64,000 bases of DNA from Armatimonadota bacterium (GCA_031459765.1 JAVKHY010000003.1:248001-312000); one strand, 5' to 3'. Counted from the first letter of the stretch, positions 1 to 64,000 are shown. Program-made: numbers and translations. The notes: generated from the sequence alone by a model not told the origin.

Positions 1-666
1 AACGGTGCCGAGGCGATCGGGATGCAGTTGGCCCGGGAGGGGAAGACGCCGATGTACGTGGCCGTGGACGGCACGCCCGCCGGCGTCGTCGGCGTCGCCG
101 ACACCCTCAAGCCCTACTCCCGCGAAGTCGTGGCCGCCCTGCGCCGGTTGGGGCTGGAGGTCGTCATGCTCACCGGGGACAACGGGGTCACGGCCCAGGC
201 CATCGCCGCTCAGATCGGCGTGGACCGCTTCCTGGCCGAGGTGCCGCCAGAGCGCAAGGCGGAGGAGATCAAGAAGCTGCAGGGCGAGGGGCGCCGGGTG
301 GCGATGGTGGGCGACGGGATCAACGACGCCCCGGCCCTGGTCCAATCCGACCTGGGGATCGCCATCGGCGCGGGGACGGACGTGGCCATCGAGTCCGCGG
401 ACATCGTCCTGCTGGGCGAGGACCTGCGCGGGATCCTCACCGCGCTGCAGCTGAGCCGGCAGACGATGCGCACGATCCGGCAGAACCTGTTCTGGGCCTT
501 CGTCTACAACGTGGTGCTGATCCCGCTGGCCGCAGGCGCGCTGTATCCGTTCTTCCGCGTTCTGCTCAACCCGATGCTGGCGGCGCTGGCCATGGCCAGC
601 AGCTCGGTGAGCGTGGTGACCAACAGTCTCCGGCTGCGCCTGTTCCGGCCGGCTGTGCTGCCCTGA
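1..666 (+). CDS. copA: Copper-type P1B ATPase, C-terminal part (5' truncated by window)
   Basis: C-terminal fragment of a heavy-metal-transporting P-type ATPase; the open frame runs in from before base 1. Seen: the hinge motif [10 protein letters not shown] near residue 105, the MLTGDN segment of the nucleotide/phosphorylation region near residue 56, and two final membrane segments. The last of these carries [15 protein letters not shown], the M-SS arrangement typical of Cu(+)-ATPases (P1B-1). The family exports Cu(+) from the cytoplasm using ATP. A CopZ-like chaperone follows 13 bases after the stop, supporting copper rather than zinc or cadmium. The phosphorylated DKTGT and the N-terminal metal sites lie outside the window. 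Confidence 0.9.
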
Positions 667-679
667 GGAGGGATGCCAG

Positions 680-883
680 ATGCAGACGACGCTGACCGTG
701 CCGAAGATCCACTGCAGCGGCTGTGTGCAGACCGTGACGCAGGCCGTGCAGAAGCTGCCCGGCGTGCAGCGGGTCCAGGCCAGCCACACCACCAGGCAGG
801 TCACGGTCGAGTTCGACCCCGCCCGGGTCGACGAGGCGAAGATCCGCAGCGCCCTGGCCGCGGTCGGCTATCCCCCGGCCTGA
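680..883 (+). CDS. copZ: Heavy-metal-associated (HMA) copper chaperone, CopZ-like
   Basis: A 67-residue single HMA domain. It has the metal-binding CxxC (C-S-G-C) near residues 13-16, preceded by I-H instead of the common G-M, and the usual ferredoxin-like beta-alpha-beta pattern ending in a VGYP segment. CopZ proteins carry Cu(+) in the cytoplasm and hand it to the CopA ATPase, whose gene ends 13 bases upstream, so the two are almost certainly co-transcribed. An RBS-like GAGGAGGG precedes the ATG. The His before the CxxC is a variant of the usual MxCxxC motif. Confidence 0.88.
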   Translation: MQTTLTVPKIHCSGCVQTVTQAVQKLPGVQRVQASHTTRQVTVEFDPARVDEAKIRSALAAVGYPPA

Positions 884-901
884 GGGACCCGGAAGAGTGC
901 G

Positions 902-1483
902 ATGTCCGCCGGAGCGCCCCCGCCCCGGACAGGCCCGCCTCGGGCGGCGCTGGGGATCCTCTTCTGGCTGATCCCGGTGGCGGCGTTGCTGCTTATTATC
1001 GGCTACGCGGCGGTCCGCAAGCAGCAGCCGGCGTCGATCACCGCGGCGCTGGCCCGGGGCCAGCGGCCGCCTGCGCCGGAGTTCCGGCTCCCGCGGTTCG
1101 ACGGCGGCACCCTGGCCCTCTCCGATCTCCGCGGCCGGGCCGTCGTCCTGAACTTCTGGGCCTCCTGGTGCGTCCCGTGCAAAGACGAGGCGCCGCTGCT
1201 GGAGCGGGCCTGGCGGGAGTACCGGGACCAGGGGCTGGTCGTCGTGGGGGTCAACATCCAGGACCTGGAGCCCGAGGCGCGCCGGTTCATCGCGCAGACC
1301 GGGGCCACCTATCTGCAGGTGCGGGATCGCGACGGGCGGGTCTCTCGCGCCTACGGGACGACGGGGGTCCCGGAGACGTTCTTCATCGATCGAAACGGCC
1401 GGATCGTGAGCAAGTTCCCCGGGGCGGCGGTGGAGTGGCGGATCTGGGAGGAGGCGATCGAGCGCCTCCTCGGCGCGCGATGA
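902..1483 (+). CDS. TlpA/ResA-like membrane-anchored thioredoxin
   Basis: A 193-residue protein with one N-terminal membrane anchor (about residues 18-40) and an AhpC/TSA-Redoxin thioredoxin fold outside the cytoplasm. The active site is WASWCVPCK, a CxxC with Val-Pro between the cysteines, and the cis-Pro segment GVPETFFID is present. The family reduces disulfides in extracytoplasmic proteins, for example in cytochrome c or copper-protein maturation. It lies 18 bases after copZ in the same direction, suggesting a copper-linked role. The exact substrate cannot be inferred. Confidence 0.85.
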   Translation: MSAGAPPPRTGPPRAALGILFWLIPVAALLLIIGYAAVRKQQPASITAALARGQRPPAPEFRLPRFDGGTLALSDLRGRAVVLNFWASWCVPCKDEAPLLERAWREYRDQGLVVVGVNIQDLEPEARRFIAQTGATYLQVRDRDGRVSRAYGTTGVPETFFIDRNGRIVSKFPGAAVEWRIWEEAIERLLGAR

Positions 1484-1563
1484 GGACCTCCCTGTGACCG
1501 GGCCGTCGAAGCGGCGGAAGACACCCCGCTAGATCCTCCGGAACGACGCTCCGGACAGCGCGC

Positions 1564-2133
1564 TCAGGCCAGGACGACCTTGCCGTCGCTCATGTCCGTG
1601 ACGACGGCGAGGGACTCGATGGGGACCTTCAGGGAAGCCAGCAGCCGGCGGCCGCCTTCGAAAGACTTTTCCACCACGGCGCCGATACCCACCAGCACCG
1701 CTCCGGCCGCGGCGACGAGACGGGCCAGCCCGAGGATCGTCTGGCCGCTGGCCAGAAAGTCGTCCACGATCAGAATCCGTTCGCCTCGGGCCAGGTACTC
1801 CGGCGAGACGATCAGCTCCACGGGCAGGCCCCGCGTGTGCGAGGGGGCCACGGTCAGCAGCACCTGGTCGGGCATCGTCACCGGCCGCGTGCGGCGGGCG
1901 TAGACCACCGGCACACCGAGGTGCAGGGCGGTGGCCACCGCCGGCGCGATCCCGGAGATCTCCGCGGTGAGGATCTTCGCCGGAATTGTGTGGGCCAGAC
2001 GTCGGGCCAGCTCCCGTCCGCAGGCGTCGATCAGCCCCGGATCGACCTGATGGTTCAAGAAACTGTCCACCTTGAGAATGCCGCGGCCGAGGTTGCGGCC
2101 CTCGGCCAGGATGCGTTGTTTCAGGATGTCCAT
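1564..2133 (-). CDS. xpt: Xanthine phosphoribosyltransferase
   Basis: A 189-residue type I phosphoribosyltransferase. It converts xanthine plus PRPP to XMP in purine salvage. The PRPP-binding motif ILIVDDFLASGQT is near residues 118-130. The N-terminal MDILKQRI...VDSFLNHQVDP pattern and the full length match Xpt rather than Apt or Hpt. The gene stands alone on the minus strand, divergent from the gene pair at 2247. I looked upstream for a purine riboswitch, common for Firmicutes xpt, and did not find its conserved core. Confidence 0.93.
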   Translation of the reverse strand: MDILKQRILAEGRNLGRGILKVDSFLNHQVDPGLIDACGRELARRLAHTIPAKILTAEISGIAPAVATALHLGVPVVYARRTRPVTMPDQVLLTVAPSHTRGLPVELIVSPEYLARGERILIVDDFLASGQTILGLARLVAAAGAVLVGIGAVVEKSFEGGRRLLASLKVPIESLAVVTDMSDGKVVLA

Positions 2134-2233
2134 GCCCGTGCCGTCCCGGGGTCGTCGGCACCGGTACTCCCCGGATAGGTGACAGATTCTCCCTCCCGGG
2201 CCCGGCGCCTTCGGCCGCGGGCCACCGTCCGTG

Positions 2234-2239
2234 TAATAT
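2234..2239 (+). promoter_or_regulatory. Possible -10 box for a leaderless transcript
   Basis: TAATAT, preceded by TG one base upstream, lies seven bases before the GTG start at 2247. That spacing would put transcription start at or next to the start codon. No convincing -35 was seen. Confidence 0.4.
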
Positions 2240-2246
2240 TGGAGAT

Positions 2247-2516
2247 GTGGACGACCGACTGCCCGGGGCCGATCTCATCGCGCAGGGAGTGGCCGACCTG
2301 GCCCAGGGCCGGGAGACCATCCCGGCCCTGCTGGTCTCGATCGGCGCGCCCCGCCTGCGCAGGATCGGTGTCCCTGTCCCCCGAGCCATCCCGTCGCCCG
2401 AGCACCGTCTGTATCTGCGCCTGGCCCGCGAGAATCCCGATGCCGCCCACGGGCGCTACAACGCCCTGATCCGCCGCCTGGTCAGCTTCGAGCGCGCCGC
2501 CGAATGCGCGCGGTAG
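2247..2516 (+). CDS. Conserved small protein paired with a nucleotidyltransferase-fold protein
   Basis: An 89-residue acidic/basic mixed protein of unknown function, with no signal peptide and no membrane segment. The stretch HGRYNALIRRLVSFERAAE near the C-terminus looks like a conserved helical core. It overlaps the next gene by 13 bases, so the two are translationally coupled. The pair arrangement (small protein followed by a DUF6036/AbiEii-like nucleotidyltransferase fold) recalls type IV-style toxin-antitoxin modules, with this protein in the antitoxin position. That role is inference. The GTG start was chosen because the -10-like box sits just in front of it. Confidence 0.65.
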   Translation: MDDRLPGADLIAQGVADLAQGRETIPALLVSIGAPRLRRIGVPVPRAIPSPEHRLYLRLARENPDAAHGRYNALIRRLVSFERAAECAR

Positions 2517-3034
2517 CAGACGCGGGACGCATCCGTCGTCTCATGCGCGCCCTCGCGGCGGAGGCGGACCGCGAGGGCCGGGTCTACTTCACCGGCGGGG
2601 CGACGGCGGTCCTCCTCGGCTGGCGCCACAGCACCATCGACGTCGATCTGCGCTTCGAGCCGGAGATGGACCGCCTGCTGCGGGTGCTCCCGCGGCTCAA
2701 GGATGAACTTCAGATCAACATCGAGCTGGCCTCCCCGGCCGACTTCATCCCGGTTGCGCCGGGATGGGAGGAGCGCAGCCTGTTCATCGCCGCCGAGGGT
2801 CAGCTCTCCTTCTTCCACTTCGATCCCTACGCGCAGGCGCTGGCGAAGGTAGAGCGCGGCCACACGCAGGACCTGGAGGATGTCCGGGCGATGATCAGGA
2901 TGAAGCTCGTGGATCCGTCCCGCGCCGTGGAGTACTTCCGCCGGATCGAGCCCGACCTGTACCGCTATCCCGCCGTCGATCCGCCGACGTTCCGGCGGGC
3001 CGTGGAGGAAATCTTCACCGCGCACGAGGGGTAG
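2504..3034 (+). CDS. DUF6036-like nucleotidyltransferase-fold protein (possible toxin partner)
   Basis: A 176-residue protein beginning with a helical segment followed by VYFTGGATAVLLGWRHSTIDVDLRF. This is the GG-x(n)-D-x-D pattern of minimal nucleotidyltransferase folds (GGxA near residue 31, DVDL near residue 47). A third acidic position may lie in the following strands. Families of this kind are annotated as DUF6036 or AbiEii-like and are often paired with a small upstream gene, as here. The reaction and substrate are unknown. It ends about 50 bases before tRNA-Arg on the opposite strand. Confidence 0.7.
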   Translation: MRAVADAGRIRRLMRALAAEADREGRVYFTGGATAVLLGWRHSTIDVDLRFEPEMDRLLRVLPRLKDELQINIELASPADFIPVAPGWEERSLFIAAEGQLSFFHFDPYAQALAKVERGHTQDLEDVRAMIRMKLVDPSRAVEYFRRIEPDLYRYPAVDPPTFRRAVEEIFTAHEG

Positions 3035-3081
3035 GACGCGGAAGCAGGTCCTCGGCCCGGCAGGGGATCCGCCTCTTTGGA

Positions 3082-3156
3082 TGGCGCGCCCGGAGGGAAT
3101 CGAACCCCCATCGGCGGCTTCGAAGGCCGCTGCTTTCTCCGTTAAGCTACGGGCGC
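3082..3156 (-). tRNA. tRNA-Arg (UCG)
   Basis: Full cloverleaf on the minus strand. The acceptor stem is GCGCCCG/CGGGCGC, the D stem GCTT/AAGC, the anticodon stem GCGGC/GCCGC with loop CTTCGAA (anticodon UCG), and the T loop TTCGATT. Discriminator G is followed by an encoded CCA (3082-3084). Confidence 0.93.
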
Positions 3157-3167
3157 GCGCCCTCGCT

Positions 3168-3173
3168 ATTGTA
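3168..3173 (-). promoter_or_regulatory. -10 box of tRNA-Arg
   Basis: Read on the minus strand this is TACAAT, 11 bases upstream of the first tRNA base. No strong -35 could be assigned. It lies at the left end of the 314-base stretch between tRNA-Arg and pilT, which otherwise holds only a doubtful 79-codon frame (3225-3464). Confidence 0.55.
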
Positions 3174-3470
3174 GCACAGACCTCGGGCGACTCTTCCGCG
3201 ACGAGGAGCGCGTAACAGAGCGGTGTGGCGCGGGATACGGTATGCTCCTTGCTTCTGCAATCTCCGGGAAGGCGCGAGTCCTCCCGGCCGCCGAACGGCG
3301 ACGGCGATACGCTGGCCGACATGGTCCTGCAGATCGTCGGCCGCATCGCCGGCATGGGGTCGCTGGGGCTCTTGGACGACTCCGATGCGGGTGCGCGCGG
3401 TGCTTGCCACAAGCCCGTCCGGCACCGCCCCGCGGCTGTTCCGGAGGAACCACTGGAGGGGTGAAGGACG

Positions 3471-4583
3471 ATGGACGATACGGCCGCCGGCGCGGTGACG
3501 GTCGAGCCGGCGATCGATATGGTGGGCCTGCTCACCCTGGCCCACCAGCGGGGGGCCTCCGACATCCACCTCAAGGTCGGCAACCACCCGATCCTGCGGA
3601 TTCACGGACGGCTGGAGCGGGCCGCCGACCTGCCCGTGCTGGACGGCGCCGCGGCCCGGCGGCTGATCGAGAGCATGATGACCGACGAGCAGCGTGCCGT
3701 GTTCCGCGAGCGCTTGGAGCTGGATTTCGCCTACAGCGTCCCCCGCCTCTCCCGGTTCCGGGTCAACGTCTACCAGCAGCGGGGCAGCATCGGCGCCGCC
3801 ATCCGGGCCATCCCCATGGGCGTGCCGACCGTCGACGACCTCGGCCTGCCCGAGGTGGTCCGGCGCTTCTGCGCCCTGCCCCGGGGGCTGGTCCTGGTCA
3901 CCGGCCCCACCGGCAGCGGGAAGTCCACGACCCTGGCGGCGATGATCAACCACATCAACCAGACCCGCGCCGAGCACATCGTGACCATCGAGGATCCCAT
4001 CGAGTACCTGCACCGCGACCAGCAGAGCGTGATCAACCAGCGCGAGGTGGGGATGGACACGCTGTCCTTCGCCGATGCCCTGCGCCACGTGCTGCGCCAG
4101 GATCCCGACGTCATCCTGATCGGCGAGATGCGGGACCTGGAGACCATCGCCACGGCGGTCACCGCCGCGGAGACCGGCCATCTGGTCTTTGCCACGCTGC
4201 ACACGCAGAGCGCCCCGGCCACGGTGGACCGCATCATCGACGTCTTCCCGGCCCACCAGCAGGCGCAGATCCGGACCCAGCTGTCCGCGGTGCTGGAGGG
4301 CGTCCTGTCCCAGACCCTCGTCCCGCGGGCCGACGGCAGGGGCCGCGTGGCCGCGGTCGAAGTGATGGTGGCGACCGGCGCGATCCGCAACCTGATCCGC
4401 GAGGGGAAGACCCACCAGATCCCGTCGCTGATCCAGTCCGGCGGGCGCGAAGGGATGCAGACTCTGAACCAGGCGTTGCGCCAGCTCGTGGACCGGCGCC
4501 TTATCACCTATGAGGACGCCGTCTCCCGGTCGCCCAGCGAGCGCGAGCTGGCGCAACTGCTGGGCCGGCCGGTTCCGGCCTGA
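3471..4583 (+). CDS. pilT: Twitching motility ATPase PilT
   Basis: A 370-residue secretion/pilus ATPase that powers pilus retraction at the cytoplasmic membrane. Seen: the N-terminal domain beginning LLTLAHQRGASDIHLKVG, Walker A GPTGSGKST, the Asp box, Walker B DVILIGEMRD, the His box TLHT, and the PilT-diagnostic AIRNLIREGKTHQI near residue 305. The PilT length and AIRNLI motif distinguish it from the two PilB-like ATPases elsewhere in the window, and it is separated from the main pilus cluster. An RBS (GGAGGGG) precedes the ATG. Confidence 0.95.
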   Translation: MDDTAAGAVTVEPAIDMVGLLTLAHQRGASDIHLKVGNHPILRIHGRLERAADLPVLDGAAARRLIESMMTDEQRAVFRERLELDFAYSVPRLSRFRVNVYQQRGSIGAAIRAIPMGVPTVDDLGLPEVVRRFCALPRGLVLVTGPTGSGKSTTLAAMINHINQTRAEHIVTIEDPIEYLHRDQQSVINQREVGMDTLSFADALRHVLRQDPDVILIGEMRDLETIATAVTAAETGHLVFATLHTQSAPATVDRIIDVFPAHQQAQIRTQLSAVLEGVLSQTLVPRADGRGRVAAVEVMVATGAIRNLIREGKTHQIPSLIQSGGREGMQTLNQALRQLVDRRLITYEDAVSRSPSERELAQLLGRPVPA

Positions 4584-4609
4584 GTCCGGACCCGAGAAGG
4601 AGGCGAGCG

Positions 4610-4672
4610 ATGGACCCCTGGCTGATCGCCCTGTTCGTGTTGCTCATCGCGTTTGTCGTCCGCTATCGCTAG
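4610..4672 (+). CDS. Putative 20-residue membrane microprotein
   Basis: A short frame 26 bases after pilT with a strong Shine-Dalgarno (AAGGAGG, about six bases before the ATG). It encodes MDPW followed by an uninterrupted run of about 12 hydrophobic residues and a basic R-Y-R end. This is one short membrane helix with a positive-inside tail. It could be a small regulator of a membrane complex such as the pilus motor, or a leader peptide before the tRNA. The evidence is the RBS, composition and position only. Confidence 0.5.
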   Translation: MDPWLIALFVLLIAFVVRYR

Positions 4673-4679
4673 GACGCCC

Positions 4680-4707
4680 TGGACAGCCCGCGGGCACGGG
4701 CTATAAT
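4680..4707 (+). promoter_or_regulatory. Promoter of tRNA-Lys
   Basis: -35 TGGACA (4680-4685), 16-base spacer, perfect -10 TATAAT (4702-4707), 12 bases before the mature tRNA. Confidence 0.8.
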
Positions 4708-4719
4708 GCTGGTGGGCCC

Positions 4720-4795
4720 GGGCCGTTAGCTCAACTGGTAGAGCAGCGGACTCTTAATCCGCGGGTTCAGGGTTCGAGTCCCTGACGGCCCCCCA
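4720..4795 (+). tRNA. tRNA-Lys (CUU)
   Basis: Acceptor stem GGGCCGT/ACGGCCC, D arm GCTC...GAGC, anticodon stem GCGGA/TCCGC with loop CTCTTAA (anticodon CUU), and T arm CAGGG-TTCGAGT-CCCTG. CCA is encoded at 4793-4795. The discriminator position reads C (4792), which is unusual because tRNA-Lys normally has a purine there. Confidence 0.93.
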
Positions 4796-4811
4796 TGTCC
4801 ACACTGCCGTC

Positions 4812-4839
4812 TCGACGCCTCCGCGGGATACTATATACT
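4812..4839 (+). promoter_or_regulatory. Possible promoter of tRNA-Leu
   Basis: TCGACG (4812-4817), 16 bases, then TATACT (4834-4839) within the AT-rich stretch ATACTATATACT. It lies about 50 bases before the mature tRNA, so a 5' leader would be processed. tRNA-Leu could also be read from the tRNA-Lys promoter. Confidence 0.45.
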
Positions 4840-4890
4840 CGAAGCGGTGACCATCGCTGCTCCAGCCGGGACGAGAGGAGCAGGCATGAT

Positions 4891-4977
4891 GCGGGCGTGG
4901 CGGAACCGGTTGACGCGTCAGCTTTAGGAGCTGATGGGCGCAAGCCCGTGGGGGTTCGAGTCCCTCCGCCCGCACCA
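4891..4977 (+). tRNA. tRNA-Leu (UAG)
   Basis: Class II tRNA with a long variable arm (TGGGCGCAAGCCCG). The acceptor is GCGGGCG/CGCCCGC, the anticodon stem TCAGC/GCTGA with loop TTTAGGA (anticodon UAG), and the T loop TTCGAGT. Discriminator A is followed by an encoded CCA (4975-4977). Confidence 0.94.
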
Positions 4978-4981
4978 GTGT

Positions 4982-5007
4982 CCCGGCTTCGGGCTGCCGG
5001 AGCCGGG
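4982..5007 (+). terminator. Hairpin after tRNA-Leu
   Basis: CCCGGCTTCGG and CCGGAGCCGGG form a strong stem directly after the tRNA 3' end. A short GGTTCGGT follows rather than a clean T-run, so it may be a weak intrinsic terminator or a processing structure. Confidence 0.4.
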
Positions 5008-5060
5008 GGTTCGGTCCGCGCTCGCGGTTTCGTTCTACGATGGAGTAGGAGAGAGGGTTC

Positions 5061-6308
5061 ATGAAGGTTGATGTCAGGCGGGAGCCCGGCAGCCGGGCCG
5101 TGCTCGAAGTTGAGATCCCGGTGGATGTGGTCGCGCAGGGCGTGGAGGCGGCGCTGCGCCGGCTGAACCAGCGCGTCGAGATCCCGGGGTTTCGTCGCGG
5201 CAAGGCGCCGCGGACGCTGCTGGAACGCTACGTCGGCCGCGACACCGTCCTGGAGGAGGCGGTCAAGACCCTCGTTCCCGACGCCTATGCCCGGGCCGTG
5301 GACCAGGTCGGGGTGACGCCGATCACGCGTCCCGAGATCAAGGTCGAGACCCTGGAGGAGGGCAAGCCGTTGCGCTTCGTGGCCACGGTGGACCTGATGC
5401 CCGAGGTGCGCCTGGGCGACTACCGGCGGCTCCGCCTCCCGTTCACGCCCCCGCAGGTGACCGACGAGGACGTGGACGCGGCCATTGCGGATCTGCGGGC
5501 GCGGCACGGCCACCTCGTTTCCGCCCCCGGCGCGGCGGCGGCGCGCGGCGACTTCATCCTGGTCCGGGTGACCGAGCTGAGCGGGCCTGTGGAGCGCTTT
5601 GCCCGGGGCAAGGAGTACCTGATCGAGATCGGCGGAGGTGCCTACCCGGCGGAGGCGGAGGAGGCCCTGGTGGGGGCAGCGGCCGGCGAGACGAGGACGA
5701 TCCGGGTGGGCGAGCAGACCGTGACGGTGGAGGTCCTGGACGTCAAGCGCCGCGAACTGCCCGAGGTCACGGACGCCTTCGCCCGCAGCGCCGGCGGGGT
5801 GGCCTCGGTGGCGGCGCTGCGGGAGTCCCTGCGCACCCGCCTGGAGCGGGAGGCGGCGGAGCGGGCCCGGACCGAGTACGAGCAGCGGATCCTGGAGGCG
5901 CTGCTGGCCTCGGCCGAGATCGACCTGCCGGAGAGCATGGTGGAGCACGAGGTGGAGCACATGGTGGCCGACCTGGCCGAGACGCTCCAGCGCCGGGGGC
6001 TGACCCTCCAGCGCTACTACGCGGCCACCGGCAAGACCGAGGACGGGCTGCGCCAGGAGTTCCGGCCCGCCGCGGAGCGGCGGCTGCGCCTGCAGCTGGC
6101 GGTGGAGGAGGTGGCGCGCGCGGAGGGGCTCTCCCCCACACAGGAGGAGATCGATCGCGAGGTCGAGAACGTTGCGCGCGGACTGCAGCAGGATCCCGCG
6201 CGCGTCCGGGAATGGCTGGTGCAGACCGGACGTTATGACAGCCTGACCGGCGCCCTGCGGCGCCGGAAGGCCCTGGAGTATCTGGTGGGCCTGGCGCGAG
6301 GTGAGTAG
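5061..6308 (+). CDS. tig: Trigger factor, ribosome-bound chaperone/PPIase
   Basis: A 415-residue trigger factor that binds nascent chains at the ribosome exit. Seen: the ribosome-binding signature GFRRGKAP at residues 44-51, a central FKBP-like PPIase region (about 150-235) that starts from RGDFILVRV, and a helical C-terminal chaperone region. The sequence is a little shorter than the E. coli protein. The gene starts an apparent quality-control operon tig-clpP-clpX(-lon), with only three bases between tig and clpP. An RBS (GGAGAGAGG) precedes the ATG, and a TACGAT -10-like box (5036-5041) lies upstream. Confidence 0.95.
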   Translation: MKVDVRREPGSRAVLEVEIPVDVVAQGVEAALRRLNQRVEIPGFRRGKAPRTLLERYVGRDTVLEEAVKTLVPDAYARAVDQVGVTPITRPEIKVETLEEGKPLRFVATVDLMPEVRLGDYRRLRLPFTPPQVTDEDVDAAIADLRARHGHLVSAPGAAAARGDFILVRVTELSGPVERFARGKEYLIEIGGGAYPAEAEEALVGAAAGETRTIRVGEQTVTVEVLDVKRRELPEVTDAFARSAGGVASVAALRESLRTRLEREAAERARTEYEQRILEALLASAEIDLPESMVEHEVEHMVADLAETLQRRGLTLQRYYAATGKTEDGLRQEFRPAAERRLRLQLAVEEVARAEGLSPTQEEIDREVENVARGLQQDPARVREWLVQTGRYDSLTGALRRRKALEYLVGLARGE

Positions 6309-6311
6309 GCA

Positions 6312-6923
6312 ATGACACTGATCCCGATGGTCGTGGAGCAGACGGCGCGCGGCGAGCGCGCCTACGACATCTATTCGCGGCTGCTCAAGGACCGCATCGT
6401 CTTTGTCGGCGGCCCGATCGACGACGACATGGCCAACCTGGTGATCGCCCAGCTCCTGTTCCTGGAAGGCGAGGACCCGGAGAAGGACATCAACCTCTAC
6501 GTGAACAGCCCCGGCGGCAGTCTGACCCCGGCCCTGGCCATCTACGACACGATGCAGTACGTGCGGCCGGACGTGGCGACGATCTGCGTCGGGCTGGCCG
6601 CCTCCGGGGCGGCGGTGATCCTGGCCGGCGGGGCCAAGGGCAAGCGCGCCGCGCTGCCCTACTCCCAGATCCTCATCCACCAACCCTGGGGCGGGGCGCA
6701 GGGGACCACGGCGGACATCGACATCCAGGCCAAGCAGTTCCTGAAGATGCGCCAGCTGACCAACGAGATCCTGGCCAAGCACACCGGCCAGCCCATCGAG
6801 CGCATCGAGCGCGACACCGACCGCGACTTCTGGATGGACCCGAAAGCCGCCCTGGAGTACGGGCTGATCGACTACGTCCTGAAGCCGCGCGAGCGGATCC
6901 CCACCGCGGTGAAGGACCGCTAG
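6312..6923 (+). CDS. clpP: ATP-dependent Clp protease proteolytic subunit
   Basis: A 203-residue serine protease that forms the tetradecameric Clp chamber. The catalytic triad is visible: S98 in LAASGAAV, H123 in ILIHQPWGG, and D172 in TDRDFW. The residues after the catalytic Ser read G-A-A where most ClpPs have M-G-A, a mild variation. The gene sits between tig and clpX, as in many bacteria, seven bases before clpX. No propeptide beyond a short N-terminus is obvious. Confidence 0.96.
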
Positions 6924-6930
6924 GGATCCC

Positions 6931-8208
<1,278 letters not shown>

Positions 8209-8338
8209 GCGGAAGGGCGGGGGACGATCGGGGCGGGCATGATACAATACGGATGGCGGTGAGTCGTCCGGTGTGGAACCACCGGGTCGGGCGGAGGGGG
8301 GCCGAGCGTCCCCCTTCGTCATTCGAGGAGGGTGACTG

Positions 8339-10753
8339 GTGGCGGAACGGAGTGAACCGACGATCAAAGACATCCTGCCGCTGCTGCCGCTGAAGGGCAC
8401 GGTGATCCTGCCGCATCAGATTGCGCCGCTGGGGGTGGGCCGGCAGAAGTCGCTGCGGGCCCTGGAGGCCGCGCTGGCCGGAGATCGCCTGATCATGCTG
8501 GCGGCCCAGAAGCAGGACGATCTGGAAGACCCCCACCCGGGCGACATCTACACCGCGGGGACGGTCTGCCGCATCCTGCAGGTCGGCAAGCAGCCGGACG
8601 GCGTCCTGCAGGTCATCGTGGAAGGCCTGGTTCGGGGGACCATCGAGCGCGTGGAGCGGGAGGAGCCCTACTTCGAGGTGAAGGTGCGCCCCCGGCCCGA
8701 TCCGGCAGAGAAGACGCTGGAGATCGAGGCCCTGATGCGCGGCGTCCTCTCCCAGTTCGAGCGCTTCGCCCGCTACAGCCGGAGCATCGCCCCGGAGCAG
8801 TACGCCACGGTGATGCAGGCGGAGGAGCCGGGACCGTTGAGCGACCTGGTCGCCCAGCACCTGCCCCTGAAGGTCGAGGAGCGCCAGCAGCTCCTGGAGC
8901 TGGAGCCCAAGGACCGGCTGGATCTGCTCAGCCAGATCCTCACCCGCGAGGTGAACATCCTGGAGCTGGAGCGGAAGATCCAGACGCGCGTGCGCAAGCA
9001 GATGGAGAAGTCGCAGCGCGAGTACTTCCTCAAGGAGCAGATGAAGGCGATCCAGCAGGAGCTCGGCGAAAGCGACGAGCGCCAGAGCGAGGTCGCGGAG
9101 TACAGGAAGAAGATCGAGGCGGCGAACCTGCCCGACCACGTGCGGGAGAAGGCGCTGGAGGAGCTAAACCGCCTGGAGAAGATGCCGCCGATGGTGGCCG
9201 AGGCGGTGGTGGTCCGCACCTACCTGGACTGGATCCTGGCCGTGCCCTGGACCCTGCGCACCGAGGATCGCCTGGACATCGCCGAGGCCCGGCGCATCCT
9301 GGACGAGGACCACTACGGGCTGGAGAAACCCAAGGAGCGCGTCATCGAGTACCTGGCGGTGCGCAAGCTGGCGCCCCAGAGCAAGGGCCCGATCCTGTGC
9401 TTCATCGGCCCGCCGGGGGTGGGCAAGACCTCCATGGGCAAGTCCATCGCCCGGGCGCTGGGCCGCAAGTTCGTGCGGATCAGCCTGGGCGGGGTGCGCG
9501 ACGAGGCGGAGATCCGGGGACACCGGCGCACCTATGTCGGCGCCCTGCCCGGCCGCATCGTCCAGGGCATGAAGACCGCCGGGACGAAGAACCCCGTCTT
9601 CATGCTGGACGAGATCGACAAGCTGGGGATGGACTGGCGCGGCGATCCGTCCTCCGCGCTGCTGGAGGCCCTGGACCCGGAGCAGAACAACGCCTTCAGC
9701 GACCACTACCTGGAGCTGCCCCTGGACCTCTCCGAGGTCATGTTCATCTGCACCGGCAACATCCTGGATACCGTGCCGCCCGCCCTGCGGGACCGCCTGG
9801 AGGTGATCCGCTTCTCCGGCTACATCGAGGAGGAGAAGATCAAGATCGCCCAGCAATTCCTCATCCCCAAGCAGCTCACCCAGAACGGGCTCCGGGCGGA
9901 CCAGGTGGTCTTCACCGAGGAGGCGCTGAAGAAGGTCGTGCGCGAGTACACCCGGGAGGCCGGCGTGCGGAACCTGGAGCGCGAGATCGCCAGCGTCTTC
10001 CGCAAGATCGCCACGGAGGTGGCCACGGGGAAGGCCGCCAGCGTCCGGGTCACCCCCGGGACGCTGCCCAAGTTCCTCGGCCCCCCCAAGTACCGCTACG
10101 GGCTGGCCGAGCAGGCCGACGAGATCGGTACGGCCATGGGGCTGACGGTCAACGAGATGGGCGGCGACATCATCACCGTCGAAGCGACCCTGATGCGCGG
10201 CGAGGGCAAGCTGATGCTCACCGGGCAGCTGGGGGACGTGCTGAAGGAATCCGGCCAGGCCGCGGTCTCCTACGTCCGCTCCCGCGCCCGGCGGCTGGGC
10301 GCCGACGAGGAGTTCTACCAGAAATACGATGTGCACATCCACATCCCGGCCGGCGCCGTGCCGAAGGACGGCCCTTCCGCCGGGATCACCCTGGCCACGG
10401 CGCTGGCCTCGGTGGTCACCGGCCGGCCGGTCCGCCGCGATGTGGCCATGACCGGCGAGATCACCCTGCGCGGCAAGGTCCTGGCCATCGGCGGGGTCAA
10501 AGAGAAGGTCCTGGCCGCCCACCGCGCCGGGATCCGCACCGTGATCCTACCCAAGGAGAACGAGAAAGACCTGGTGGAGATCCCGGCCCACGTCCGCCGG
10601 AAGATGCGCTTCGTGCTGGTGGAGCACATGGACCAGGTCCTGGCGGAGGCCCTGCTGCCGGCCACGACCGTCCCGGCGCTGGCCGTGCCGCCGCCGGTGG
10701 AGCCGGGCACGATCCGGCCCGCCCCCCAGCCGAGCCAGCAGATGCTGTCGTAG
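8339..10753 (+). CDS. lon: Lon protease (LonA type)
   Basis: An 804-residue ATP-dependent protease for misfolded and regulatory proteins. It has an N-terminal LonSB domain (about 10-205), a coiled helical region, an AAA+ domain with Walker A GPPGVGKT near residue 359 and Walker [10 protein letters not shown], and a C-terminal protease domain. The Ser-Lys dyad is S680 (DGPSAG) and K723 (GGVKEK). The start is a GTG preceded by GGAGGGTGA. The gene is separated from clpX by 130 bases with a TACAAT -10-like box (8244-8249), so it may have its own promoter. Confidence 0.96.
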
Positions 10754-10810
10754 CACGCCGTCCCCGGAGCGGTTGCCGGGAGGCCCGGCACCGGAGTTGC
10801 TCTGGATTCG

Positions 10811-12538
10811 GTGCCGATGGCCGCCCGCACCTTTGCGCCCAAGTCCAACAAGCGTCTGGGAGAGCTGCTGGTCGAATCCGGCGTGATCAGCGCCGCGCAG
10901 TTGGCCGACGCCCTGGCGGAGCAGCGGCGGACCGGGAAACGGCTGGCCCTGATCTTCATCGAACGAGGGCTGCTGGCCAAAGGGGAGGCCGGCCGGTGGC
11001 TGGCGCTCCAGCAGGGGTATGAGTATGTCAGTCTGACCGCCGAGCCCATCGACCTCCCCACGGCCCGGCTCCTGCCCGAGGCGTTCATCCGCCGGCTGAT
11101 GGCCCTGCCGATCCGCCGCGAGGACGACGACCTCGTCGTGGCCATGGCCGACCCCTCCGACATCCTGGCCATCGACGAGATCTCGCGGACCACGGGGCTG
11201 CGGGTGCGCCCGGTGTTCACCACCGAGACGGACCTGGAGTGGGCGATCGGCCAGCTCTTCGATGTGGGCGGCAAGGTCAGCCAGGCCGCGGCCCTCCAGG
11301 ACGCCATCGAGTTTGCCGACGCCGGCGGGGCCGAGAACGTTGAGGGCGAGGTCGTGGTCCTGGACGGCGAGGCCGCGCCGCCGGTCATCCAGATGGTGGA
11401 CTCCATCCTGCAGGGGGCGATCAACGCCCGGGCCACCGACATCCACCTGGAACCCCACGCCCACCAGGCCCGGGTGCGCTACCGGATCGACGGGATGCTC
11501 TACGACAAGGCCGTCATCCCCCGCCTGATGTACGCGGCGGTGGTCAGCCGGATCAAGATCCTGGCCGCCCTGGACATCGCCGAGCACGCCAGGCCCCAGG
11601 ACGGACGGATCACCATGCGCCTGCGCGCCCGCGAGTACGACGTCCGGGTCGGCATCACCCCCACGGCCTTCGGCGAGCGGGTGGTGTTGCGGCTGCTGGA
11701 CAAGTCCAACGTCCTGGTCGGGCTGGACCGCCTGGGGATCCCGCCGGAGCAGGAGCTGATCATCGACACGCTGGTCCGCAGGCCCCACGGGATGATCCTG
11801 GTGACCGGGCCGACGGGCAGTGGGAAGACGACGACGCTGTACTCCTGCCTGCAGCGGGTGAACGACCCGACCCGCAACATCATGACCATCGAGGACCCGG
11901 TGGAGTACTACCTGGAAGGGATCTCGCAGATCCCCGTCCGCCCGAAGGCCGGCCTGACCTTCGCCACCGGGCTGCGCAGCATGCTCCGGCAGGACCCCAA
12001 CATCATTATGGTGGGGGAGATCCGCGACGCGGAGACGGCGAAGATCGCTGTGCACGCCGCGCTCACGGGCCACCTGGTCTTCAGCACCCTGCACACCAAC
12101 GACGCCGCGGGGGCGGTGGTCCGGCTGGTGGACATGGGCATCGAACCGTACTTCATTACCTCCTCGCTCATCGCGGCCATCGGGCAGCGGCTGATGCGCC
12201 GCCTCTGCCCGGCCTGCCGGCAACCCTATGTCCCCTCGCCGGACCTGGCCGCCGAGCTGGGACTCCCCGTCGATCGGCGCCCCACGCTCTATCGCGCCGT
12301 GGGCTGCCACGAATGCGATCACACCGGGTACCGGGGCCGGCTGTGCGTGATGGAGATCCTGCGGGTGAACGACGCCGTGCGGGACCTGGTCCTGGCCCGC
12401 CGCCCGGCCACCGCGCTGCGCGAAGCGGCGATCGCCGGCGGCATGACAACCATCGGCGCGGCGGCCACGGCCCGGGTGCTGGACGGCACGACCAGCGTGG
12501 ACGAGCTCCGCCGCGTGATCTACCTGGAAGAGGCGTAG
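10811..12538 (+). CDS. pilB: Type IV pilus assembly ATPase PilB (copy 1)
   Basis: A 575-residue GspE/PilB extension ATPase. It has an N-terminal MshEN/T2SE-N domain starting [21 protein letters not shown], then the core with Walker [11 protein letters not shown], Walker [15 protein letters not shown] and the His box TLHTNDA. A C-terminal four-cysteine zinc element (CPAC...CHEC) typical of PilB is present. The start is the GTG at 10811, with an ATG two codons later as an alternative. It is followed by a convergent HEAT gene that overlaps its last 19 bases. A second PilB-like gene lies at 19299, so the organism may use two extension motors or pilus systems. Confidence 0.93.
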
Positions 12539-13227
12539 ACCGCAGCCGACGGGTCCGTCTGAGCCAGGGCGCCGCGCGCCGCCTCCTGCAGCTTCCTCGC
12601 CGGCCCGAAGGCCCATCGCCGCCTGGCCACCTGTTCCAGGACCGGGCGGGCTTCCGCGGCGCCCATGCGGGTCAGGGCGGCAATCGCCGCCTCTTTCAGC
12701 GAGATCCCTTCCCGGGTGTAGTCCCGCGAGCGGACGACGGCCAGCAGCCAGGACGCGATCTCCGGATCGTAGGTCGAGCCCAGCCCGTCGATCAGATGGC
12801 GCCGGAGGCGGGCGTCCGGATCGGTCGCGAACCGGCGCAGCATCTCGCGGGACCGCCCCCCGGGGATCTTGCGCAGGGCGTCGAGCACCTCCCGACGCAC
12901 CCGGTACTCGGGATGGCGCGCGAGGACCGCCAGAGGGGCGACCGCCTGCGGATGGCGCGTCTCCCCCAGGACGTAGGCCAGGTTGCGGGCCACGTACCAC
13001 GAGGGATGGTCCAGATAGGGCCGCAACCGTCCGGGATCGTCGGCGGCGGCGTCGACGAGGGCGTCGCAAATGCGCCGGCGGCGCAGTGCCCCCGGCTCGT
13101 GGGCCAGCCGGCGGACGAGCGCCGCCACCGCCTCGTCGGCGGCGGCGCGGAGTCGGGCCAGGTCGTCGGGGCGGGGCCAGGGGGCCTGGAGGACGGCCTC
13201 GATGTCCGCGTCGAGCTCAGCAGGCAT
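12520..13227 (-). CDS. HEAT-repeat protein
   Basis: A 235-residue all-helical protein made of repeated HEAT/PBS-lyase-like units, for example WYVARNLAYVLGET, YRVRREVLDALRKI and ARLRRHLIDGLGST. It has no signal peptide or membrane segment. The repeats resemble those in the C-terminal half of the protein at 16294, especially the W-HVARN type motif, suggesting a related role in protein-protein scaffolding near the pilus genes. Its stop overlaps the 3' end of pilB in convergent orientation. The function is unknown. Confidence 0.8.
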   Translation of the reverse strand: MPAELDADIEAVLQAPWPRPDDLARLRAAADEAVAALVRRLAHEPGALRRRRICDALVDAAADDPGRLRPYLDHPSWYVARNLAYVLGETRHPQAVAPLAVLARHPEYRVRREVLDALRKIPGGRSREMLRRFATDPDARLRRHLIDGLGSTYDPEIASWLLAVVRSRDYTREGISLKEAAIAALTRMGAAEARPVLEQVARRRWAFGPARKLQEAARGALAQTDPSAAVYASSR

Positions 13228-13256
13228 GCCATCGCCTATCCTGCCCGTCCGGGGCC

Positions 13257-13284
13257 TTTACCTGACCTCCGCGGTTGCTATAAT
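13257..13284 (+). promoter_or_regulatory. Promoter of the valS T-box leader
   Basis: -35 TTTACC (13257-13262), 16-base spacer, perfect -10 TATAAT (13279-13284). Predicted transcription start is near 13291. Confidence 0.75.
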
Positions 13285-13290
13285 GGCGCC

Positions 13291-13556
13291 AAAGGCGACG
13301 ACGGAGAGGAGTAACCCGCGGCCGCCCCAAGAGAGGGAGGCAAAGGGTGCGAGCCTTCCGGGCCGGGGGCGGGTGAACGTCGCTCCTGAGTTCTGGGCCC
13401 GACCGCCGGCGTCCCAGCCTGGTGCAGGGCCCAGCGGGAATGCCCGATAGCGCGTGAAGGAGTGGCCGGCGGCCGCGGGATGCGCGGCCGGCGGAACACG
13501 GGTGGTACCACGGGCGATGACCGCCCGTCCCGTAGGGGACGGGCGGCAGTTTTTTC
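13291..13556 (+). ncRNA. T-box riboswitch, valine specifier
   Basis: A leader of about 265 bases between the promoter and valS with ordered T-box signatures. There is a GAGTA element (about 13309), then AGAGAGG...GGTGCGAGCC (about 13330-13355, the stem I loop). The specifier region GAAC-GTC-GCTCCTGAG follows, with the valine codon GTC at 13379-13381. The T-box sequence GGTGGTACCACGG (13501-13513) contains the TGG that pairs with uncharged tRNA NCCA ends. A terminator follows immediately. Uncharged tRNA-Val should stabilise the antiterminator and switch on valS. Confidence 0.92.
13521..13555 (+). terminator. T-box-controlled intrinsic terminator
   Basis: An 11-bp stem CCGCCCGTCCC / GGGACGGGCGG with a GTAG loop, followed by CAG and six T residues (13550-13555). 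The 5' arm can instead pair with the CGGGCG just after the T-box sequence to form the antiterminator. Confidence 0.93.
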
Positions 13557-13579
13557 CTGGGGGTGGTGGTGACACGACC

Positions 13580-16273
13580 ATGAAGACCGGGACGCTCCCC
13601 ACGACGTACGATCCCCGGACCGTGGAGATGGCGCGCTACCAGCAGTGGCTGCGCGCCGGGTACTTCCGCGCCGTGGTCGACTTCGCCCGGCCCCGGGGAT
13701 CGCCGCGCGGGCCGTACGTCATCATGCTGCCCCTGCCCAACGTCACGGGGGAGCTGCACATCGGCCACGCCTCGACCTTCTCCCTGCAGGATGTGCTCAT
13801 CCGCTGGCGGCGGATGCAGGGCCGCAACGCCCTGTGGCAGCCCGGGACCGATCATGCCGGCATCGCCACCCAGAATGTCGTGGAGCGCGAGCTGGCCAAA
13901 GAGGGCCTGACCCTGGAGGGCCTGGGGCGGGAGGCCTTCATCCAGCGGGTCTGGGAGTGGAAGCGCCAGTACGGCGGGATCATCGACGAGCAGCTCAAGC
14001 GCATGGGCTTCTCCTGCGACTGGGACCGCTACGTCTTTACGCTCGACCCGCCGTACTACGACGCGGTGATGGAGGCCTTCCTCCGGCTCTACCGGCAGGG
14101 GCTGATCTACCGCGGGACGCGCATGGTGAACTGGTGTCCCCGGGACCAGAGCGCCATCTCCGATCTGGAAGTGGAGTACGTGGAGGTGGATGCGGAACTC
14201 TGGTACGTGCGGTACCCGGCGGCCGACGGCGGCCCCGGAGTGGTCATCGCCACGCAGCGTCCGGAGACGATCCTGGCGGACGTGGCCGTGGCCGTCCACC
14301 CCGAGGATCCCCGCCACCGGGCGCTCATCGGCACCGAGGTGATCGTGCCCATCGTCAACCGGCGCGTTCCCGTCATCGGCGACCGGCGCGTCGATCCCGC
14401 GTTCGGCACGGGCGCGTTGAAGATCACCCCCGGGCACGACCCGCTGGACCATGAGATCGGCGCCGAGCACGGTCTGCCCACCCTCGTCATCCTGGACCCC
14501 CGGGGGCGGATGACCGCGGAGGCCGGCCGGTATGCCGGGCTGGACCGGTTCGAGGCCCGCCGGGCGGTGGGGGAAGAGCTGCGCGCCCTGGGCCTCGTCG
14601 AAGGCGTGGAGTCCTACCGGACGAACATCGGCACCTGCGACCGCTGTCACGCCGTCATCGAGCCCTATATCAGCGAGCAGTGGTTCTGCGACGTCTCGTC
14701 GATGGCGGCGAGAGCGGCCGAGGCCATCCGCGCCGGCCGCGTCCGGTTCCACCACGAGCGGTGGGCGAAAACGGTGCTGCACTTTCTGGACCACATCCGG
14801 CCGTGGACGATCTCCCGTCAGCTGTGGTGGGGCCACCGCATCCCGGTGTGGCGGTGCGGGGCCTGCGGCGAACGCACCGCGGTCAAGGCGGCGCCGGAGC
14901 GCTGCCCGAACTGCGGCGGATCGTCGCTGACCCAGGACCCCGACGTCCTCGACACCTGGTTCAGTTCCGCGATCTGGCCCTTCGCCACCCTGGGCTGGCC
15001 CCGGGAGACCGACGACCTGCGCTACTTCTATCCCGGCGATGTCCTGGTGACGGCCAACGAGATCCTCTTCCTGTGGGTGGCCCGGATGATCATGATGGGG
15101 CTGCACTTCCTCGACGACGTGCCCTTCACCGACGTCTACGTCGCCCCTACGGTGATGACGCTGGAGGGGCGGCGCATGAGCAAGTCCCTGGGGACCGGGA
15201 TCGACCCCCTGGAGATGGCCGACGGGCGCGGTTACGGCGCGGACGCCGTGCGCTTCGCGCTGGTCTCCCGTTGCTCCCAGGCCCAGCAGGACCTGCGGTT
15301 CAGCGAGAAGATGATCGCCGACGTGCGGAACTTTACCACCAAGATCTGGAACGCGACGCGCTTCGTCCTGATGAACCTGGACGGTTTCGACCACCGGGTC
15401 GCGCCCGCCCCCGCCGAGCTGACGCTGGCCGACCGCTGGATCCGCAGCCGCTTCACCCAGGTCTGCCGGCAGGTGACGGCGTTCCTGGAGGGCTACGAGT
15501 TCGACAAGGCGGCCCGGGCGCTGTACGAGTTCATCTGGGCGGAGTACTGCGACTGGTACCTGGAGATGGCCAAAGCCGACCTGGCGGCGGCCGCGCCCGG
15601 CTCGGCGAGGCGCCAGGCGAGCCAGCACACGCTGTGGTCGGTGCTGGCCCAGACCATGGCGCTCCTGCACCCGGTCATGCCGTTCCTCACGGAGGAGGTC
15701 TGGCAGCGGCTTCCCCACGACGGCGAGAGCCTGATGGTGGCGCCCTGGCCCTCTGCAGAAGAGGCCTGGCTCGACCCGGAGGCCGAGCGGCGCGTGGACC
15801 TCCTCATGCAGGCGGTGCGCGCCCAGCGGAGCCTGCGGGCGGAGTTGCAGGTGCCCCCGGCCGAGCGGACCCGGGTCTATGTGCGCTGTCGCGACGGGTT
15901 CGAAGGAACGCACTACGTGGCGCGCCTGGCCCAGACCGAAGATCCGCTCCTCCTCCCCTGGGAGGCTCCCGCGCCGCAGCCCGTCACGCCCGGCGGCCGG
16001 ATCATCACGGAGATCGTCACCGCCGACCTCCACATGGGCACGGAGATCAGAGAGTCGATGGTCGCTCCCGCCCGCGAGCGGCTTCGACGCGCGCTGCAGG
16101 ACCTGGAAGCCGAGGCCGTCCGGCTCACCCGGCGGCTGAACGATCCGGCCTTCCTTTCCCGGGCGCCGGCAGAGGTGGTGGAGCGCCAGCGGTCCCGGGC
16201 CGAGGAGCTCCAGGCGCGGCGGCGGCGCCTGGAGGAGATCGTGGCCGCACTGGGGGATGAGGGGAGGGGGTAG
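13580..16273 (+). CDS. valS: Valyl-tRNA synthetase
   Basis: An 897-residue class I synthetase charging tRNA-Val. The HIGH motif is in PLPNVTGELHIGHAS near residue 55, the editing CP1 domain is present, zinc-like Cys pairs occur in WRCGACGERT...CPNCGG, KMSKS appears as RRMSKSLG, and there is a C-terminal tRNA-binding coiled coil. The frame is open back to 13454, but those codons lie in the T-box leader and terminator, so the ATG at 13580 is the true start. Regulation is by the valine T-box. Its position inside a pilus gene region appears incidental. Confidence 0.95.
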   Translation: MKTGTLPTTYDPRTVEMARYQQWLRAGYFRAVVDFARPRGSPRGPYVIMLPLPNVTGELHIGHASTFSLQDVLIRWRRMQGRNALWQPGTDHAGIATQNVVERELAKEGLTLEGLGREAFIQRVWEWKRQYGGIIDEQLKRMGFSCDWDRYVFTLDPPYYDAVMEAFLRLYRQGLIYRGTRMVNWCPRDQSAISDLEVEYVEVDAELWYVRYPAADGGPGVVIATQRPETILADVAVAVHPEDPRHRALIGTEVIVPIVNRRVPVIGDRRVDPAFGTGALKITPGHDPLDHEIGAEHGLPTLVILDPRGRMTAEAGRYAGLDRFEARRAVGEELRALGLVEGVESYRTNIGTCDRCHAVIEPYISEQWFCDVSSMAARAAEAIRAGRVRFHHERWAKTVLHFLDHIRPWTISRQLWWGHRIPVWRCGACGERTAVKAAPERCPNCGGSSLTQDPDVLDTWFSSAIWPFATLGWPRETDDLRYFYPGDVLVTANEILFLWVARMIMMGLHFLDDVPFTDVYVAPTVMTLEGRRMSKSLGTGIDPLEMADGRGYGADAVRFALVSRCSQAQQDLRFSEKMIADVRNFTTKIWNATRFVLMNLDGFDHRVAPAPAELTLADRWIRSRFTQVCRQVTAFLEGYEFDKAARALYEFIWAEYCDWYLEMAKADLAAAAPGSARRQASQHTLWSVLAQTMALLHPVMPFLTEEVWQRLPHDGESLMVAPWPSAEEAWLDPEAERRVDLLMQAVRAQRSLRAELQVPPAERTRVYVRCRDGFEGTHYVARLAQTEDPLLLPWEAPAPQPVTPGGRIITEIVTADLHMGTEIRESMVAPARERLRRALQDLEAEAVRLTRRLNDPAFLSRAPAEVVERQRSRAEELQARRRRLEEIVAALGDEGRG

Positions 16274-16293
16274 CGAACTCCTCCCCGGCGGGG

Positions 16294-18135
16294 ATGATGG
16301 TCGGCGAGCGCCAGGCCGAAGGCGAGGACGCGGCGCGCTTCGAGGCGGCTAGGCGGGCCATCCGCGCCGTGGCCGCCGCGTATCGCACGCTGCGCCTCTA
16401 TCCGCTCACCCACCGTCGGACGGCGGAGGCGCTGGAGGCGGCCCGGGCCGAGGTCGACGCCTGCACCGCGGTGTACGGAGCGGTCGGGGTCGCGCCCTCG
16501 GGACGGGGATTCCTCTTCGACTTTTCTCCGCAGCCGTATGAGGACGACGTAGTCGCCGACCTGGCGCGCGCCCTGCGGGCGCGCGGTGTGCCCGCGTTGC
16601 GCTTCTTCCCCGGCGTCACCACGGCCGAACTGGCCGAGGTTGTCGCCGCCCTGCACCTGCCCCTGCCCCAACTCGAACGGTCCGGCGGACTGCGGGCCTA
16701 TCTCGGCGAGCGGGGCGTGCGCAGCCTGGTGGTGGAACCGGCCGGCCTGACGCCGGCCGGCGAAGCCGACCCCCTCCAGGCGCTGATCGATGCGCTGCTC
16801 GAGGCGGCCGCGGCCGCCGACCCGGGCGGGATCGCCGCCGTGCTGCGGCGGGCCGAAAGCGACGACGAGACCGTGCGCCTGTTGTTCCGGAGAGTGGACC
16901 GCAGGCTCATGGTGGAATCCCGGGCCCTGCGGCGCGCGGCGTGGCGGGCGATCGGGGAAAGTCTGACCCCGCCGCACGAAGCCTGGCAGGTACGGCTGGG
17001 CGAGACGGTCGTGCGCGCCGCGGACGAGCCGTGGGCGGCCGCCTTGATCGCCTCCTGGCCGCCGCTGGCAGCGCCGGCCACTCCCGCCCGTCAGGATGAA
17101 GGCGTCCGCAGCGAAGGTGGCCGCCCCCCATCGTCTCCTGCGGGGGCTGCCGCCGTGACGGCGCCGTCGCCATCAGAGCTGGCGGCCGCGGCGGCGGAAT
17201 TCGCGGCGTGGGATGGGCGGCGGATCCGGGAACAGACGGTGCGGGCTCTGGGCGATCTGCTCCCCAGAGCCGACGGGGCAACGCTGCCGCCGGCGCTGGT
17301 CGATCTGGAAGCCGCGGTGGTGGAGATGGTCAGGGAAGGCGATACCGGCGGCATTCTCGCCGCGATCGACGCGCTGGCCGCGGCGGCCTCGCATCGCCAG
17401 GCCCCGGAGGAGCCCGTGCGCACCATGCTGATCCGCGTGCTGTCGCTGGGAGCCACGCTGCTGCTGGAACGGTCTGCCGACGAGCCTTCCCTGCTCTCCC
17501 GGCCGTTCCGCCAGGCGATGGCATCCGCGCCGGAGGAGACGGTGCGCGCGCTGCTGGAGCTCTCCGCCCAGGACCACCGCCTCCACATCCGCCGCCGGGC
17601 CGTCGACCTGCTGGCCGATCTCGCCGCCGGCCGGCCGGAGCTGCTCTCGCCACACGTGCTGGATCCCCGGTGGCACGTAGCCCGCAACGCGGTCACCGTG
17701 CTGGAGCGGGTCGGCGGCCGGACGGTGCCCGCCCTGCGTGCGGCGATGGGCCACGACGACGGGCATGTGCGGCGGGAGGCGTTGCGGGCGGCGGCGACGG
17801 CGGGCACTCCGGAAGCCGTGGAGGCGATCGCCGAAGCTCTCCGCCACCGCGACCCTGCGACGCGTCAGGCCGCGGCCCACTGGCTCGGCGTGACAGGCCG
17901 ACCCGAGGCGGCGGCGGCGTTGACCGCGGTGCTGGAGGACGGGCCGCTGACCGAGCAGGTTGATCTCAAGCGCGAGGTGATCCGCGCGCTCGGCCGTATC
18001 GGCAGCCCGACCTGCGCCTCGGCACTGCGGCGCATCCTCGCCGCGACGGCGCCGCCGTGGCGGCGGCGCGTGCTCGAGGAGTTGAAGCAGGAAGCCCGGG
18101 CGGCGCTGGCCCGGATCGGGGGAGGGGCGGGGTGA
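16294..18135 (+). CDS. Large HEAT-repeat protein
   Basis: A 613-residue cytoplasmic-looking protein. The N-terminal part (about 1-140) begins with a helix ARRAIRAVAAAYRTLRLYPLTHRRT and an alpha/beta segment. The C-terminal 200 residues are HEAT repeats (HIRRRAVDLLADLA, WHVARNAVTVLERVGG, HVRREALRAAATAGTPE). It overlaps the next gene by four bases (GTGA), so it is co-translated with the HD-GYP-like protein. The first 100 residues of that neighbour begin in a similar way (YAAIQQVRHYGPEHPAAEESIRRF), so both may share a sensory or dimerisation module. No catalytic motif was seen. The function is unknown. Confidence 0.75.
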   Translation: MMVGERQAEGEDAARFEAARRAIRAVAAAYRTLRLYPLTHRRTAEALEAARAEVDACTAVYGAVGVAPSGRGFLFDFSPQPYEDDVVADLARALRARGVPALRFFPGVTTAELAEVVAALHLPLPQLERSGGLRAYLGERGVRSLVVEPAGLTPAGEADPLQALIDALLEAAAAADPGGIAAVLRRAESDDETVRLLFRRVDRRLMVESRALRRAAWRAIGESLTPPHEAWQVRLGETVVRAADEPWAAALIASWPPLAAPATPARQDEGVRSEGGRPPSSPAGAAAVTAPSPSELAAAAAEFAAWDGRRIREQTVRALGDLLPRADGATLPPALVDLEAAVVEMVREGDTGGILAAIDALAAAASHRQAPEEPVRTMLIRVLSLGATLLLERSADEPSLLSRPFRQAMASAPEETVRALLELSAQDHRLHIRRRAVDLLADLAAGRPELLSPHVLDPRWHVARNAVTVLERVGGRTVPALRAAMGHDDGHVRREALRAAATAGTPEAVEAIAEALRHRDPATRQAAAHWLGVTGRPEAAAALTAVLEDGPLTEQVDLKREVIRALGRIGSPTCASALRRILAATAPPWRRRVLEELKQEARAALARIGGGAG

Positions 18136-19247
18136 CCGCCGCGCTCGCCGCCGACCTGGCCGGCCTCCTCTATGCCGCCATCCAGCAGGTCCGGCACTAC
18201 GGCCCGGAGCATCCCGCTGCGGAGGAGAGCATCCGCCGCTTCGAGACGGTCGTGGGGGAGGCGTTGCGGCAGGCGGCCTCGGTGCGCTGGGAGGTTTCCT
18301 CGGACTGGCTGGTGGTGCAGGGCGTCGTGCTGCGGGATGACGACCGCCATGCCCTCCCGCTGCGGGCCCATCTGACGGCGCGTCGGATCGCCCGGCTGGT
18401 GATCGGGCCTCAGGTGAGCGGCGACGGCCTGCGCCTCCTGCTCCGGCTCCTGGCGCGGGAACCGGAGGAGCTCATCGCGATCGGCGGGTTACCCCAGGCC
18501 CTGCGCGAGGCGGGTGTGGCGGGCGTGGAAACCGCGGGACCCGACGCCGGTCCCGGGGCGCCGCCTGATGTCTATCGGGAGGCGGTGCAGGTCGCCGTGG
18601 CCCTCACGGAAGCAGTGGAGGCGGGGAATCAGGTGGACATCGGGCGGGTGCGGCTCGCCGTGGAACCCCTGGCGGCAGAGGAGGGAGACCTCGCGCCCCT
18701 GTGGGCGCAGGTCGCCCAGCGGGATCATGATGAGCTCGACCCGCAGCATGCGGTGAACGCCGCCTTTCTGGCCGTCCACCTCGGCCGGGGGTTCGGGCTT
18801 CCGCGATCCGAGCAGATCGATCTGGGGGTGGCGGCGTTCGTGCACGACATCGGGATGGCGCGCCTGCCCTGGGCGATCCGGCTGGCCGAGCGCACGCTGC
18901 GCGTGTCGGAGCCGATTCCCGCCCACGCTGTGGAAGGCGCGATGCTGCTGCGTCGTCTGGGCGGGCGCGCCGGCCTGCCGATGCTGACGGCGTATGAGCA
19001 CCACCGTGTCATCGCCGGCGACGCGGCCGGATGCTCGCCCCATGCTGCAGTGGTGGCCCTGGCCGATTATGTCGACGCGGCGACCTGCGGCCGGACGGCC
19101 GAGAGGCGTCGGTATTCCCTGGCCAAGGTACTGGAGGCGCTGGGCGCCGGGCGCCCCGGGGGCTTCACCCCCGTCCACGTGCGCGTCCTGGCCGTCCTCC
19201 TCGCCGGGGCGGAGGCCGCGGGCGCCGACTTCGGCGGAGCGGGCTAG
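18132..19247 (+). CDS. Degenerate HD-GYP-type protein
   Basis: A 371-residue protein starting at a GTG that overlaps the upstream stop. The C-terminal half is an HD-domain protein. HDIGMARLP (near residue 240) keeps the H-D pair and AYEHHRVIAGD corresponds to the HHE motif, but the GYP triplet of active c-di-GMP phosphodiesterases is missing. It is therefore probably a divergent or non-GYP phosphohydrolase, or an inactive c-di-GMP/partner sensor. It sits between a HEAT-repeat gene and a pilB gene, consistent with a part in pilus or surface control. That link is inference. Confidence 0.75.
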   Translation: MTAALAADLAGLLYAAIQQVRHYGPEHPAAEESIRRFETVVGEALRQAASVRWEVSSDWLVVQGVVLRDDDRHALPLRAHLTARRIARLVIGPQVSGDGLRLLLRLLAREPEELIAIGGLPQALREAGVAGVETAGPDAGPGAPPDVYREAVQVAVALTEAVEAGNQVDIGRVRLAVEPLAAEEGDLAPLWAQVAQRDHDELDPQHAVNAAFLAVHLGRGFGLPRSEQIDLGVAAFVHDIGMARLPWAIRLAERTLRVSEPIPAHAVEGAMLLRRLGGRAGLPMLTAYEHHRVIAGDAAGCSPHAAVVALADYVDAATCGRTAERRRYSLAKVLEALGAGRPGGFTPVHVRVLAVLLAGAEAAGADFGGAG

Positions 19248-19260
19248 GCCGAAGCGCCCA

Positions 19261-19290
19261 TTGTCGGGGCAAAGCGGGCACACCTAAGAT
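19261..19290 (+). promoter_or_regulatory. Promoter of pilB copy 2 (ATTGT-18-TAnnnT class)
   Basis: -35 TTGTCG (19261-19266), 18-base spacer, -10 TAAGAT (19285-19290). The GTG start at 19299 is only eight bases after the -10, so the mRNA is probably leaderless. It has the same layout as the sites before pilC and the response regulator. Confidence 0.6.
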
Positions 19291-19298
19291 GGACTGAC

Positions 19299-20984
19299 GT
19301 GAAGAGCCCGCGCAAACGCATCGGCGACATCCTGGTCGAGAGCGGCGTGATTACGCCGCAACAGCTGCAGGACGCCCTCCGCCGGCAGCAGGAGACCCGT
19401 GATCGTCTGGGGCGCATCCTGGTCGAGATGCGCGTCGCCACCGAGGCGCAGATCGCGCAGGCGCTGGCCCGCCAGCTCGGCCTGCCCCTGGTCAGCCTCA
19501 CCGCCACCCGCGTCGATCCCGCGCTGCTGCGCCTGATTCCGGAATCGCTGGCCCGCAAACGGCGGGTCGTCCCGGTGGCGCTGGAGGGCGACAGCCTTGT
19601 GGTGGCCCTGGCCGACCCTCTCGACGTCTTTGCCCTGGACGACGTGGGGATCGCCGCGCGCCGGCCGGTGAAGGCTGTGGTCGCCCTGGAATCCGACATC
19701 GCTGCGGCGATCGATCGGTGGTACGGCATGGGCGCGGCGGCACAGGCCGCGCTGGACGGGGCGGCCGCGCCGGCGGAGGCCGAGCCCGCCGCGGACGAGG
19801 CGGAGGACGCCCCGATCGTCCGTCTGGTCAACATGCTCCTGACCCAGGCCGTAAAGGACCGCGCCAGCGACGTGCACATCGAGCCGGAGCCGGAAGAAGT
19901 GCGCGTGCGCTTCCGGGTGGACGGCGTCCTGCAGACGGTGATGAAGGTGCCCAAGGGCGTTCATCCGGCCCTGCTGTCCCGGCTGAAGGTGCTGGCCCGG
20001 CTGAACATCGCCGAGCGCCGCGCCCCGCAGGACGGCGCCTTCCAGTGGAGTGTTGACGGCCGGGAGATCGACGTACGCCTGGCCACGATCCCGACCGTGC
20101 TCGGCGAGCGGGCGTCGCTGCGGCTGCTGGACAAGAGCCGCGGGCTGCGGTCGCTGGCCGAGCTCGGGATGGACGAGGCGGTGCGCCGCCGCTACGAGGC
20201 GCTGGCCCGTCAGCCCTACGGGATCATCCTGGTCAGCGGGCCCACCGGCAGCGGCAAGACCACGACGCTGGTCAGCACCCTGGCCCTGATCAACGCCGCG
20301 GACAAGAACATCATTACCATCGAAGACCCCGTCGAGTACCAGCTGCCCGGGGTGAGCCACATCCAGGTCAATCCGCGGGCCGGGCTGACCTTCGCCACGG
20401 GACTGCGCTCCATCGTGCGGCACGACCCCGACGTGATCATGATCGGCGAGATCCGCGACGTGGAGACGGCGGACATCGCCATCCACGCCGCGCTCACCGG
20501 GCACCTGGTGCTGACCACCATCCACACCAACGACGCCGCCAGCGCCCTGGCCCGGCTGGTGGATATGGGCATCGAGACCTTTCTCATTGCCTCCGCGGTC
20601 AACGGCGTGGCCTCGCAACGCCTGGTGCGGACCCTGTGTCCCCACTGCCGGCGGCCGATAGACCCGCCGCCGGAGATCCTGGTGTGGCTGCGCTCCGCGC
20701 TGGGCGACGAGTTGCCGGCCCCGAGTTTTCACCAGGCCGCCGGCTGCGCGCGATGCCGGCAGACCGGTTACCAGGGGAGGACAGGGATCTTCGAGGTCCT
20801 GGTGATGACCGACGCGGTACGCAACCTGGTGCTGGCCCGTGCCTCCGCCGCCGATATCGCCGAGGCCGCCCGGGCGGAAAGGATGCGCTCCATGCGGGCC
20901 GACGGACTGCTCAAAGCGCTCCGGGGGATGACGACGGTGGAAGAAGTGCTGCGCGTCACGCGCGTGGAAGAACCGACGCTCTGA
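19299..20984 (+). CDS. pilB: Type IV pilus assembly ATPase PilB (copy 2)
   Basis: A 561-residue GspE/PilB ATPase with an N-terminal MshEN domain (RIGDILVESGVITPQQLQDAL), Walker [11 protein letters not shown], Walker B DVIMIGEIRDVETA, His box TIHTND, and C-terminal zinc cysteines (CPHC...CARC). It is closer to pilC and the pilin genes than copy 1 and is the likelier partner of that machinery. The two copies are clearly paralogous but differ in sequence throughout, so they are not a recent duplication. The GTG start lies immediately downstream of a promoter. Its last bases overlap the convergent response-regulator gene by 29 bases. Confidence 0.93.
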   Translation: MKSPRKRIGDILVESGVITPQQLQDALRRQQETRDRLGRILVEMRVATEAQIAQALARQLGLPLVSLTATRVDPALLRLIPESLARKRRVVPVALEGDSLVVALADPLDVFALDDVGIAARRPVKAVVALESDIAAAIDRWYGMGAAAQAALDGAAAPAEAEPAADEAEDAPIVRLVNMLLTQAVKDRASDVHIEPEPEEVRVRFRVDGVLQTVMKVPKGVHPALLSRLKVLARLNIAERRAPQDGAFQWSVDGREIDVRLATIPTVLGERASLRLLDKSRGLRSLAELGMDEAVRRRYEALARQPYGIILVSGPTGSGKTTTLVSTLALINAADKNIITIEDPVEYQLPGVSHIQVNPRAGLTFATGLRSIVRHDPDVIMIGEIRDVETADIAIHAALTGHLVLTTIHTNDAASALARLVDMGIETFLIASAVNGVASQRLVRTLCPHCRRPIDPPPEILVWLRSALGDELPAPSFHQAAGCARCRQTGYQGRTGIFEVLVMTDAVRNLVLARASAADIAEAARAERMRSMRADGLLKALRGMTTVEEVLRVTRVEEPTL

Positions 20985-21333
20985 TCGTCCCCACCAGATC
21001 CGCGGCGGGCCGGTCCTTGGTGAGCAGGCCGTGGATCCCGCCGCGGGCCACCTTCTCGGGGTCCAGCGCGCCCGGGAAGGCGGTGAGGATGAACACCTTC
21101 GCCGCGGGAAGGTCCCGCACGATGGCCCGTGCCGCGGAGAAGCCGTCCAGCCCCTCCATGCGGAAGTCCATAAGCACCACGTCGGGCCGCAGTTCCCTGG
21201 CCCGGGCGATGGCCTCGGCGCCGTCCGCCGCTTCGCCCACCACCTGGAAGTCCTGTTCACGCGCCAGCAGGCGCGCCAGATGCCGGCGGTAGGCGGAGTT
21301 GTCGTCCACGAGCAGGATGCGGATGGGGGTCAC
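20956..21333 (-). CDS. Stand-alone response regulator receiver protein
   Basis: A 125-residue CheY-like receiver domain with no output domain. Phosphorylation-site residues are visible: acidic pair DD near 10-11, the phospho-acceptor Asp in VVLMDFRM near 56, Thr in ILTAF, and Lys in LLTKDRP. It may act by protein-protein contact, for example on pilus motors, as single-domain regulators do in twitching systems. Its promoter and start codon suggest a leaderless mRNA. It lies next to pilB copy 2 and the NarL-type two-component pair. Confidence 0.88.
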   Translation of the reverse strand: MTPIRILLVDDNSAYRRHLARLLAREQDFQVVGEAADGAEAIARARELRPDVVLMDFRMEGLDGFSAARAIVRDLPAAKVFILTAFPGALDPEKVARGGIHGLLTKDRPAADLVGTIRASVLPRA

Positions 21334-21339
21334 GTGGCC

Positions 21340-21369
21340 AGTCTAGCCTTCCCGCGCCCGGCGGCACAA
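21340..21369 (-). promoter_or_regulatory. Promoter of the stand-alone response regulator (ATTGT-18-TAnnnT class)
   Basis: On the minus strand: -35 TTGTGC (21364-21369), 18-base spacer, -10 TAGACT (21340-21345), then six bases to the GTG start at 21333. An inverted repeat CCCCTGGTACCAGGGG lies just upstream (about 21374-21389) and could be an operator. Confidence 0.55.
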
Positions 21370-21373
21370 TAGT

Positions 21374-21389
21374 CCCCTGGTACCAGGGG
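21374..21389. repeat. 16-bp perfect palindrome upstream of the response regulator promoter
   Basis: CCCCTGGTACCAGGGG is a perfect dyad located just upstream of the -35 of the receiver gene and downstream of the stop of the NarL-type regulator gene. It could be an activator or repressor site, or a small hairpin. No T-run follows it. Confidence 0.5.
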
Positions 21390-21439
21390 ACCGGCAGGGG
21401 ATGAGACCGCCGCCGGAGGGATGACGGACCGGGGCCGGG

Positions 21440-22099
21440 TCACCCCTCCGGAGGGACGAGCCCGCTGCGCAGCGCGTACACCGCGGCCTGGGTCCGGCTG
21501 TTGACGTGGAGCTTGGCCATGATGTTGCTCAGGTGGTTCTTGACGGTGCGCTCGCTGATGGCCAGCCGCTGCGCGATCTCCTTGTTGGCCAGTCCGCCGG
21601 CGACATGCTGCAGGATCTCGACTTCCCGGGCGGTGAGGGGCGTCGTCACCAGCGCCAGATCCGGCCGGTCGGGCGAGCGGGCGAACTCCCGCATCACCTT
21701 GGCCGCCATAGTCGGCGCCAGCAGCCCCTCGCCGCCGTGGACCACGCGGATCGCCCGGAACAGCTCCTCCGCGGAGGCGTCCTTCAACAGGTAGCCCATC
21801 GCCCCGGCCTTGATCGCTTCGAAGAGGAACTCCTCGTCGGCGTGCACCGTCAGCATGATGATGCCGGTCCGCGGGCTGGTCGTCTTGATCACGCGCGCGG
21901 CGTCGATCCCGGACAGTTCCGGCATGGCGATGTCCAGCAGCACGATGTCCGGGGCCAGCTCTTCGACCAGGCGCACCGTCTCGCGGCCCGTGGCCGCTTC
22001 ACCGACCACCTCAAGGTCCGGCGCGCCCTCCAGCAGGCGGCGGACGCCCCGGCGGAAGAGCTCGTGGTCATCAGCCAGCAGGACGCGGATTTTCGTCAC
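21440..22099 (-). CDS. NarL/FixJ-family response regulator
   Basis: A 219-residue regulator. It has a receiver domain (DD near 10-11, phospho-Asp in IVLLDIAMP near 55, Thr in MLTVHAD, Lys in YLLKDAS) and a C-terminal LuxR-type helix-turn-helix (LTAREVEILQHVAGGLANKEIAQRLAISERTVKNHLSNIMAKL). It overlaps the histidine kinase gene upstream by 29 bases, so the two form a cognate pair. Targets are unknown, but the position among pilus genes suggests control of surface structures. It carries no AAA+ domain and therefore cannot activate sigma-54 promoters. Confidence 0.94.
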   Translation of the reverse strand: MTKIRVLLADDHELFRRGVRRLLEGAPDLEVVGEAATGRETVRLVEELAPDIVLLDIAMPELSGIDAARVIKTTSPRTGIIMLTVHADEEFLFEAIKAGAMGYLLKDASAEELFRAIRVVHGGEGLLAPTMAAKVMREFARSPDRPDLALVTTPLTAREVEILQHVAGGLANKEIAQRLAISERTVKNHLSNIMAKLHVNSRTQAAVYALRSGLVPPEG

Positions 22100-24140
22100 G
22101 ACCCCTCCCCAGCGGAATCCGAACGGTGACCTTCGTGCCGCCCCCGGGCCGGCTCTCCACCTGGAGGATCCCGCCCACCAGCGCGGCCCGCTCCTCCATC
22201 GAGGTGATCCCCAGGTGGCGCCCTCCGGGGGGGCGGGCCCGGAACGCGCCCAGGTCGAAGCCGACGCCGTTGTCCGCGATGCTGACGCTGGCGGCGTCCT
22301 CCGTCGCTTCGGCCGTGATGGTGACGGCGGTGGCCCGGGCGTGCGCCCGGACGTTGGTCAGGGCCTGCCGGGCGATGGCCAGCACGGCGTGGCGGACGGC
22401 CGACGGCAGAGGACCGTCCTGCCCCCGCGTGACGACCGTGGTGGGAATGCGGTGGCGCCGGCCGAAGTCGCGGCCCATGGCGTCCAGCGCGGCGAACAGC
22501 GACTCGTCGGTGCGCTCGGACCGGCGCAGCTCGGTCATGAATTCGCGCAGTTCGCCCATCGCCCGCTCCAGCACCGTCCGCAGCTCCCGCAGGTCGCCGC
22601 GGCCCTGGTCGGGTCCCGCCGCCGCGGACAGGTCGGTCTGGAGCAGCGCCTCGGCGACGGTCTGGGCCAGCCCGTCGTGGATCTCGCGCGCGATGCGCCG
22701 CCGTTCCTCGAGGACGCCGATGTCCGCGATCCGGTGAGCGAACCGGGCCGTATGCACCGCGGCGGCGACGTGGGAGGCGACGGCCTGCAGCAGCCCGGGG
22801 GCGACCGGATCGCCGGCGAAGCCGAGACCGAGCGCGCCCAGGGTCTGACCCTCCGCGCGCAGGGGAATGCAGGCTACGGTTCCGGGCGCGCCGCTGCCTG
22901 CGGACCCCTCGGGGATCACCCCGATCTCACCCCGCGTGCTCGCCGCCAGGAGGTGGGGCAGCAACCCCGCGGCGGTGGGGCCGTCGATCCCCCGCATGCC
23001 GACGAGGTCCACGGTGCCGGTGTCTTCGCGCTCCAGGGCCAGCACGGCGAAGCGCGCCGAGGCCAGGGAGCGGGCGACATCGAGCAGGGCCGGCCACAGC
23101 ACCGCCGGGTCGCGCGCCAGGGCGCGGCTCACCTCGCCGAACCCGGCCGCAGCCTCGGCGAGGGCCGCCGCGCAGACCCGTTCCTGCTGGGCCCGCAGGA
23201 GGATGGCGCCGACGGGTTGCGCGGCCAGTTCCGCCGCCTGGAGGTCTTCCCGCGTAAACCGCGGCGCGGCGCGGCCGCGGTTCAGATTCAGCACACCGAC
23301 CGGCCGGCCGAGGGCCGCCAGCGGCACGCAGAGCGCCGATCCGATCTCGTCCCGGGCGGGGCGCGGGGGAATCGGGGTCTCGGGGGTGAGCAGCGTCGCC
23401 TGACCGTCCTGCAGGATCCGTCCGGCCACCCCCTCCCCCAGGGCCGTGCGGACGCGGCGGTAGGTCTCGGGCAGGTGGTGGGCGGCGAGAATCTCCAGCT
23501 GGCCGGAGGGAGGATCGAACAGCATCAGCGAGCCGCCGTGCGCCCGGAAGTGATCGGCGAGCATCACCAGCGCCGCGGAGGCCGCACCCGCGGCGTTTGG
23601 GACGGCCCCCGCGATGCGGCGGAGTTCTTCGAGCAGGCGACCGAAACGGCGGCGGCGCATGCGGTCCTCCGCCCCCGCGCTGGAGGCGATCCCCGTGCAC
23701 AGGCAGGCCAGGACCGTCAGGCCCCAGAGCACGTAGTTGCCGGGGGCGAACAGGGAGTGCGGAACGGCGGGCAGTTGAACCGCGCCGACGGCGGCACTGA
23801 CCACAGCGGCCCCGCTCTGTCCGAGCAGCACGCCCGCCAGCGCCGCAACGGGGAAGGCCAGGAGGAGATACTCGCGGCCGTGGGCGGTGAGCACCATCCC
23901 GGTGGCGATGGCCACGGTGTCGAAGCCGATCCCGGCCCGCATCACCGCGTCGTCGGCTTCGGGATACCGCCAGGCGTACAGGGTGAGGGCGAGGGTATAC
24001 AGGAAGATGGCGGCATACAGTCCGATGAGCGCGATACGGGGACCGGGGCTCGGCCGCAGCGCCTCCAGGGCGATCAATGAGGCCAGCACGAGCCAGCGCA
24101 GCGGAATGACGGCTTCGGTAAAGCCGGGCCGGACGCGCAC
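22071..24140 (-). CDS. Membrane histidine kinase with GAF domains (HisKA_3 type)
   Basis: A 689-residue sensor kinase. It has about six N-terminal membrane helices (residues 10-165), then two GAF-like domains (about 200-340 and 350-500), a HisKA_3 dimerisation box with the phospho-His in RRRIAREIHDGLAQ, and an HATPase_c domain with ADNGVGFD and GGRHLGITSMEERA. The frame is open further upstream, but the GTG at 24140 is preceded by AAGGGGG and leaves room for the divergent pilC promoter, so I prefer it. It is the partner of the NarL-type regulator overlapping its 3' end. Confidence 0.92.
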   Translation of the reverse strand: MRVRPGFTEAVIPLRWLVLASLIALEALRPSPGPRIALIGLYAAIFLYTLALTLYAWRYPEADDAVMRAGIGFDTVAIATGMVLTAHGREYLLLAFPVAALAGVLLGQSGAAVVSAAVGAVQLPAVPHSLFAPGNYVLWGLTVLACLCTGIASSAGAEDRMRRRRFGRLLEELRRIAGAVPNAAGAASAALVMLADHFRAHGGSLMLFDPPSGQLEILAAHHLPETYRRVRTALGEGVAGRILQDGQATLLTPETPIPPRPARDEIGSALCVPLAALGRPVGVLNLNRGRAAPRFTREDLQAAELAAQPVGAILLRAQQERVCAAALAEAAAGFGEVSRALARDPAVLWPALLDVARSLASARFAVLALEREDTGTVDLVGMRGIDGPTAAGLLPHLLAASTRGEIGVIPEGSAGSGAPGTVACIPLRAEGQTLGALGLGFAGDPVAPGLLQAVASHVAAAVHTARFAHRIADIGVLEERRRIAREIHDGLAQTVAEALLQTDLSAAAGPDQGRGDLRELRTVLERAMGELREFMTELRRSERTDESLFAALDAMGRDFGRRHRIPTTVVTRGQDGPLPSAVRHAVLAIARQALTNVRAHARATAVTITAEATEDAASVSIADNGVGFDLGAFRARPPGGRHLGITSMEERAALVGGILQVESRPGGGTKVTVRIPLGRGRDENPRPAG

Positions 24141-24220
24141 AGGCTGCCCCCTTGTTGCCGACCCCCAGTGTTCGGCGCATCGGGTGGCAAAACCCTCCGC
24201 GCGGTAGGCCGTTCGGCCGA

Positions 24221-24250
24221 TTGTCCCCGGTTCGCCCCTCTTCCTAGAAT
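24221..24250 (+). promoter_or_regulatory. Promoter of pilC (ATTGT-18-TAnnnT class)
   Basis: -35 TTGTCC (24221-24226), 18-base spacer, -10 TAGAAT (24245-24250). It lies 32 bases before the pilC ATG and within the divergent region shared with the histidine kinase gene. Confidence 0.6.
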
Positions 24251-24282
24251 GACAGTGCCCGAAAGCCGGGGCAGAGGAGACG

Positions 24283-25497
24283 ATGGCACGATTCACCTAT
24301 CGGGCCTTTGACCAGGCCGGGCGGCTGGAGACCGGCGTCGTGGATGCGGAGACCGCCCGCCTGGCCGCCGCCTCGCTGCAGGCCCGCGGCTATCTGGTCA
24401 GCGCGCTGCAGGAGCAGGAGCAGCTGGAGAGCGCCTCGCGCCAGCTCGCGCGCCTCTTTCGGGTCAACCGGGGCGACCTGGTGCTCTTCACCCGGCAACT
24501 GGCCACGATGATTTCGGCCGGGCTGCCCATCGTCGGCGCCCTGCAGGTGCTGGAGCAGCACGCCAGCAACCGTCGGCTGCGCGGCATCATCAAGGCCGTG
24601 CGGCTGGGCATCGAGCGCGGGGGAAGCCTCTCCGCCGAGATCGCCCGCCACCCCGAGGCCTTCAATCCGTTCTTCGTGAACACCGTGCGCGCGGGGGAGG
24701 TGAGCGGAGTCCTCGACGCCGCCCTGGAGCGCCTGGCGGACTACATGGAGCGCGAACTGGATCTGATCCAGAAGGTGCGCACCGCGGCCACCTATCCGCT
24801 CCTCGTCCTGGGATTCACGGTGCTGGTGGCCGCCGGCGCCGTGATTTTCATCGTCCCCATGTTCACCCGGGTGTTCCAGTCCTTCCGCGTGCCCCTGCCC
24901 GTCGTGACGGTCGTCCTGCTCCAGGTCAGCCGGGCGCTGGCCGCCTCCTGGTGGGTCCTGCTCCTCCTCGCCGCCGCGGTTGCCGCCGCCGTGGCCGCGG
25001 TCCGCCGCTCCCCCTCCGGGCGGCGCGCCCTGGACGCGCTGTGGCTCCGGCTGCCCATCCTCGGGCCGGTGGTGCTGCGGCTGGCCCTCTCCCGCTTCGG
25101 CCGATCCATGGCCGTGGTGATTCGCAGCGGGGTCCCGCTGATGGAGGGGATCACCGCCGTGGCCGGCGCGCTCGGGAACCAGGTCGTGGGAAGCGCGGTG
25201 GAGATGGCGCGGGACCGGATGCGGGTGGGGGCCTCCATGGCGGAGGCGTTGGCCGCCAGCCCCGTCATCCCGCCCATGGTCGTGCAGATGGTGCGCGTCG
25301 GTGAGGAGTCCGGGGCGATGGAAGAGGTGTTGAACAAGGTCGCGGACTACTACGAGCGCGAGGTGGACAACACGGTGAAGCGGTTCGCGGCCGTGGTCGA
25401 GCCCGCCTTGATTTTCGCCGTCGGCGCCGTGGTCTTCGTGGTTGCCCTCGCCGTCCTGCTCCCGATCTGGAGTCTGATCGGCAACATCCGCCGCTAG
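24283..25497 (+). CDS. pilC: Type IV pilus inner-membrane platform protein PilC
   Basis: A 404-residue GspF/PilC protein. Two copies of the T2SF domain (about 65-190 and 270-395) are separated and followed by membrane helices. Conserved features include the opening FTYRAFDQAG and the FTRQLATMISAGLPIVGAL and AVVIRSGVPLMEGI segments. PilC is the membrane platform that couples PilB and PilT motors to pilin insertion. The RBS CAGAGGAG precedes the ATG. The pilin genes follow. Confidence 0.95.
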   Translation: MARFTYRAFDQAGRLETGVVDAETARLAAASLQARGYLVSALQEQEQLESASRQLARLFRVNRGDLVLFTRQLATMISAGLPIVGALQVLEQHASNRRLRGIIKAVRLGIERGGSLSAEIARHPEAFNPFFVNTVRAGEVSGVLDAALERLADYMERELDLIQKVRTAATYPLLVLGFTVLVAAGAVIFIVPMFTRVFQSFRVPLPVVTVVLLQVSRALAASWWVLLLLAAAVAAAVAAVRRSPSGRRALDALWLRLPILGPVVLRLALSRFGRSMAVVIRSGVPLMEGITAVAGALGNQVVGSAVEMARDRMRVGASMAEALAASPVIPPMVVQMVRVGEESGAMEEVLNKVADYYEREVDNTVKRFAAVVEPALIFAVGAVVFVVALAVLLPIWSLIGNIRR

Positions 25498-25530
25498 GCC
25501 TTTCGTCCCATCCCCGGTCCGACCTTCCCA

Positions 25531-25567
25531 TTGTGGCCGGCCCTCCGCCTCTGGCACGATCTCTGCT
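25531..25567 (+). promoter_or_regulatory. Candidate pilA promoter: sigma-54-like -24/-12 overlapping an ATTGT-type site
   Basis: TGGCACGATCTCTGCT (25552-25567) matches the sigma-54 pattern TGGCACR-N3-TTGCW at all key positions except one T-to-C. Alternatively TTGTGG (25531-25536), 18 bases, CACGAT (25555-25560) fits the layout of the other pilus promoters in this window. pilA starts at 25624, so the leader would be about 45-55 bases. Confidence 0.5.
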
Positions 25568-25623
25568 GTGACGCCTACGAGGGGGCGTGAGGAGATCTCA
25601 GTGGAAACGAGGGAGGACGTCCG

Positions 25624-26133
25624 ATGAGGCATCTGAGGAGACAGTTGTGGAAGGCGCGGACGGCCGCCGCCGGCTTCACGCTGATCGAGATCGCCGTGGT
25701 GATCGCGATCATCGGGCTGCTGGTGGCGATCGCTCTGCCCAGCTTCCTGGGCGCCCGGCAGAAGGCGTACAGCGCCGAGGTCCGGCAGATCGCCAGCGAG
25801 TGGAAGGCGCTGGACTTCTCGTGCCTGGTCGAGAAGAACTTCAACACCAGCCGGTGCGACACCGCCGCCGAGATGGGCTGGACGCCGCCGCCGAACAGCG
25901 CGGTCTGGAACTTTTCGGGGTACGCCATCGAGTGTCTGACCGCGGCCAACGCCGACGCCGCCCTGATCGGTACGGCCGCGACCTGCACCGTCGGGGCCCC
26001 GGCGGCCACGGAGTGGATGCGGCTGTCCGTCCCGGGTGTGGCCGGCGGCGACATGAACGGGAAGACCTACCGCATGGTGGTGGGCGCGGGAGCCAGCGTC
26101 CGAGGGCTGGTCGGCGATCTGATCACCCCCTAA
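25624..26133 (+). CDS. pilA: Major type IV pilin (PilA-like)
   Basis: A 169-residue prepilin. A basic leader of 17 residues ends at the prepilin peptidase site AAG|FTLIE, followed by the hydrophobic helix IAVVIAIIGLLVAIALPSFL with Glu at +5. A globular domain with four cysteines follows (for example SCLVEK, SRCDT, IECL, TCTV), which could form two disulfides. It is the first of a run of pilin-like genes and has the strongest RBS (GAGGGAGGACG). A stable hairpin follows the stop and may favour high pilA expression over the downstream minor pilins. Confidence 0.92.
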   Translation: MRHLRRQLWKARTAAAGFTLIEIAVVIAIIGLLVAIALPSFLGARQKAYSAEVRQIASEWKALDFSCLVEKNFNTSRCDTAAEMGWTPPPNSAVWNFSGYAIECLTAANADAALIGTAATCTVGAPAATEWMRLSVPGVAGGDMNGKTYRMVVGAGASVRGLVGDLITP

Positions 26134-26146
26134 CGGAGGCTGTGTC

Positions 26147-26177
26147 GTCCGGGAGGCGGGTCCACCGCCTCCCGGAC
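26147..26177 (+). other. Strong hairpin between pilA and the minor pilins
   Basis: A perfect 13-bp inverted repeat GTCCGGGAGGCGG / CCGCCTCCCGGAC with a five-base loop, 13 bases after the pilA stop. There is no T-run, so it is more likely an mRNA 3' stabiliser or attenuator than a classic terminator. It sits just upstream of (or inside) the next gene, depending on the start used there. Confidence 0.6.
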
Positions 26178-26186
26178 GCTCCGATC

Positions 26187-26642
26187 ATGCGGCGCCTGGA
26201 CGCCCGAGGCCTGGGGATGCTGGAACTGCTGCTGGCCCTTGCCCTGGGCGCGGCGGTCGTGGTCCTCGTGCTGCCGTCCTTCGCCCGGTACCAGCAGGTG
26301 CGGGACCTGCGCCACGCCGCCCGCCAGCTCCTCGCGGACGTCAGGCTGGCCCAGCAGCACGCCCAGACCCTGGACGCCAACGTCCGGCTGGTGTATGCTC
26401 CCGGGCCGCCGTCCCGCTACACGCTGGAGAAGGCGGACGGCAGCCCCCTGAAGCAGACCGAGGTTCCCGCGACCGTCACGGTGAGCGGTTCCTACATCGC
26501 GACCCCCCTCGAGTTCCGTCCCTCGGGGGCGCCGGCGGCCGCGGGAGAGTTCTGCCTCACCGAGGGAACCCAGATCCTCCGTCTGGACGTCGCCGCGGGC
26601 ACGGGACGGGCACAGCTGAGCGAGGTGACGTCGTGTCCGTGA
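26187..26642 (+). CDS. GspH/FimT-like minor pseudopilin
   Basis: A 151-residue prepilin-like protein. The processing site is best read as ARG|LGMLE, with Glu at +5, followed by a hydrophobic helix LLLALALGAAVVVLVLPSF. The downstream QVRDLRHAARQLLADVRLAQQHAQ resembles GspH/FimT. The ATG at 26187 has no clear RBS. A GTG at 26142 in the same frame follows GGAGG but with a very short spacer and would place the hairpin inside the gene. GspH-type proteins form part of the initiating minor-pilin tip complex. Confidence 0.82.
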   Translation: MRRLDARGLGMLELLLALALGAAVVVLVLPSFARYQQVRDLRHAARQLLADVRLAQQHAQTLDANVRLVYAPGPPSRYTLEKADGSPLKQTEVPATVTVSGSYIATPLEFRPSGAPAAAGEFCLTEGTQILRLDVAAGTGRAQLSEVTSCP

Positions 26643-27043
26643 GGCACGGGGAGGTCGAGGACGCCCGCGGGCTCACCCTGATCGAGGTCGTCGTGGCCAC
26701 GGCCGTCTTCGGCCTCGTGGTCTTCGTCCTGACGGGATTCTACTTCACGGCGTCCTCCCACGGGCTGCTCGGGCGCAGCGTGACCACCGGCACCCTGCTG
26801 GCCCAGCAGCGGCTGGAGTGGCTCACAGGTCGCGGCGTCGCCGGTCTGGTCGCGGGAACGACCACCGAGACGGTGGATGAACTCGGCAGGCCCGATCCCG
26901 CGGGACGCTATACCCGGACGACCACGATCACGCGGCCGGTCCTGGGATCCTCCCGCCTGAGCCAGGTGGCCGTCACGGTGACCTGGCTGGAGGGGACGGT
27001 GACGCGGACGGTCACGCTGACCACGCTGGTGGGGGACTACTGA
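26633..27043 (+). CDS. PilV/GspI-like minor pilin
   Basis: A 136-residue prepilin-like protein with cleavage site ARG|LTLIE and the helix VVVATAVFGLVVFVLTGFYF. The ATTTTEx..RRYT-like body resembles PilV/GspI minor pilins. It starts at a GTG that overlaps the upstream gene by 10 bases, and its stop shares a base with the next start, showing a tightly coupled minor-pilin operon. Its role would be in the priming complex or pilus tip. It has no cysteines in the mature part. Confidence 0.83.
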   Translation: MSVRHGEVEDARGLTLIEVVVATAVFGLVVFVLTGFYFTASSHGLLGRSVTTGTLLAQQRLEWLTGRGVAGLVAGTTTETVDELGRPDPAGRYTRTTTITRPVLGSSRLSQVAVTVTWLEGTVTRTVTLTTLVGDY

Positions 27044-28179
27044 TGGACGGGATGGCGGGGCGGCGGGCCGAGGCCGGTCTGACGCTGGTGGAGATGGTGG
27101 TCTCCCTGGCGCTGATGAGCCTGGTCGTCCTCACCTTCTACGGCCTGATCGCGGTGGCCGTCCGGGGGTGGGGCGCGCTGGAGGGGCAGATGGAGGTGCA
27201 GCAGCAGCCGCGCGTGGCGCTGACCCGGATCGCCAACGAGGTGCGCCAGGCGCGCTTCGCCGTCGTCGGCAACAGCGGCAGCGACCTGGGTCTGGCCAAG
27301 GTGACCGTCCTGACGCAGGACGCCGCCGCCGGAGCGACCGCCATCGCCGTGGAGGATCCGTCCCCGCTGTCGGCGGGGATGCCGCTGGTCATCGTCAGTG
27401 TGGACCGCCTGGAACGCGGGACCGTCGCCGCGATCGCCGGCAGCACCGTCACCCTGTCGACCCCGCTGGCCCGCACCCACCGCCGGGGGGAAGCGGTGTA
27501 CCGGGCCGCGACCGCGTTGAGCGCCGACGCCTCCGCCGGCGCGGCGAGCTTCGCCGTGGACGATGCGACCGTCGTCCGCTCCGGAGACCTGATCGCCGTG
27601 GGCGACGAAGGACCCCTGGTGGTCAGTGCGGTCGTCGGCAACCTGGTGACGGTGGCGGCGCCCCTCGCGCAGTCCCACCTCGCCGGGGAGGCGGTCCAGC
27701 CCCTGACCGTGATGTTCCGCTGCGAGGGCGGCTGCGCCGACCCCGGCGTGCAGGTCACCCGCTGCACGGCGGGGTGCAGTGCGACCGCCAACCGCGCGCC
27801 GCTGGCGGACGGCCTCGCCGCGCCCGTCGGGCGGACGATGTTCGCCGCAACGACGAGCGCCCTTGCCGTCGCGGCCTCCGCCGGCTCGACCCAGATCTGC
27901 CCGGCCACCGTCACGGGGTTCGCCGTCGGCGACCGGATTCAGATCGGCAGCGACGCCCAGCAATCCTCGGAGGTCCTGCGGCCCGAGCGGCGGACCGTGG
28001 CCTCCATCACCGGGGGCTGCCTCGTGCTCGACCGGGGACTGACGCGCGGGTACCCTGCGGGCACCGCCGTCCGGGTGCCCGCCGTCGAGCTCGCCGTGCG
28101 GGCCACGCTGGTCAACGACGCCGCGGGAGGGCAGGTGCAGGAGGTCGTGGTGGCGACCCGGGCGGGGCTGAGGAACTAG
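27043..28179 (+). CDS. PilW/GspJ-like minor pilin, enlarged
   Basis: A 378-residue prepilin-like protein with processing site EAG|LTLVE and the helix MVVSLALMSLVVLTFYGLIAVAV. The following QQQPRVALTRIANEVRQARF is typical of PilW/GspJ. It is longer than usual. The middle carries two similar beta-rich segments (AGATAIAVEDPSPLSAGMPLVIVS and AGAASFAVDDATVVRSGDLIAVG), and a third comparable stretch (ALAVAASAGSTQICPATVTGFAVGDRIQIG) follows further on, suggesting an internal duplication. It is the third member of the coupled minor-pilin operon. Confidence 0.83.
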   Translation: MDGMAGRRAEAGLTLVEMVVSLALMSLVVLTFYGLIAVAVRGWGALEGQMEVQQQPRVALTRIANEVRQARFAVVGNSGSDLGLAKVTVLTQDAAAGATAIAVEDPSPLSAGMPLVIVSVDRLERGTVAAIAGSTVTLSTPLARTHRRGEAVYRAATALSADASAGAASFAVDDATVVRSGDLIAVGDEGPLVVSAVVGNLVTVAAPLAQSHLAGEAVQPLTVMFRCEGGCADPGVQVTRCTAGCSATANRAPLADGLAAPVGRTMFAATTSALAVAASAGSTQICPATVTGFAVGDRIQIGSDAQQSSEVLRPERRTVASITGGCLVLDRGLTRGYPAGTAVRVPAVELAVRATLVNDAAGGQVQEVVVATRAGLRN

Positions 28180-28181
28180 CG

Positions 28182-30377
28182 ATGTCCACGCGGCACATCC
28201 CCGGGCGGGATCCCCGCGCGGCGCGTCGCGCCGGCGAGGCGGGGGCGGCCCTGGTCACCGTCCTCATCCTGGTGGCCGTCCTCACGGTCATCGGCCTGGC
28301 CATGGTGGACCTGGTCCTGACCGAGATCGGTATCGCCTACACCGGCGAGGACGCCGTGGCCGCGCAGTACATCGCGGAAGGCGGGCTGGCCCGCGCCCTC
28401 CACGAGCTGGACCAGGATGCCGGCTGGACGGGCGTCACCGACGCGCTCGGCGACGGCCAGTACCAGGTGACGGTGACCTCCTCCGGTCTCCTGCGCGCCA
28501 TCGAGTCGGTGGGGACGCGCAACGGCGCGCGGCAGGTGGTCGGCGCCGCGGTGAAGGTCGTGCCGCGCTTCCTGCTCGACGGCATCGTCGGCAACACCAC
28601 CGTGACGCTGGGAGGCGCCGCGCCGGGGGTGACCGTAGAGAACGCCTTCCCCGGCGACGCCGCCGCGGCCGTGCACGCCAACAACCGCCTGGGCGCGCCC
28701 GCGGCGATCACCGTCAACTCCGCCGGGGCGGTCGTGGTCGGGGCGGTGACGGCGAACGGGTCCATCACCGGGATCAGTTGCGGTACCTGGCCGTGGCCCT
28801 GCGATCCGGCGGCGCCGGTCGGTCGGTTCCCGCGGCTGGACATGGACAGCGGGGATCCCAACAGCTACCGCAGTCGCGCCATCGCCACCATCGACCCGGC
28901 CGACGGGTTGAACCTCTACTTCCGGGGCGGGGCGGCGAACAGCCGCTGCTCCGCCCCGGGCTGGAACTTCAACGCGCGGGAGACCCAGCGCTGCTGGGAC
29001 CGCTACGTGAGCAGTCGGGGCGGGACACTCGGCGCGGGGATGAGCAGCCCGGTGTACTACGTGGAGTTCAACCCCGGCGAGCGGACGCAGTACACGATCT
29101 CGACCCAGACCATCGCCCACCGCAGCTCACTGGGAGCCAACAACGGCGGCGGATCGACCACCCTGACGATCGCCCGCCCGGCGGGGCTGGCCGCCGACGA
29201 TGTGATGATCGCGGCCATCGCCGTGGTCGGGGGCTCGACGACCGGGATCACGCCGCCGGCCGGATGGACGCTCGTCCCGGGAGGCGCGAACCCGATCGAC
29301 AACGGGACGACGCTCCGGCTCGCCGTCTACTACAAGGTCGCCGGCACCGCCGAGCCGGCGAACTACACCTGGACGTTCAGCGCGTCGCGGAAGGCCTCGG
29401 GCGGCATCCAGGCCTACCGGAATGTCGACCCCGCGGCGCCGATCGACGTGGCGCTGGGCCAGGCCACGCCCAGCGGGACGACGCACTCCACGCCGGCGGT
29501 GACCACCAGCGTGGACGGGACGATGCTGGTGGCCTCCTTCGCCGCCGCGGCAGGGGGCACGTGGACGCCCCAGACCCCGGGGCTCGTCGAGCGCTACGAC
29601 GCGCGCTCCACGGGAGGGGCCCAGAGCACGCGGACCTCCTCCGAAGGGACGGAGCAGCTGCAGGCCGCGGCCGGTCCAACGGGGGTGAAGTCCTCCCGCA
29701 CGACCGTGGCCGCGGTGGGGGCGACGCACATCCTCGCCCTCGCTCCCCGGCGGGTGACCGTGGACTGCGTCGGTCTGGCCGCTTCGGCACTCGAGACCCT
29801 GTGCCTGCGTTCCCGACCGGCCACCGACAGCAACGGCAACATCGTCTATCCGCTGAGCGCACCCGCTCAGGTCACCGGCCTGATCGGCGTATTCCGCCGG
29901 GACGCCGGGACCGTCCAGGGGGACATCTTCGTCGAGAACGTCTCCCTGCGCACGGCGGACTACCGGCAGCAGAGCCCGGCCGGCGATCCGGCCCTGGTCG
30001 CCGCGGGGGCCGTGCGCCTCACCTCAACAGGTGCTTCCGCGGCGGCCCGCACCGTCGAGATCCGCGGCATCGTCTACACCTTCGCCGGGGTGGATAATCC
30101 CGGCGGCGGCTGCGTCCCGCCCTCGCCCTGCGGCGACGACCTGCAGGGATCGGGCGGGACGGGCCTCGACATCCAGCACGACGCGGATCGCGTTACCGTG
30201 GTGCTGCGGGGGGTGGTGATGTCCAACGGTGCCATCCTGCTCCGCGACGGCGTCTCGAACGCGGGAGCCGTCGCCGTGCGCCACGACGGCGCGGTGATCG
30301 AGGCCCTGCCCACCGCGTTCATGCCGCTGTCCACGGGCAACGTCCTGCTGGCGGTCTCCTGGTCGTCGAAGGACTAG
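28182..30377 (+). CDS. PilX-like minor pilin with large inserted beta-rich domain
   Basis: A 731-residue protein. The N-terminus (GEAGAALVTVLILVAVLTVIGLAMVDLVL) is a PilX-type membrane helix without the Glu+5 of true pilins, followed by a PilX-like region. From about residue 300 to 525 a separate Thr/Ser/Gly-rich domain is inserted. It contains WTLVPGGANPIDNGTTLRLAVYYKVAG and YTWTFSASRKASGGIQAYRNVD, a beta-sandwich pattern seen in surface proteins, after which the PilX-like body resumes. The size and insertion suggest a tip adhesin or PilY1-like role. The ATG two bases after the upstream stop was chosen over the longer open frame. Confidence 0.78.
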   Translation: MSTRHIPGRDPRAARRAGEAGAALVTVLILVAVLTVIGLAMVDLVLTEIGIAYTGEDAVAAQYIAEGGLARALHELDQDAGWTGVTDALGDGQYQVTVTSSGLLRAIESVGTRNGARQVVGAAVKVVPRFLLDGIVGNTTVTLGGAAPGVTVENAFPGDAAAAVHANNRLGAPAAITVNSAGAVVVGAVTANGSITGISCGTWPWPCDPAAPVGRFPRLDMDSGDPNSYRSRAIATIDPADGLNLYFRGGAANSRCSAPGWNFNARETQRCWDRYVSSRGGTLGAGMSSPVYYVEFNPGERTQYTISTQTIAHRSSLGANNGGGSTTLTIARPAGLAADDVMIAAIAVVGGSTTGITPPAGWTLVPGGANPIDNGTTLRLAVYYKVAGTAEPANYTWTFSASRKASGGIQAYRNVDPAAPIDVALGQATPSGTTHSTPAVTTSVDGTMLVASFAAAAGGTWTPQTPGLVERYDARSTGGAQSTRTSSEGTEQLQAAAGPTGVKSSRTTVAAVGATHILALAPRRVTVDCVGLAASALETLCLRSRPATDSNGNIVYPLSAPAQVTGLIGVFRRDAGTVQGDIFVENVSLRTADYRQQSPAGDPALVAAGAVRLTSTGASAAARTVEIRGIVYTFAGVDNPGGGCVPPSPCGDDLQGSGGTGLDIQHDADRVTVVLRGVVMSNGAILLRDGVSNAGAVAVRHDGAVIEALPTAFMPLSTGNVLLAVSWSSKD

Positions 30378-30422
30378 GCTGCGGGGAGTTTCTGCGGCGG
30401 GCACGAAGTAGGAAGACCGGTC

Positions 30423-31400
30423 ATGGCGTCGTGGCAGGATCTCCTTCGGATCGGCGCGGTCGCCCTCGGGGTGGACATGGGGACACACGCCATGAAGGTC
30501 GCCGAGTTGCGCCGCACCGGTCGCGGGATCGAGCTCACGCACTACGGCATCGCCCCCACGCCGCCGGGCGCCGTGGCCAACGGGATGATCCTGGACCGGC
30601 CCGCCGCCTCCGGGGCGCTGCGCATGCTGCTGCGCGCATCAGGCATCCGCGGGCGGCGGGCCGTGATCTCCGTCACGGGCCAGAACGTCCTGGCCCGGAT
30701 CCTGCGCCTGCCGCCCATCCCCGCCGATGAGGTCAAGCAGGCCATCCGCTGGGAAGCCGAGCGCCACCTGCCCTTTCCCGTGGAGGAGGCGGTGCTGGAT
30801 GCGCAGGTCGTCGGCGAGGTGACCGACGACGGGCAACGGCAACTCGAGGTCCTGCTGGCCGCCGCACCGGAGACGGTAGCCCTGACCTGCATCGAGACCG
30901 TGGAGGAAGCGGGATTGCAGGTCGAGGCGGTCGAACTCTCCGCGCTGGCGATGGTTCGCGCGCTCAGCCGGCGAGAGCATCCCGGCGTCGTGGCCATGGT
31001 CAACCTGGGCGCCTCCACCACCGAGGTGGCGGTGGTGCGGGGCGGGGTGCCGCAGTTTACACGGACGATCGCCGAAGGGGTGGAGGGGCTGGCCGAGGGC
31101 GGCGAGACCGCCATCATCGAGGGGAGGCTGGACGCGGTTGTCAGTCAACTCCGGCGGTCCTTCGACTTCTACCGCGTGCAGTACGGGCGGGCGCAGATCG
31201 ATCAGATCCTGCTGTGCGGAGGCGGCGCCCGCGCCGACGGGGTGGACCGGCACCTGGCCCTGGAGATGGAGATCCCCGTCGCCGTCGGGACGCCGCTTGA
31301 GGAGGTGCACCCGGGATCGCACCTGGACAGCGACACGGTCCGCCGGCTGGCTCCGCAGCTGGTGACGGCCATCGGATTGGCGCTGAGAACGCACACGTGA
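30423..31400 (+). CDS. pilM: Type IV pilus assembly protein PilM
   Basis: A 325-residue actin/FtsA-like ATPase-fold protein (SHS2-containing). Seen: the opening GVDMGTHAMKVAEL (phosphate 1 motif), VNLGASTTEVAVV (phosphate 2 motif) and ILLCGGGARADGVD (adenosine motif). PilM sits on the cytoplasmic face and binds the N-terminal tail of PilN, linking motors to the envelope part. pilN and pilO follow with 10-base and zero-base gaps. No PilP or PilQ gene is seen after pilO, which is compatible with a cell lacking a standard outer-membrane secretin. Confidence 0.92.
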   Translation: MASWQDLLRIGAVALGVDMGTHAMKVAELRRTGRGIELTHYGIAPTPPGAVANGMILDRPAASGALRMLLRASGIRGRRAVISVTGQNVLARILRLPPIPADEVKQAIRWEAERHLPFPVEEAVLDAQVVGEVTDDGQRQLEVLLAAAPETVALTCIETVEEAGLQVEAVELSALAMVRALSRREHPGVVAMVNLGASTTEVAVVRGGVPQFTRTIAEGVEGLAEGGETAIIEGRLDAVVSQLRRSFDFYRVQYGRAQIDQILLCGGGARADGVDRHLALEMEIPVAVGTPLEEVHPGSHLDSDTVRRLAPQLVTAIGLALRTHT

Positions 31401-31410
31401 GGGCGTGTCG

Positions 31411-31947
31411 ATGAGAATCGAACTTACTCTGATGCCTCCCGCCGTCCTGCAGCGGCGTGAGCGCACCGCCCGGCGGCGTGTCCTGCTGGGCGTCCCGCTG
31501 GCCGCCGCCGTCGTGGTGGCCGTCACCTACGGCCTCCTCGCCCAGCAGGCCATGCAGGCCCGGGCCGTATCCAGGGAGACCGAGGAGTTCCTGAAGACAC
31601 TGCGTCCGGTGGCGGTGCGGCTGGCGCAGCTGCAGGCGGAGACCGAGGCTCTGGAGGCGCGCCGGGCGCGGGTCCGTGCCCTGGTCGGGCGGCCGGGTCT
31701 TCTGTCCTCGCTGCTGGAGGACCTCGGCCGCCTCATCCCGCGCAACGCCTGGCTGCAGTCCGTGGTGGTCGAGGGGACCACGGTGACGATCGTCGGCAGC
31801 GCCACGGATCTCTCCGCGGTCGGGCTCTTTGCCGCGACCCTCCCCCGCTCGCGGGTGCTCGCCGACGTCCAGATCCGATCCGTCCGGCAGACCCAGATCG
31901 GCACCCGGACGGTGACGCAGTTCCAGCTGGCGGCGAGGCTTCGCTAG
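31411..31947 (+). CDS. pilN: Type IV pilus alignment protein PilN
   Basis: A 178-residue bitopic membrane protein. The short cytoplasmic tail begins MRIELTLMPP, corresponding to the conserved PilM-binding INLLP-type motif. A membrane helix lies at about residues 29-48, followed by a coiled coil and a PilN ferredoxin-like C-terminus (NAWLQSVVVEGTTVTIVGSA). An ATG was preferred to the in-frame GTG two codons upstream. It stops directly before pilO. Confidence 0.9.
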   Translation: MRIELTLMPPAVLQRRERTARRRVLLGVPLAAAVVVAVTYGLLAQQAMQARAVSRETEEFLKTLRPVAVRLAQLQAETEALEARRARVRALVGRPGLLSSLLEDLGRLIPRNAWLQSVVVEGTTVTIVGSATDLSAVGLFAATLPRSRVLADVQIRSVRQTQIGTRTVTQFQLAARLR

Positions 31948-32496
31948 ATGCCGGCCCTGAAGCGGCGCGAGCAACGGGTGGTGGGCGCCGGGGCTGTGCT
32001 GCTGGCCGCGGCCGCCGTGACCTTCGTGATCCTCCTCCCGGCAACGGACCAGGTCCGCCTGGCCCGCCGGGAGGCCGCCGGCAAGCAGGCCGAGCTGCGG
32101 CGGCTGGGGGCCCTGGTTGACCGACGGGCGGAGATCGAGCGGCGCCACCGGCTGGCGCAGACCGAGGCCCGGGTCCTGGAGGCGATGCTTCCCCGCGATC
32201 CGGCGCTCCCCGCCCTGCTGGGGCTGCTGGGCCGGGCCATCAGCGACAGCCGGGTGGAGCTTCAGCAGATCTCCTTCGCCCCGGCGGCGTCCACCTCCGG
32301 CGGGGAGGCGCTGCCCGCGGGTGTGGCCGCCGTGCCGATGCAGGTGGTGGTGAGCGGGGAGTACTCGCGGCTCCGGGCCTTCGTCGCCGCCCTGGAGCGT
32401 ATGCCGCGCGCGGTGACCGTCGACCGATTCGCCGTCACCGGGGCGGACCGGGGTGTGACGATCGATCTCACCCTGCGGGCCTTCTACGCCCCCTGA
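31948..32496 (+). CDS. pilO: Type IV pilus alignment protein PilO
   Basis: A 182-residue bitopic protein with one N-terminal membrane helix (about 10-30), a coiled coil and a PilO C-terminal domain (VVVSGEYSRLRAFVAALERMPRAVTVDRFAV). PilO heterodimerises with PilN in the envelope and is part of the pilus alignment complex. It starts immediately after the pilN stop. Length and order match the family. Confidence 0.9.
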   Translation: MPALKRREQRVVGAGAVLLAAAAVTFVILLPATDQVRLARREAAGKQAELRRLGALVDRRAEIERRHRLAQTEARVLEAMLPRDPALPALLGLLGRAISDSRVELQQISFAPAASTSGGEALPAGVAAVPMQVVVSGEYSRLRAFVAALERMPRAVTVDRFAVTGADRGVTIDLTLRAFYAP

Positions 32497-32507
32497 CCGG
32501 CGGGCTG

Positions 32508-33500
32508 ATGACGCGGCCCGTCCGGTCGCTGTTCCTGCTCGGCGGTGTCGTCCTCCTCGTCGTGCTGCTGAGGAAGATCGACCTGCCTGCGGCGCGCGAC
32601 GCGGTGCGCGCCGCCAGCCCTGCCTGGTTCGCCCTGGCGGCGGCGCTGTTGGTCGCGGACGTCGTCATCAAGGCCGCGCGCTGGCGGTGGATGGTCGCCC
32701 GGGCGGGCGGGGTGCAGCTCGATCTGGGGGAGGCCGCCGCCGCCATTCTCGCCGGCGTGGCCGCGGCGAGTTTCAGCCCGGCGCGGACCGTGGATCTGGC
32801 CAAGCCGATGCTGCTGAAGCAACGGTTCGGGACGCCGCTGGCCACCTCCGTGGCGGCGGCGCTGGTCGAGCGGGCCTTCGACGGGATGGCCCTGATCGTG
32901 CTCTTCGGGATCTCCCTGCCGCTGGTCGGGTGGGGCGGGACAACCTTCCGGCCCGCCGCGGTCGCCGCGGGTTTCCTGCTGACCGCCGGCGCACTGGCCC
33001 TGGCCTCGCCGCCGACGCTGCGCGCCGTGGCCCTGGGCCTGATCCGCCGCCTCCCCGTCTCGGTGGGGCTGCGCAACGGGTCGGAGCGGGTCACGGAGGC
33101 CTTCACGGGCGGACTCGCGCTGTGGCGGACGCGGGCCAACCTGTGGCCCCTGGCGGGGCTGTCCGTCCTGGCCGGGCTGACCGAAGCGGCGCGCACGGCG
33201 GCGGTCTTCCGGGCGGTGGGGCTGCCGCTGAGCCCGGGCGGTGCGATGCTGGCCTTCAGCACGGCCAACATCGTCGCCGTCGCGGTGCTGATCCCCGGCG
33301 GGATCGGGATCACGGAGCTGTCGATGGCCGCGGTGGCCGGACTCATGCTCCGGCTGCCCGCCACGCACCATCTGATCGCCGGCGCAGTACTGCTCGACCG
33401 TGTGCTCTCCTACTATCTGGTCGTCGCCGTCGGCGCCCTCATCCTGGTGCTGGCGGGCCGTCCCGCCTCCGCCGAGGCCGGGCCGGGGGCGGGACACTGA
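32508..33500 (+). CDS. UPF0104 / lysylphosphatidylglycerol synthase-like flippase-type membrane protein
   Basis: A 330-residue polytopic membrane protein of the LPG_synthase_TM (UPF0104) family with about eight membrane helices. Family marks include AARWRWMV near residue 63, FSPARTVDLAKPMLLKQRFG near 90 (the R-x-D-x-K type cytoplasmic loop) and VERAFDGMAL. Members flip or modify lipids or glycolipids. Without the soluble synthase domain of MprF, aminoacylation is unlikely. It lies 11 bases after pilO, so it may be co-transcribed with pilMNO. Confidence 0.85.
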   Translation: MTRPVRSLFLLGGVVLLVVLLRKIDLPAARDAVRAASPAWFALAAALLVADVVIKAARWRWMVARAGGVQLDLGEAAAAILAGVAAASFSPARTVDLAKPMLLKQRFGTPLATSVAAALVERAFDGMALIVLFGISLPLVGWGGTTFRPAAVAAGFLLTAGALALASPPTLRAVALGLIRRLPVSVGLRNGSERVTEAFTGGLALWRTRANLWPLAGLSVLAGLTEAARTAAVFRAVGLPLSPGGAMLAFSTANIVAVAVLIPGGIGITELSMAAVAGLMLRLPATHHLIAGAVLLDRVLSYYLVVAVGALILVLAGRPASAEAGPGAGH

Positions 33501-33623
33501 CCCCGACGTGGAGGTTTTCACCGGGGGCTGGCCTAACAGTGGAGTGATGGAGATTCGGCGGCACGTCGGCATCGGCCCGAGCGCCGGCGATCCGGCTCGG
33601 CCGCGGCAGTGGGGAGGATAGTG

Positions 33624-34169
33624 GTGGCCGTGCGAGCCCTCGTCGTCGCTCTGGTCTTCCTCGGACTGTTCGTCATCGCCGTGCTGGCCGGCTACGTGGC
33701 CGGTCAGGCCTTCCTCTCCCCGACCACGACCGTGCCCCGCGCCGTCCGTCCCACCGCCCCGCGCCCCGCGCCGCCGGTCCAGCCCGCCTCGCCGCTGCCC
33801 GCGCCGCAGCCGGTCCCGCAGCCCGCACCCGCGCCCAGGCAGATCCCGGCACCGCAGCCCGCTCCGGCTCCCCAGCCGGCGCCGCAGCCGGCTCCCGCCA
33901 CGCCGTCCGCTCCCGAGCCGGCGCAGGCGCCGCAGCCGCAGGTCTCCCCCGGGGGGACGCTGTACCGGGTCCAGGTGGGCGCGTTCCTGCGCCGGGAGAA
34001 CGCCGAATCGCGCGCCGCGGAGCTGCGGGAGAAGGGCTTCGACGCCTACATCAACCTCTCCGGAGGGTTGTACAAGGTGCAGGTGGGCGCCTTCGCCGAC
34101 CGGGAAAACGCGCAGCTCCTCGCCGACCGGTTGCGGGAAGCCGGCTACGAGGTCCTCATCACCCCATAA
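33624..34169 (+). CDS. SPOR-domain protein with Pro/Ala/Gln-rich linker
   Basis: A 181-residue protein with one N-terminal membrane segment (about 5-30), a low-complexity linker built from repeated P-A-P-Q-P units (about 40-110), and a C-terminal SPOR domain with two matching halves: LYRVQVGAFLRRENAESRAAELREKGFDAYI and LYKVQVGAFADRENAQLLADRLREAGYEVLI. SPOR domains bind denuded glycan strands at division septa. The GTG at 33624 is six bases after GGGGAGG and was preferred. The location after pilMNO may tie peptidoglycan binding to pilus assembly, but it could be an independent gene. Confidence 0.88.
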   Translation: MAVRALVVALVFLGLFVIAVLAGYVAGQAFLSPTTTVPRAVRPTAPRPAPPVQPASPLPAPQPVPQPAPAPRQIPAPQPAPAPQPAPQPAPATPSAPEPAQAPQPQVSPGGTLYRVQVGAFLRRENAESRAAELREKGFDAYINLSGGLYKVQVGAFADRENAQLLADRLREAGYEVLITP

Positions 34170-34188
34170 GACCGCGGAGGGTCCTTCG

Positions 34189-34488
34189 ATGGTAAAGCTG
34201 GTTGCGCTCTACCGGCGTCCGTCCGATCCGGCGGCCTTCGACCGGCACTACGAGCAGACGCACCTGCCCCTGGTCCGGAAGATGCCGGGGCTGCGCCGAC
34301 TGGAGGGGTGGCGGATCACCGGCGCCCCCGGCGGCGACGCGCCGTATTACCTGGTGGCGGAGATGTTCTTCGACGATGCGGAGGCGATGCGGGCGGCCCT
34401 GCGCTCGCCGGAGGGCCGCGCCGCGGGCGAAGATCTGCAGCGCTTCGCCGGGGGACTCGTCACCCTGGTCTACGCGCAGCCGTTGTAG
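34189..34488 (+). CDS. EthD-family protein
   Basis: A 99-residue dimeric alpha+beta barrel protein of the EthD family (MVKLVALYRRPSDPAAFDRHYEQTHLPLVRKMPGL). Members accompany catabolic operons and may act as small isomerases, accessory proteins or regulators of ring-compound degradation. It has a good RBS (GCGGAGG) and ends directly before the first crotonase start, suggesting it heads the CoA-thioester operon 34189-38204. No specific substrate can be read. Confidence 0.88.
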   Translation: MVKLVALYRRPSDPAAFDRHYEQTHLPLVRKMPGLRRLEGWRITGAPGGDAPYYLVAEMFFDDAEAMRAALRSPEGRAAGEDLQRFAGGLVTLVYAQPL

Positions 34489-35415
34489 ATGGACCCCTTT
34501 ACCCTTATCCGCTACGAGAAGCGGCCGCCCGTCGCGCAGGTCACCATCAACCGTCCCGAAGTGCTCAACGCCTTGAACCTGACCACGCTGCGGGAGCTGA
34601 GCCGGGCCTTCGAGGACGCGGCCTGGGACGACGCCGTGGCCGTCCTCGTCCTGACGGGAGCCGGCGACCGCGCCTTCTGCACCGGCGCCGACCTGGACGA
34701 GCAGGAGCAATTTGTGGCCCGCCCACGGGACTACTGGAAGTGGATGGGCGCGTTCATCGAGGCGCAGGAGCGGCTGCAGGACATCGGCAAGCCGACCATC
34801 GCGCGCCTCAACGGGATGGTGGTCGGCGGTGGCAACGAGTTTCACATCGCCTGCGATCTGTCCGTGGCCGCCGCCGACGTCGTCATCCGCCAGGTGGGTC
34901 CGGCGCGGGGGAGCGTGCCCGCGGCGGGGGCCACCCAGTGGCTTCCCCTGATCGTGGGAGACCGACGGGCGAGGGAGATCCTGTTCCTGTGCGAGGAGAT
35001 TCCCGCGGCGCAGGCCCTGGCCTGGGGGCTCGTCAACCAGGTGGTCCCCCGCCGCGACCTCGACGCCGCCGTGGAGACGCTGGCCCGCAAGCTCGTGGAG
35101 AAACTGCCCGAGGTCACGCGGTACACCAAGCAGCAGCTCAACTTCTGGCGGGATCTCAGCTGGCATCTGACCGTCGGCCACGCCCGGGAGTGGCTCACCC
35201 TGCACGCCGGCGCCCCCGAGACCCAGGAAGGCATTGAGGCGTTCCACGAGAAGCGCCCGGTGGATTATGCCGGCATCCGCCGCAGACTGGCGGCGGGGGA
35301 GAGCACGGAGTTCGCCTGGGGGCCGCCGGTGGCCGCCTGCCCGCGGTGCGGCGCGAAGCGCCTGCCCCGGGGATTCGCCTACTGCGGGAACTGCGGGACG
35401 AAACTGCGGGGATGA
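34489..35415 (+). CDS. Crotonase-family enzyme with C-terminal zinc ribbon
   Basis: A 308-residue enoyl-CoA hydratase/isomerase-fold protein. Oxyanion-hole segments CTGADLDEQ and [16 protein letters not shown] are present. The Glu in GGGNE corresponds to the first catalytic Glu of hydratases, but the second Glu site reads [17 protein letters not shown], so it is not a standard hydratase. The last 30 residues form a zinc ribbon CPRC...CGNC. The segment [10 protein letters not shown] recalls ring-opening or 6-oxocyclohexenecarbonyl-CoA hydrolase-like crotonases, a tentative hint only. The fusion to a ribbon is unusual for this family. Co-transcribed with EthD and later beta-oxidation genes. Confidence 0.85.
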
Positions 35416-35429
35416 CCCAGGGAGGAACC

Positions 35430-36203
35430 ATGGCCCATCAGCACATCACGACCGCCGTGGAGGACGGCGTCGCCGTCGTCACGCTGAACCGCCCCGAGGT
35501 CCTCAACGCCCTGAACCAGGCCACGATGGACGAACTCGTCGCCGCGCTGGAAGGTTTCGAGCGGGGAGGCGAGGTCCGCTGCGTCATCATCACCGGGGCG
35601 GGGCGGGCCTTCGCCGCGGGCGCGGACATCAAGGAGATGGCCGGGGCGACCGCGCCGGAGATGCTCGCGGGGTACCGCTTTCAGCAGTGGGAGCGGATCC
35701 GGAAGATCTCGCTCCCCCTCATCGCCGCGGTGAACGGCCTGGCCCTCGGCGGCGGCTGCGAGCTGGCCATGCTCTGCGATCTCATCGTGGCCGCGGAGAC
35801 GGCGCAGTTCGGCCAGCCCGAGATCAACCTGGGGATCATGCCGGGTGCCGGGGGGACCCAGCGGCTGACCCGGGCCGTCGGGAAGTACCGGGCGATGGAA
35901 CTGGTGCTGACGGGCCGGCCGATCACGGCGCGGCAGGCCGAGGCCGCCGGTCTGGTGACGCGCGTCGTCCCCGCGGAGGCCGTGCTGGACGAGGCCAAAG
36001 CGCTGGCCCGGGAGATCGCGTCGAAGGGGGCGGTGGCCGTCCGCCTGGCCAAGGAGGCCGTCCTCAAAGCCTTTGACACCCACCTGGAGGGCGGACTCGA
36101 CTTCGAGCGCAAGTGCTTCTACCTGCTCTTCGCCACGGAAGATCGGGCGGAGGGCATGCGCGCCTTCCTCGAGAAGCGCAAACCCGTCTTCAAAGGACGG
36201 TGA
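35430..36203 (+). CDS. Enoyl-CoA hydratase (PaaF/Crt-like)
   Basis: A 257-residue classical crotonase. Both hydratase glutamates are present (GGGCELAM and [20 protein letters not shown]), with oxyanion loop [11 protein letters not shown]. It hydrates 2-enoyl-CoA to 3-hydroxyacyl-CoA in beta-oxidation or phenylacetate lower-pathway steps. The frame is open upstream into the previous gene, but the ATG at 35430 follows GGGAGGAACC and gives the normal family length. It is the second of three crotonases in a row. Confidence 0.92.
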
Positions 36204-36207
36204 GGCG

Positions 36208-36984
36208 ATGGCGGAGACCCTGATCGTGGAGCGGACGGACGGCGTGATGACCATCACGCTCAACCGGCCGGAGGTCCTGAACGCGGTGAACGACCTGATG
36301 GCGCGGGAGCTGCGGGAGGCGCTGCGCACCGCCGCCCGCGAGGCCACCGTGCGGTGCCTGGTGATCACCGGGGCGGGGCGGGGGTTTTGCTCCGGGCAGG
36401 ATCTGCGGGACCGCGCCGCGGGGGATCTGTCGTACCGGGAGCACCTCCGGGCGACCTTCAATCCCCTCATCCTGCAGATCCACACCCTGGAGAAACCGGT
36501 CCTGGCCGCGGTCAACGGCGTCGCCGCCGGTGCGGGATGCAGCCTGGCCCTGGCCGCAGACCTGCGCATCGCCAGCGACCGCGCCAGCTTCATCGAGCTG
36601 TTTGCGCGGATCGGGCTCGTGCCCGACTCGGGCAGCACCTGGTTCCTGCCGCGGCTCGTCGGGCTGGGGAAGGCCTTCGAGATGACGTACACCACCGATC
36701 CCGTGGACGCGCAGGAAGCCTACCGGATCGGCCTGGTGAACCGGGTGGTCCCGCACGACGACCTGCTGCCGAAGACGATGGAGCTGGCCGGCCGTCTGGC
36801 GGCGGGGCCGACGAAAGCCTACGGCCTCACCAAGCGCGCCCTCCACTATGCGCTGGGCGCCGCGCTGGAGCAGGCCCTGGAGTACGAGGCCCACCTCCAG
36901 GAGATCGCCGGACGCACCGCGGACCACCGGGAGGGGGTCGCCGCCTTCCTCGAGAAGCGCCCCTCCCGGTATACCGGGCAGTGA
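36208..36984 (+). CDS. PaaG-like enoyl-CoA isomerase/hydratase
   Basis: A 258-residue crotonase. The sequence [21 protein letters not shown] is the PaaG signature, with Asp in place of the second hydratase Glu, and [11 protein letters not shown] supplies the oxyanion hole. PaaG isomerises the ring-1,2-epoxide of phenylacetyl-CoA or shifts double bonds in the lower pathway. Together with the PaaF-like enzyme and the thiolase it suggests degradation of an aromatic or cyclic acyl-CoA, although no PaaABCDE oxygenase genes lie in this window. Confidence 0.88.
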
Positions 36985-36986
36985 GG

Positions 36987-38204
<1,218 letters not shown>

Positions 38205-38234
38205 CGGCGGTGGTGCTCTGAGCGCCCGGAGCCC

Positions 38235-38807
38235 GTGAACGTCCGCTTGGGCCGAGAGCTCTTCCTCCGGCACCCCGGTGTGGCGGCCGCGTTCCTCGCG
38301 GCCCTCGTCTATGCAATCCTCGGCTATGCGCTCACCGGCCGGCCCCCGGAGTCTCTCCCGCCGGCGCTCGCGCGACTCGTCGCCCTCGCCCCGCACCTCA
38401 TCGCCCTGATCAACGCGACGGCGCTCGCCAGTCTGCTCCTGGGGTGGCGGGCGATCCGACGGGGGCAGGTTGGGGTGCACCGCCGCTACATGCTGGCGGC
38501 CGCCGCGCTCATCACGGCTTTCCTTGTGCTCTACGTCACGCGCGTGACGCTGGGGGGAACGAAGGCGTTTCCCGGGCCCGCCCTGCTGCGGAGGTATCTC
38601 TACCTGCCGATGCTGGCCGTGCACATTCTGCTGTCGATCCTGTCCGTGCCGCCGGTGATCTACAACGTCTTCGTCGGGCTGACGCGCGATCCCGCGGCGG
38701 TGGCCCGGACGGCGCACCGGCGCGTGGGGCGCGTCGCCGTCGCGATGTGGTCGCTCAGCCTGTTCCTTGGGCTGGGGGTCTACCTGTTGCTGAACGTCCT
38801 TTACTAG
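38235..38807 (+). CDS. DUF420 membrane protein
   Basis: A 190-residue integral membrane protein with four or five helices. It matches the DUF420 pattern (VHRRYMLAA near 76 and YLPMLAVHILLSILSVPPVIYNVFVGLTR near 130), including conserved His residues in membrane segments. Family members are often found near haem-copper oxidase or SCO-type assembly genes, but none are adjacent here. The function is unknown. The GTG is 30 bases after the thiolase stop. Confidence 0.85.
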   Translation: MNVRLGRELFLRHPGVAAAFLAALVYAILGYALTGRPPESLPPALARLVALAPHLIALINATALASLLLGWRAIRRGQVGVHRRYMLAAAALITAFLVLYVTRVTLGGTKAFPGPALLRRYLYLPMLAVHILLSILSVPPVIYNVFVGLTRDPAAVARTAHRRVGRVAVAMWSLSLFLGLGVYLLLNVLY

Positions 38808-38837
38808 CCCCATTACCTCGGCCCGGGCTCCGCGGCC

Positions 38838-38868
38838 TTGACAGGGCTCTTCCGAACAGTGGTACAGT
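38838..38868 (+). promoter_or_regulatory. Promoter of the LexA-box operon
   Basis: Perfect -35 TTGACA (38838-38843), 19-base spacer, -10 TACAGT (38863-38868). Predicted transcription start is about 38875, immediately before the operator. Confidence 0.65.
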
Positions 38869-38876
38869 GAGGAAGG

Positions 38877-38902
38877 GGATAGCGAACATTTGTTCGTTAT
38901 CC
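38877..38902. promoter_or_regulatory. LexA (SOS) operator
   Basis: The core CGAACATTTGTTCG (38883-38896) matches the Firmicutes/Actinobacteria SOS box CGAAC-N4-GTTCG. It is extended outward to a 26-bp near-perfect palindrome (GGATAG...TTATCC arms, one mismatch pair outside the core). Bound LexA would cover the transcription start of the operon that follows. Confidence 0.85.
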
Positions 38903-38928
38903 ACTTTCCCCTCGCCGGAGGGCCCTTC

Positions 38929-39567
38929 ATGCTTGCGGTGCGCAGCTCCCTTCCCGAAATCGCCGCCGGCCCCGCCGTGTTCGCCGGTGAGGACGCCTGT
39001 CTGACCGTTGCCCTGTTGATCGGTCTGCGCGGGGTGCGCGCGCAGCGGCCGCTGCTGATCGTGGACGGGGCCAACGCCTTCGACCCCTTTCTGATCGCCG
39101 ACCTCGCCCGAAAGTCGGGGGTGGCGCCCCGGGCCCTGCTGGATCAGATCCGCATCTCCCGCGTCTTCACCTGTCACCAGCTGGAGGCGCTGCTGCGGGG
39201 GCGCCTGCTGGAGGCGGTCCGGCGCTTCCACGCCGGCGCGGTATATTTCTCAGGGATCCTCGACCCGCTGCTCGATGAGGAAGTTCCGGCGGGGGAGGCC
39301 GGCCGGATCTTCCGGCTGATCCCGCCGGTCCTGCGCGCGCTGGCCGCCTCCCGCATCCTGACGCTGTGCGCCTGCCCGCCGCCGGTCTCCAGGCCGGGAC
39401 GCGAGCGCCTGTTCCCCGCGCTGTGCGGGGCGGCGCGCTGGGTGTTCGAGGTGACCCGTGGGGCGGACCATCCCGACCACATCCGCATCACCTGCCGCCG
39501 GCCGGCGGAGGCCACCTGGACGTGGGAGCCGCAGATCGGGCTGATCGCCCCGCGAAGGTGGTGGTAG
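38929..39567 (+). CDS. RecA-fold protein lacking Walker A, SOS operon gene 1 (ImuA-like position)
   Basis: A 212-residue protein. LLIVDGANAFDPFLIADLARKSG and LDQIRISRVFTCHQLEALL match the Walker B strand and following elements of RadA/RecA-like ATPases (compare the RadA ...YIDTE.TF... and ...ARAYTSHQ... segments). No GxxxxGKT/S P-loop is present, so ATP hydrolysis is unlikely. The ATG at 38929 follows CGGAGGGCCC. The product probably binds an active RecA or DNA and delivers the polymerase encoded two genes downstream, as proposed for ImuA or the RadA-like partners of archaeal PolB2. The role is inference, the fold moderately sure. Confidence 0.72.
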   Translation: MLAVRSSLPEIAAGPAVFAGEDACLTVALLIGLRGVRAQRPLLIVDGANAFDPFLIADLARKSGVAPRALLDQIRISRVFTCHQLEALLRGRLLEAVRRFHAGAVYFSGILDPLLDEEVPAGEAGRIFRLIPPVLRALAASRILTLCACPPPVSRPGRERLFPALCGAARWVFEVTRGADHPDHIRITCRRPAEATWTWEPQIGLIAPRRWW

Positions 39568-39572
39568 TAGCG

Positions 39573-39935
39573 ATGGGACGCACCACGCAGACGATGACGC
39601 AGCTGGTGGCGCAGGAGGAGGCCTGCTGGGCCCCCTTCCGCCGCGCGCTGCGCAAGGAGGACCAGCGGATCTTCGACCGGCTCTTCGCCGCGGCGCGCCA
39701 CCACACCGCCCCCGCGCACTACGCCTCGCACGCGACGCCCTTCGAGGCGATCCTGCTGGCGATGCTCCTGGAGACGATGAAGGCCGTGGAAGCGCTGGGA
39801 CGCCGGCTCGATGCGCTAACCGGAGAGGACCAGGTCCCTTCGCTCGGCGAGGCGTCCATGCCCCATTCGGGTCATGCCGCGTCTTCGGCCCGCAACTCGG
39901 TGCGAACCGAGTTGATGCCGAACGCCGACGATTGA
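39573..39935 (+). CDS. Small helical protein, SOS operon gene 2
   Basis: A 120-residue mostly helical protein (RKEDQRIFDRLFAAARHHTAPAHYASHATPFEAILLAMLLETMKAVEALGRRLDAL) with a flexible, polar C-terminal 30 residues. It has no recognisable catalytic motif. It is placed five bases after the RecA-like gene and three bases before the polymerase gene, so all three are one transcription unit. It may be a subunit or adaptor of the polymerase. The frame is open upstream, but the ATG at 39573 fits the tight operon spacing. Confidence 0.72.
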   Translation: MGRTTQTMTQLVAQEEACWAPFRRALRKEDQRIFDRLFAAARHHTAPAHYASHATPFEAILLAMLLETMKAVEALGRRLDALTGEDQVPSLGEASMPHSGHAASSARNSVRTELMPNADD

Positions 39936-39938
39936 CCC

Positions 39939-42197
39939 ATGGGCGGCATTGAGGGCCGCGCACTCGAGGGTTGGCTGTTCGACGTCTACCCCGCCGCCGA
40001 GGGCATGGTGGTATGGGTCCTCGACCGTGACGGCCGCCCGCACCGCCTGATCGTGCGCTACCAGCCGGGGATGTTCTTCGCCGGACCCCTGCGCGCCGTC
40101 GAGCAGGTGGAGCGCGCGCTGCGTCCCCTGAACGCGCCGGTGACCATCCGCCCGGCCGTCCAGCGCGAGTTGATGAGCGGGGAGGAGGTGGCGGTCTTCC
40201 GCCTCTCGGTCGGCAATCCGCTCCTCTTTCCCGCCGCGGCGCGGCGGCTGGCCCGCCTCCCCGGGCTGACGCTGTACAACTGCGACATCCCGGTCAGCCG
40301 GCTGTTTTTCTACGAGTCCCGATTGTTCCCGCTAGCCCGCTGCCGGTTCGAGGTCGAAGACGGCGTGGCACGCGCCGTGGAGCCGCTCAGCCATCCCGAG
40401 GATTTGGAGTACGACCTCCCGCCGCTTCTGACCCTGCGGCTGCGGCTCGTCTCCCCCCTCCGCGGCGACGCGCTGGCGAGCCCCGCGCACGGCCGGTGGG
40501 GGCTGCTGGAGGCGGGCGTGGACGGCGAGACCGTGGTGGTGGACGGCGACGATCCCGCGGACTGTATCCGCAGCCTGAACCGGCTGCTCGCCCGTTACGA
40601 TCCCGACGTGATCCTCACGGAGTGGGGGGATGCCGTCCTCCTGCCGCGCCTGCGCGCGCTCGCCGCCCGCAGCGGCTTGCCGCTCTATCTCAACCGGGAG
40701 CCGCACGGCGCGGTGCGCACCCGCCGCCCGCGTTCCTATCTGACCTACGGCCAGGTCGTCTATCAGGCCGGGGCGCAGATGCTGTACGGCCGCTGGCACA
40801 TCGACCTCCAGAACTCCTTCATCTACAGCGAGGGCGAACTGGCCGGGCTGCTGGAGGTGGCGCGGCTGTCCGGGATCCCGGTGCAGGACCAAGCCCGCAC
40901 CTCCACCGGGACGGCGATCAGTTCCATGCAGATCCAGCAGGCGGTCCGCGACGGCGTGCTCATCCCCTGGCAGAAGAGCGAGCCGGAGGCGTTTAAGACC
41001 GGCTCCCAGCTGCTCCTCACCGACAAAGGCGGGCTGACCTACCAGCCGCTGGTCGGGCTGTACGAGCAGGTGGGCGAACTTGACTTCTCCTCGATGTACC
41101 CGACGCTGATGGCGACGTTCAATCTCTCTCCCGAGACGATCGGCTGCCGGTGCTGTCCGGACTCCCGGGTGCCCGAGATCGGCTACAGCGTCTGCCGCCG
41201 CCGCCGCGGGCTGGTGCCGCGCGTGCTGGACCATCTCCTCGAACGGCGGATGTATTACAAGCGGCGCAGGAATGAGAGCCGCGGAGCGCAGCGCGCGCTC
41301 TACCACCAGCGGCAGACGGCGCTGAAGTGGTGTCTGGTGACATCCTTCGGCTACCTCGGCTACCGCAACGCCCGCTTCGGCCGCATCGAGGCCCACGAGG
41401 CGGTGACGGCCTTCGCCCGCGAGAAGCTCCTGCAGGCCAAGGAGGTGGCGGAGCGGCGCGGCTACCGCCTGCTGCACGCCCTGGTGGACTCGCTGTGGTT
41501 GCACCGTCCCGGCGCCACGCGGGAGGACTACGACGCGCTGGCCGGCGAGGTCACGCAGGCCACGGGGTTGCCGATCTTCGTCGAGGGCGTCTACCGCTGG
41601 CTCGGGTTCCTGCCGTCCAAAACCCACGCCGGCGTCGGCGTCCCCAACCGGTACCTGGGCGTCTTCGAAGACGGCACGACGAAGGTCCGGGGCATCGAGG
41701 TCCGGCGTTCGGACGTGCCTTTGATCGCGGCGGAGACACAGGCCCGGATGCTGGAGCGGATGTTCGCCTGTCGGGATCTGGCGGCGCTGCGCGCCGCCCT
41801 GCCCGAGGTGCTCGAGATCCTGGCCGAGGCCCTGCTGCGGCTGCGGACCGGGGAGGTCGCGCCCGAGGAGTTGGTGGTGACCACGCGCCTGTCCCGGGAG
41901 GTCGCCGACTACCGGCACCACACCGTGCAGGCCGTCACGGCGCGCTCGCTGTCCCGCCACGGCGCCCGTCTCCATCCGGGGGAAGCGATCCAGTACATCA
42001 TCACCGACCGCAGGGCGAAGGCGCCCGAGGACCGCGTGCGGCCCTGCACGTTGCTCGGCGACGACTGGAGCTACGATGCCGACGACTACGCGCGGATGGT
42101 CGTGCGGGCGGCCGGGACGGTGCTGGATCTTTTGGGGTACGGCGAGGACCGGCTGTGGCGGGAGATGTGGACACGCCGGTCCCCGGAGGGACCGTGA
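39939..42197 (+). CDS. Degenerate family-B DNA polymerase (PolB2-like), SOS operon gene 3
   Basis: A 752-residue PolB-fold protein. Polymerase motif A is intact (D382 in ELDFSSMYPTLM). Motif B keeps K463 but reads V and F where KxxxNxxYG has N and Y. Motif C reads ALVDSLWL in place of YGDTDS, so only the second Asp (D517) remains. The exonuclease motifs are missing: no DIE in the first strand (LLTLRLRLVSP), and a weak motif II (LTEWGDAVLLP). ARTSTGTAISSMQ resembles the archaeal RTSTG-type element. It looks like the exonuclease-dead PolB2 clade, whose archaeal members are linked to damage tolerance. Activity cannot be decided from sequence, since D382 and D517 could still bind metal. Confidence 0.82.
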   Translation: MGGIEGRALEGWLFDVYPAAEGMVVWVLDRDGRPHRLIVRYQPGMFFAGPLRAVEQVERALRPLNAPVTIRPAVQRELMSGEEVAVFRLSVGNPLLFPAAARRLARLPGLTLYNCDIPVSRLFFYESRLFPLARCRFEVEDGVARAVEPLSHPEDLEYDLPPLLTLRLRLVSPLRGDALASPAHGRWGLLEAGVDGETVVVDGDDPADCIRSLNRLLARYDPDVILTEWGDAVLLPRLRALAARSGLPLYLNREPHGAVRTRRPRSYLTYGQVVYQAGAQMLYGRWHIDLQNSFIYSEGELAGLLEVARLSGIPVQDQARTSTGTAISSMQIQQAVRDGVLIPWQKSEPEAFKTGSQLLLTDKGGLTYQPLVGLYEQVGELDFSSMYPTLMATFNLSPETIGCRCCPDSRVPEIGYSVCRRRRGLVPRVLDHLLERRMYYKRRRNESRGAQRALYHQRQTALKWCLVTSFGYLGYRNARFGRIEAHEAVTAFAREKLLQAKEVAERRGYRLLHALVDSLWLHRPGATREDYDALAGEVTQATGLPIFVEGVYRWLGFLPSKTHAGVGVPNRYLGVFEDGTTKVRGIEVRRSDVPLIAAETQARMLERMFACRDLAALRAALPEVLEILAEALLRLRTGEVAPEELVVTTRLSREVADYRHHTVQAVTARSLSRHGARLHPGEAIQYIITDRRAKAPEDRVRPCTLLGDDWSYDADDYARMVVRAAGTVLDLLGYGEDRLWREMWTRRSPEGP

Positions 42198-42354
42198 ACG
42201 CCGATCTCCCGAACGTTCGCCCTCCGGCCTCTGATCCGCGCCGATTCTTCCTCCATTCTTTCCGGCTTCTTCCCGCACGCCGCACGTCCCCGCCGCCTCC
42301 GGTCTACCCGCGCGACGCGGCGGGAAACTTGCTTAGAGAACCCCCAGGAAACCT
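42198..42354. other. Gap between the polymerase and the HD-GYP sensor gene
   Basis: A 157-base stretch without a gene. It contains a 10-bp palindrome CGAACGTTCG (42210-42219), which lacks the four-base spacer of a LexA box, and an RBS (CCAGGAAA) before the GTG at 42355. No clear promoter was seen. Confidence 0.4.
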
Positions 42355-43734
42355 GTGCGACAACGGCGGAAGTCTCGGGGTCGAACCGGGCGACGCGCGA
42401 CGGTTCGCATCGCCCTGGCCGGGGGGCTGGTGGCTGTCGCCCTCATCGCCACGCTGTCTCCGCTCGCCGCCGCCGCGGTGGAGGAGGCGGTGGTGCGCGA
42501 AGAGGCCCGCCGCGTGACGGCGCAGGTGGAACGCCTCGTCGCCACCGCGTTTGCGTCGGAGGAATTCCGCAGCGGCGTCCGTCCGGCCACCCGGCGCCGC
42601 CTCGATGCGCTCCTCTCCACATCCGGCACGGTGGGCGTGGTCCAGGTGCGGTTGTGGAGCCGCGACGGACTCCTCCTCTACAGCAGCACCGGCGGCGCGG
42701 TCGGACAGCGCGCTCCCGTGTCGGAGGGACTGCGGGCGGCGGTCCGCGCCTTCGTCGGCGCGACTCCCGCCTACGCCTCCCTGCCATCCACCGTGCGCCC
42801 CTTCACCTCCGACACGATGTACCTGTCCGCCGAAGGGTACCTGCGCTACCTGGCCTTCCAGCAGAACCAGGTCTGGCTCGCCGCGGCCGTGCGCGCCGCC
42901 TCGCCCAAGACGGTGGTCGCCCACAGGGCGGAGAGCGGGACGGCGCGGTTCTACCTGCCCGCCCGCGCCAGCGGCGCGACGGTGCCGGCCGGCGCCTTCG
43001 AGGTCTCCTACGACTTTCGCCCGCTGGAGCGGAAGGTCGCGCAGCTCCAGCGCGGGGTGTGGACGGGGATTCCCAGCGGCATCTTGACCCTCTACGGCGC
43101 CCTGCTGGCGCTGGTGGTGGGCGGGCCCGCCCTGCCCATGCGCCGCCGCGAGGACCAGGAGGCCGTGCACTACGGCGTGTTCCGCGCTCTGGCCAGCGCC
43201 GTGGATGCCCGCGACGGGGAGACCGGCGATCACAGCGGGCGGGTGGCCTCCTACGCCGTGGCCATCGGCCGGCGCCTGCGGTTGTCCGGCGACGCCATCG
43301 CCGAGTTGAGCCTGGCCGCGGCGTTGCACGACATCGGCAAGATCAGCGTGCCCGATGCGGTGCTGCGCAAGACGGGGCCGCTGACGCCCGAGGAATGGGG
43401 GCTGATGCGCCGCCACGCCGTCGTCGGCAGCCGGATCCTCCACGACGCGCCTTTCGGCGAGGCGGTCAAACAGGCCGTGCGCCACGTCCACGAGTGGTGG
43501 AACGGCCGCGGCTATCCCGACCGCCTGAAGGGAGAACAGATTCCGCTCTACGCGCGGATTCTGGCCGTGGCCGACGCCTTCGAGGCGATGACCTCCGACC
43601 GGCCCTACCGGTCGGCGCTGTCACCGGAGGAGGCGCTGGCCGAGTTGAGCCGCATGCGCGGCGTGCAGTTCGATCCGCAGATCGTCGATCTCTTCTCGGA
43701 GTGGGTCAGGGGGGTCGCGCCGGCGACTCTGTGA
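42355..43734 (+). CDS. Membrane HD-GYP c-di-GMP phosphodiesterase
   Basis: A 459-residue sensor. An N-terminal membrane helix (about 18-40), an extracytoplasmic domain (about 45-225) and a second membrane helix (about 235-258) precede an intact HD-GYP domain. HDIGKISVPD carries the HD pair, VHEWWNGRGYPDRLKGEQIPLYARILAVADAFEAMTSDRPYR carries H-x-GYP, and D-F-A-M follows. It should hydrolyse c-di-GMP, unlike the degenerate protein at 18132. It starts with GTG after AGGAAACCT and overlaps the convergent DUF72 gene by 29 bases. Confidence 0.92.
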   Translation: MRQRRKSRGRTGRRATVRIALAGGLVAVALIATLSPLAAAAVEEAVVREEARRVTAQVERLVATAFASEEFRSGVRPATRRRLDALLSTSGTVGVVQVRLWSRDGLLLYSSTGGAVGQRAPVSEGLRAAVRAFVGATPAYASLPSTVRPFTSDTMYLSAEGYLRYLAFQQNQVWLAAAVRAASPKTVVAHRAESGTARFYLPARASGATVPAGAFEVSYDFRPLERKVAQLQRGVWTGIPSGILTLYGALLALVVGGPALPMRRREDQEAVHYGVFRALASAVDARDGETGDHSGRVASYAVAIGRRLRLSGDAIAELSLAAALHDIGKISVPDAVLRKTGPLTPEEWGLMRRHAVVGSRILHDAPFGEAVKQAVRHVHEWWNGRGYPDRLKGEQIPLYARILAVADAFEAMTSDRPYRSALSPEEALAELSRMRGVQFDPQIVDLFSEWVRGVAPATL

Positions 43735-44695
43735 GCATGGCCAGGATCTCCCGGGCGTTGCGGGCCGACTGTCCCCGGTAGTGGTTGTTGAACAGCAGGA
43801 AGATCCGTTCCACCTCGGAGCCCAGGCTCTGCACCGTGTGCACCCAGGGCCGGAGCTCCTCTGCCGTGTACAGATAGTCGTAGACCCGGCTGGTGGGCGC
43901 GCGGCATTCGAGCATCGCCGGGTTCCGGCCGTGGAAGCGGACGACACTCCACGGTGCCGTCACCTCCACATCGCTGGGCGGCAGGTAGGCCTGCGCCAGC
44001 AGGTCGGGGATCACGTAGGCATATCCGCGGCGTCGCAGATAGGAGAGGAGCTCGGAGCGGTGGGGTTCCTCCAGCCATTCGCGGTGGCGGATCTCGACGG
44101 CCACCGGCCAGCGGCGCAGGTACGGTTCCCAGCGGTCGAGATGCCTGAAGAGGTCCGGCGTGTACCTGCGGCCCTTGGGGAACTGGAAGAGCACGTGGGC
44201 CAGCCGGCCCTCCCGAACGAACTCCTCCAGGAAGGCGGCGAAGTAGTCCCACAGGGCGTGGAGGATCTCCTCCGGGAGGTGCGCCGCCTCCACCTCGGTG
44301 GCGGCGGCCAGCGCAGGAGGCAGGAGGGCCAGGATCTCCGGAGGCAACCGGCGCGGATCGGTGGCGTGCCAGGTGAACAGGGCGAAGGCCTTCACCGCGA
44401 AGATGAAACCCGAGGGCGTCCACCGGACCCACTTCGCCGCCCGATCCGGGCTCTGCAGGGCGTGATAGGTGGCGTCCACTTCGACCGTGGGAAAGACCGT
44501 GGCGTAGTAGCGGAGGCGGCGCTCGGGATCGTTGCGCACGCTGCGGGGGTAGAATCCCCCTTCCCTGACGAAGTTGGGATCGGCCCAGGAGCAGGTTCCG
44601 ACGTAGACCGCACAGCGTCCGACGGTCACGGGACGGGCGGGCCGATCGAGGTCGAGGGGCACCGAAGGGACCACAGAGAGTGATTCGATTGACAC
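43706..44695 (-). CDS. DUF72 family protein
   Basis: A 329-residue TIM-barrel-like DUF72 (YecE-type) protein. Its marks are CAVYVGTCSWADPNFVREGGFYP near residue 28, YYATVFPTVEVDATYHALQSP, FIFAVKAFALFTW and HVLFQFPKGRRYTPDLFRHLDRW. It is widely conserved but uncharacterised, possibly a metal- or nucleic-acid-related enzyme. The 3' end overlaps the HD-GYP gene in convergent orientation. A start further in (near VTVGRCAVYVG) is also possible. Promoter not identified. Confidence 0.9.
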   Translation of the reverse strand: MSIESLSVVPSVPLDLDRPARPVTVGRCAVYVGTCSWADPNFVREGGFYPRSVRNDPERRLRYYATVFPTVEVDATYHALQSPDRAAKWVRWTPSGFIFAVKAFALFTWHATDPRRLPPEILALLPPALAAATEVEAAHLPEEILHALWDYFAAFLEEFVREGRLAHVLFQFPKGRRYTPDLFRHLDRWEPYLRRWPVAVEIRHREWLEEPHRSELLSYLRRRGYAYVIPDLLAQAYLPPSDVEVTAPWSVVRFHGRNPAMLECRAPTSRVYDYLYTAEELRPWVHTVQSLGSEVERIFLLFNNHYRGQSARNAREILAMLTESPARPP

Positions 44696-44744
44696 TCCCG
44701 GATCGCCTCCCTATGATTGATGAGGTTCCGGGAGGAGTGGTGCC

Positions 44745-46079
44745 GTGAGACGGCTGTGGGTCCGGATGCTCTTCGTGGTCATCCTGGCGGTGGCCGCGGT
44801 CCAGATCGTCTTCGCCCCGGTGCGCATCGTCCGCCGCACTCCCGAGTACCAGGGCTTCAAGGTCCGCGTCAACCTCGGGCTCGACCTCCAGGGCGGCAGT
44901 TACCTGGTGCTGGAGGCGCAGGACACCCAGACCCTGCGCGCGACGCCCGAGACCGTGGACGCGGCGATGCGGGTCATCGAGAACCGTATCGACCAGCTGG
45001 GCGTGGTGGAGCCCACGGTGCAGCGGCAGGGCAGCCGCCGGATCATCGTTGAGCTGCCCGGCATCCAGGATCCGGAACGGGCCATCGAGCTCATCGGGAA
45101 AACCGCCCTCCTCGAGTTCGTCGATACGCAGCTCACCCAGCTGCCCCAGGGCGCGCGCTGGTCGGCCGACGGGAAGACGGTGCAGCTTCCGCCTCCGGCG
45201 CAGCCGCTCACCCTGGAGAAGAAGGTCATCCTCACCGGCGCCGACCTGGCCGACGCCCAGGCCTCCTTCGATCAGACTACGGGGGAGCCCATCGTCAACT
45301 TTCAGTTGAAGGGAAAGGGCGCCAAGGTCTTCGAGGAGTTCACCGCGGCCAACATCGGCAAATATTTGACCATCGTCCTGGACGACGAGGTCATCTCCTC
45401 CCCGGTGATCCGCGACCGCATCGGCGGCGGCAACGGGCAGATCAGCGGCGGGTTCCGGGACATCGCGGAGGCGCGCGACCTGGCCGTCCTGCTCCGCGGC
45501 GGCGCCCTGCCCGTGCCGGTGGAGGTCATCGAGCGGCGGTCCGTGGGCCCGACGCTGGGGCGCGACTCCCTGGATCGGACGCTGCGGGCGGGCGGCGTGG
45601 CCCTGGTCATGGTCCTGCTGTTCATGATCCTGCTCTACGGCGTCGGAGGGCTCCTGGCCGATGCGGCTCTGGTCCTCTACGGTATCTTCCTGCTGGCCGG
45701 GCTCACTGCCCTGGGGGCGACGCTGACGCTGCCGGGCATCGCGGCTTTCATCCTCTCCGTGGGGATGGCGATCGACGCCAACATCCTGATCTTCGAGCGG
45801 ATCAAAGAGGAGCTCCGCGCCGGCAAGACGCTGCGGGCCGCCATCGGCGGGGGATGGACCCGGGCCTGGAGCGCGATCCTGGACAGCAATGTCACCACGC
45901 TGCTGGCGGCGCTGGTCCTGTTCGTCCTGGGCACGGGGCCGATCAAGGGCTTCGCCGTGACGCTGGCCCTGGGGGTCGTGATCTCGATGTTCACCGCCAT
46001 CGTGGTCACGCGCATCCTGGTGGACTCCACCTCGGCGGCGCTGCGGCCCTCCTGGCTGCGCTTCGGGGCCGAGCGATGA
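44745..46079 (+). CDS. secD: Protein translocase subunit SecD
   Basis: A 444-residue membrane protein with six helices and a large extracytoplasmic loop. The family D1 motif GLDLQGGSYLVLEA is near residue 44, and the C-terminal RND-like helices include FILSVGMAIDANILIFERIKEEL. With SecF it pulls preproteins across the membrane using the proton or sodium gradient. GTG start after GGGAGGAGTGG. It overlaps secF by four bases (ATGA) and heads the syntenic run secDF-lapA-recJ-rel. Confidence 0.95.
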   Translation: MRRLWVRMLFVVILAVAAVQIVFAPVRIVRRTPEYQGFKVRVNLGLDLQGGSYLVLEAQDTQTLRATPETVDAAMRVIENRIDQLGVVEPTVQRQGSRRIIVELPGIQDPERAIELIGKTALLEFVDTQLTQLPQGARWSADGKTVQLPPPAQPLTLEKKVILTGADLADAQASFDQTTGEPIVNFQLKGKGAKVFEEFTAANIGKYLTIVLDDEVISSPVIRDRIGGGNGQISGGFRDIAEARDLAVLLRGGALPVPVEVIERRSVGPTLGRDSLDRTLRAGGVALVMVLLFMILLYGVGGLLADAALVLYGIFLLAGLTALGATLTLPGIAAFILSVGMAIDANILIFERIKEELRAGKTLRAAIGGGWTRAWSAILDSNVTTLLAALVLFVLGTGPIKGFAVTLALGVVISMFTAIVVTRILVDSTSAALRPSWLRFGAER

Positions 46080-47038
46080 AGACCTGGAACATCATCGGAA
46101 GCCGTCGCTACGGCTACCTGCTCTCGCTGGCGATCCTCCTTCCCGGCGTCATCGCCCTGGTCAGCTGGGGGATCAACTTCGGCATCGACTTCACCGGGGG
46201 CACGCTGCTGGATGTGCGCCTGGGCCGCGACGCGTCCATCCAGGAGGTCCGCGAGGTCCTGGGCGCCTTCGGGCAGGCGGAGGCCGTGATCCAGACGTCT
46301 CCCGACCGCCCGCGGCAGGTGCTGATCCGCACCGAGCACCTCGACGAGGCCCAGACGGCGCGGGTGATGGCGGCGCTGCGCGGGCGGTTCGGCGGCGTGG
46401 AGTTGCTGCTGGCCGAGCGGGTGGGGCCCAAGATCGGGCGGGAGCTCCGCCGCCAGGCCGTCCTGGCCGTGACCCTCGGGCTGCTCCTCCAGGTCGTCTA
46501 CATCTCCTGGCGCTTCCGCTCCCTGCGTTTCGCCGTGGCGGCGGACGTCGCGCTGCTCCACGACCTGCTGGTCGTCGTCGGCCTCTACGCCCTGACCCGC
46601 CGTCAGGTGGACAGTTCCTTCGTCGCCGTCCTCCTCACCGTCGTGGGATACTCGATCAACGACACCGTCGTCGTCTTCGACCGGATCCGCGAGACCGCCG
46701 GCCAGCGGCTGCGGATCGGGTTCCCGGAGCTGGTGAACCGCAGCATCCTGGAAGTGCTCACCCGGTCCCTGACCACCGGCATCGGGGCGATCATGGCCAT
46801 CGTCGCCATCTACTTCCTGGGTGGGGTGACGATCCGCGACTTCGCCTTCGGCCTGGCCGCCGGCGTGGTCACGGGGACCTACTCCTCGATCTTCGTGGCC
46901 AGCGCGCTGCTCGTGGACTGGCACCTGTGGAGCGAGCGGCGGGCAGGGCGTCCCGCGGCCGTCCGCGCTCCCGAGCCCCTGCCGCCCCCCCCCGCCGTCG
47001 CCGGCCCGCGGACGTCCCGCCGCCGCGCCCGCCGCTAG
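46076..47038 (+). CDS. secF: Protein translocase subunit SecF
   Basis: A 320-residue partner of SecD. The first extracytoplasmic motif is WGINFGIDFTGGTLLDV, and the C-terminal helices include VVGYSINDTVVVFDRIRE and SLTTGIGAIMAIVAIYFLGG. The C-terminal 30 residues form a Pro/Arg-rich tail. The ATG overlaps the secD stop, giving one translational unit. Bacillus carries these two as one fused gene; here they are separate, as in most bacteria. Confidence 0.95.
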   Translation: MKTWNIIGSRRYGYLLSLAILLPGVIALVSWGINFGIDFTGGTLLDVRLGRDASIQEVREVLGAFGQAEAVIQTSPDRPRQVLIRTEHLDEAQTARVMAALRGRFGGVELLLAERVGPKIGRELRRQAVLAVTLGLLLQVVYISWRFRSLRFAVAADVALLHDLLVVVGLYALTRRQVDSSFVAVLLTVVGYSINDTVVVFDRIRETAGQRLRIGFPELVNRSILEVLTRSLTTGIGAIMAIVAIYFLGGVTIRDFAFGLAAGVVTGTYSSIFVASALLVDWHLWSERRAGRPAAVRAPEPLPPPPAVAGPRTSRRRARR

Positions 47039-47117
47039 GGTCGGCAAGGGACCGGTCCGCCCCGCAGGGAACACTTACCGCTGACTGGAGCAGGTCAACG
47101 GCGGATCGAGGGACGCC

Positions 47118-47399
47118 ATGGTCATCATCGGGGCAATCGTTCTGGTCCTGGCGACGGTCTTTGTGCTGGAGAACCAGAAGACGATCGTCACCATCGAGTT
47201 CCTGGCCTGGAGCTACACGACGTCGCTGGGGGTGGCTCTGCTGGCCGCGGTGCTGGTCGGGGCGGTCATCATCTACGTCAGCAGCTTCGTCAAGCAGGCG
47301 CAGCTGCGCGCGCAGCTGCGTTCGGCCGAGGCCCGGCTGCGGGACCTCGAGCGCCAGCAGCGGCAGGCGGAAGGTGGCGACCAGGCCGCCCGTGTGTAG
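47118..47399 (+). CDS. LapA-domain (DUF1049) membrane protein
   Basis: A 93-residue protein with two membrane helices (VIIGAIVLVLATVFVLEN and SLGVALLAAVLVGAVIIYVSSF) and a C-terminal coiled-coil tail (QLRSAEARLRDLERQQRQAEGG), the LapA/YrvD-type layout. A homologue occupies the same place between secDF and recJ in Bacillus. The function is unclear; E. coli LapA acts with LapB in envelope control. It has an RBS (GAGGGACGCC) before the ATG. Confidence 0.85.
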   Translation: MVIIGAIVLVLATVFVLENQKTIVTIEFLAWSYTTSLGVALLAAVLVGAVIIYVSSFVKQAQLRAQLRSAEARLRDLERQQRQAEGGDQAARV

Positions 47400-47459
47400 C
47401 GGCCCCGGCGGCCGCGCCTCCGGCCATCCCGGCCGCCGGCCCGGTCACCGGGGGAGGTG

Positions 47460-50400
47460 ATGGCCGCGCCCCGGTGGCACATCGCCGCTCCCACTCCCCG
47501 GGTCCCCGACCTGGCCGCCGCCCTGGGGATCTCGCCGATCACCGCCCAAGTTCTCGTCAACCGCGGGTACACCGATCCCTCGGCGGCGAGGCGGTTCCTC
47601 GACGCCCCGCTGGAGGAGCTCTGCGATCCCGAGGCGATCCCCGGGACGGCCCGCGCCGCCGACCGCTTGGTGCAGGCCCTCCGGGACGGAGAACCTCTCA
47701 CCGTCTACGGCGACTACGACGCGGACGGCGTCACGGCGACGGCGATCCTGGTCCGCGGGTTGGAGGCGTTGGGCGGGCGCGTCGGATGGTTCGTCCCCTC
47801 CCGTTTCGTCGAGGGTTACGGCCTCCAGGCGGAGGCGCTGGAGCGGATTCGCCGCGGCGGCGGCCTCCTGGTCGTCGCCGTGGACTGCGGTGTCACCGCC
47901 GTGGAAGAGATCCGGCAGGCCGGCGCCCTCGGCCAGGAGATCATCGTCGTCGACCACCATGAGCCGTCCGAAGTCCTCCCGCCGGCGCTCGCCGTGATCG
48001 CTCCGAAGGCCGGCCCGGCGCGGCCCCCCTTCGGGGAGTACGCGGCGGCGGGGCTGGCCTTCCAGCTCCTCCGTGCCGTGCGCCGACGGATGGGACAGCC
48101 GGAGATGCCCGAAGATGCGCTGGACCTCGCCGCCCTCGGCACCATCGCCGACCTCGTCCCCCTGACGGGCGACAACCGGATCCTGGCGCGGGCGGGGTTG
48201 CACCGGATGCAGCGCGCGCCTTCGGTGGGGATCGCCGCGCTGATCCGGGCGGCCGGGCTCTCCGGCGAACTCACGGCGCGCCATGTCGGCTATGCGCTCG
48301 CCCCGCGGCTGAACGCCGCGGGGCGGCTGGGGGACGCCGGCCGGGCAGTTCGGTTGCTGCTGAGCGCCGATGCGTCGGAGGCGGAGGGGATCGCGGCGAC
48401 GCTGGATGCCGAGAACCGCGCCCGTCAGCAGTTGTGCGACCAGATCCTGACCCAGGCCGTCGAGGAGGTGGAAGGCCGCCGGTTGCACCACCTGCCGGCC
48501 ATCGTCCTGGCCAAAGAGGGCTGGCATCCGGGAGTGATCGGCATCGTCGCCTCGCAGCTGGTGGAGCGGTACTACCGGCCCGTGGTGGTGGTGGCCGTCG
48601 AGGGCGGCACGGGGCGGGGCTCGGCGCGCAGCATCCCCGCCTTCCCGATGGTGGACGGGCTGGCTTCCTGTGCCGACCTCCTCCTGCGCTACGGCGGTCA
48701 CGCCATGGCCGCGGGACTGACTATTGAGGCCTCCCGCATCGAGGAGTTCGCCCGCCGCTTCACGGAAGCGGCCGGACGGCTGCTCCGGCCGGACGACCTC
48801 CTGCCCACGATCTCCATCGATGCCGACACGACCCTGGCCGGGCTGACCGAGTCCCTGGCCCGGGAGTTTGCGCGCCTGGCCCCCTTCGGAAACGGCAACC
48901 CGGAACCCGTGCTGGCCCTGCGCGGGATCAGGGCGGTGAGCACGCGCGTGATGGGCGACGGCGTCCATCTGCGGCTGGGTCTCACCGACGGCGAGGGGTT
49001 CGCCGAGGCCGTCGGTTTCCGCCTCGGCGACGCCTCGGAGCTGCTGGCCTTCACCCGGGCGCGGATCGACCTGGCCTTCACGCTGTCGCTGGACCTCTGG
49101 GACGGCCGGCCGCGCCTGCAGCTTGTCGTACGCGACCTGCAGACGCCCGGGGTGGATCTCGAGGCGGTGCTCACCGACGGACGGCTCCTCGTCGACCGCC
49201 TCTTCGCGCGGGCCGAGGACTACCTGGGCGACGGGGCGCTGGGTCTCGAGGAGGCCGAAGCCTTCTACACCAAAGTGGTCGGCGTGACCTACGAGGGTCG
49301 CCAGGAGGTCGTGCGGATGCTGCGTCCGGGCGACGCGCTGCGGCTTCGGCGGGAGCCCGCCAATCCCGTCGATCCCCACGCCATCGGCGTCCTCACCGAC
49401 GACGGACGGCAGGTCGGCTACCTCAGCGCGCGTGTCGCGGCCCGCGTGGCGCCCTCGATGGACGCGGGGGCGCGCTACACGGCGACCGTCACCCAGGTCA
49501 CCGGCGGACCGACGGAGCAGGACGCCGCGCGCAGCTTCGGCGTGAACGTCTGCGTCCAGCGTCGGGAAGCCTCCGGGGACGAGCGCGATCCCGGTCGCCT
49601 GCTCAGCGCGGGATGGCGGGATCTGCCGGCGGAGGCGCTCCTCGATCGCCTGCGCATCCACCTGCGACGGGGGACGGCTCTGAGTCCTGCGCAGACCCAG
49701 GCGGTGCTCGCCGTGCTGGAGGGGCGGGCGGTACTGGCGGTGTTCGGGCCCGGCCGCGGCCGGGCCGCCGTGGTCGCCCAGGCCGCCGCGGCCTTCGCCG
49801 TCCGCCGCGGGGGACCGGTGGCGATCGCCCTCCCGCTGTGCGGCCAGGTCGAGCGCCTTCACGCCGCGCTGACCCCGCCATTAGACGCCATCGGGTTGCG
49901 CTGTGCTTCCGCCCACGGCGCGCAGCCCTTCCGCCGGCGCCAGCGGCTGCTGCAGGTGCTCGATGCGGGCGCCGCCGATGTGGTGGTCGCCAGTCTGGAG
50001 TTCCTCCGGCATCCTCCTCCCACGCTGCATCCGGCGCTGGTGATCCTGGAGGCCGACCCGGTCTGCGACGCCGCGGCGTTTGGGGAGGCCCTTGACCGTC
50101 TGGGCCGTCCCCTGTGGAGCGTCTTTTCCTCGGGACTGGATGCGGCGGGTCTCGAAGCGCTGCGGGCCCTCGCCCCTCTGGAACTGTTGGGAGAGGCGGA
50201 CCTTCGCACGAACCTCAGGCTGGTCGACCGGCGCGGGGAGCGCGACCGCCTGACGGTGCTGGTCGACGCCGCCGCCCGGGCCGACCGTACGCTGGTGCGG
50301 GTCACCACCAGGGAGGGGGCCGTCTCCGTGGCCCGGGAACTGAGGGGGCGGGGGGTGGATGCCGCCTACTGCCATGGAGGATTGCCCCTCCGCGTGCGGG

Positions 50401-51026
50401 AGGTGCTGGCCCAGGCCTTTGCCGACGGCCGGATCCCGGTGCTCGTCGCCGCCGACGGATGGAGTGAGGATGCCGCGTCCCGCCCCGTGCCCCAGGTGAT
50501 TCTGGCCGGATTGCCGCCGGATCGGGGGGAACTCCTGGAGTGGATCGGGAGCGCCGGAGCCGGCGGCCGCCCGGCGACCGTCGTCCTCCTCTACGGCCGG
50601 GACGACCTCCAGGCCGTGCAGGCCGCCCTGGCCGAGCGCCATCCCACCCGGGAGGTGCTGGCGGCGATCTTCCGAGCTGTGCGGGAGCGCCTCGGACGTC
50701 CCGGAGGGGCGGCGTGGCCGGACGACGACCTGGCCGCCGCCCTGGGACCGGTCACGCCGTCCCGGCGTACAATCGGAGTGGGGCTGGACGTGCTGGCGGA
50801 AGCCGGCGTCATCGCCCGGGAATACGACGGGGAGCGCTGGCGCCTCAGCCTCCCCGACGACGGCGGACGCCGTGACCTGAGCACGTCCCTGCGCTACACT
50901 GAAGGGAATAGGGCGATGCGGGAGGCCGGCGAACTCGCCCGGCTCGCCTTCGGGCCGCTCCCCGACCTCCTGCGCGCCGCGGCCGGCGGCGGCCGGGAGG
51001 TCGCGGACCGGCCGGAGAGGCGTTAA
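47460..51026 (+). CDS. recJ: RecJ exonuclease fused to a HIRAN domain and a degenerate RecQ-like helicase
   Basis: An 1188-residue fusion. Residues 1-575 form a full RecJ 5'-3' ssDNA exonuclease: DYDADGVTAT, VDCGV, VVDHHEP, GTGRGSARSI, YGGHAMAAGLTIE and the OB segment APFGNGNPEPVL. Residues about 590-700 form a HIRAN domain (FYTKVVGVTYEGRQEVVRML...LRREPANPVDPHAIGV...VGYLSARVA). Residues about 735-1010 form a RecQ/SF2-like module with an eroded Walker A (FGPGRGRAA) and LEAD in place of DEAH. A winged-helix-like C-terminus follows (about 1060-1140). HIRAN domains bind ssDNA 3' ends or stalled forks. RecJ activity should be intact, helicase activity unlikely. The gene abuts rel. Confidence 0.9.
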   Translation: MAAPRWHIAAPTPRVPDLAAALGISPITAQVLVNRGYTDPSAARRFLDAPLEELCDPEAIPGTARAADRLVQALRDGEPLTVYGDYDADGVTATAILVRGLEALGGRVGWFVPSRFVEGYGLQAEALERIRRGGGLLVVAVDCGVTAVEEIRQAGALGQEIIVVDHHEPSEVLPPALAVIAPKAGPARPPFGEYAAAGLAFQLLRAVRRRMGQPEMPEDALDLAALGTIADLVPLTGDNRILARAGLHRMQRAPSVGIAALIRAAGLSGELTARHVGYALAPRLNAAGRLGDAGRAVRLLLSADASEAEGIAATLDAENRARQQLCDQILTQAVEEVEGRRLHHLPAIVLAKEGWHPGVIGIVASQLVERYYRPVVVVAVEGGTGRGSARSIPAFPMVDGLASCADLLLRYGGHAMAAGLTIEASRIEEFARRFTEAAGRLLRPDDLLPTISIDADTTLAGLTESLAREFARLAPFGNGNPEPVLALRGIRAVSTRVMGDGVHLRLGLTDGEGFAEAVGFRLGDASELLAFTRARIDLAFTLSLDLWDGRPRLQLVVRDLQTPGVDLEAVLTDGRLLVDRLFARAEDYLGDGALGLEEAEAFYTKVVGVTYEGRQEVVRMLRPGDALRLRREPANPVDPHAIGVLTDDGRQVGYLSARVAARVAPSMDAGARYTATVTQVTGGPTEQDAARSFGVNVCVQRREASGDERDPGRLLSAGWRDLPAEALLDRLRIHLRRGTALSPAQTQAVLAVLEGRAVLAVFGPGRGRAAVVAQAAAAFAVRRGGPVAIALPLCGQVERLHAALTPPLDAIGLRCASAHGAQPFRRRQRLLQVLDAGAADVVVASLEFLRHPPPTLHPALVILEADPVCDAAAFGEALDRLGRPLWSVFSSGLDAAGLEALRALAPLELLGEADLRTNLRLVDRRGERDRLTVLVDAAARADRTLVRVTTREGAVSVARELRGRGVDAAYCHGGLPLRVREVLAQAFADGRIPVLVAADGWSEDAASRPVPQVILAGLPPDRGELLEWIGSAGAGGRPATVVLLYGRDDLQAVQAALAERHPTREVLAAIFRAVRERLGRPGGAAWPDDDLAAALGPVTPSRRTIGVGLDVLAEAGVIAREYDGERWRLSLPDDGGRRDLSTSLRYTEGNRAMREAGELARLAFGPLPDLLRAAAGGGREVADRPERR

Positions 51027-53227
<2,201 letters not shown>

Positions 53228-53231
<4 letters not shown>

Positions 53232-53659
53232 GTTCCCGGGTCCTGGCCAGAGTCGTCGCGGAGCATCTGGCCGCCCTCAACGGTCGCGACCTGGACCGCC
53301 TGGTCTCGTTCTATGCCGAGGACGCCGTGCTGGAGCTGCCGGCCAGCCCGAAGGTGGAAGGGCGGGCGGCGATCCGCCGGGCCTTCCAGGTCTTCTTCGA
53401 GCAGTGGGAGGAGCAGAGCACCTACGACCGCGTCGTGGTGGAGGGCAGCACGGCCGCGGTGGAGGGGATCACCACAGGCCGCCACCGGACCCTCCACCTG
53501 CGCCTCCCCGGTCGCATCCCCACGGGGTCGTCGCAGTATCGGCATGCCTTTGCGGCGTTTTTGGGCTTCCGCAACGGAAAAATCGTCCGTCACCGCGTCT
53601 ACTACGACGCCCGGGACCTCGTCAGGCAGCTCCTGGGAACCGGGGCAGGGGGGAGGTGA
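53228..53659 (+). CDS. SnoaL/NTF2-like protein
   Basis: A 143-residue NTF2-like fold protein (VVAEHLAALNGRDLDRLVSFYAEDAVLELPASPKVEGRAAIRRAFQVFF...GKIVRHRVYYDARDLVRQLLG). The family includes polyketide cyclases, isomerases and many unknowns. No start of the common types occurs after the rel stop until deep in the domain, so a TTG overlapping that stop (TTGA) is the best start and indicates coupling to rel. The reaction is unknown. Confidence 0.75.
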
Positions 53660-53675
53660 GGCGCGTCAAATCTCG

Positions 53676-54860
53676 ATGAGCATGGGACACACCGCGGCGC
53701 GGGTCGGCTACTTCACCGAGTCGGTCATCCGCGAGATGACCCGCCTGAGCGCCCTCCACGGCGGCGTCAACCTGGCCCAGGGGTTTCCCGACTTTCCCCC
53801 GCCCGCGGAGTTGGTGGAGGCCGCCGCCCGGGCCCTGCAGGAAGGCTACCATCAGTACGCCATCACCTGGGGGTCGCCCCGCCTGCGCAGGGCCATCGCC
53901 GAGAAGTTCGCCTGGTACAACGGCGTCGAGGTGGATCCCGAGCGGCACATCACCGTGACCTGCGGCGCCACCGAGGCGATGATCGCCACGTTGCTGGCCG
54001 TGGCCGATCCGGGCGACGAGGTCGTCATCTTCGAGCCGTTCTACGAGAACTACGGGCCCGACACGCGGCTGGCGGGAGCGGTGCCGCGGTACGTGCCGCT
54101 GGAGCTGGAGGATCCGGCCTGCGCCTTTGATCCCGACGCCCTGGCGCGGGCCTTTTCTCCCCGCACGCGGGCCATCATCGTCAACACCCCCCACAACCCC
54201 ACGGGCAAGGTGTTCACCCGGGCCGAACTGGAGCTCATCGCCGACCTGTGCCGCCGCCATGACGCGCTGGCCATCACCGACGAGGTCTACGAGCATCTCG
54301 TCTATGACGGCCGGGAGCACGTCAGCCTGGCTTCGCTGCCCGGCATGGCGGAGCGCACGGTGACGATCAACAGCCTCAGCAAGACCTACAGCGTCACCGG
54401 CTGGCGCGTGGGGTGGACGATCGTCCGCGACGCCGCCATCGCCACGGCGATCCGCAAGGCCCACGACTTCCTCACCGTGGGCGCGGCCGCGCCGCTGCAG
54501 GAGGCCGGCGCCGTGGCCCTGCGCTTCCCCCGGACCTATTACGGCGACCTGGCCGCGATGTACCAGGGCAAACGGGATCGTCTGCTCGACATCCTGCGGG
54601 CGGCCGGCTTCCGGTGCGTTGTGCCCTTCGGGGCCTACTACATCATGGCGGATATCAGCGGGCTCGGCCACGATGACGACGCGGCCTTCGCCAGGATGCT
54701 GGTCGAAGAGGTGGGGGTGGCCTGCGTCCCGGGCGGCAGCTTCTACCACGATCCCGCGCGGGGGCGACGCTACGTCCGGTTCGCCTATCCCAAGCGGGAG
54801 GAGACGCTGGCGGAGGTCGGACGCCGGCTCGGCCGGCTCACCGCCCGGATCAACCGGTAG
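53676..54860 (+). CDS. PLP-dependent class I/II aminotransferase
   Basis: A 394-residue fold-type I aminotransferase, similar to aspartate/kynurenine aminotransferases (MtnE/YbdL-type). Seen: NLAQGFPDFPPP near residue 29, YAITWGSPRLRRAIA, the VNTPHNPTGKV loop, ITDEVYEHLVYDG, and the PLP lysine in INSLSKTYSVTGWRVGW. The substrate is unassigned; methionine or aromatic/kynurenine transamination are possibilities. The ATG at 53676 was chosen; an ATG two codons later is possible. Confidence 0.88.
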   Translation: MSMGHTAARVGYFTESVIREMTRLSALHGGVNLAQGFPDFPPPAELVEAAARALQEGYHQYAITWGSPRLRRAIAEKFAWYNGVEVDPERHITVTCGATEAMIATLLAVADPGDEVVIFEPFYENYGPDTRLAGAVPRYVPLELEDPACAFDPDALARAFSPRTRAIIVNTPHNPTGKVFTRAELELIADLCRRHDALAITDEVYEHLVYDGREHVSLASLPGMAERTVTINSLSKTYSVTGWRVGWTIVRDAAIATAIRKAHDFLTVGAAAPLQEAGAVALRFPRTYYGDLAAMYQGKRDRLLDILRAAGFRCVVPFGAYYIMADISGLGHDDDAAFARMLVEEVGVACVPGGSFYHDPARGRRYVRFAYPKREETLAEVGRRLGRLTARINR

Positions 54861-54879
54861 GGCCGGGACCGGCCAGGCG

Positions 54880-56049
54880 ATGGCGCACCCGACGACCGAG
54901 CCGCGTTCCTGGGAAGCCTGGCGCGAGGAATTTCCCATCTTCACCCGCCGCCTGTACTACAACACCTGCTCCCTGTGCGCCCTGGCCCGACCTGTCGCCG
55001 CCGCCGTCCGCGCCTTCCTGGACCAGTGGGAGGAGTGGGGCGCCTCGGCGTGGTACGGACCGTGGCTCGCGGAGATCGACGCGCTGCGGGCGGCCTTTGC
55101 CCGGCTGATCGGGGCGGCGGCGGACGAGGTGGCGATCTTCCCCTCGATCACCGCGGCGCTGACCGCCGTGGCCAGCGCCTACGACTACCGGGCGCGGCCG
55201 AAGGTCGTGCTGAGCGACCGCGAGTTTCCCACCACGGTCTACCAGTGGCTGGCCAAGGCCGACCGCGGGGTCGACGTCCACCTCCTGCGCTCGCCGGACC
55301 CCCTGACCGTTCCCGTCGACCTCTATGCGCGCGCCGTCGACGGTCGGACCCAGCTGGTCGTGGCCTCGCACGTGTACTTCACCAGCGGGGCAATCCAGGA
55401 TCTCGGCGCGCTGGCCGCCGTCGCCCATGCGCAGGGGGCGCATCTGCTGGTGGATGCCTACCAGTCCGTGGGTCAGCTCCCCACCGATGTCCGCGCCACC
55501 GGGGTGGACTTTCTGGTGAGCGGCGGGTTGAAGTGGCTGCTCGGCGGGCCGGGCGTCGCCTACCTGTACGCGCGCCGCGAGGTGGCCGCCTCGATGCGGC
55601 CGGCGGACGTCGGCTGGTTCGCCCACCGCAACCAGTTCGCCTTCGACGTCCACCGCTTCGAGTACGCCGACGGAGCGCGGCGGTTTGAGGGCGGGACCCC
55701 GGCGGTCGGGGCGGTGTACGCCGCGCGCGCCGGCATGGCGATCGTGGAGGAGATCGGGGTGGCGCGGTTGCGGGAGCGCCAGGTGGCGCTCCTCGACCAC
55801 CTGGTGGAGGCGGCACGGGCCCACGGACTGCACCCGCGCGTGCCGGCACGACTCCGGGATCTCGCCGGGATCGTGACGATTCCCCGGGAGGATCCGGCTG
55901 CCGTCGTCGCGGCCCTGCGCGAGCGGCAGGTGGTGGTGGACTATCGGCCGGGGGTGGTCCGCCTGTCGCCGTACTTCTACAACACCCCCGAAGACGGCGA
56001 GCGGGTCGTGCGGGAGATCGCGGCGCTGGAGCGGCGGGGTATCCGATAG
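54880..56049 (+). CDS. PLP-dependent class V aminotransferase (kynureninase/desulfurase-like fold)
   Basis: A 389-residue class V fold-type I enzyme. LYYNTCSLCALARPV near residue 26 replaces the usual substrate loop, DAYQSVGQLPTDVRATGVDFLVSGGLKWLLGGPG contains the PLP lysine (GLKW), and GGTPAVGAVYAARAG follows. It resembles kynureninase and isopenicillin-epimerase-like members rather than IscS, since no active-site Cys loop is apparent. Its pairing with the aminotransferase just upstream hints at amino-acid catabolism, possibly of the tryptophan/kynurenine kind. That assignment is speculative. Confidence 0.8.
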   Translation: MAHPTTEPRSWEAWREEFPIFTRRLYYNTCSLCALARPVAAAVRAFLDQWEEWGASAWYGPWLAEIDALRAAFARLIGAAADEVAIFPSITAALTAVASAYDYRARPKVVLSDREFPTTVYQWLAKADRGVDVHLLRSPDPLTVPVDLYARAVDGRTQLVVASHVYFTSGAIQDLGALAAVAHAQGAHLLVDAYQSVGQLPTDVRATGVDFLVSGGLKWLLGGPGVAYLYARREVAASMRPADVGWFAHRNQFAFDVHRFEYADGARRFEGGTPAVGAVYAARAGMAIVEEIGVARLRERQVALLDHLVEAARAHGLHPRVPARLRDLAGIVTIPREDPAAVVAALRERQVVVDYRPGVVRLSPYFYNTPEDGERVVREIAALERRGIR

Positions 56050-56051
56050 CC

Positions 56052-56663
56052 GTGGAGACTGTCCTCTACCTGGTGCGGCACGGGATGCACGACTGGTTGC
56101 GCCCCGGCGCCAACCGGCTGGCCGGCCGTCTGCCGGGCATCCCGCTCAATGCGGAGGGCCGCCGCCAGGCCCAGGCGATCGCCGACAGGCTGGCCGCGGT
56201 TCCCCTGCGCTGGGTGGCGGCCAGCCCGATCCAGCGGACGATGGAGACGGCGGAGATCATCGCCCGTCCCCACGGTCTTGAGGTCACGCCGGACGAGCGC
56301 CTGATCGAGTGGGCGCTGGGGCCGTGGGAGGGGATGTGGATCGCCGAGATTCAGGCCCTCTATCCGGAGCAGTGGCGGATCTGGCGGGAGGATCCGATCC
56401 ACCTGCGGCTGGAGGGGGCGGAAACCCTCGAGGAGGTCGCGGCCCGGATGGAGGCCGCCGCCGCGGAGTGGATGGAGCGGGGCGGCCACGGCGTGATCGT
56501 CTCCCACCAGGATCCGCTGGCCGCTTTGCTCTGCCGGTTGATGGATATGCCGCTTTGTCGGATGCGCGCCCTGGACGTCGCTCCGGGATCGGTGTCCGTC
56601 GTCCGTCGCTCGCGGCACGGGACGGTCGTGGAAGCCGTCAACTCGGGGGTCCTCCTGGTATGA
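56052..56663 (+). CDS. Histidine phosphatase (phosphoglycerate mutase-like)
   Basis: A 203-residue histidine phosphatase. LYLVRHGMHDWL carries the catalytic RHG, the second catalytic region is HGVIVSHQDPLAALLC, and ASPIQRTMETAEIIA follows the family pattern. The L-x-G-R-L-P-G-I-P-L-N-A-E-G start is typical of MSMEG_4193-like phosphatases. The substrate is unknown. GTG start two bases after the upstream stop; its own stop overlaps the next ATG by four bases. Confidence 0.88.
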   Translation: METVLYLVRHGMHDWLRPGANRLAGRLPGIPLNAEGRRQAQAIADRLAAVPLRWVAASPIQRTMETAEIIARPHGLEVTPDERLIEWALGPWEGMWIAEIQALYPEQWRIWREDPIHLRLEGAETLEEVAARMEAAAAEWMERGGHGVIVSHQDPLAALLCRLMDMPLCRMRALDVAPGSVSVVRRSRHGTVVEAVNSGVLLV

Positions 56664-56839
56664 CCGAAGAAGACCTGCTGCGGATGGCTCAGGCCCTGCA
56701 GGTGCCGGTGGACCGTCCGCTGGCCCGCGCTGTCCTCTCCGAAGTCGAGCGGGTCATCGCCGCCGCCCACCGCCTCCGGGAGCTTCCGCTGGCGGACGAG
56801 GACCCTCCGATCGGCGACGATGCCGATGTCGCTCCCTGA
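56660..56839 (+). CDS. GatC/AtzG-like small subunit
   Basis: A 59-residue protein (MTEEDLLRMAQALQVPVDRPLARAVLSEVERVIAAAHRLRELPLADEDPPIG) with the helical pattern of GatC and the DUF4089/AtzG family. These small proteins wrap around an amidase partner. The amidase gene starts inside its last codons (20-base overlap), so the pair is translationally coupled. No gatB is seen nearby, so an AtzG-AtzE-like stand-alone pair fits better than a GatCAB transamidosome. Confidence 0.7.
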   Translation: MTEEDLLRMAQALQVPVDRPLARAVLSEVERVIAAAHRLRELPLADEDPPIGDDADVAP

Positions 56840-58217
56840 GATCGCCTTCCTCCCCGCCGTCGACCTCGCCCGCCGCGTGCGCCGGGCGGAGCTCTCGGCG
56901 CATCAGGTGACGGAGGTGTTCCTGGAACGGATCGAGCGGCTCCAGCCGCGCCTGAACGCCTTCACCCAGATCCTTTCGGATACCGCCCTGGACCAGGCGC
57001 GGGCGATTGACGAGGCGGCCCGCCGCGGCCGGCCCCTCGGGCCGCTGGCCGGGGTGCCGGTGGCGGTGAAGGACATCGTCGATATCGCCGGAACGACCAC
57101 GACCGCTGGCGCCCATCCCGCCTTTCACCGCGTCGCCACGACCGACGCCCCGCTCGTCGCGCGCCTGCGGGCGGCCGGTGCCGTCATCATCGGCAAGACC
57201 GGCCTGCATGAGTTCGCCTACGGCGTGACCAACTTCAACCCGCACTTCGGTCCCGTGCGCAACCCCTGGGATCCGACGCGCATCCCCGGGGGATCCAGCG
57301 GAGGATCGGCCGCGGCCGTGGCTGCCGGGCTGTGCGCGGGCGCGGTCGGCACCGACACCGGCGGCTCGATCCGGATCCCCGCGTCGCTGTGCGGCGTGGT
57401 CGGCCTCAAACCGACCTTCGGCCGGATCCCGCTCGAAGGTGTCACGCCGCTGTCGTGGTCTCTGGACCACGCCGGGCCGCTGGCGCGCACCGTCGAGGAC
57501 GCCGCGCTCCTGTTCGAGGTCATGGCCGGAGGCGATCCGGAGCGCGCCGTCTCGGCGGCACCGACCGGGCCTCCGGACCTGAGGGGTCTGCGCCTGGGGG
57601 TCCCGCGGTCGTTCTTCTGGGAACGCCTGGACGGGGAAGTGGCGCGCCTGGCCGAAGCGGCGGTCCGGGCCATCGGGGATCTGGGTGCGGCGGTGCGCGA
57701 TCTCGAGCTCCCCTACGCCTCCTATGCCGGGGCGGCGGCCGCGGTGGTGATGTCCGTCGAGGCGGCCGCGGTTCACGACCGGCGGCTGCGCAGCCGGGCC
57801 GGGCACTTCGGCCAGGATGTGCGGACGCGTCTACTGCGCGGGTTCTTTCTCTCCGGCCCCGACTACCTGCTCGGGCGAAGGGCGCAGCACTTCCTGCGGC
57901 GGGCGTTCCTGCAGGTCTTCGATCAGGTGGACCTGCTGGTCACTCCGACCACGCAGGTCCCGGCGGTCCCCATCGATGAGGAGGGGGAGTCCGCCGCGGC
58001 GGCGTCGCTGGCCATGAGCGTGCCGCTCACCCGGTTCACCAACCCCTTCAACGTCAGCGGCCTGCCGGCACTGTCCGTTCCCTGCGGCTACACGCGGGCG
58101 GGCCTTCCCGTCGGGTTGCAGCTCGTCGGACCGCCGGGCGGCGAGCCGGTCATCCTGCGGGTGGCGGCCGCCTACCAGGCATCCGCGGACTGGTCGCGGC
58201 GGCCGGCGCTCGGTTGA
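56820..58217 (+). CDS. Amidase-signature family enzyme (GatA/AtzE-like)
   Basis: A 465-residue amidase with the Ser-cisSer-Lys triad: Lys in VAVKDIVDIAGTTTTAG near residue 83, the glycine/serine-rich signature GGSSGGSAAAVAAGLCAGAVGTDTGGSIRIPASLCGVVGLKPTFG (about 160-200), and FTNPFNVSGLPALSVPCG. The family hydrolyses amides such as those of amino acids, urea derivatives or Gln/Asn-linked groups. The coupled GatC-like gene suggests a two-subunit hydrolase. If the neighbouring archaeal-type AspRS were non-discriminating, a role in Asn-tRNA formation would require a GatB elsewhere. Confidence 0.88.
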   Translation: MPMSLPEIAFLPAVDLARRVRRAELSAHQVTEVFLERIERLQPRLNAFTQILSDTALDQARAIDEAARRGRPLGPLAGVPVAVKDIVDIAGTTTTAGAHPAFHRVATTDAPLVARLRAAGAVIIGKTGLHEFAYGVTNFNPHFGPVRNPWDPTRIPGGSSGGSAAAVAAGLCAGAVGTDTGGSIRIPASLCGVVGLKPTFGRIPLEGVTPLSWSLDHAGPLARTVEDAALLFEVMAGGDPERAVSAAPTGPPDLRGLRLGVPRSFFWERLDGEVARLAEAAVRAIGDLGAAVRDLELPYASYAGAAAAVVMSVEAAAVHDRRLRSRAGHFGQDVRTRLLRGFFLSGPDYLLGRRAQHFLRRAFLQVFDQVDLLVTPTTQVPAVPIDEEGESAAAASLAMSVPLTRFTNPFNVSGLPALSVPCGYTRAGLPVGLQLVGPPGGEPVILRVAAAYQASADWSRRPALG

Positions 58218-58245
58218 CCGAGGAGGGTCGAATCGACCGGCGGGC

Positions 58246-58953
58246 TCAGGCCAGGAAGGACGTCATCAGGCGTTTCTCCAGTTCCTTGCTGACCTCGGTG
58301 ATATCCTTCACGGTGTCCACCGACCGCCAGTAGGCGCGGGACTTGTAGGCGCCGAGGCGGCGTTCCCGCGCCAGCCGGGGGAAGGTGGAGTCTTCGTGGT
58401 CGCCCTGGTCGGGCAACAGCGGTTCCACCTCGCGGGAGAGGACGTAGATGCCGGCGTTCATCCAGTAGGGCAGCTCCGGTTTCTCGTGGAAGGCGATGAT
58501 GCGGTCGTCGGGATCCACCTCCACGATCCCGTAGGGGCTGATGAAGGGGGCCAGGACCACCGTGGCCAGGCACCCGTTCTGCCGGTGGGCCTGGACCAGC
58601 GGCTTGATGCGGACGTTGGTGACCACGTCGCCGTTGGTCGCCAGGCACAGGTCCTCCCCCGGGAGGAGCTGGCTGAAGGCCAGCTTGAGGGCGCCCCCGC
58701 GTCCCAGGGGTTGTGCCTCAATAGAGTACCGGAGGGACACGCCCCACTTCTCCCCGTCGCCGAAGTAGCCCCTGATCACCTCGTGGCGATAGCCGCAGGA
58801 GATGATGACGTCGGTGATGCCCTGGGCGGACAGCCACTGGAGCTGGTAGCCCAGCAGGGGGATGCCCAGGATCTCCACCATGCACTTCGGACGGTCCTCC
58901 GTAAACGGCCGCAGCCGCTCGCCTTTGCCTCCGGCCAGGATAATCGCCTGCAT
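58246..58953 (-). CDS. Sugar-phosphate nucleotidyltransferase
   Basis: A 235-residue NDP-sugar pyrophosphorylase-type enzyme. The signature AIILAGGKGERLRPFTEDRPKCMVEILGIPLL occupies the first 35 residues, LCLATNGDVVTN holds the metal-binding Asp, and YWMNAGIYVLSREV and YWRSVDTVKDITEV follow. It activates a sugar-1-phosphate with an NTP for surface polysaccharide or glycan synthesis; which sugar is unclear. The gene is alone on the minus strand, divergent from hisS. Confidence 0.9.
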   Translation of the reverse strand: MQAIILAGGKGERLRPFTEDRPKCMVEILGIPLLGYQLQWLSAQGITDVIISCGYRHEVIRGYFGDGEKWGVSLRYSIEAQPLGRGGALKLAFSQLLPGEDLCLATNGDVVTNVRIKPLVQAHRQNGCLATVVLAPFISPYGIVEVDPDDRIIAFHEKPELPYWMNAGIYVLSREVEPLLPDQGDHEDSTFPRLARERRLGAYKSRAYWRSVDTVKDITEVSKELEKRLMTSFLA

Positions 58954-58993
58954 CCCTCACCTCCGTCGCCCGACCCGGCAACCGGCATTCGGT

Positions 58994-59022
58994 TTGCGCC
59001 GGGTCCCCTCCTATCATACTCT
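58994..59022 (+). promoter_or_regulatory. Promoter of hisS
   Basis: -35 TTGCGC (58994-58999), 17-base spacer, -10 TACTCT (59017-59022), within the AT-rich TATCATACT. The same -35 hexamer occurs in front of the 6S-like RNA. The divergent gene may use the complementary TATGAT. Confidence 0.5.
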
Positions 59023-59049
59023 GGACAGGGAACGTGCACTGGAGCGCGT

Positions 59050-60354
59050 ATGACTCGGAAGGGTGATGGTCAGGCCGTGATGAAGGCCCCGCGGGGCATG
59101 CACGATATTCTTCCGGAGGAGGTCGGGCGGTGGCAGGCCCTGGAGGCCTACATCCGGGCCTTCGCCGCACGCTACGGTTACCAAGAAATCCGGACCCCCG
59201 TGGTGGAGCACACCGAGGTCTTCCAGCGGACCTCCGGCGAGACCTCGGACATCGTGGAAAAGGAGATGTACACCTTCACCGATCGGGGCGGGCGCAGCCT
59301 CAGCCTGCGTCCCGAGGGAACGGCGGGCGTCGTGCGCGCCTACCTCGAGCACGGCATGGCCGCGCGGCCCCAGCCGGTCCGCCTCTACTATCTGGCGGCG
59401 ATGTTCCGCTACGACCGCCCGCAGAAGGGGCGGTACCGCATGCACCATCAGTTCGGCGCCGAGATCATCGGCAGCGACGCGCCGGAGGCGGATGTCGAGG
59501 TCCTCAGCCTGCCCATCCGGCTGGTCCAGTCGCTGGGGCTGACCGAGACCGTCGTGCGCCTGAACAGCGTCGGGGATCCGGCCTGCCGGCCGCAGTACCT
59601 GGAGGCCCTGCGGCGCCACTTCCGCCCCCGCCGCGACCGGCTGAGCCCCGACAGCCAGCGGCGGCTGGAGACCAATCCCATGCGGATCCTGGAGTCCAAG
59701 GATCCCCGGGATCGGGAGGCGGCCGAGGGCGCGCCGGTGATGCTGGAGTTCCTGTGCCCCGCGTGCCGCGGGCACTTCGACCGGGTGAAGCAGCTGTTTA
59801 CCGCCATCGGGATCCCGTACGTGGAGGATCCCTTCATCGTCCGGGGACTGGACTATTACACCCGCACCGCGGCGGAGATCCACTCCGGACGGCTGGGCGG
59901 CGCCCAGCATCAGGTGCTGGGCGGCGGTCGGTACGACGGCCTGGCCGAGCAGCTGGGCGGGCCGCACGTCCCGGGCGTGGGCTTCGGGCTGGGGCTGGAC
60001 CGCCTGCTGCTGGTGCTCGAGGCGGAGCACCTGTCGGTTCCCGATCTCGGGATACGGGCCGGACTCGACGCTTTCGTCGCCGCCGCCGGCGACGGCACGG
60101 CCGAGGCGGCCTTCCGCCTGCTGGACGCCCTCCGGGCCGCGGGGGTGCGGGCCGTGGGCGAGATGGCCGGCCGCAGCCTGCGTGCTCAGATGAAGAGCGC
60201 CGACCGGCTGGGGGCGCGCTTTACGGTGATCGTCGGCACGCAGGAGGTGGCCGCGGGGCGGGCGGGGGTGCGGGACATGCGCACAGGGGAGCAGACGGAG
60301 GTGGCGTTCGGCGAGGTCCCCGCCTACCTGAGCGCCCGGATCAGCCGTGACTAG
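59050..60354 (+). CDS. hisS: Histidyl-tRNA synthetase
   Basis: A 434-residue class II synthetase charging tRNA-His. It has KAPRGMHDILPEE (motif near the start), motif 2 RYDRPQKGRYRMHHQFGAE, RGLDYYTRTAAEIH, motif 3 GVGFGLGLDRLLL, and a C-terminal anticodon-binding domain ending in VAFGEVPAYL. Start choice: ATG 59050 has GGAG six bases upstream; ATG 59080 would give the more usual N-terminus (MKAPRG). It overlaps aspS by eight bases. Confidence 0.95.
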   Translation: MTRKGDGQAVMKAPRGMHDILPEEVGRWQALEAYIRAFAARYGYQEIRTPVVEHTEVFQRTSGETSDIVEKEMYTFTDRGGRSLSLRPEGTAGVVRAYLEHGMAARPQPVRLYYLAAMFRYDRPQKGRYRMHHQFGAEIIGSDAPEADVEVLSLPIRLVQSLGLTETVVRLNSVGDPACRPQYLEALRRHFRPRRDRLSPDSQRRLETNPMRILESKDPRDREAAEGAPVMLEFLCPACRGHFDRVKQLFTAIGIPYVEDPFIVRGLDYYTRTAAEIHSGRLGGAQHQVLGGGRYDGLAEQLGGPHVPGVGFGLGLDRLLLVLEAEHLSVPDLGIRAGLDAFVAAAGDGTAEAAFRLLDALRAAGVRAVGEMAGRSLRAQMKSADRLGARFTVIVGTQEVAAGRAGVRDMRTGEQTEVAFGEVPAYLSARISRD

Positions 60355-61669
60355 GACACTGATCAGAGACCTGCGCGCCCACATCGGCGGCGAGGTGCGC
60401 GTCCAGGGATGGCTCAAGGCCCTCCGCGACCAGAAGCGGATCCAGTTCCTGATTCTCCGGGACCACACGGGACTCTGTCAGGCCGTGGTGGAGAAGTCGG
60501 AGGGGCAGGCGGCGCTGAACCGGACGATCTCCTCCCTCACCCGGGAGTCCGCGGTGACGGTCGAAGGCACGGTCGTCGAGAACCCGGTGGTGAAGACCGG
60601 CGGGGTGGAGATCCGGATCCGCACCCTGCGCGTCGACTCCCGGGCCGAGCCGCTGCTGCCGCTGGACCCCTCCGGTCCGGCGGAGGCGAATCCCGAGGTC
60701 CGGGCCAACTGGCGCTACCTGGACCTGCGGCGTCCCGAGAACCGGCTGATCTTCGAGGTGCAGACGGCGGCGGAGCAGGCGATGCGGGAGTTCTGGCTGG
60801 CCGAGGGGTTCCTGGAAATCCACTCGCCGAAACTGATGGGCAGCCCCAGCGAGAGCGGCGCCGAGCTGTTCTCCCTGGAGTACTTCGGGCGGCCGGCCTA
60901 CCTCGCCCAGTCGCCGCAGTTCTACAAGCAGATGGCCATGGCCGCCGGTTTCGACCGCGTCTTCGAGATCGGGCCGGTCTTCCGCGCCGACCCCTCCTTC
61001 ACCACCCGGCACAGCACCGAGTTCACCGGGCTGGACATGGAGATGTCCTGGGTGGAGTCCCACGAGGACGTGATGCGCTTCGAAGAACGGTGGCTGCGCT
61101 ACGTGCTGGAGCGGCTGCAGGCGCGGTATGGGGACGCCGTGCGGGAGACCTTCTCGGTGGAGATCACCGTGCCGGCGCTGCCCTTCCCCCGCATCACCAT
61201 GGCCCAGGCGCAGGACCTGGTCCGCCGACGGGGGCACACCCCGGGAGAAGAGCGCCGCGAGGACCTGGACCCCACGGGGGAGCGGTTGATCGGGGAGTAC
61301 GCCCGCGAGGAGTTCGGGCACGAGTTCATCTTCGTCACCGACTACCCGGTCGGGGTCCGTCCCTTCTACCACATGCGCTACGAGGACGACCCCGCAACGA
61401 CCAAGAGCTTCGACCTCCTGTGGAAGGGGGTGGAGGTGACTACCGGCGCCCAGCGGGAGCACCGCTACGACGTCCTGGTCCGGCAGGCCCGGGAGAAGGG
61501 CCTGAACCTGGAACCCATCCAGTTCTACCTGGACTTCTTCCGCTTCGGGTGCCCGCCCCACGGGGGGTTCGGGGCGGGGCTGGCCAGGATGCTCATGGTG
61601 CTGCTCGGGCTGCCGAACCTGCGCGAGGCGACCTTCCTGTTCCGGGGCCCCACCCGCCTCCTGCCCTAG
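60347..61669 (+). CDS. aspS: Aspartyl-tRNA synthetase, archaeal/eukaryotic type
   Basis: A 440-residue class IIb synthetase. It has an N-terminal OB anticodon-binding domain (VRVQGWLKALRDQKRIQFLILRD), motif 2 FRADPSFTTRHSTEFTGLDMEMS, the aspartate pocket SPSESGAELF, and motif 3 GGFGAGLARMLMVLLG. At 440 residues it lacks the GAD insertion of bacterial AspRS (about 590 residues). It therefore belongs with archaeal AspRS, which may charge only tRNA-Asp or both tRNA-Asp and tRNA-Asn. It starts with a GTG overlapping the hisS stop, the same place as the bacterial enzyme in Bacillus. Confidence 0.93.
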   Translation: MTRTLIRDLRAHIGGEVRVQGWLKALRDQKRIQFLILRDHTGLCQAVVEKSEGQAALNRTISSLTRESAVTVEGTVVENPVVKTGGVEIRIRTLRVDSRAEPLLPLDPSGPAEANPEVRANWRYLDLRRPENRLIFEVQTAAEQAMREFWLAEGFLEIHSPKLMGSPSESGAELFSLEYFGRPAYLAQSPQFYKQMAMAAGFDRVFEIGPVFRADPSFTTRHSTEFTGLDMEMSWVESHEDVMRFEERWLRYVLERLQARYGDAVRETFSVEITVPALPFPRITMAQAQDLVRRRGHTPGEERREDLDPTGERLIGEYAREEFGHEFIFVTDYPVGVRPFYHMRYEDDPATTKSFDLLWKGVEVTTGAQREHRYDVLVRQAREKGLNLEPIQFYLDFFRFGCPPHGGFGAGLARMLMVLLGLPNLREATFLFRGPTRLLP

Positions 61670-61683
61670 CCGGCCTCTCCTGC

Positions 61684-61713
61684 TTGCGCCCGCCGCGTCC
61701 CCCGCCGTATGAT
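61684..61713 (+). promoter_or_regulatory. Promoter of the 6S-like RNA
   Basis: -35 TTGCGC (61684-61689), 18-base spacer, -10 TATGAT (61708-61713). Start predicted near 61719. Confidence 0.6.
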
Positions 61714-61718
61714 GAGCA

Positions 61719-61907
61719 GGGAAGCGTTCCTGCCGTGTGCGTGGAGGATGACAGTCCCGATCCAACACGCATGACGTCGGGAGCCCTGCTCCGGCCGTCG
61801 ATGGCCGGCCCCAGAGGTCGTGGGGATGCCAGAAGCGGTCGGGCGGGCACCCACTTGGTAGTGAACCAGGTTGGGGACTGCAACCTTACGGCACGGCGGG
61901 AGCGATG
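61719..61907 (+). ncRNA. ssrS: 6S RNA-like structured RNA
   Basis: About 190 bases with no convincing frame, promoter-driven, and closing on itself. CGTTCCTGCCGTG (61725-61737) pairs with CACGGCGGGAGCG (61892-61904) over 13 bp with two G-U pairs. Further in, CAGTCCC (61752-61758) pairs with GGGACTG (61874-61880). An apical hairpin CCGGCC-GTCGAT-GGCCGG is at 61791-61808. A long terminal stem, inner helix, open centre and apical hairpins is the 6S RNA layout. Position after aspS and before rarA matches bsrA (6S-1) of Bacillus. 6S RNA inhibits sigma-70-type RNA polymerase. Ends are estimates. Confidence 0.65.
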
Positions 61908-61908
61908 G

Positions 61909-61944
61909 GAACAGGGCCGGGATCGGACGATCTCGGCCCTGTTC
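61909..61944. terminator. Hairpin between the 6S-like RNA and hup
   Basis: A perfect 11-bp inverted repeat GAACAGGGCCG / CGGCCCTGTTC with a 14-base loop, between two convergent transcription units. There is no T-run on either strand, so it may be a Rho-independent-like stop of weak type or a processing signal. Confidence 0.4.
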
Positions 61945-61961
61945 AGTGGAGCGCAGACATC

Positions 61962-62249
61962 CTACCGGCCGCCGAGGATGGCGTCTTTGGCCGCTTTGCT
62001 CACCCGGAAGCGGACCACGCGCTTCGCCGGGATGCGGATCGGCTCTCCCGTCTGCGGGTTGCGACCCATCCGCGCCTTCCGGTTGACCAGCACGAGCTTG
62101 CCCAATCCCGGCAGGGTGAAGGAGTTCTTCGCCTCCCGGTAGGCCAGGTTGGCCAGTTCGTCCAGGAACATCGTCGCCTGCTTCTTCGTGACGTCGAGCT
62201 TGCCGGCCAGGTACTCGGCAATCTTCGACTTGGTCATCGCTTTCGCCAT
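61962..62249 (-). CDS. hup: HU-family DNA-binding protein
   Basis: A 95-residue nucleoid protein. It has the HU/IHF pattern: TKSKIAEYLAGKLDVTKKQATMFLDELANLA, then FTLPGLGKLVLVNRKARMGRNPQTGEPIRIPAKRVVRFRVSKAAKDAI. The RMGRNPQTGE segment is the DNA-intercalating arm with its Pro. HU compacts and bends DNA as a dimer. The ATG follows GGGGGGATCTC. It lies on the opposite strand from its neighbours, breaking the aspS-rarA order. Confidence 0.94.
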   Translation of the reverse strand: MAKAMTKSKIAEYLAGKLDVTKKQATMFLDELANLAYREAKNSFTLPGLGKLVLVNRKARMGRNPQTGEPIRIPAKRVVRFRVSKAAKDAILGGR

Positions 62250-62359
62250 GAGATCCCCCCTGAGGCCTTGAGATGAGTGCCGCCCTTCGAATTACCGCGC
62301 CAGGTCTGGATTTCCTGCCGCCCGGCCCGTCGAGACCGACGGGAATCAGGCCGGTGTGC

Positions 62360-62365
62360 TACGAT
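62360..62365 (+). promoter_or_regulatory. -10 box of rarA, likely leaderless
   Basis: TACGAT lies six bases before the GTG start (62372), so transcription probably begins at the start codon. A clear -35 was not identified. Confidence 0.45.
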
Positions 62366-62371
62366 CGGGGC

Positions 62372-63709
62372 GTGGAACTCTTCGATCGGGCACCCGCGGG
62401 GACGGAGGCCCAGGCGCCGCTCGCCGCCCGGATGCGCCCGCGCACCCTGGACGAGTTCGTCGGCCAGGACCATCTGGTCGGCCCGGGGCGCGTGCTGCGC
62501 CGGGCCATCGAGCGCGACGAGCTGACCTCGCTCATCCTCTACGGTCCGCCGGGCACGGGGAAGACGTCGCTGGCCCACCTCATCGCCGCGGCCACGAAGT
62601 CGGCGGTGGAGCAGGTCAACGCCGTCACCGCCGGGGTCGCCGACCTCAAACAGGTCATCGCCCGGGCCCGGGACCGCCGGCGCTTCCACGGGCAGCGCAC
62701 GATCCTCTTCATCGACGAGATCCACCGCTTCAACAAGGCGCAGCAGGATGTGCTCCTGCCCCATGTGGAGGAGGGGACGCTGGTGCTGATCGGCGCGACC
62801 ACCGAGAACCCCTTCTTCGAGGTCAACGCCACCCTGGTCTCCCGCTCGCGGGTCTACCGCCTGGAGCCGCTGGGCGACGACGAGATCCGGACGATTGTCC
62901 AGCGGGCGCTGGCGGACGGCGAACGCGGCCTGGGGCGCCTGCGGGTCCGGCTCGACGAGGAGGCGCTGGCCCATCTGGTCGCGGTGAGCAGCGGGGACGC
63001 ACGGGTCGCCCTAAACACGCTGGAACTGGCGGCGCTGGGGGCGCCGGAGGAGGAAGAGGGGCGGCGCGTGACCGCGGCGATGATCGCGGAGGTGACCCAG
63101 CGCCGCGTGCTGGGGTACGACCGGGCGGGGGACGCCCACTACGACCACATCTCCGCCTTCATCAAGAGCATGCGCGGCTCCGATCCCGACGCCGCGGTGT
63201 ACTGGCTGGTGCGGATGCTGGAGGCGGGGGAAGATCCGCGGTACATCGCCCGGCGGATGGTGATCCATGCCGCGGAGGACGTGGGCCTGGCCGACCCCAT
63301 GGCCCTGGTCGTGGCCACCGCGGCGGCGCAGGCCGTGGAGTTCGTGGGGCTGCCCGAGGCGCAGATCCCGATGGCCGAGGCCGCGATCTACATCGCCACG
63401 GCGCCGAAGAGCAACGCGGTGGTCCGCGCCCTCGGCGCCGCCCGCCGGGATGTGACCGAGGAGCGCGCCGACCCGGTCCCCCTGCACCTGCGTGATACCA
63501 GCCATCCCGAGGCGCGGCGACGGCTGGGGTACGGCGCAGGCTACAGCTACGCCCACGACTTCCCCGGAGGGTTCGTCCCGCAGCAGTACCTCCCGGAAGC
63601 CCTCAAGGACCGGATCTACTACGAGCCCGGCGGCGAGGGCCGCGAGGCCGAGATCGCCAGGCGGCTTCGGGAGTGGTGGAAGGGCATCAAGCGCTACCGC
63701 CCGGAGTAG
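62372..63709 (+). CDS. rarA: Replication-associated recombination protein RarA (MgsA-like AAA+ ATPase)
   Basis: A 445-residue AAA+ ATPase of the clamp-loader clade. Seen: MRPRTLDEFVGQDHLVGPG near residue 22, Walker A YGPPGTGKTS, Walker B ILFIDEIHRFNKAQQD, sensor 1 IGATTENP, and the C-terminal tetramerisation segment GYSYAHDFPGGFVPQQYLP. It acts at stalled or broken replication forks. The frame is open back to 62273, but VELFDRAPAG at 62372 matches the family N-terminus (M-x-LF) and lies right after a -10 box. Firmicutes carry it between the 6S-1 RNA and cymR/iscS/mnmA. Confidence 0.94.
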   Translation: MELFDRAPAGTEAQAPLAARMRPRTLDEFVGQDHLVGPGRVLRRAIERDELTSLILYGPPGTGKTSLAHLIAAATKSAVEQVNAVTAGVADLKQVIARARDRRRFHGQRTILFIDEIHRFNKAQQDVLLPHVEEGTLVLIGATTENPFFEVNATLVSRSRVYRLEPLGDDEIRTIVQRALADGERGLGRLRVRLDEEALAHLVAVSSGDARVALNTLELAALGAPEEEEGRRVTAAMIAEVTQRRVLGYDRAGDAHYDHISAFIKSMRGSDPDAAVYWLVRMLEAGEDPRYIARRMVIHAAEDVGLADPMALVVATAAAQAVEFVGLPEAQIPMAEAAIYIATAPKSNAVVRALGAARRDVTEERADPVPLHLRDTSHPEARRRLGYGAGYSYAHDFPGGFVPQQYLPEALKDRIYYEPGGEGREAEIARRLREWWKGIKRYRPE

Positions 63710-63712
63710 TGG

Positions 63713-63718
63713 TATGAT
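63713..63718 (+). promoter_or_regulatory. Possible -10 box of mnmA
   Basis: TATGAT, 32 bases before the mnmA GTG; -35 not evident. mnmA may also be read through from rarA. Confidence 0.35.
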
Positions 63719-63750
63719 ACCTGAGACCAACGGGAGCGAGGAGGGAGGCC

Positions 63751-64000
63751 GTGGCGCGGTGGGCCGTCGCGATGAGCGGCGGGGTGGACAGTGCGGTGGC
63801 CGCGGCGCTGCTGGCGGCGGAGGGGCACGAGGTCATCGGGATCACGATGAACCTGTGGCCGGCGTGGCTGCCTTCCCCCGACCGCGCCGTGCGGACCTGC
63901 TGCGGCGTCTCCGCGATCGCCGACGCCCGGGCCGTGGCCGCGCGATTGGGCATCCGTCACTACGTCCTGAACATGCGCGAGGAGTTCGAAGCGGCGGTCA
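63751..64000 (+). CDS. mnmA: tRNA-specific 2-thiouridylase MnmA, N-terminal part (3' truncated by window)
   Basis: The first 83 residues of MnmA. WAVAMSGGVDSAVAAALLAAEGHEVIGITMNLWP contains the PP-loop SGGVDS near residue 9. CCGVSAIADARAVAARLGIRHYVLNM follows, with the first of the conserved cysteines. MnmA thiolates U34 of tRNA-Glu, -Gln and -Lys. GTG start preceded by GAGGGAGG. Order rarA-mnmA matches Firmicutes (rarA...trmU). The second catalytic Cys lies beyond the window. Confidence 0.93.
   Translation, partial: MARWAVAMSGGVDSAVAAALLAAEGHEVIGITMNLWPAWLPSPDRAVRTCCGVSAIADARAVAARLGIRHYVLNMREEFEAAV

Follow-up and report, generated by a model that had tools for sequence, protein, structure and literature searches.

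A predicted LexA-repressed iRadA-PPB2-PolB2 operon in an Armatimonadota bacterium and its alternation with imuA-imuB-dnaE2 within one order

The bacterial operon encoding the B-family DNA polymerase PolB2 was noted by Makarova et al. (2014), with a lexA gene inside the operon in Leptospirillum (PMC4104785), and was later analysed as a mutasome with the gene order iRadA-PPB2-PolB2 (Timinskas et al., 2025; PMC11791011). In the published model of the complex, a PPB2 trimer joins single copies of PolB2 and iRadA in a heteropentamer, in which PolB2 binds iRadA in the way that neighbouring Rad51 subunits dock on each other (PMC11791011). The same study describes lexA neighbours and reports that DUF72 and lexA genes are enriched near polB2; the word promoter does not occur in it, and ImuB and DnaE2 are unmentioned (PMC11791011). 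The bacterial PolB2 mutasome is group G2 of PMC12926913. The mutasome reading of this operon is not new, and what we add here are regulatory and evolutionary facts.

Three other systems invite comparison. Dpo2 of Sulfolobus, an active, exonuclease-free extender polymerase with mismatch-extension activity that underlies targeted mutagenesis (PMC8764526, PMC7390963), shares with the polymerase studied here its B-family membership, inactivated exonuclease, loss of the first aspartate of motif C, damage inducibility, and partner genes. Unlike the locus studied here, Dpo2 belongs to an archaeal damage response that acts through Orc1/Cdc6 homologues and not LexA, and the bacterial PolB2 proteins form a clade separate from archaeal PolB2 in the published tree. 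ImuA-ImuB-DnaE2 is likewise encoded by three genes in one LexA-controlled operon and pairs an error-prone polymerase with a RecA-like accessory protein; however, its polymerase belongs to the C family, its ImuB derives from the Y family, and the two systems share no polymerase ancestry. DNA polymerase II of E. coli (polB) is also B-family and SOS-inducible, but it proofreads, acts as a single subunit, and falls outside the PolB2 clade.

In the window, the whole 64-kb stretch of Armatimonadota DNA that was analysed, three plus-strand genes encode iRadA (38929-39567; 212 amino acids), an arCOG07300-like PPB2 (39573-39935; 120 amino acids), and PolB2 (39939-42197; 752 amino acids). The intergenic gaps of 5 and 3 bases counted in an earlier note on this DNA are exact in both the sequence and the ORF list. 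We conclude that this set is the bacterial iRadA-PPB2-PolB2 mutasome operon in its published gene order, the only one seen in bacteria, and a wholly unknown system was rejected because the operon has already been published (PMC4104785, PMC11791011). The locus also shares with the published operon its degenerate polymerase motifs, the MGRT N-terminus of PPB2, the D(K/R) motif, a DUF72 neighbour, and an association with lexA, although the SOS link here is an operator in the promoter region and not a lexA gene in the operon. The DUF72 gene (43706-44695, minus strand; PF01904, E = 7e-50) lies convergently, one gene downstream of the operon, and DUF72 also adjoins PolB2 at loci L039, L040, L053, and L068. 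Translation of iRadA most likely starts at the ATG at 38929, with GGAGGG at 38917-38922; the TTG at 38890, which would give a longer ORF, was rejected because it falls inside the LexA operator described below.

The first protein had been described from sequence as RadA-like without a Walker A motif, and this description is well supported. A single-sequence comparison to Pfam returned only a marginal Rad51 match (E = 0.078), but a profile of 56 iRadA homologues matched archaeal RadA in the PDB with E = 1e-9, and the best Foldseek PDB matches of an AlphaFold2 model (pLDDT 93) were all RadA, Rad51, or DMC1. The Walker A motif is absent from the iRadA sequence, and the ATPase motifs and N-terminal domain of RadA are missing, as in the published group. 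The iRadA C-terminus, EPQIGLIAPRRWW, weakly resembles QLxLF, and its QIGLI may be a candidate beta-clamp motif; clear QPxLF C-termini are seen in Chloroflexota iRadA, and only a fraction of the members of group G2 have a clamp-binding motif in PolB2 or iRadA. PPB2 has no match in Pfam or NCBIfam; its N-terminus, MGRTTQTMTQ, begins with the published PPB2 signature MGRT (PMC11791011), which is common to 76 of 87 PPB2 homologues, with M1 and G2 invariant. The PPB2 tail also contains a script-detected 9-bp inverted repeat (CAACTCGGT/ACCGAGTTG, 39893-39914) that was not found at the corresponding place in the relatives checked.

The only Pfam match of PolB2 is the polymerase domain; no exonuclease domain was matched, and the ExoI and ExoII residues were not seen. 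NCBIfam models of archaeal type-B polymerases matched best (1e-121), yet below their curated cut-offs, and structure comparison returned the archaeal PolB fold. Motif A reads DFSSMYP (D382), motif B is altered (K463-W-C-L-V-T-S-F-G), and motif C is LVDS (L515-V516-D517), in which LVD replaces DxD so that the first aspartate is lost and the second is kept. These features are as the earlier note had read them, and an alignment of nine diverse homologues showed that D382, K463, D517, and D362-K363 are invariant. Because the first motif C aspartate is lost, the sequence is compatible with what may be a low polymerase activity, and an alternative reading gives the LexA-controlled complex a structural or regulatory task, such as the protection or remodelling of stalled forks, with hardly any polymerisation. 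This reading is in line with the altered motifs B and C and with earlier papers that called the PolB2 family inactivated (PMC2527604, PMC4104785), but it is improbable, given that D382, K463, and D517 do not vary across bacterial PolB2 and that Sulfolobus Dpo2, with the same loss of the first aspartate, is a robust polymerase required for targeted mutagenesis (PMC8764526, PMC7390963). Moreover, the alternation of PolB2 with ImuAB-DnaE2 reported below suggests a polymerase role for PolB2. In the monomer model, the segment preceding D362 (about residues 346-364) is disordered and contains FKTG, which is FKTA in several relatives. Since this region was modelled as docking on iRadA in the manner of a Rad51 oligomerisation motif (PMC11791011), FKTG plausibly represents an FxxA-like motif, a reading that would fit the docking model.

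A scan of 84,980 genomes, from which the best 80 loci were taken across many phyla, bore out the conserved co-occurrence of the three genes: among these 80 loci, most with enough sequence keep the same gene order, including most such loci of the Nitrospirota, Chloroflexota, Bacteroidota/Ignavibacteriota, Methylomirabilota, and Thermodesulfobacteriota. Haloarchaeal plasmids also carry the genes together, in two of three cases preceded by a Cdc6 gene. In a phylogenetic tree, the PolB2 of the window falls inside the clade of its own order, on the side of haloarchaeal PolB2 and apart from E. coli Pol II, in agreement with the PolB2 affinity proposed in the earlier note; assignment of the polymerase to Pol II or phage PolB was rejected on the basis of this tree and the NCBIfam models. 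The archaeal side of the tree consists of three haloarchaea, and we therefore take the direction of transfer, that is, an archaeal origin of the bacterial operon, from published work (PMC4104785, PMC11791011).

Upstream of iRadA lies a predicted LexA operator, CGAACATTTGTTCG (38883-38896, plus strand), which is a perfect CGAAC-N4-GTTCG and not merely the near-perfect site first claimed; LexA of Bacillus subtilis recognises this same consensus. The operator is the only exact copy within the 64 kb and lies in the middle of an imperfect palindrome of 34 bp (38873-38906). Matches with at most one mismatch are not above chance frequency across the window, so the box taken alone proves little, and chance could well produce a single 10-base palindrome in GC-rich DNA of this length (64 kb). 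The site might then be coincidental or belong to another regulator, leaving the operon outside the SOS regulon, and the unusual -35/-10 spacing of the promoter would accord with this. However, the box upstream of iRadA is exact in every operon of families f1, f4, and f5 whose upstream sequence is complete, which makes 15 of the order's 18, and is one base off in the remaining three, which belong to family f7, against a background rate of 0.015 exact GAAC-N4-GTTC sites per 320 bp. Exactness is retained in the 15 orthologous promoters despite differing flanks and a differing box position: in family f5 the box occupies the spacer between TTGACA and TATAAT, and in family f1 it follows closely on the -10 element. 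A chance occurrence was rejected on this conservation, and placement of the operon outside the SOS regulon is very improbable.

The putative promoter, TTGACA-N19-TACAGT (38838-38868, plus strand), consists of TTGACA at 38838-38843 and TACAGT at 38863-38868. The promoter proposed in the earlier note stands in that the TTGACA-N19-TAnnnT arrangement is maintained in most relatives of the family, but it is weaker than was stated: its 19-base spacing is non-canonical, and a consensus sigma-70 scan with 16-18 base spacing found no promoter match at the operon. A possible second, degenerate LexA site, GAACAGTGGTAC (38854-38865, plus strand), overlaps the -10 element with one mismatch to GAAC-N4-GTTC and shares its GTAC variant with two sites that precede the second lexA gene of the genome, but it could be merely conserved promoter sequence. 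GAAC-N4-GTTC is mostly absent from PolB2-operon promoters of the Nitrospirota, Bacteroidota, and Ignavibacteriota, where many loci have instead a lexA gene directly upstream of the operon, as do loci of other groups.

The same box marks other genes in the host genome. Exact copies precede ruvC, dnaB, an HRQ1-like helicase gene, and a radical-SAM gene, and copies with one mismatch lie upstream of recA and both lexA genes. No clear gene start follows a sixth exact box (L033), which may be a chance occurrence. The operon thus shows the traits of an SOS regulon member, namely a LexA box in the promoter region, its retention in relatives, and lexA and recA in the genome, and we regard the operator as real because it is conserved before orthologous operons and recurs before ruvC, dnaB, and the helicase gene. 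The polymerase inventory of the host includes one DinB and one DnaE, and imuB-dnaE2 was not found. Because the single dinB gene has no LexA-type box and there is a single DnaE, PolB2 is, among the PolB2, DinB, and DnaE genes compared, the only polymerase gene found with a LexA box.

These results favour, with a probability of roughly 85%, a PolB2 mutasome that LexA represses directly. As long as the cell is undamaged, LexA would occupy the operator, which lies immediately 3' of the promoter, and block transcription. Upon damage, RecA filaments formed on DNA would stimulate LexA self-cleavage, and one transcript would then yield iRadA, PPB2, and PolB2 together, which are predicted to assemble into the mutasome. 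Lacking an exonuclease, PolB2 would extend primer ends that are mispaired or lie opposite a lesion, so that cells survive but acquire mutations, and the operon probably yields an error-prone repair polymerase. The gene order, motifs, folds, operator conservation, and non-overlapping distribution were established here, and polymerase activity, mismatch extension, and targeted mutagenesis are carried over from the literature on archaeal Dpo2 (PMC8764526, PMC7390963). All of our evidence is computational, and we found no bench study of any bacterial PolB2 in the literature searched. The proposal of the earlier note, a bacterial SOS-induced B-family mutasome, is supported: homologues of the first gene have a RadA fold, the box recurs in relatives, and the polymerase groups with PolB2 and has lost its exonuclease motifs.

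In this mechanism, the PolB2 operon would fill the role that LexA-controlled ImuA-ImuB-DnaE2 has in relatives without PolB2. PolB2 is present in 22 of 43 genomes of the order (the same count by single-protein and by profile search), imuA-imuB(-dnaE2) in 16, both in none, and neither in five; the repeat search with the profile again gave no overlap. In the imu set, a small RecA/ImuA-like gene precedes a divergent Y-family gene of about 500 amino acids, and the contig also carries a second DnaE. This set is complete in 15 genomes, and in the other (G014) only the ImuA-/ImuB-like part is assembled; family matches were checked on two representatives, and the other sets were recognised by position, length, and similarity of sequence openings. 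Fisher's exact test gives p = 7.7e-8 for the non-overlap when kinship is ignored. This distribution supports the PolB2 and imu mutasomes as functional alternatives in the order, and the archaeal-origin B-family polymerase together with this alternation supports the separate evolution from imuAB-dnaE2 that had been suggested.

The distribution comes from metagenome-assembled genomes of one order, many of them incomplete and the related ones not independent, and the non-overlap could reflect lineage history and incomplete assemblies in place of functional replacement. A DnaE tree needs only about four state changes, three of them forced by well-supported branches, so that the effective sample is small, and several genomes are below 90% complete. 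We consider this explanation unlikely, though clearly less so than the others weighed above, since both states occur inside each of two families (f5 and f7), the profile search left the non-overlap intact, and promoter architecture is common to f5 PolB2 operons and imu operons. In two PolB2 genomes (G007 and G017), a further Y-family gene with a LexA box shares its contig with a DnaE-like gene, a module that differs from the canonical imu operon and could be either real or contamination; because of it, the exclusion between PolB2 and DnaE2-type modules is not strict. In the openly searchable literature, PMC12926913 is the sole paper found with both the terms PolB2 and ImuB, and its accessible text does not discuss exclusion between PolB2 and Imu.

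We lean towards the reading that PolB2 and ImuA-ImuB-DnaE2 are interchangeable in one LexA-controlled role, having been swapped several times behind the same kind of operator and never occurring together. If so, PolB2 and DnaE2 would be functionally equivalent in SOS mutagenesis, and the resulting prediction, a common mutagenic function for two unrelated polymerases that each have a RecA-like partner, is directly testable, with genomes that hold either system behind the same promoter type forming a natural swap experiment. This shared promoter and operator type was seen in sister genomes: a LexA-type box, exact or with one mismatch and often the GTAC variant found upstream of the second lexA, is present in the promoter region of each of the 16 imu operons, and the box commonly lies between -35-like and -10-like elements (for example, TTGACTATCGAACATATGTTCGTATAAT), a design shared with the f5 PolB2 promoters.

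The PolB2 mutasome also travels on mobile elements, since genes resembling iRadA and PPB2 occur together with a PolB2 gene, in unchanged order, in the genomes of LE1-type phages. These loci are L118 and L207, which lie in the Leptospira LE1-type phages KF114879 and KF114878, together with L125 and L127.

Upstream of the Chloroflexota operons (loci L081, L083, L086, L092, and L106), we found the form GCAC-N4-GTTC, as GCACATTTGTTC or close to it, which is a candidate variant LexA box. The iRadA proteins of these same five loci end at the C-terminus in a canonical-looking clamp motif (QPxLF or QLKLF). The window's own genome contains two lexA genes, at G000:C4:228444 and G000:C1:265575 (loci L119 and L120), the second of which has two sites of the form CGAAC-N4-GTACG close upstream.

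Within the operon of the window, the non-conserved tail of PPB2 contains a perfect inverted repeat (39893-39914) whose 9-bp arms flank a loop of 4 bases, located 24 bases upstream of the PolB2 start. This repeat was absent from the equivalent position in the relatives checked.

The PolB2 of the window lacks an intein, in contrast to that of genome G001 from the same genus. In relatives, an in-frame intein lies inside polymerase motif B, adjoining the residues equivalent to T468/S469 [L012/L040 (G001); L017/L068 (G008); L019 (G013); L021 (G018); L024 (G041)]. Most of these inteins are short; the full-length copy in G008 includes a LAGLIDADG domain.

Two other genomes that carry PolB2, G007 (L209) and G017 (L210), also each have a contig that bears both a shorter, LexA-boxed Y-family gene and a DnaE-like gene, representing either a different DnaE2-type module or contamination.
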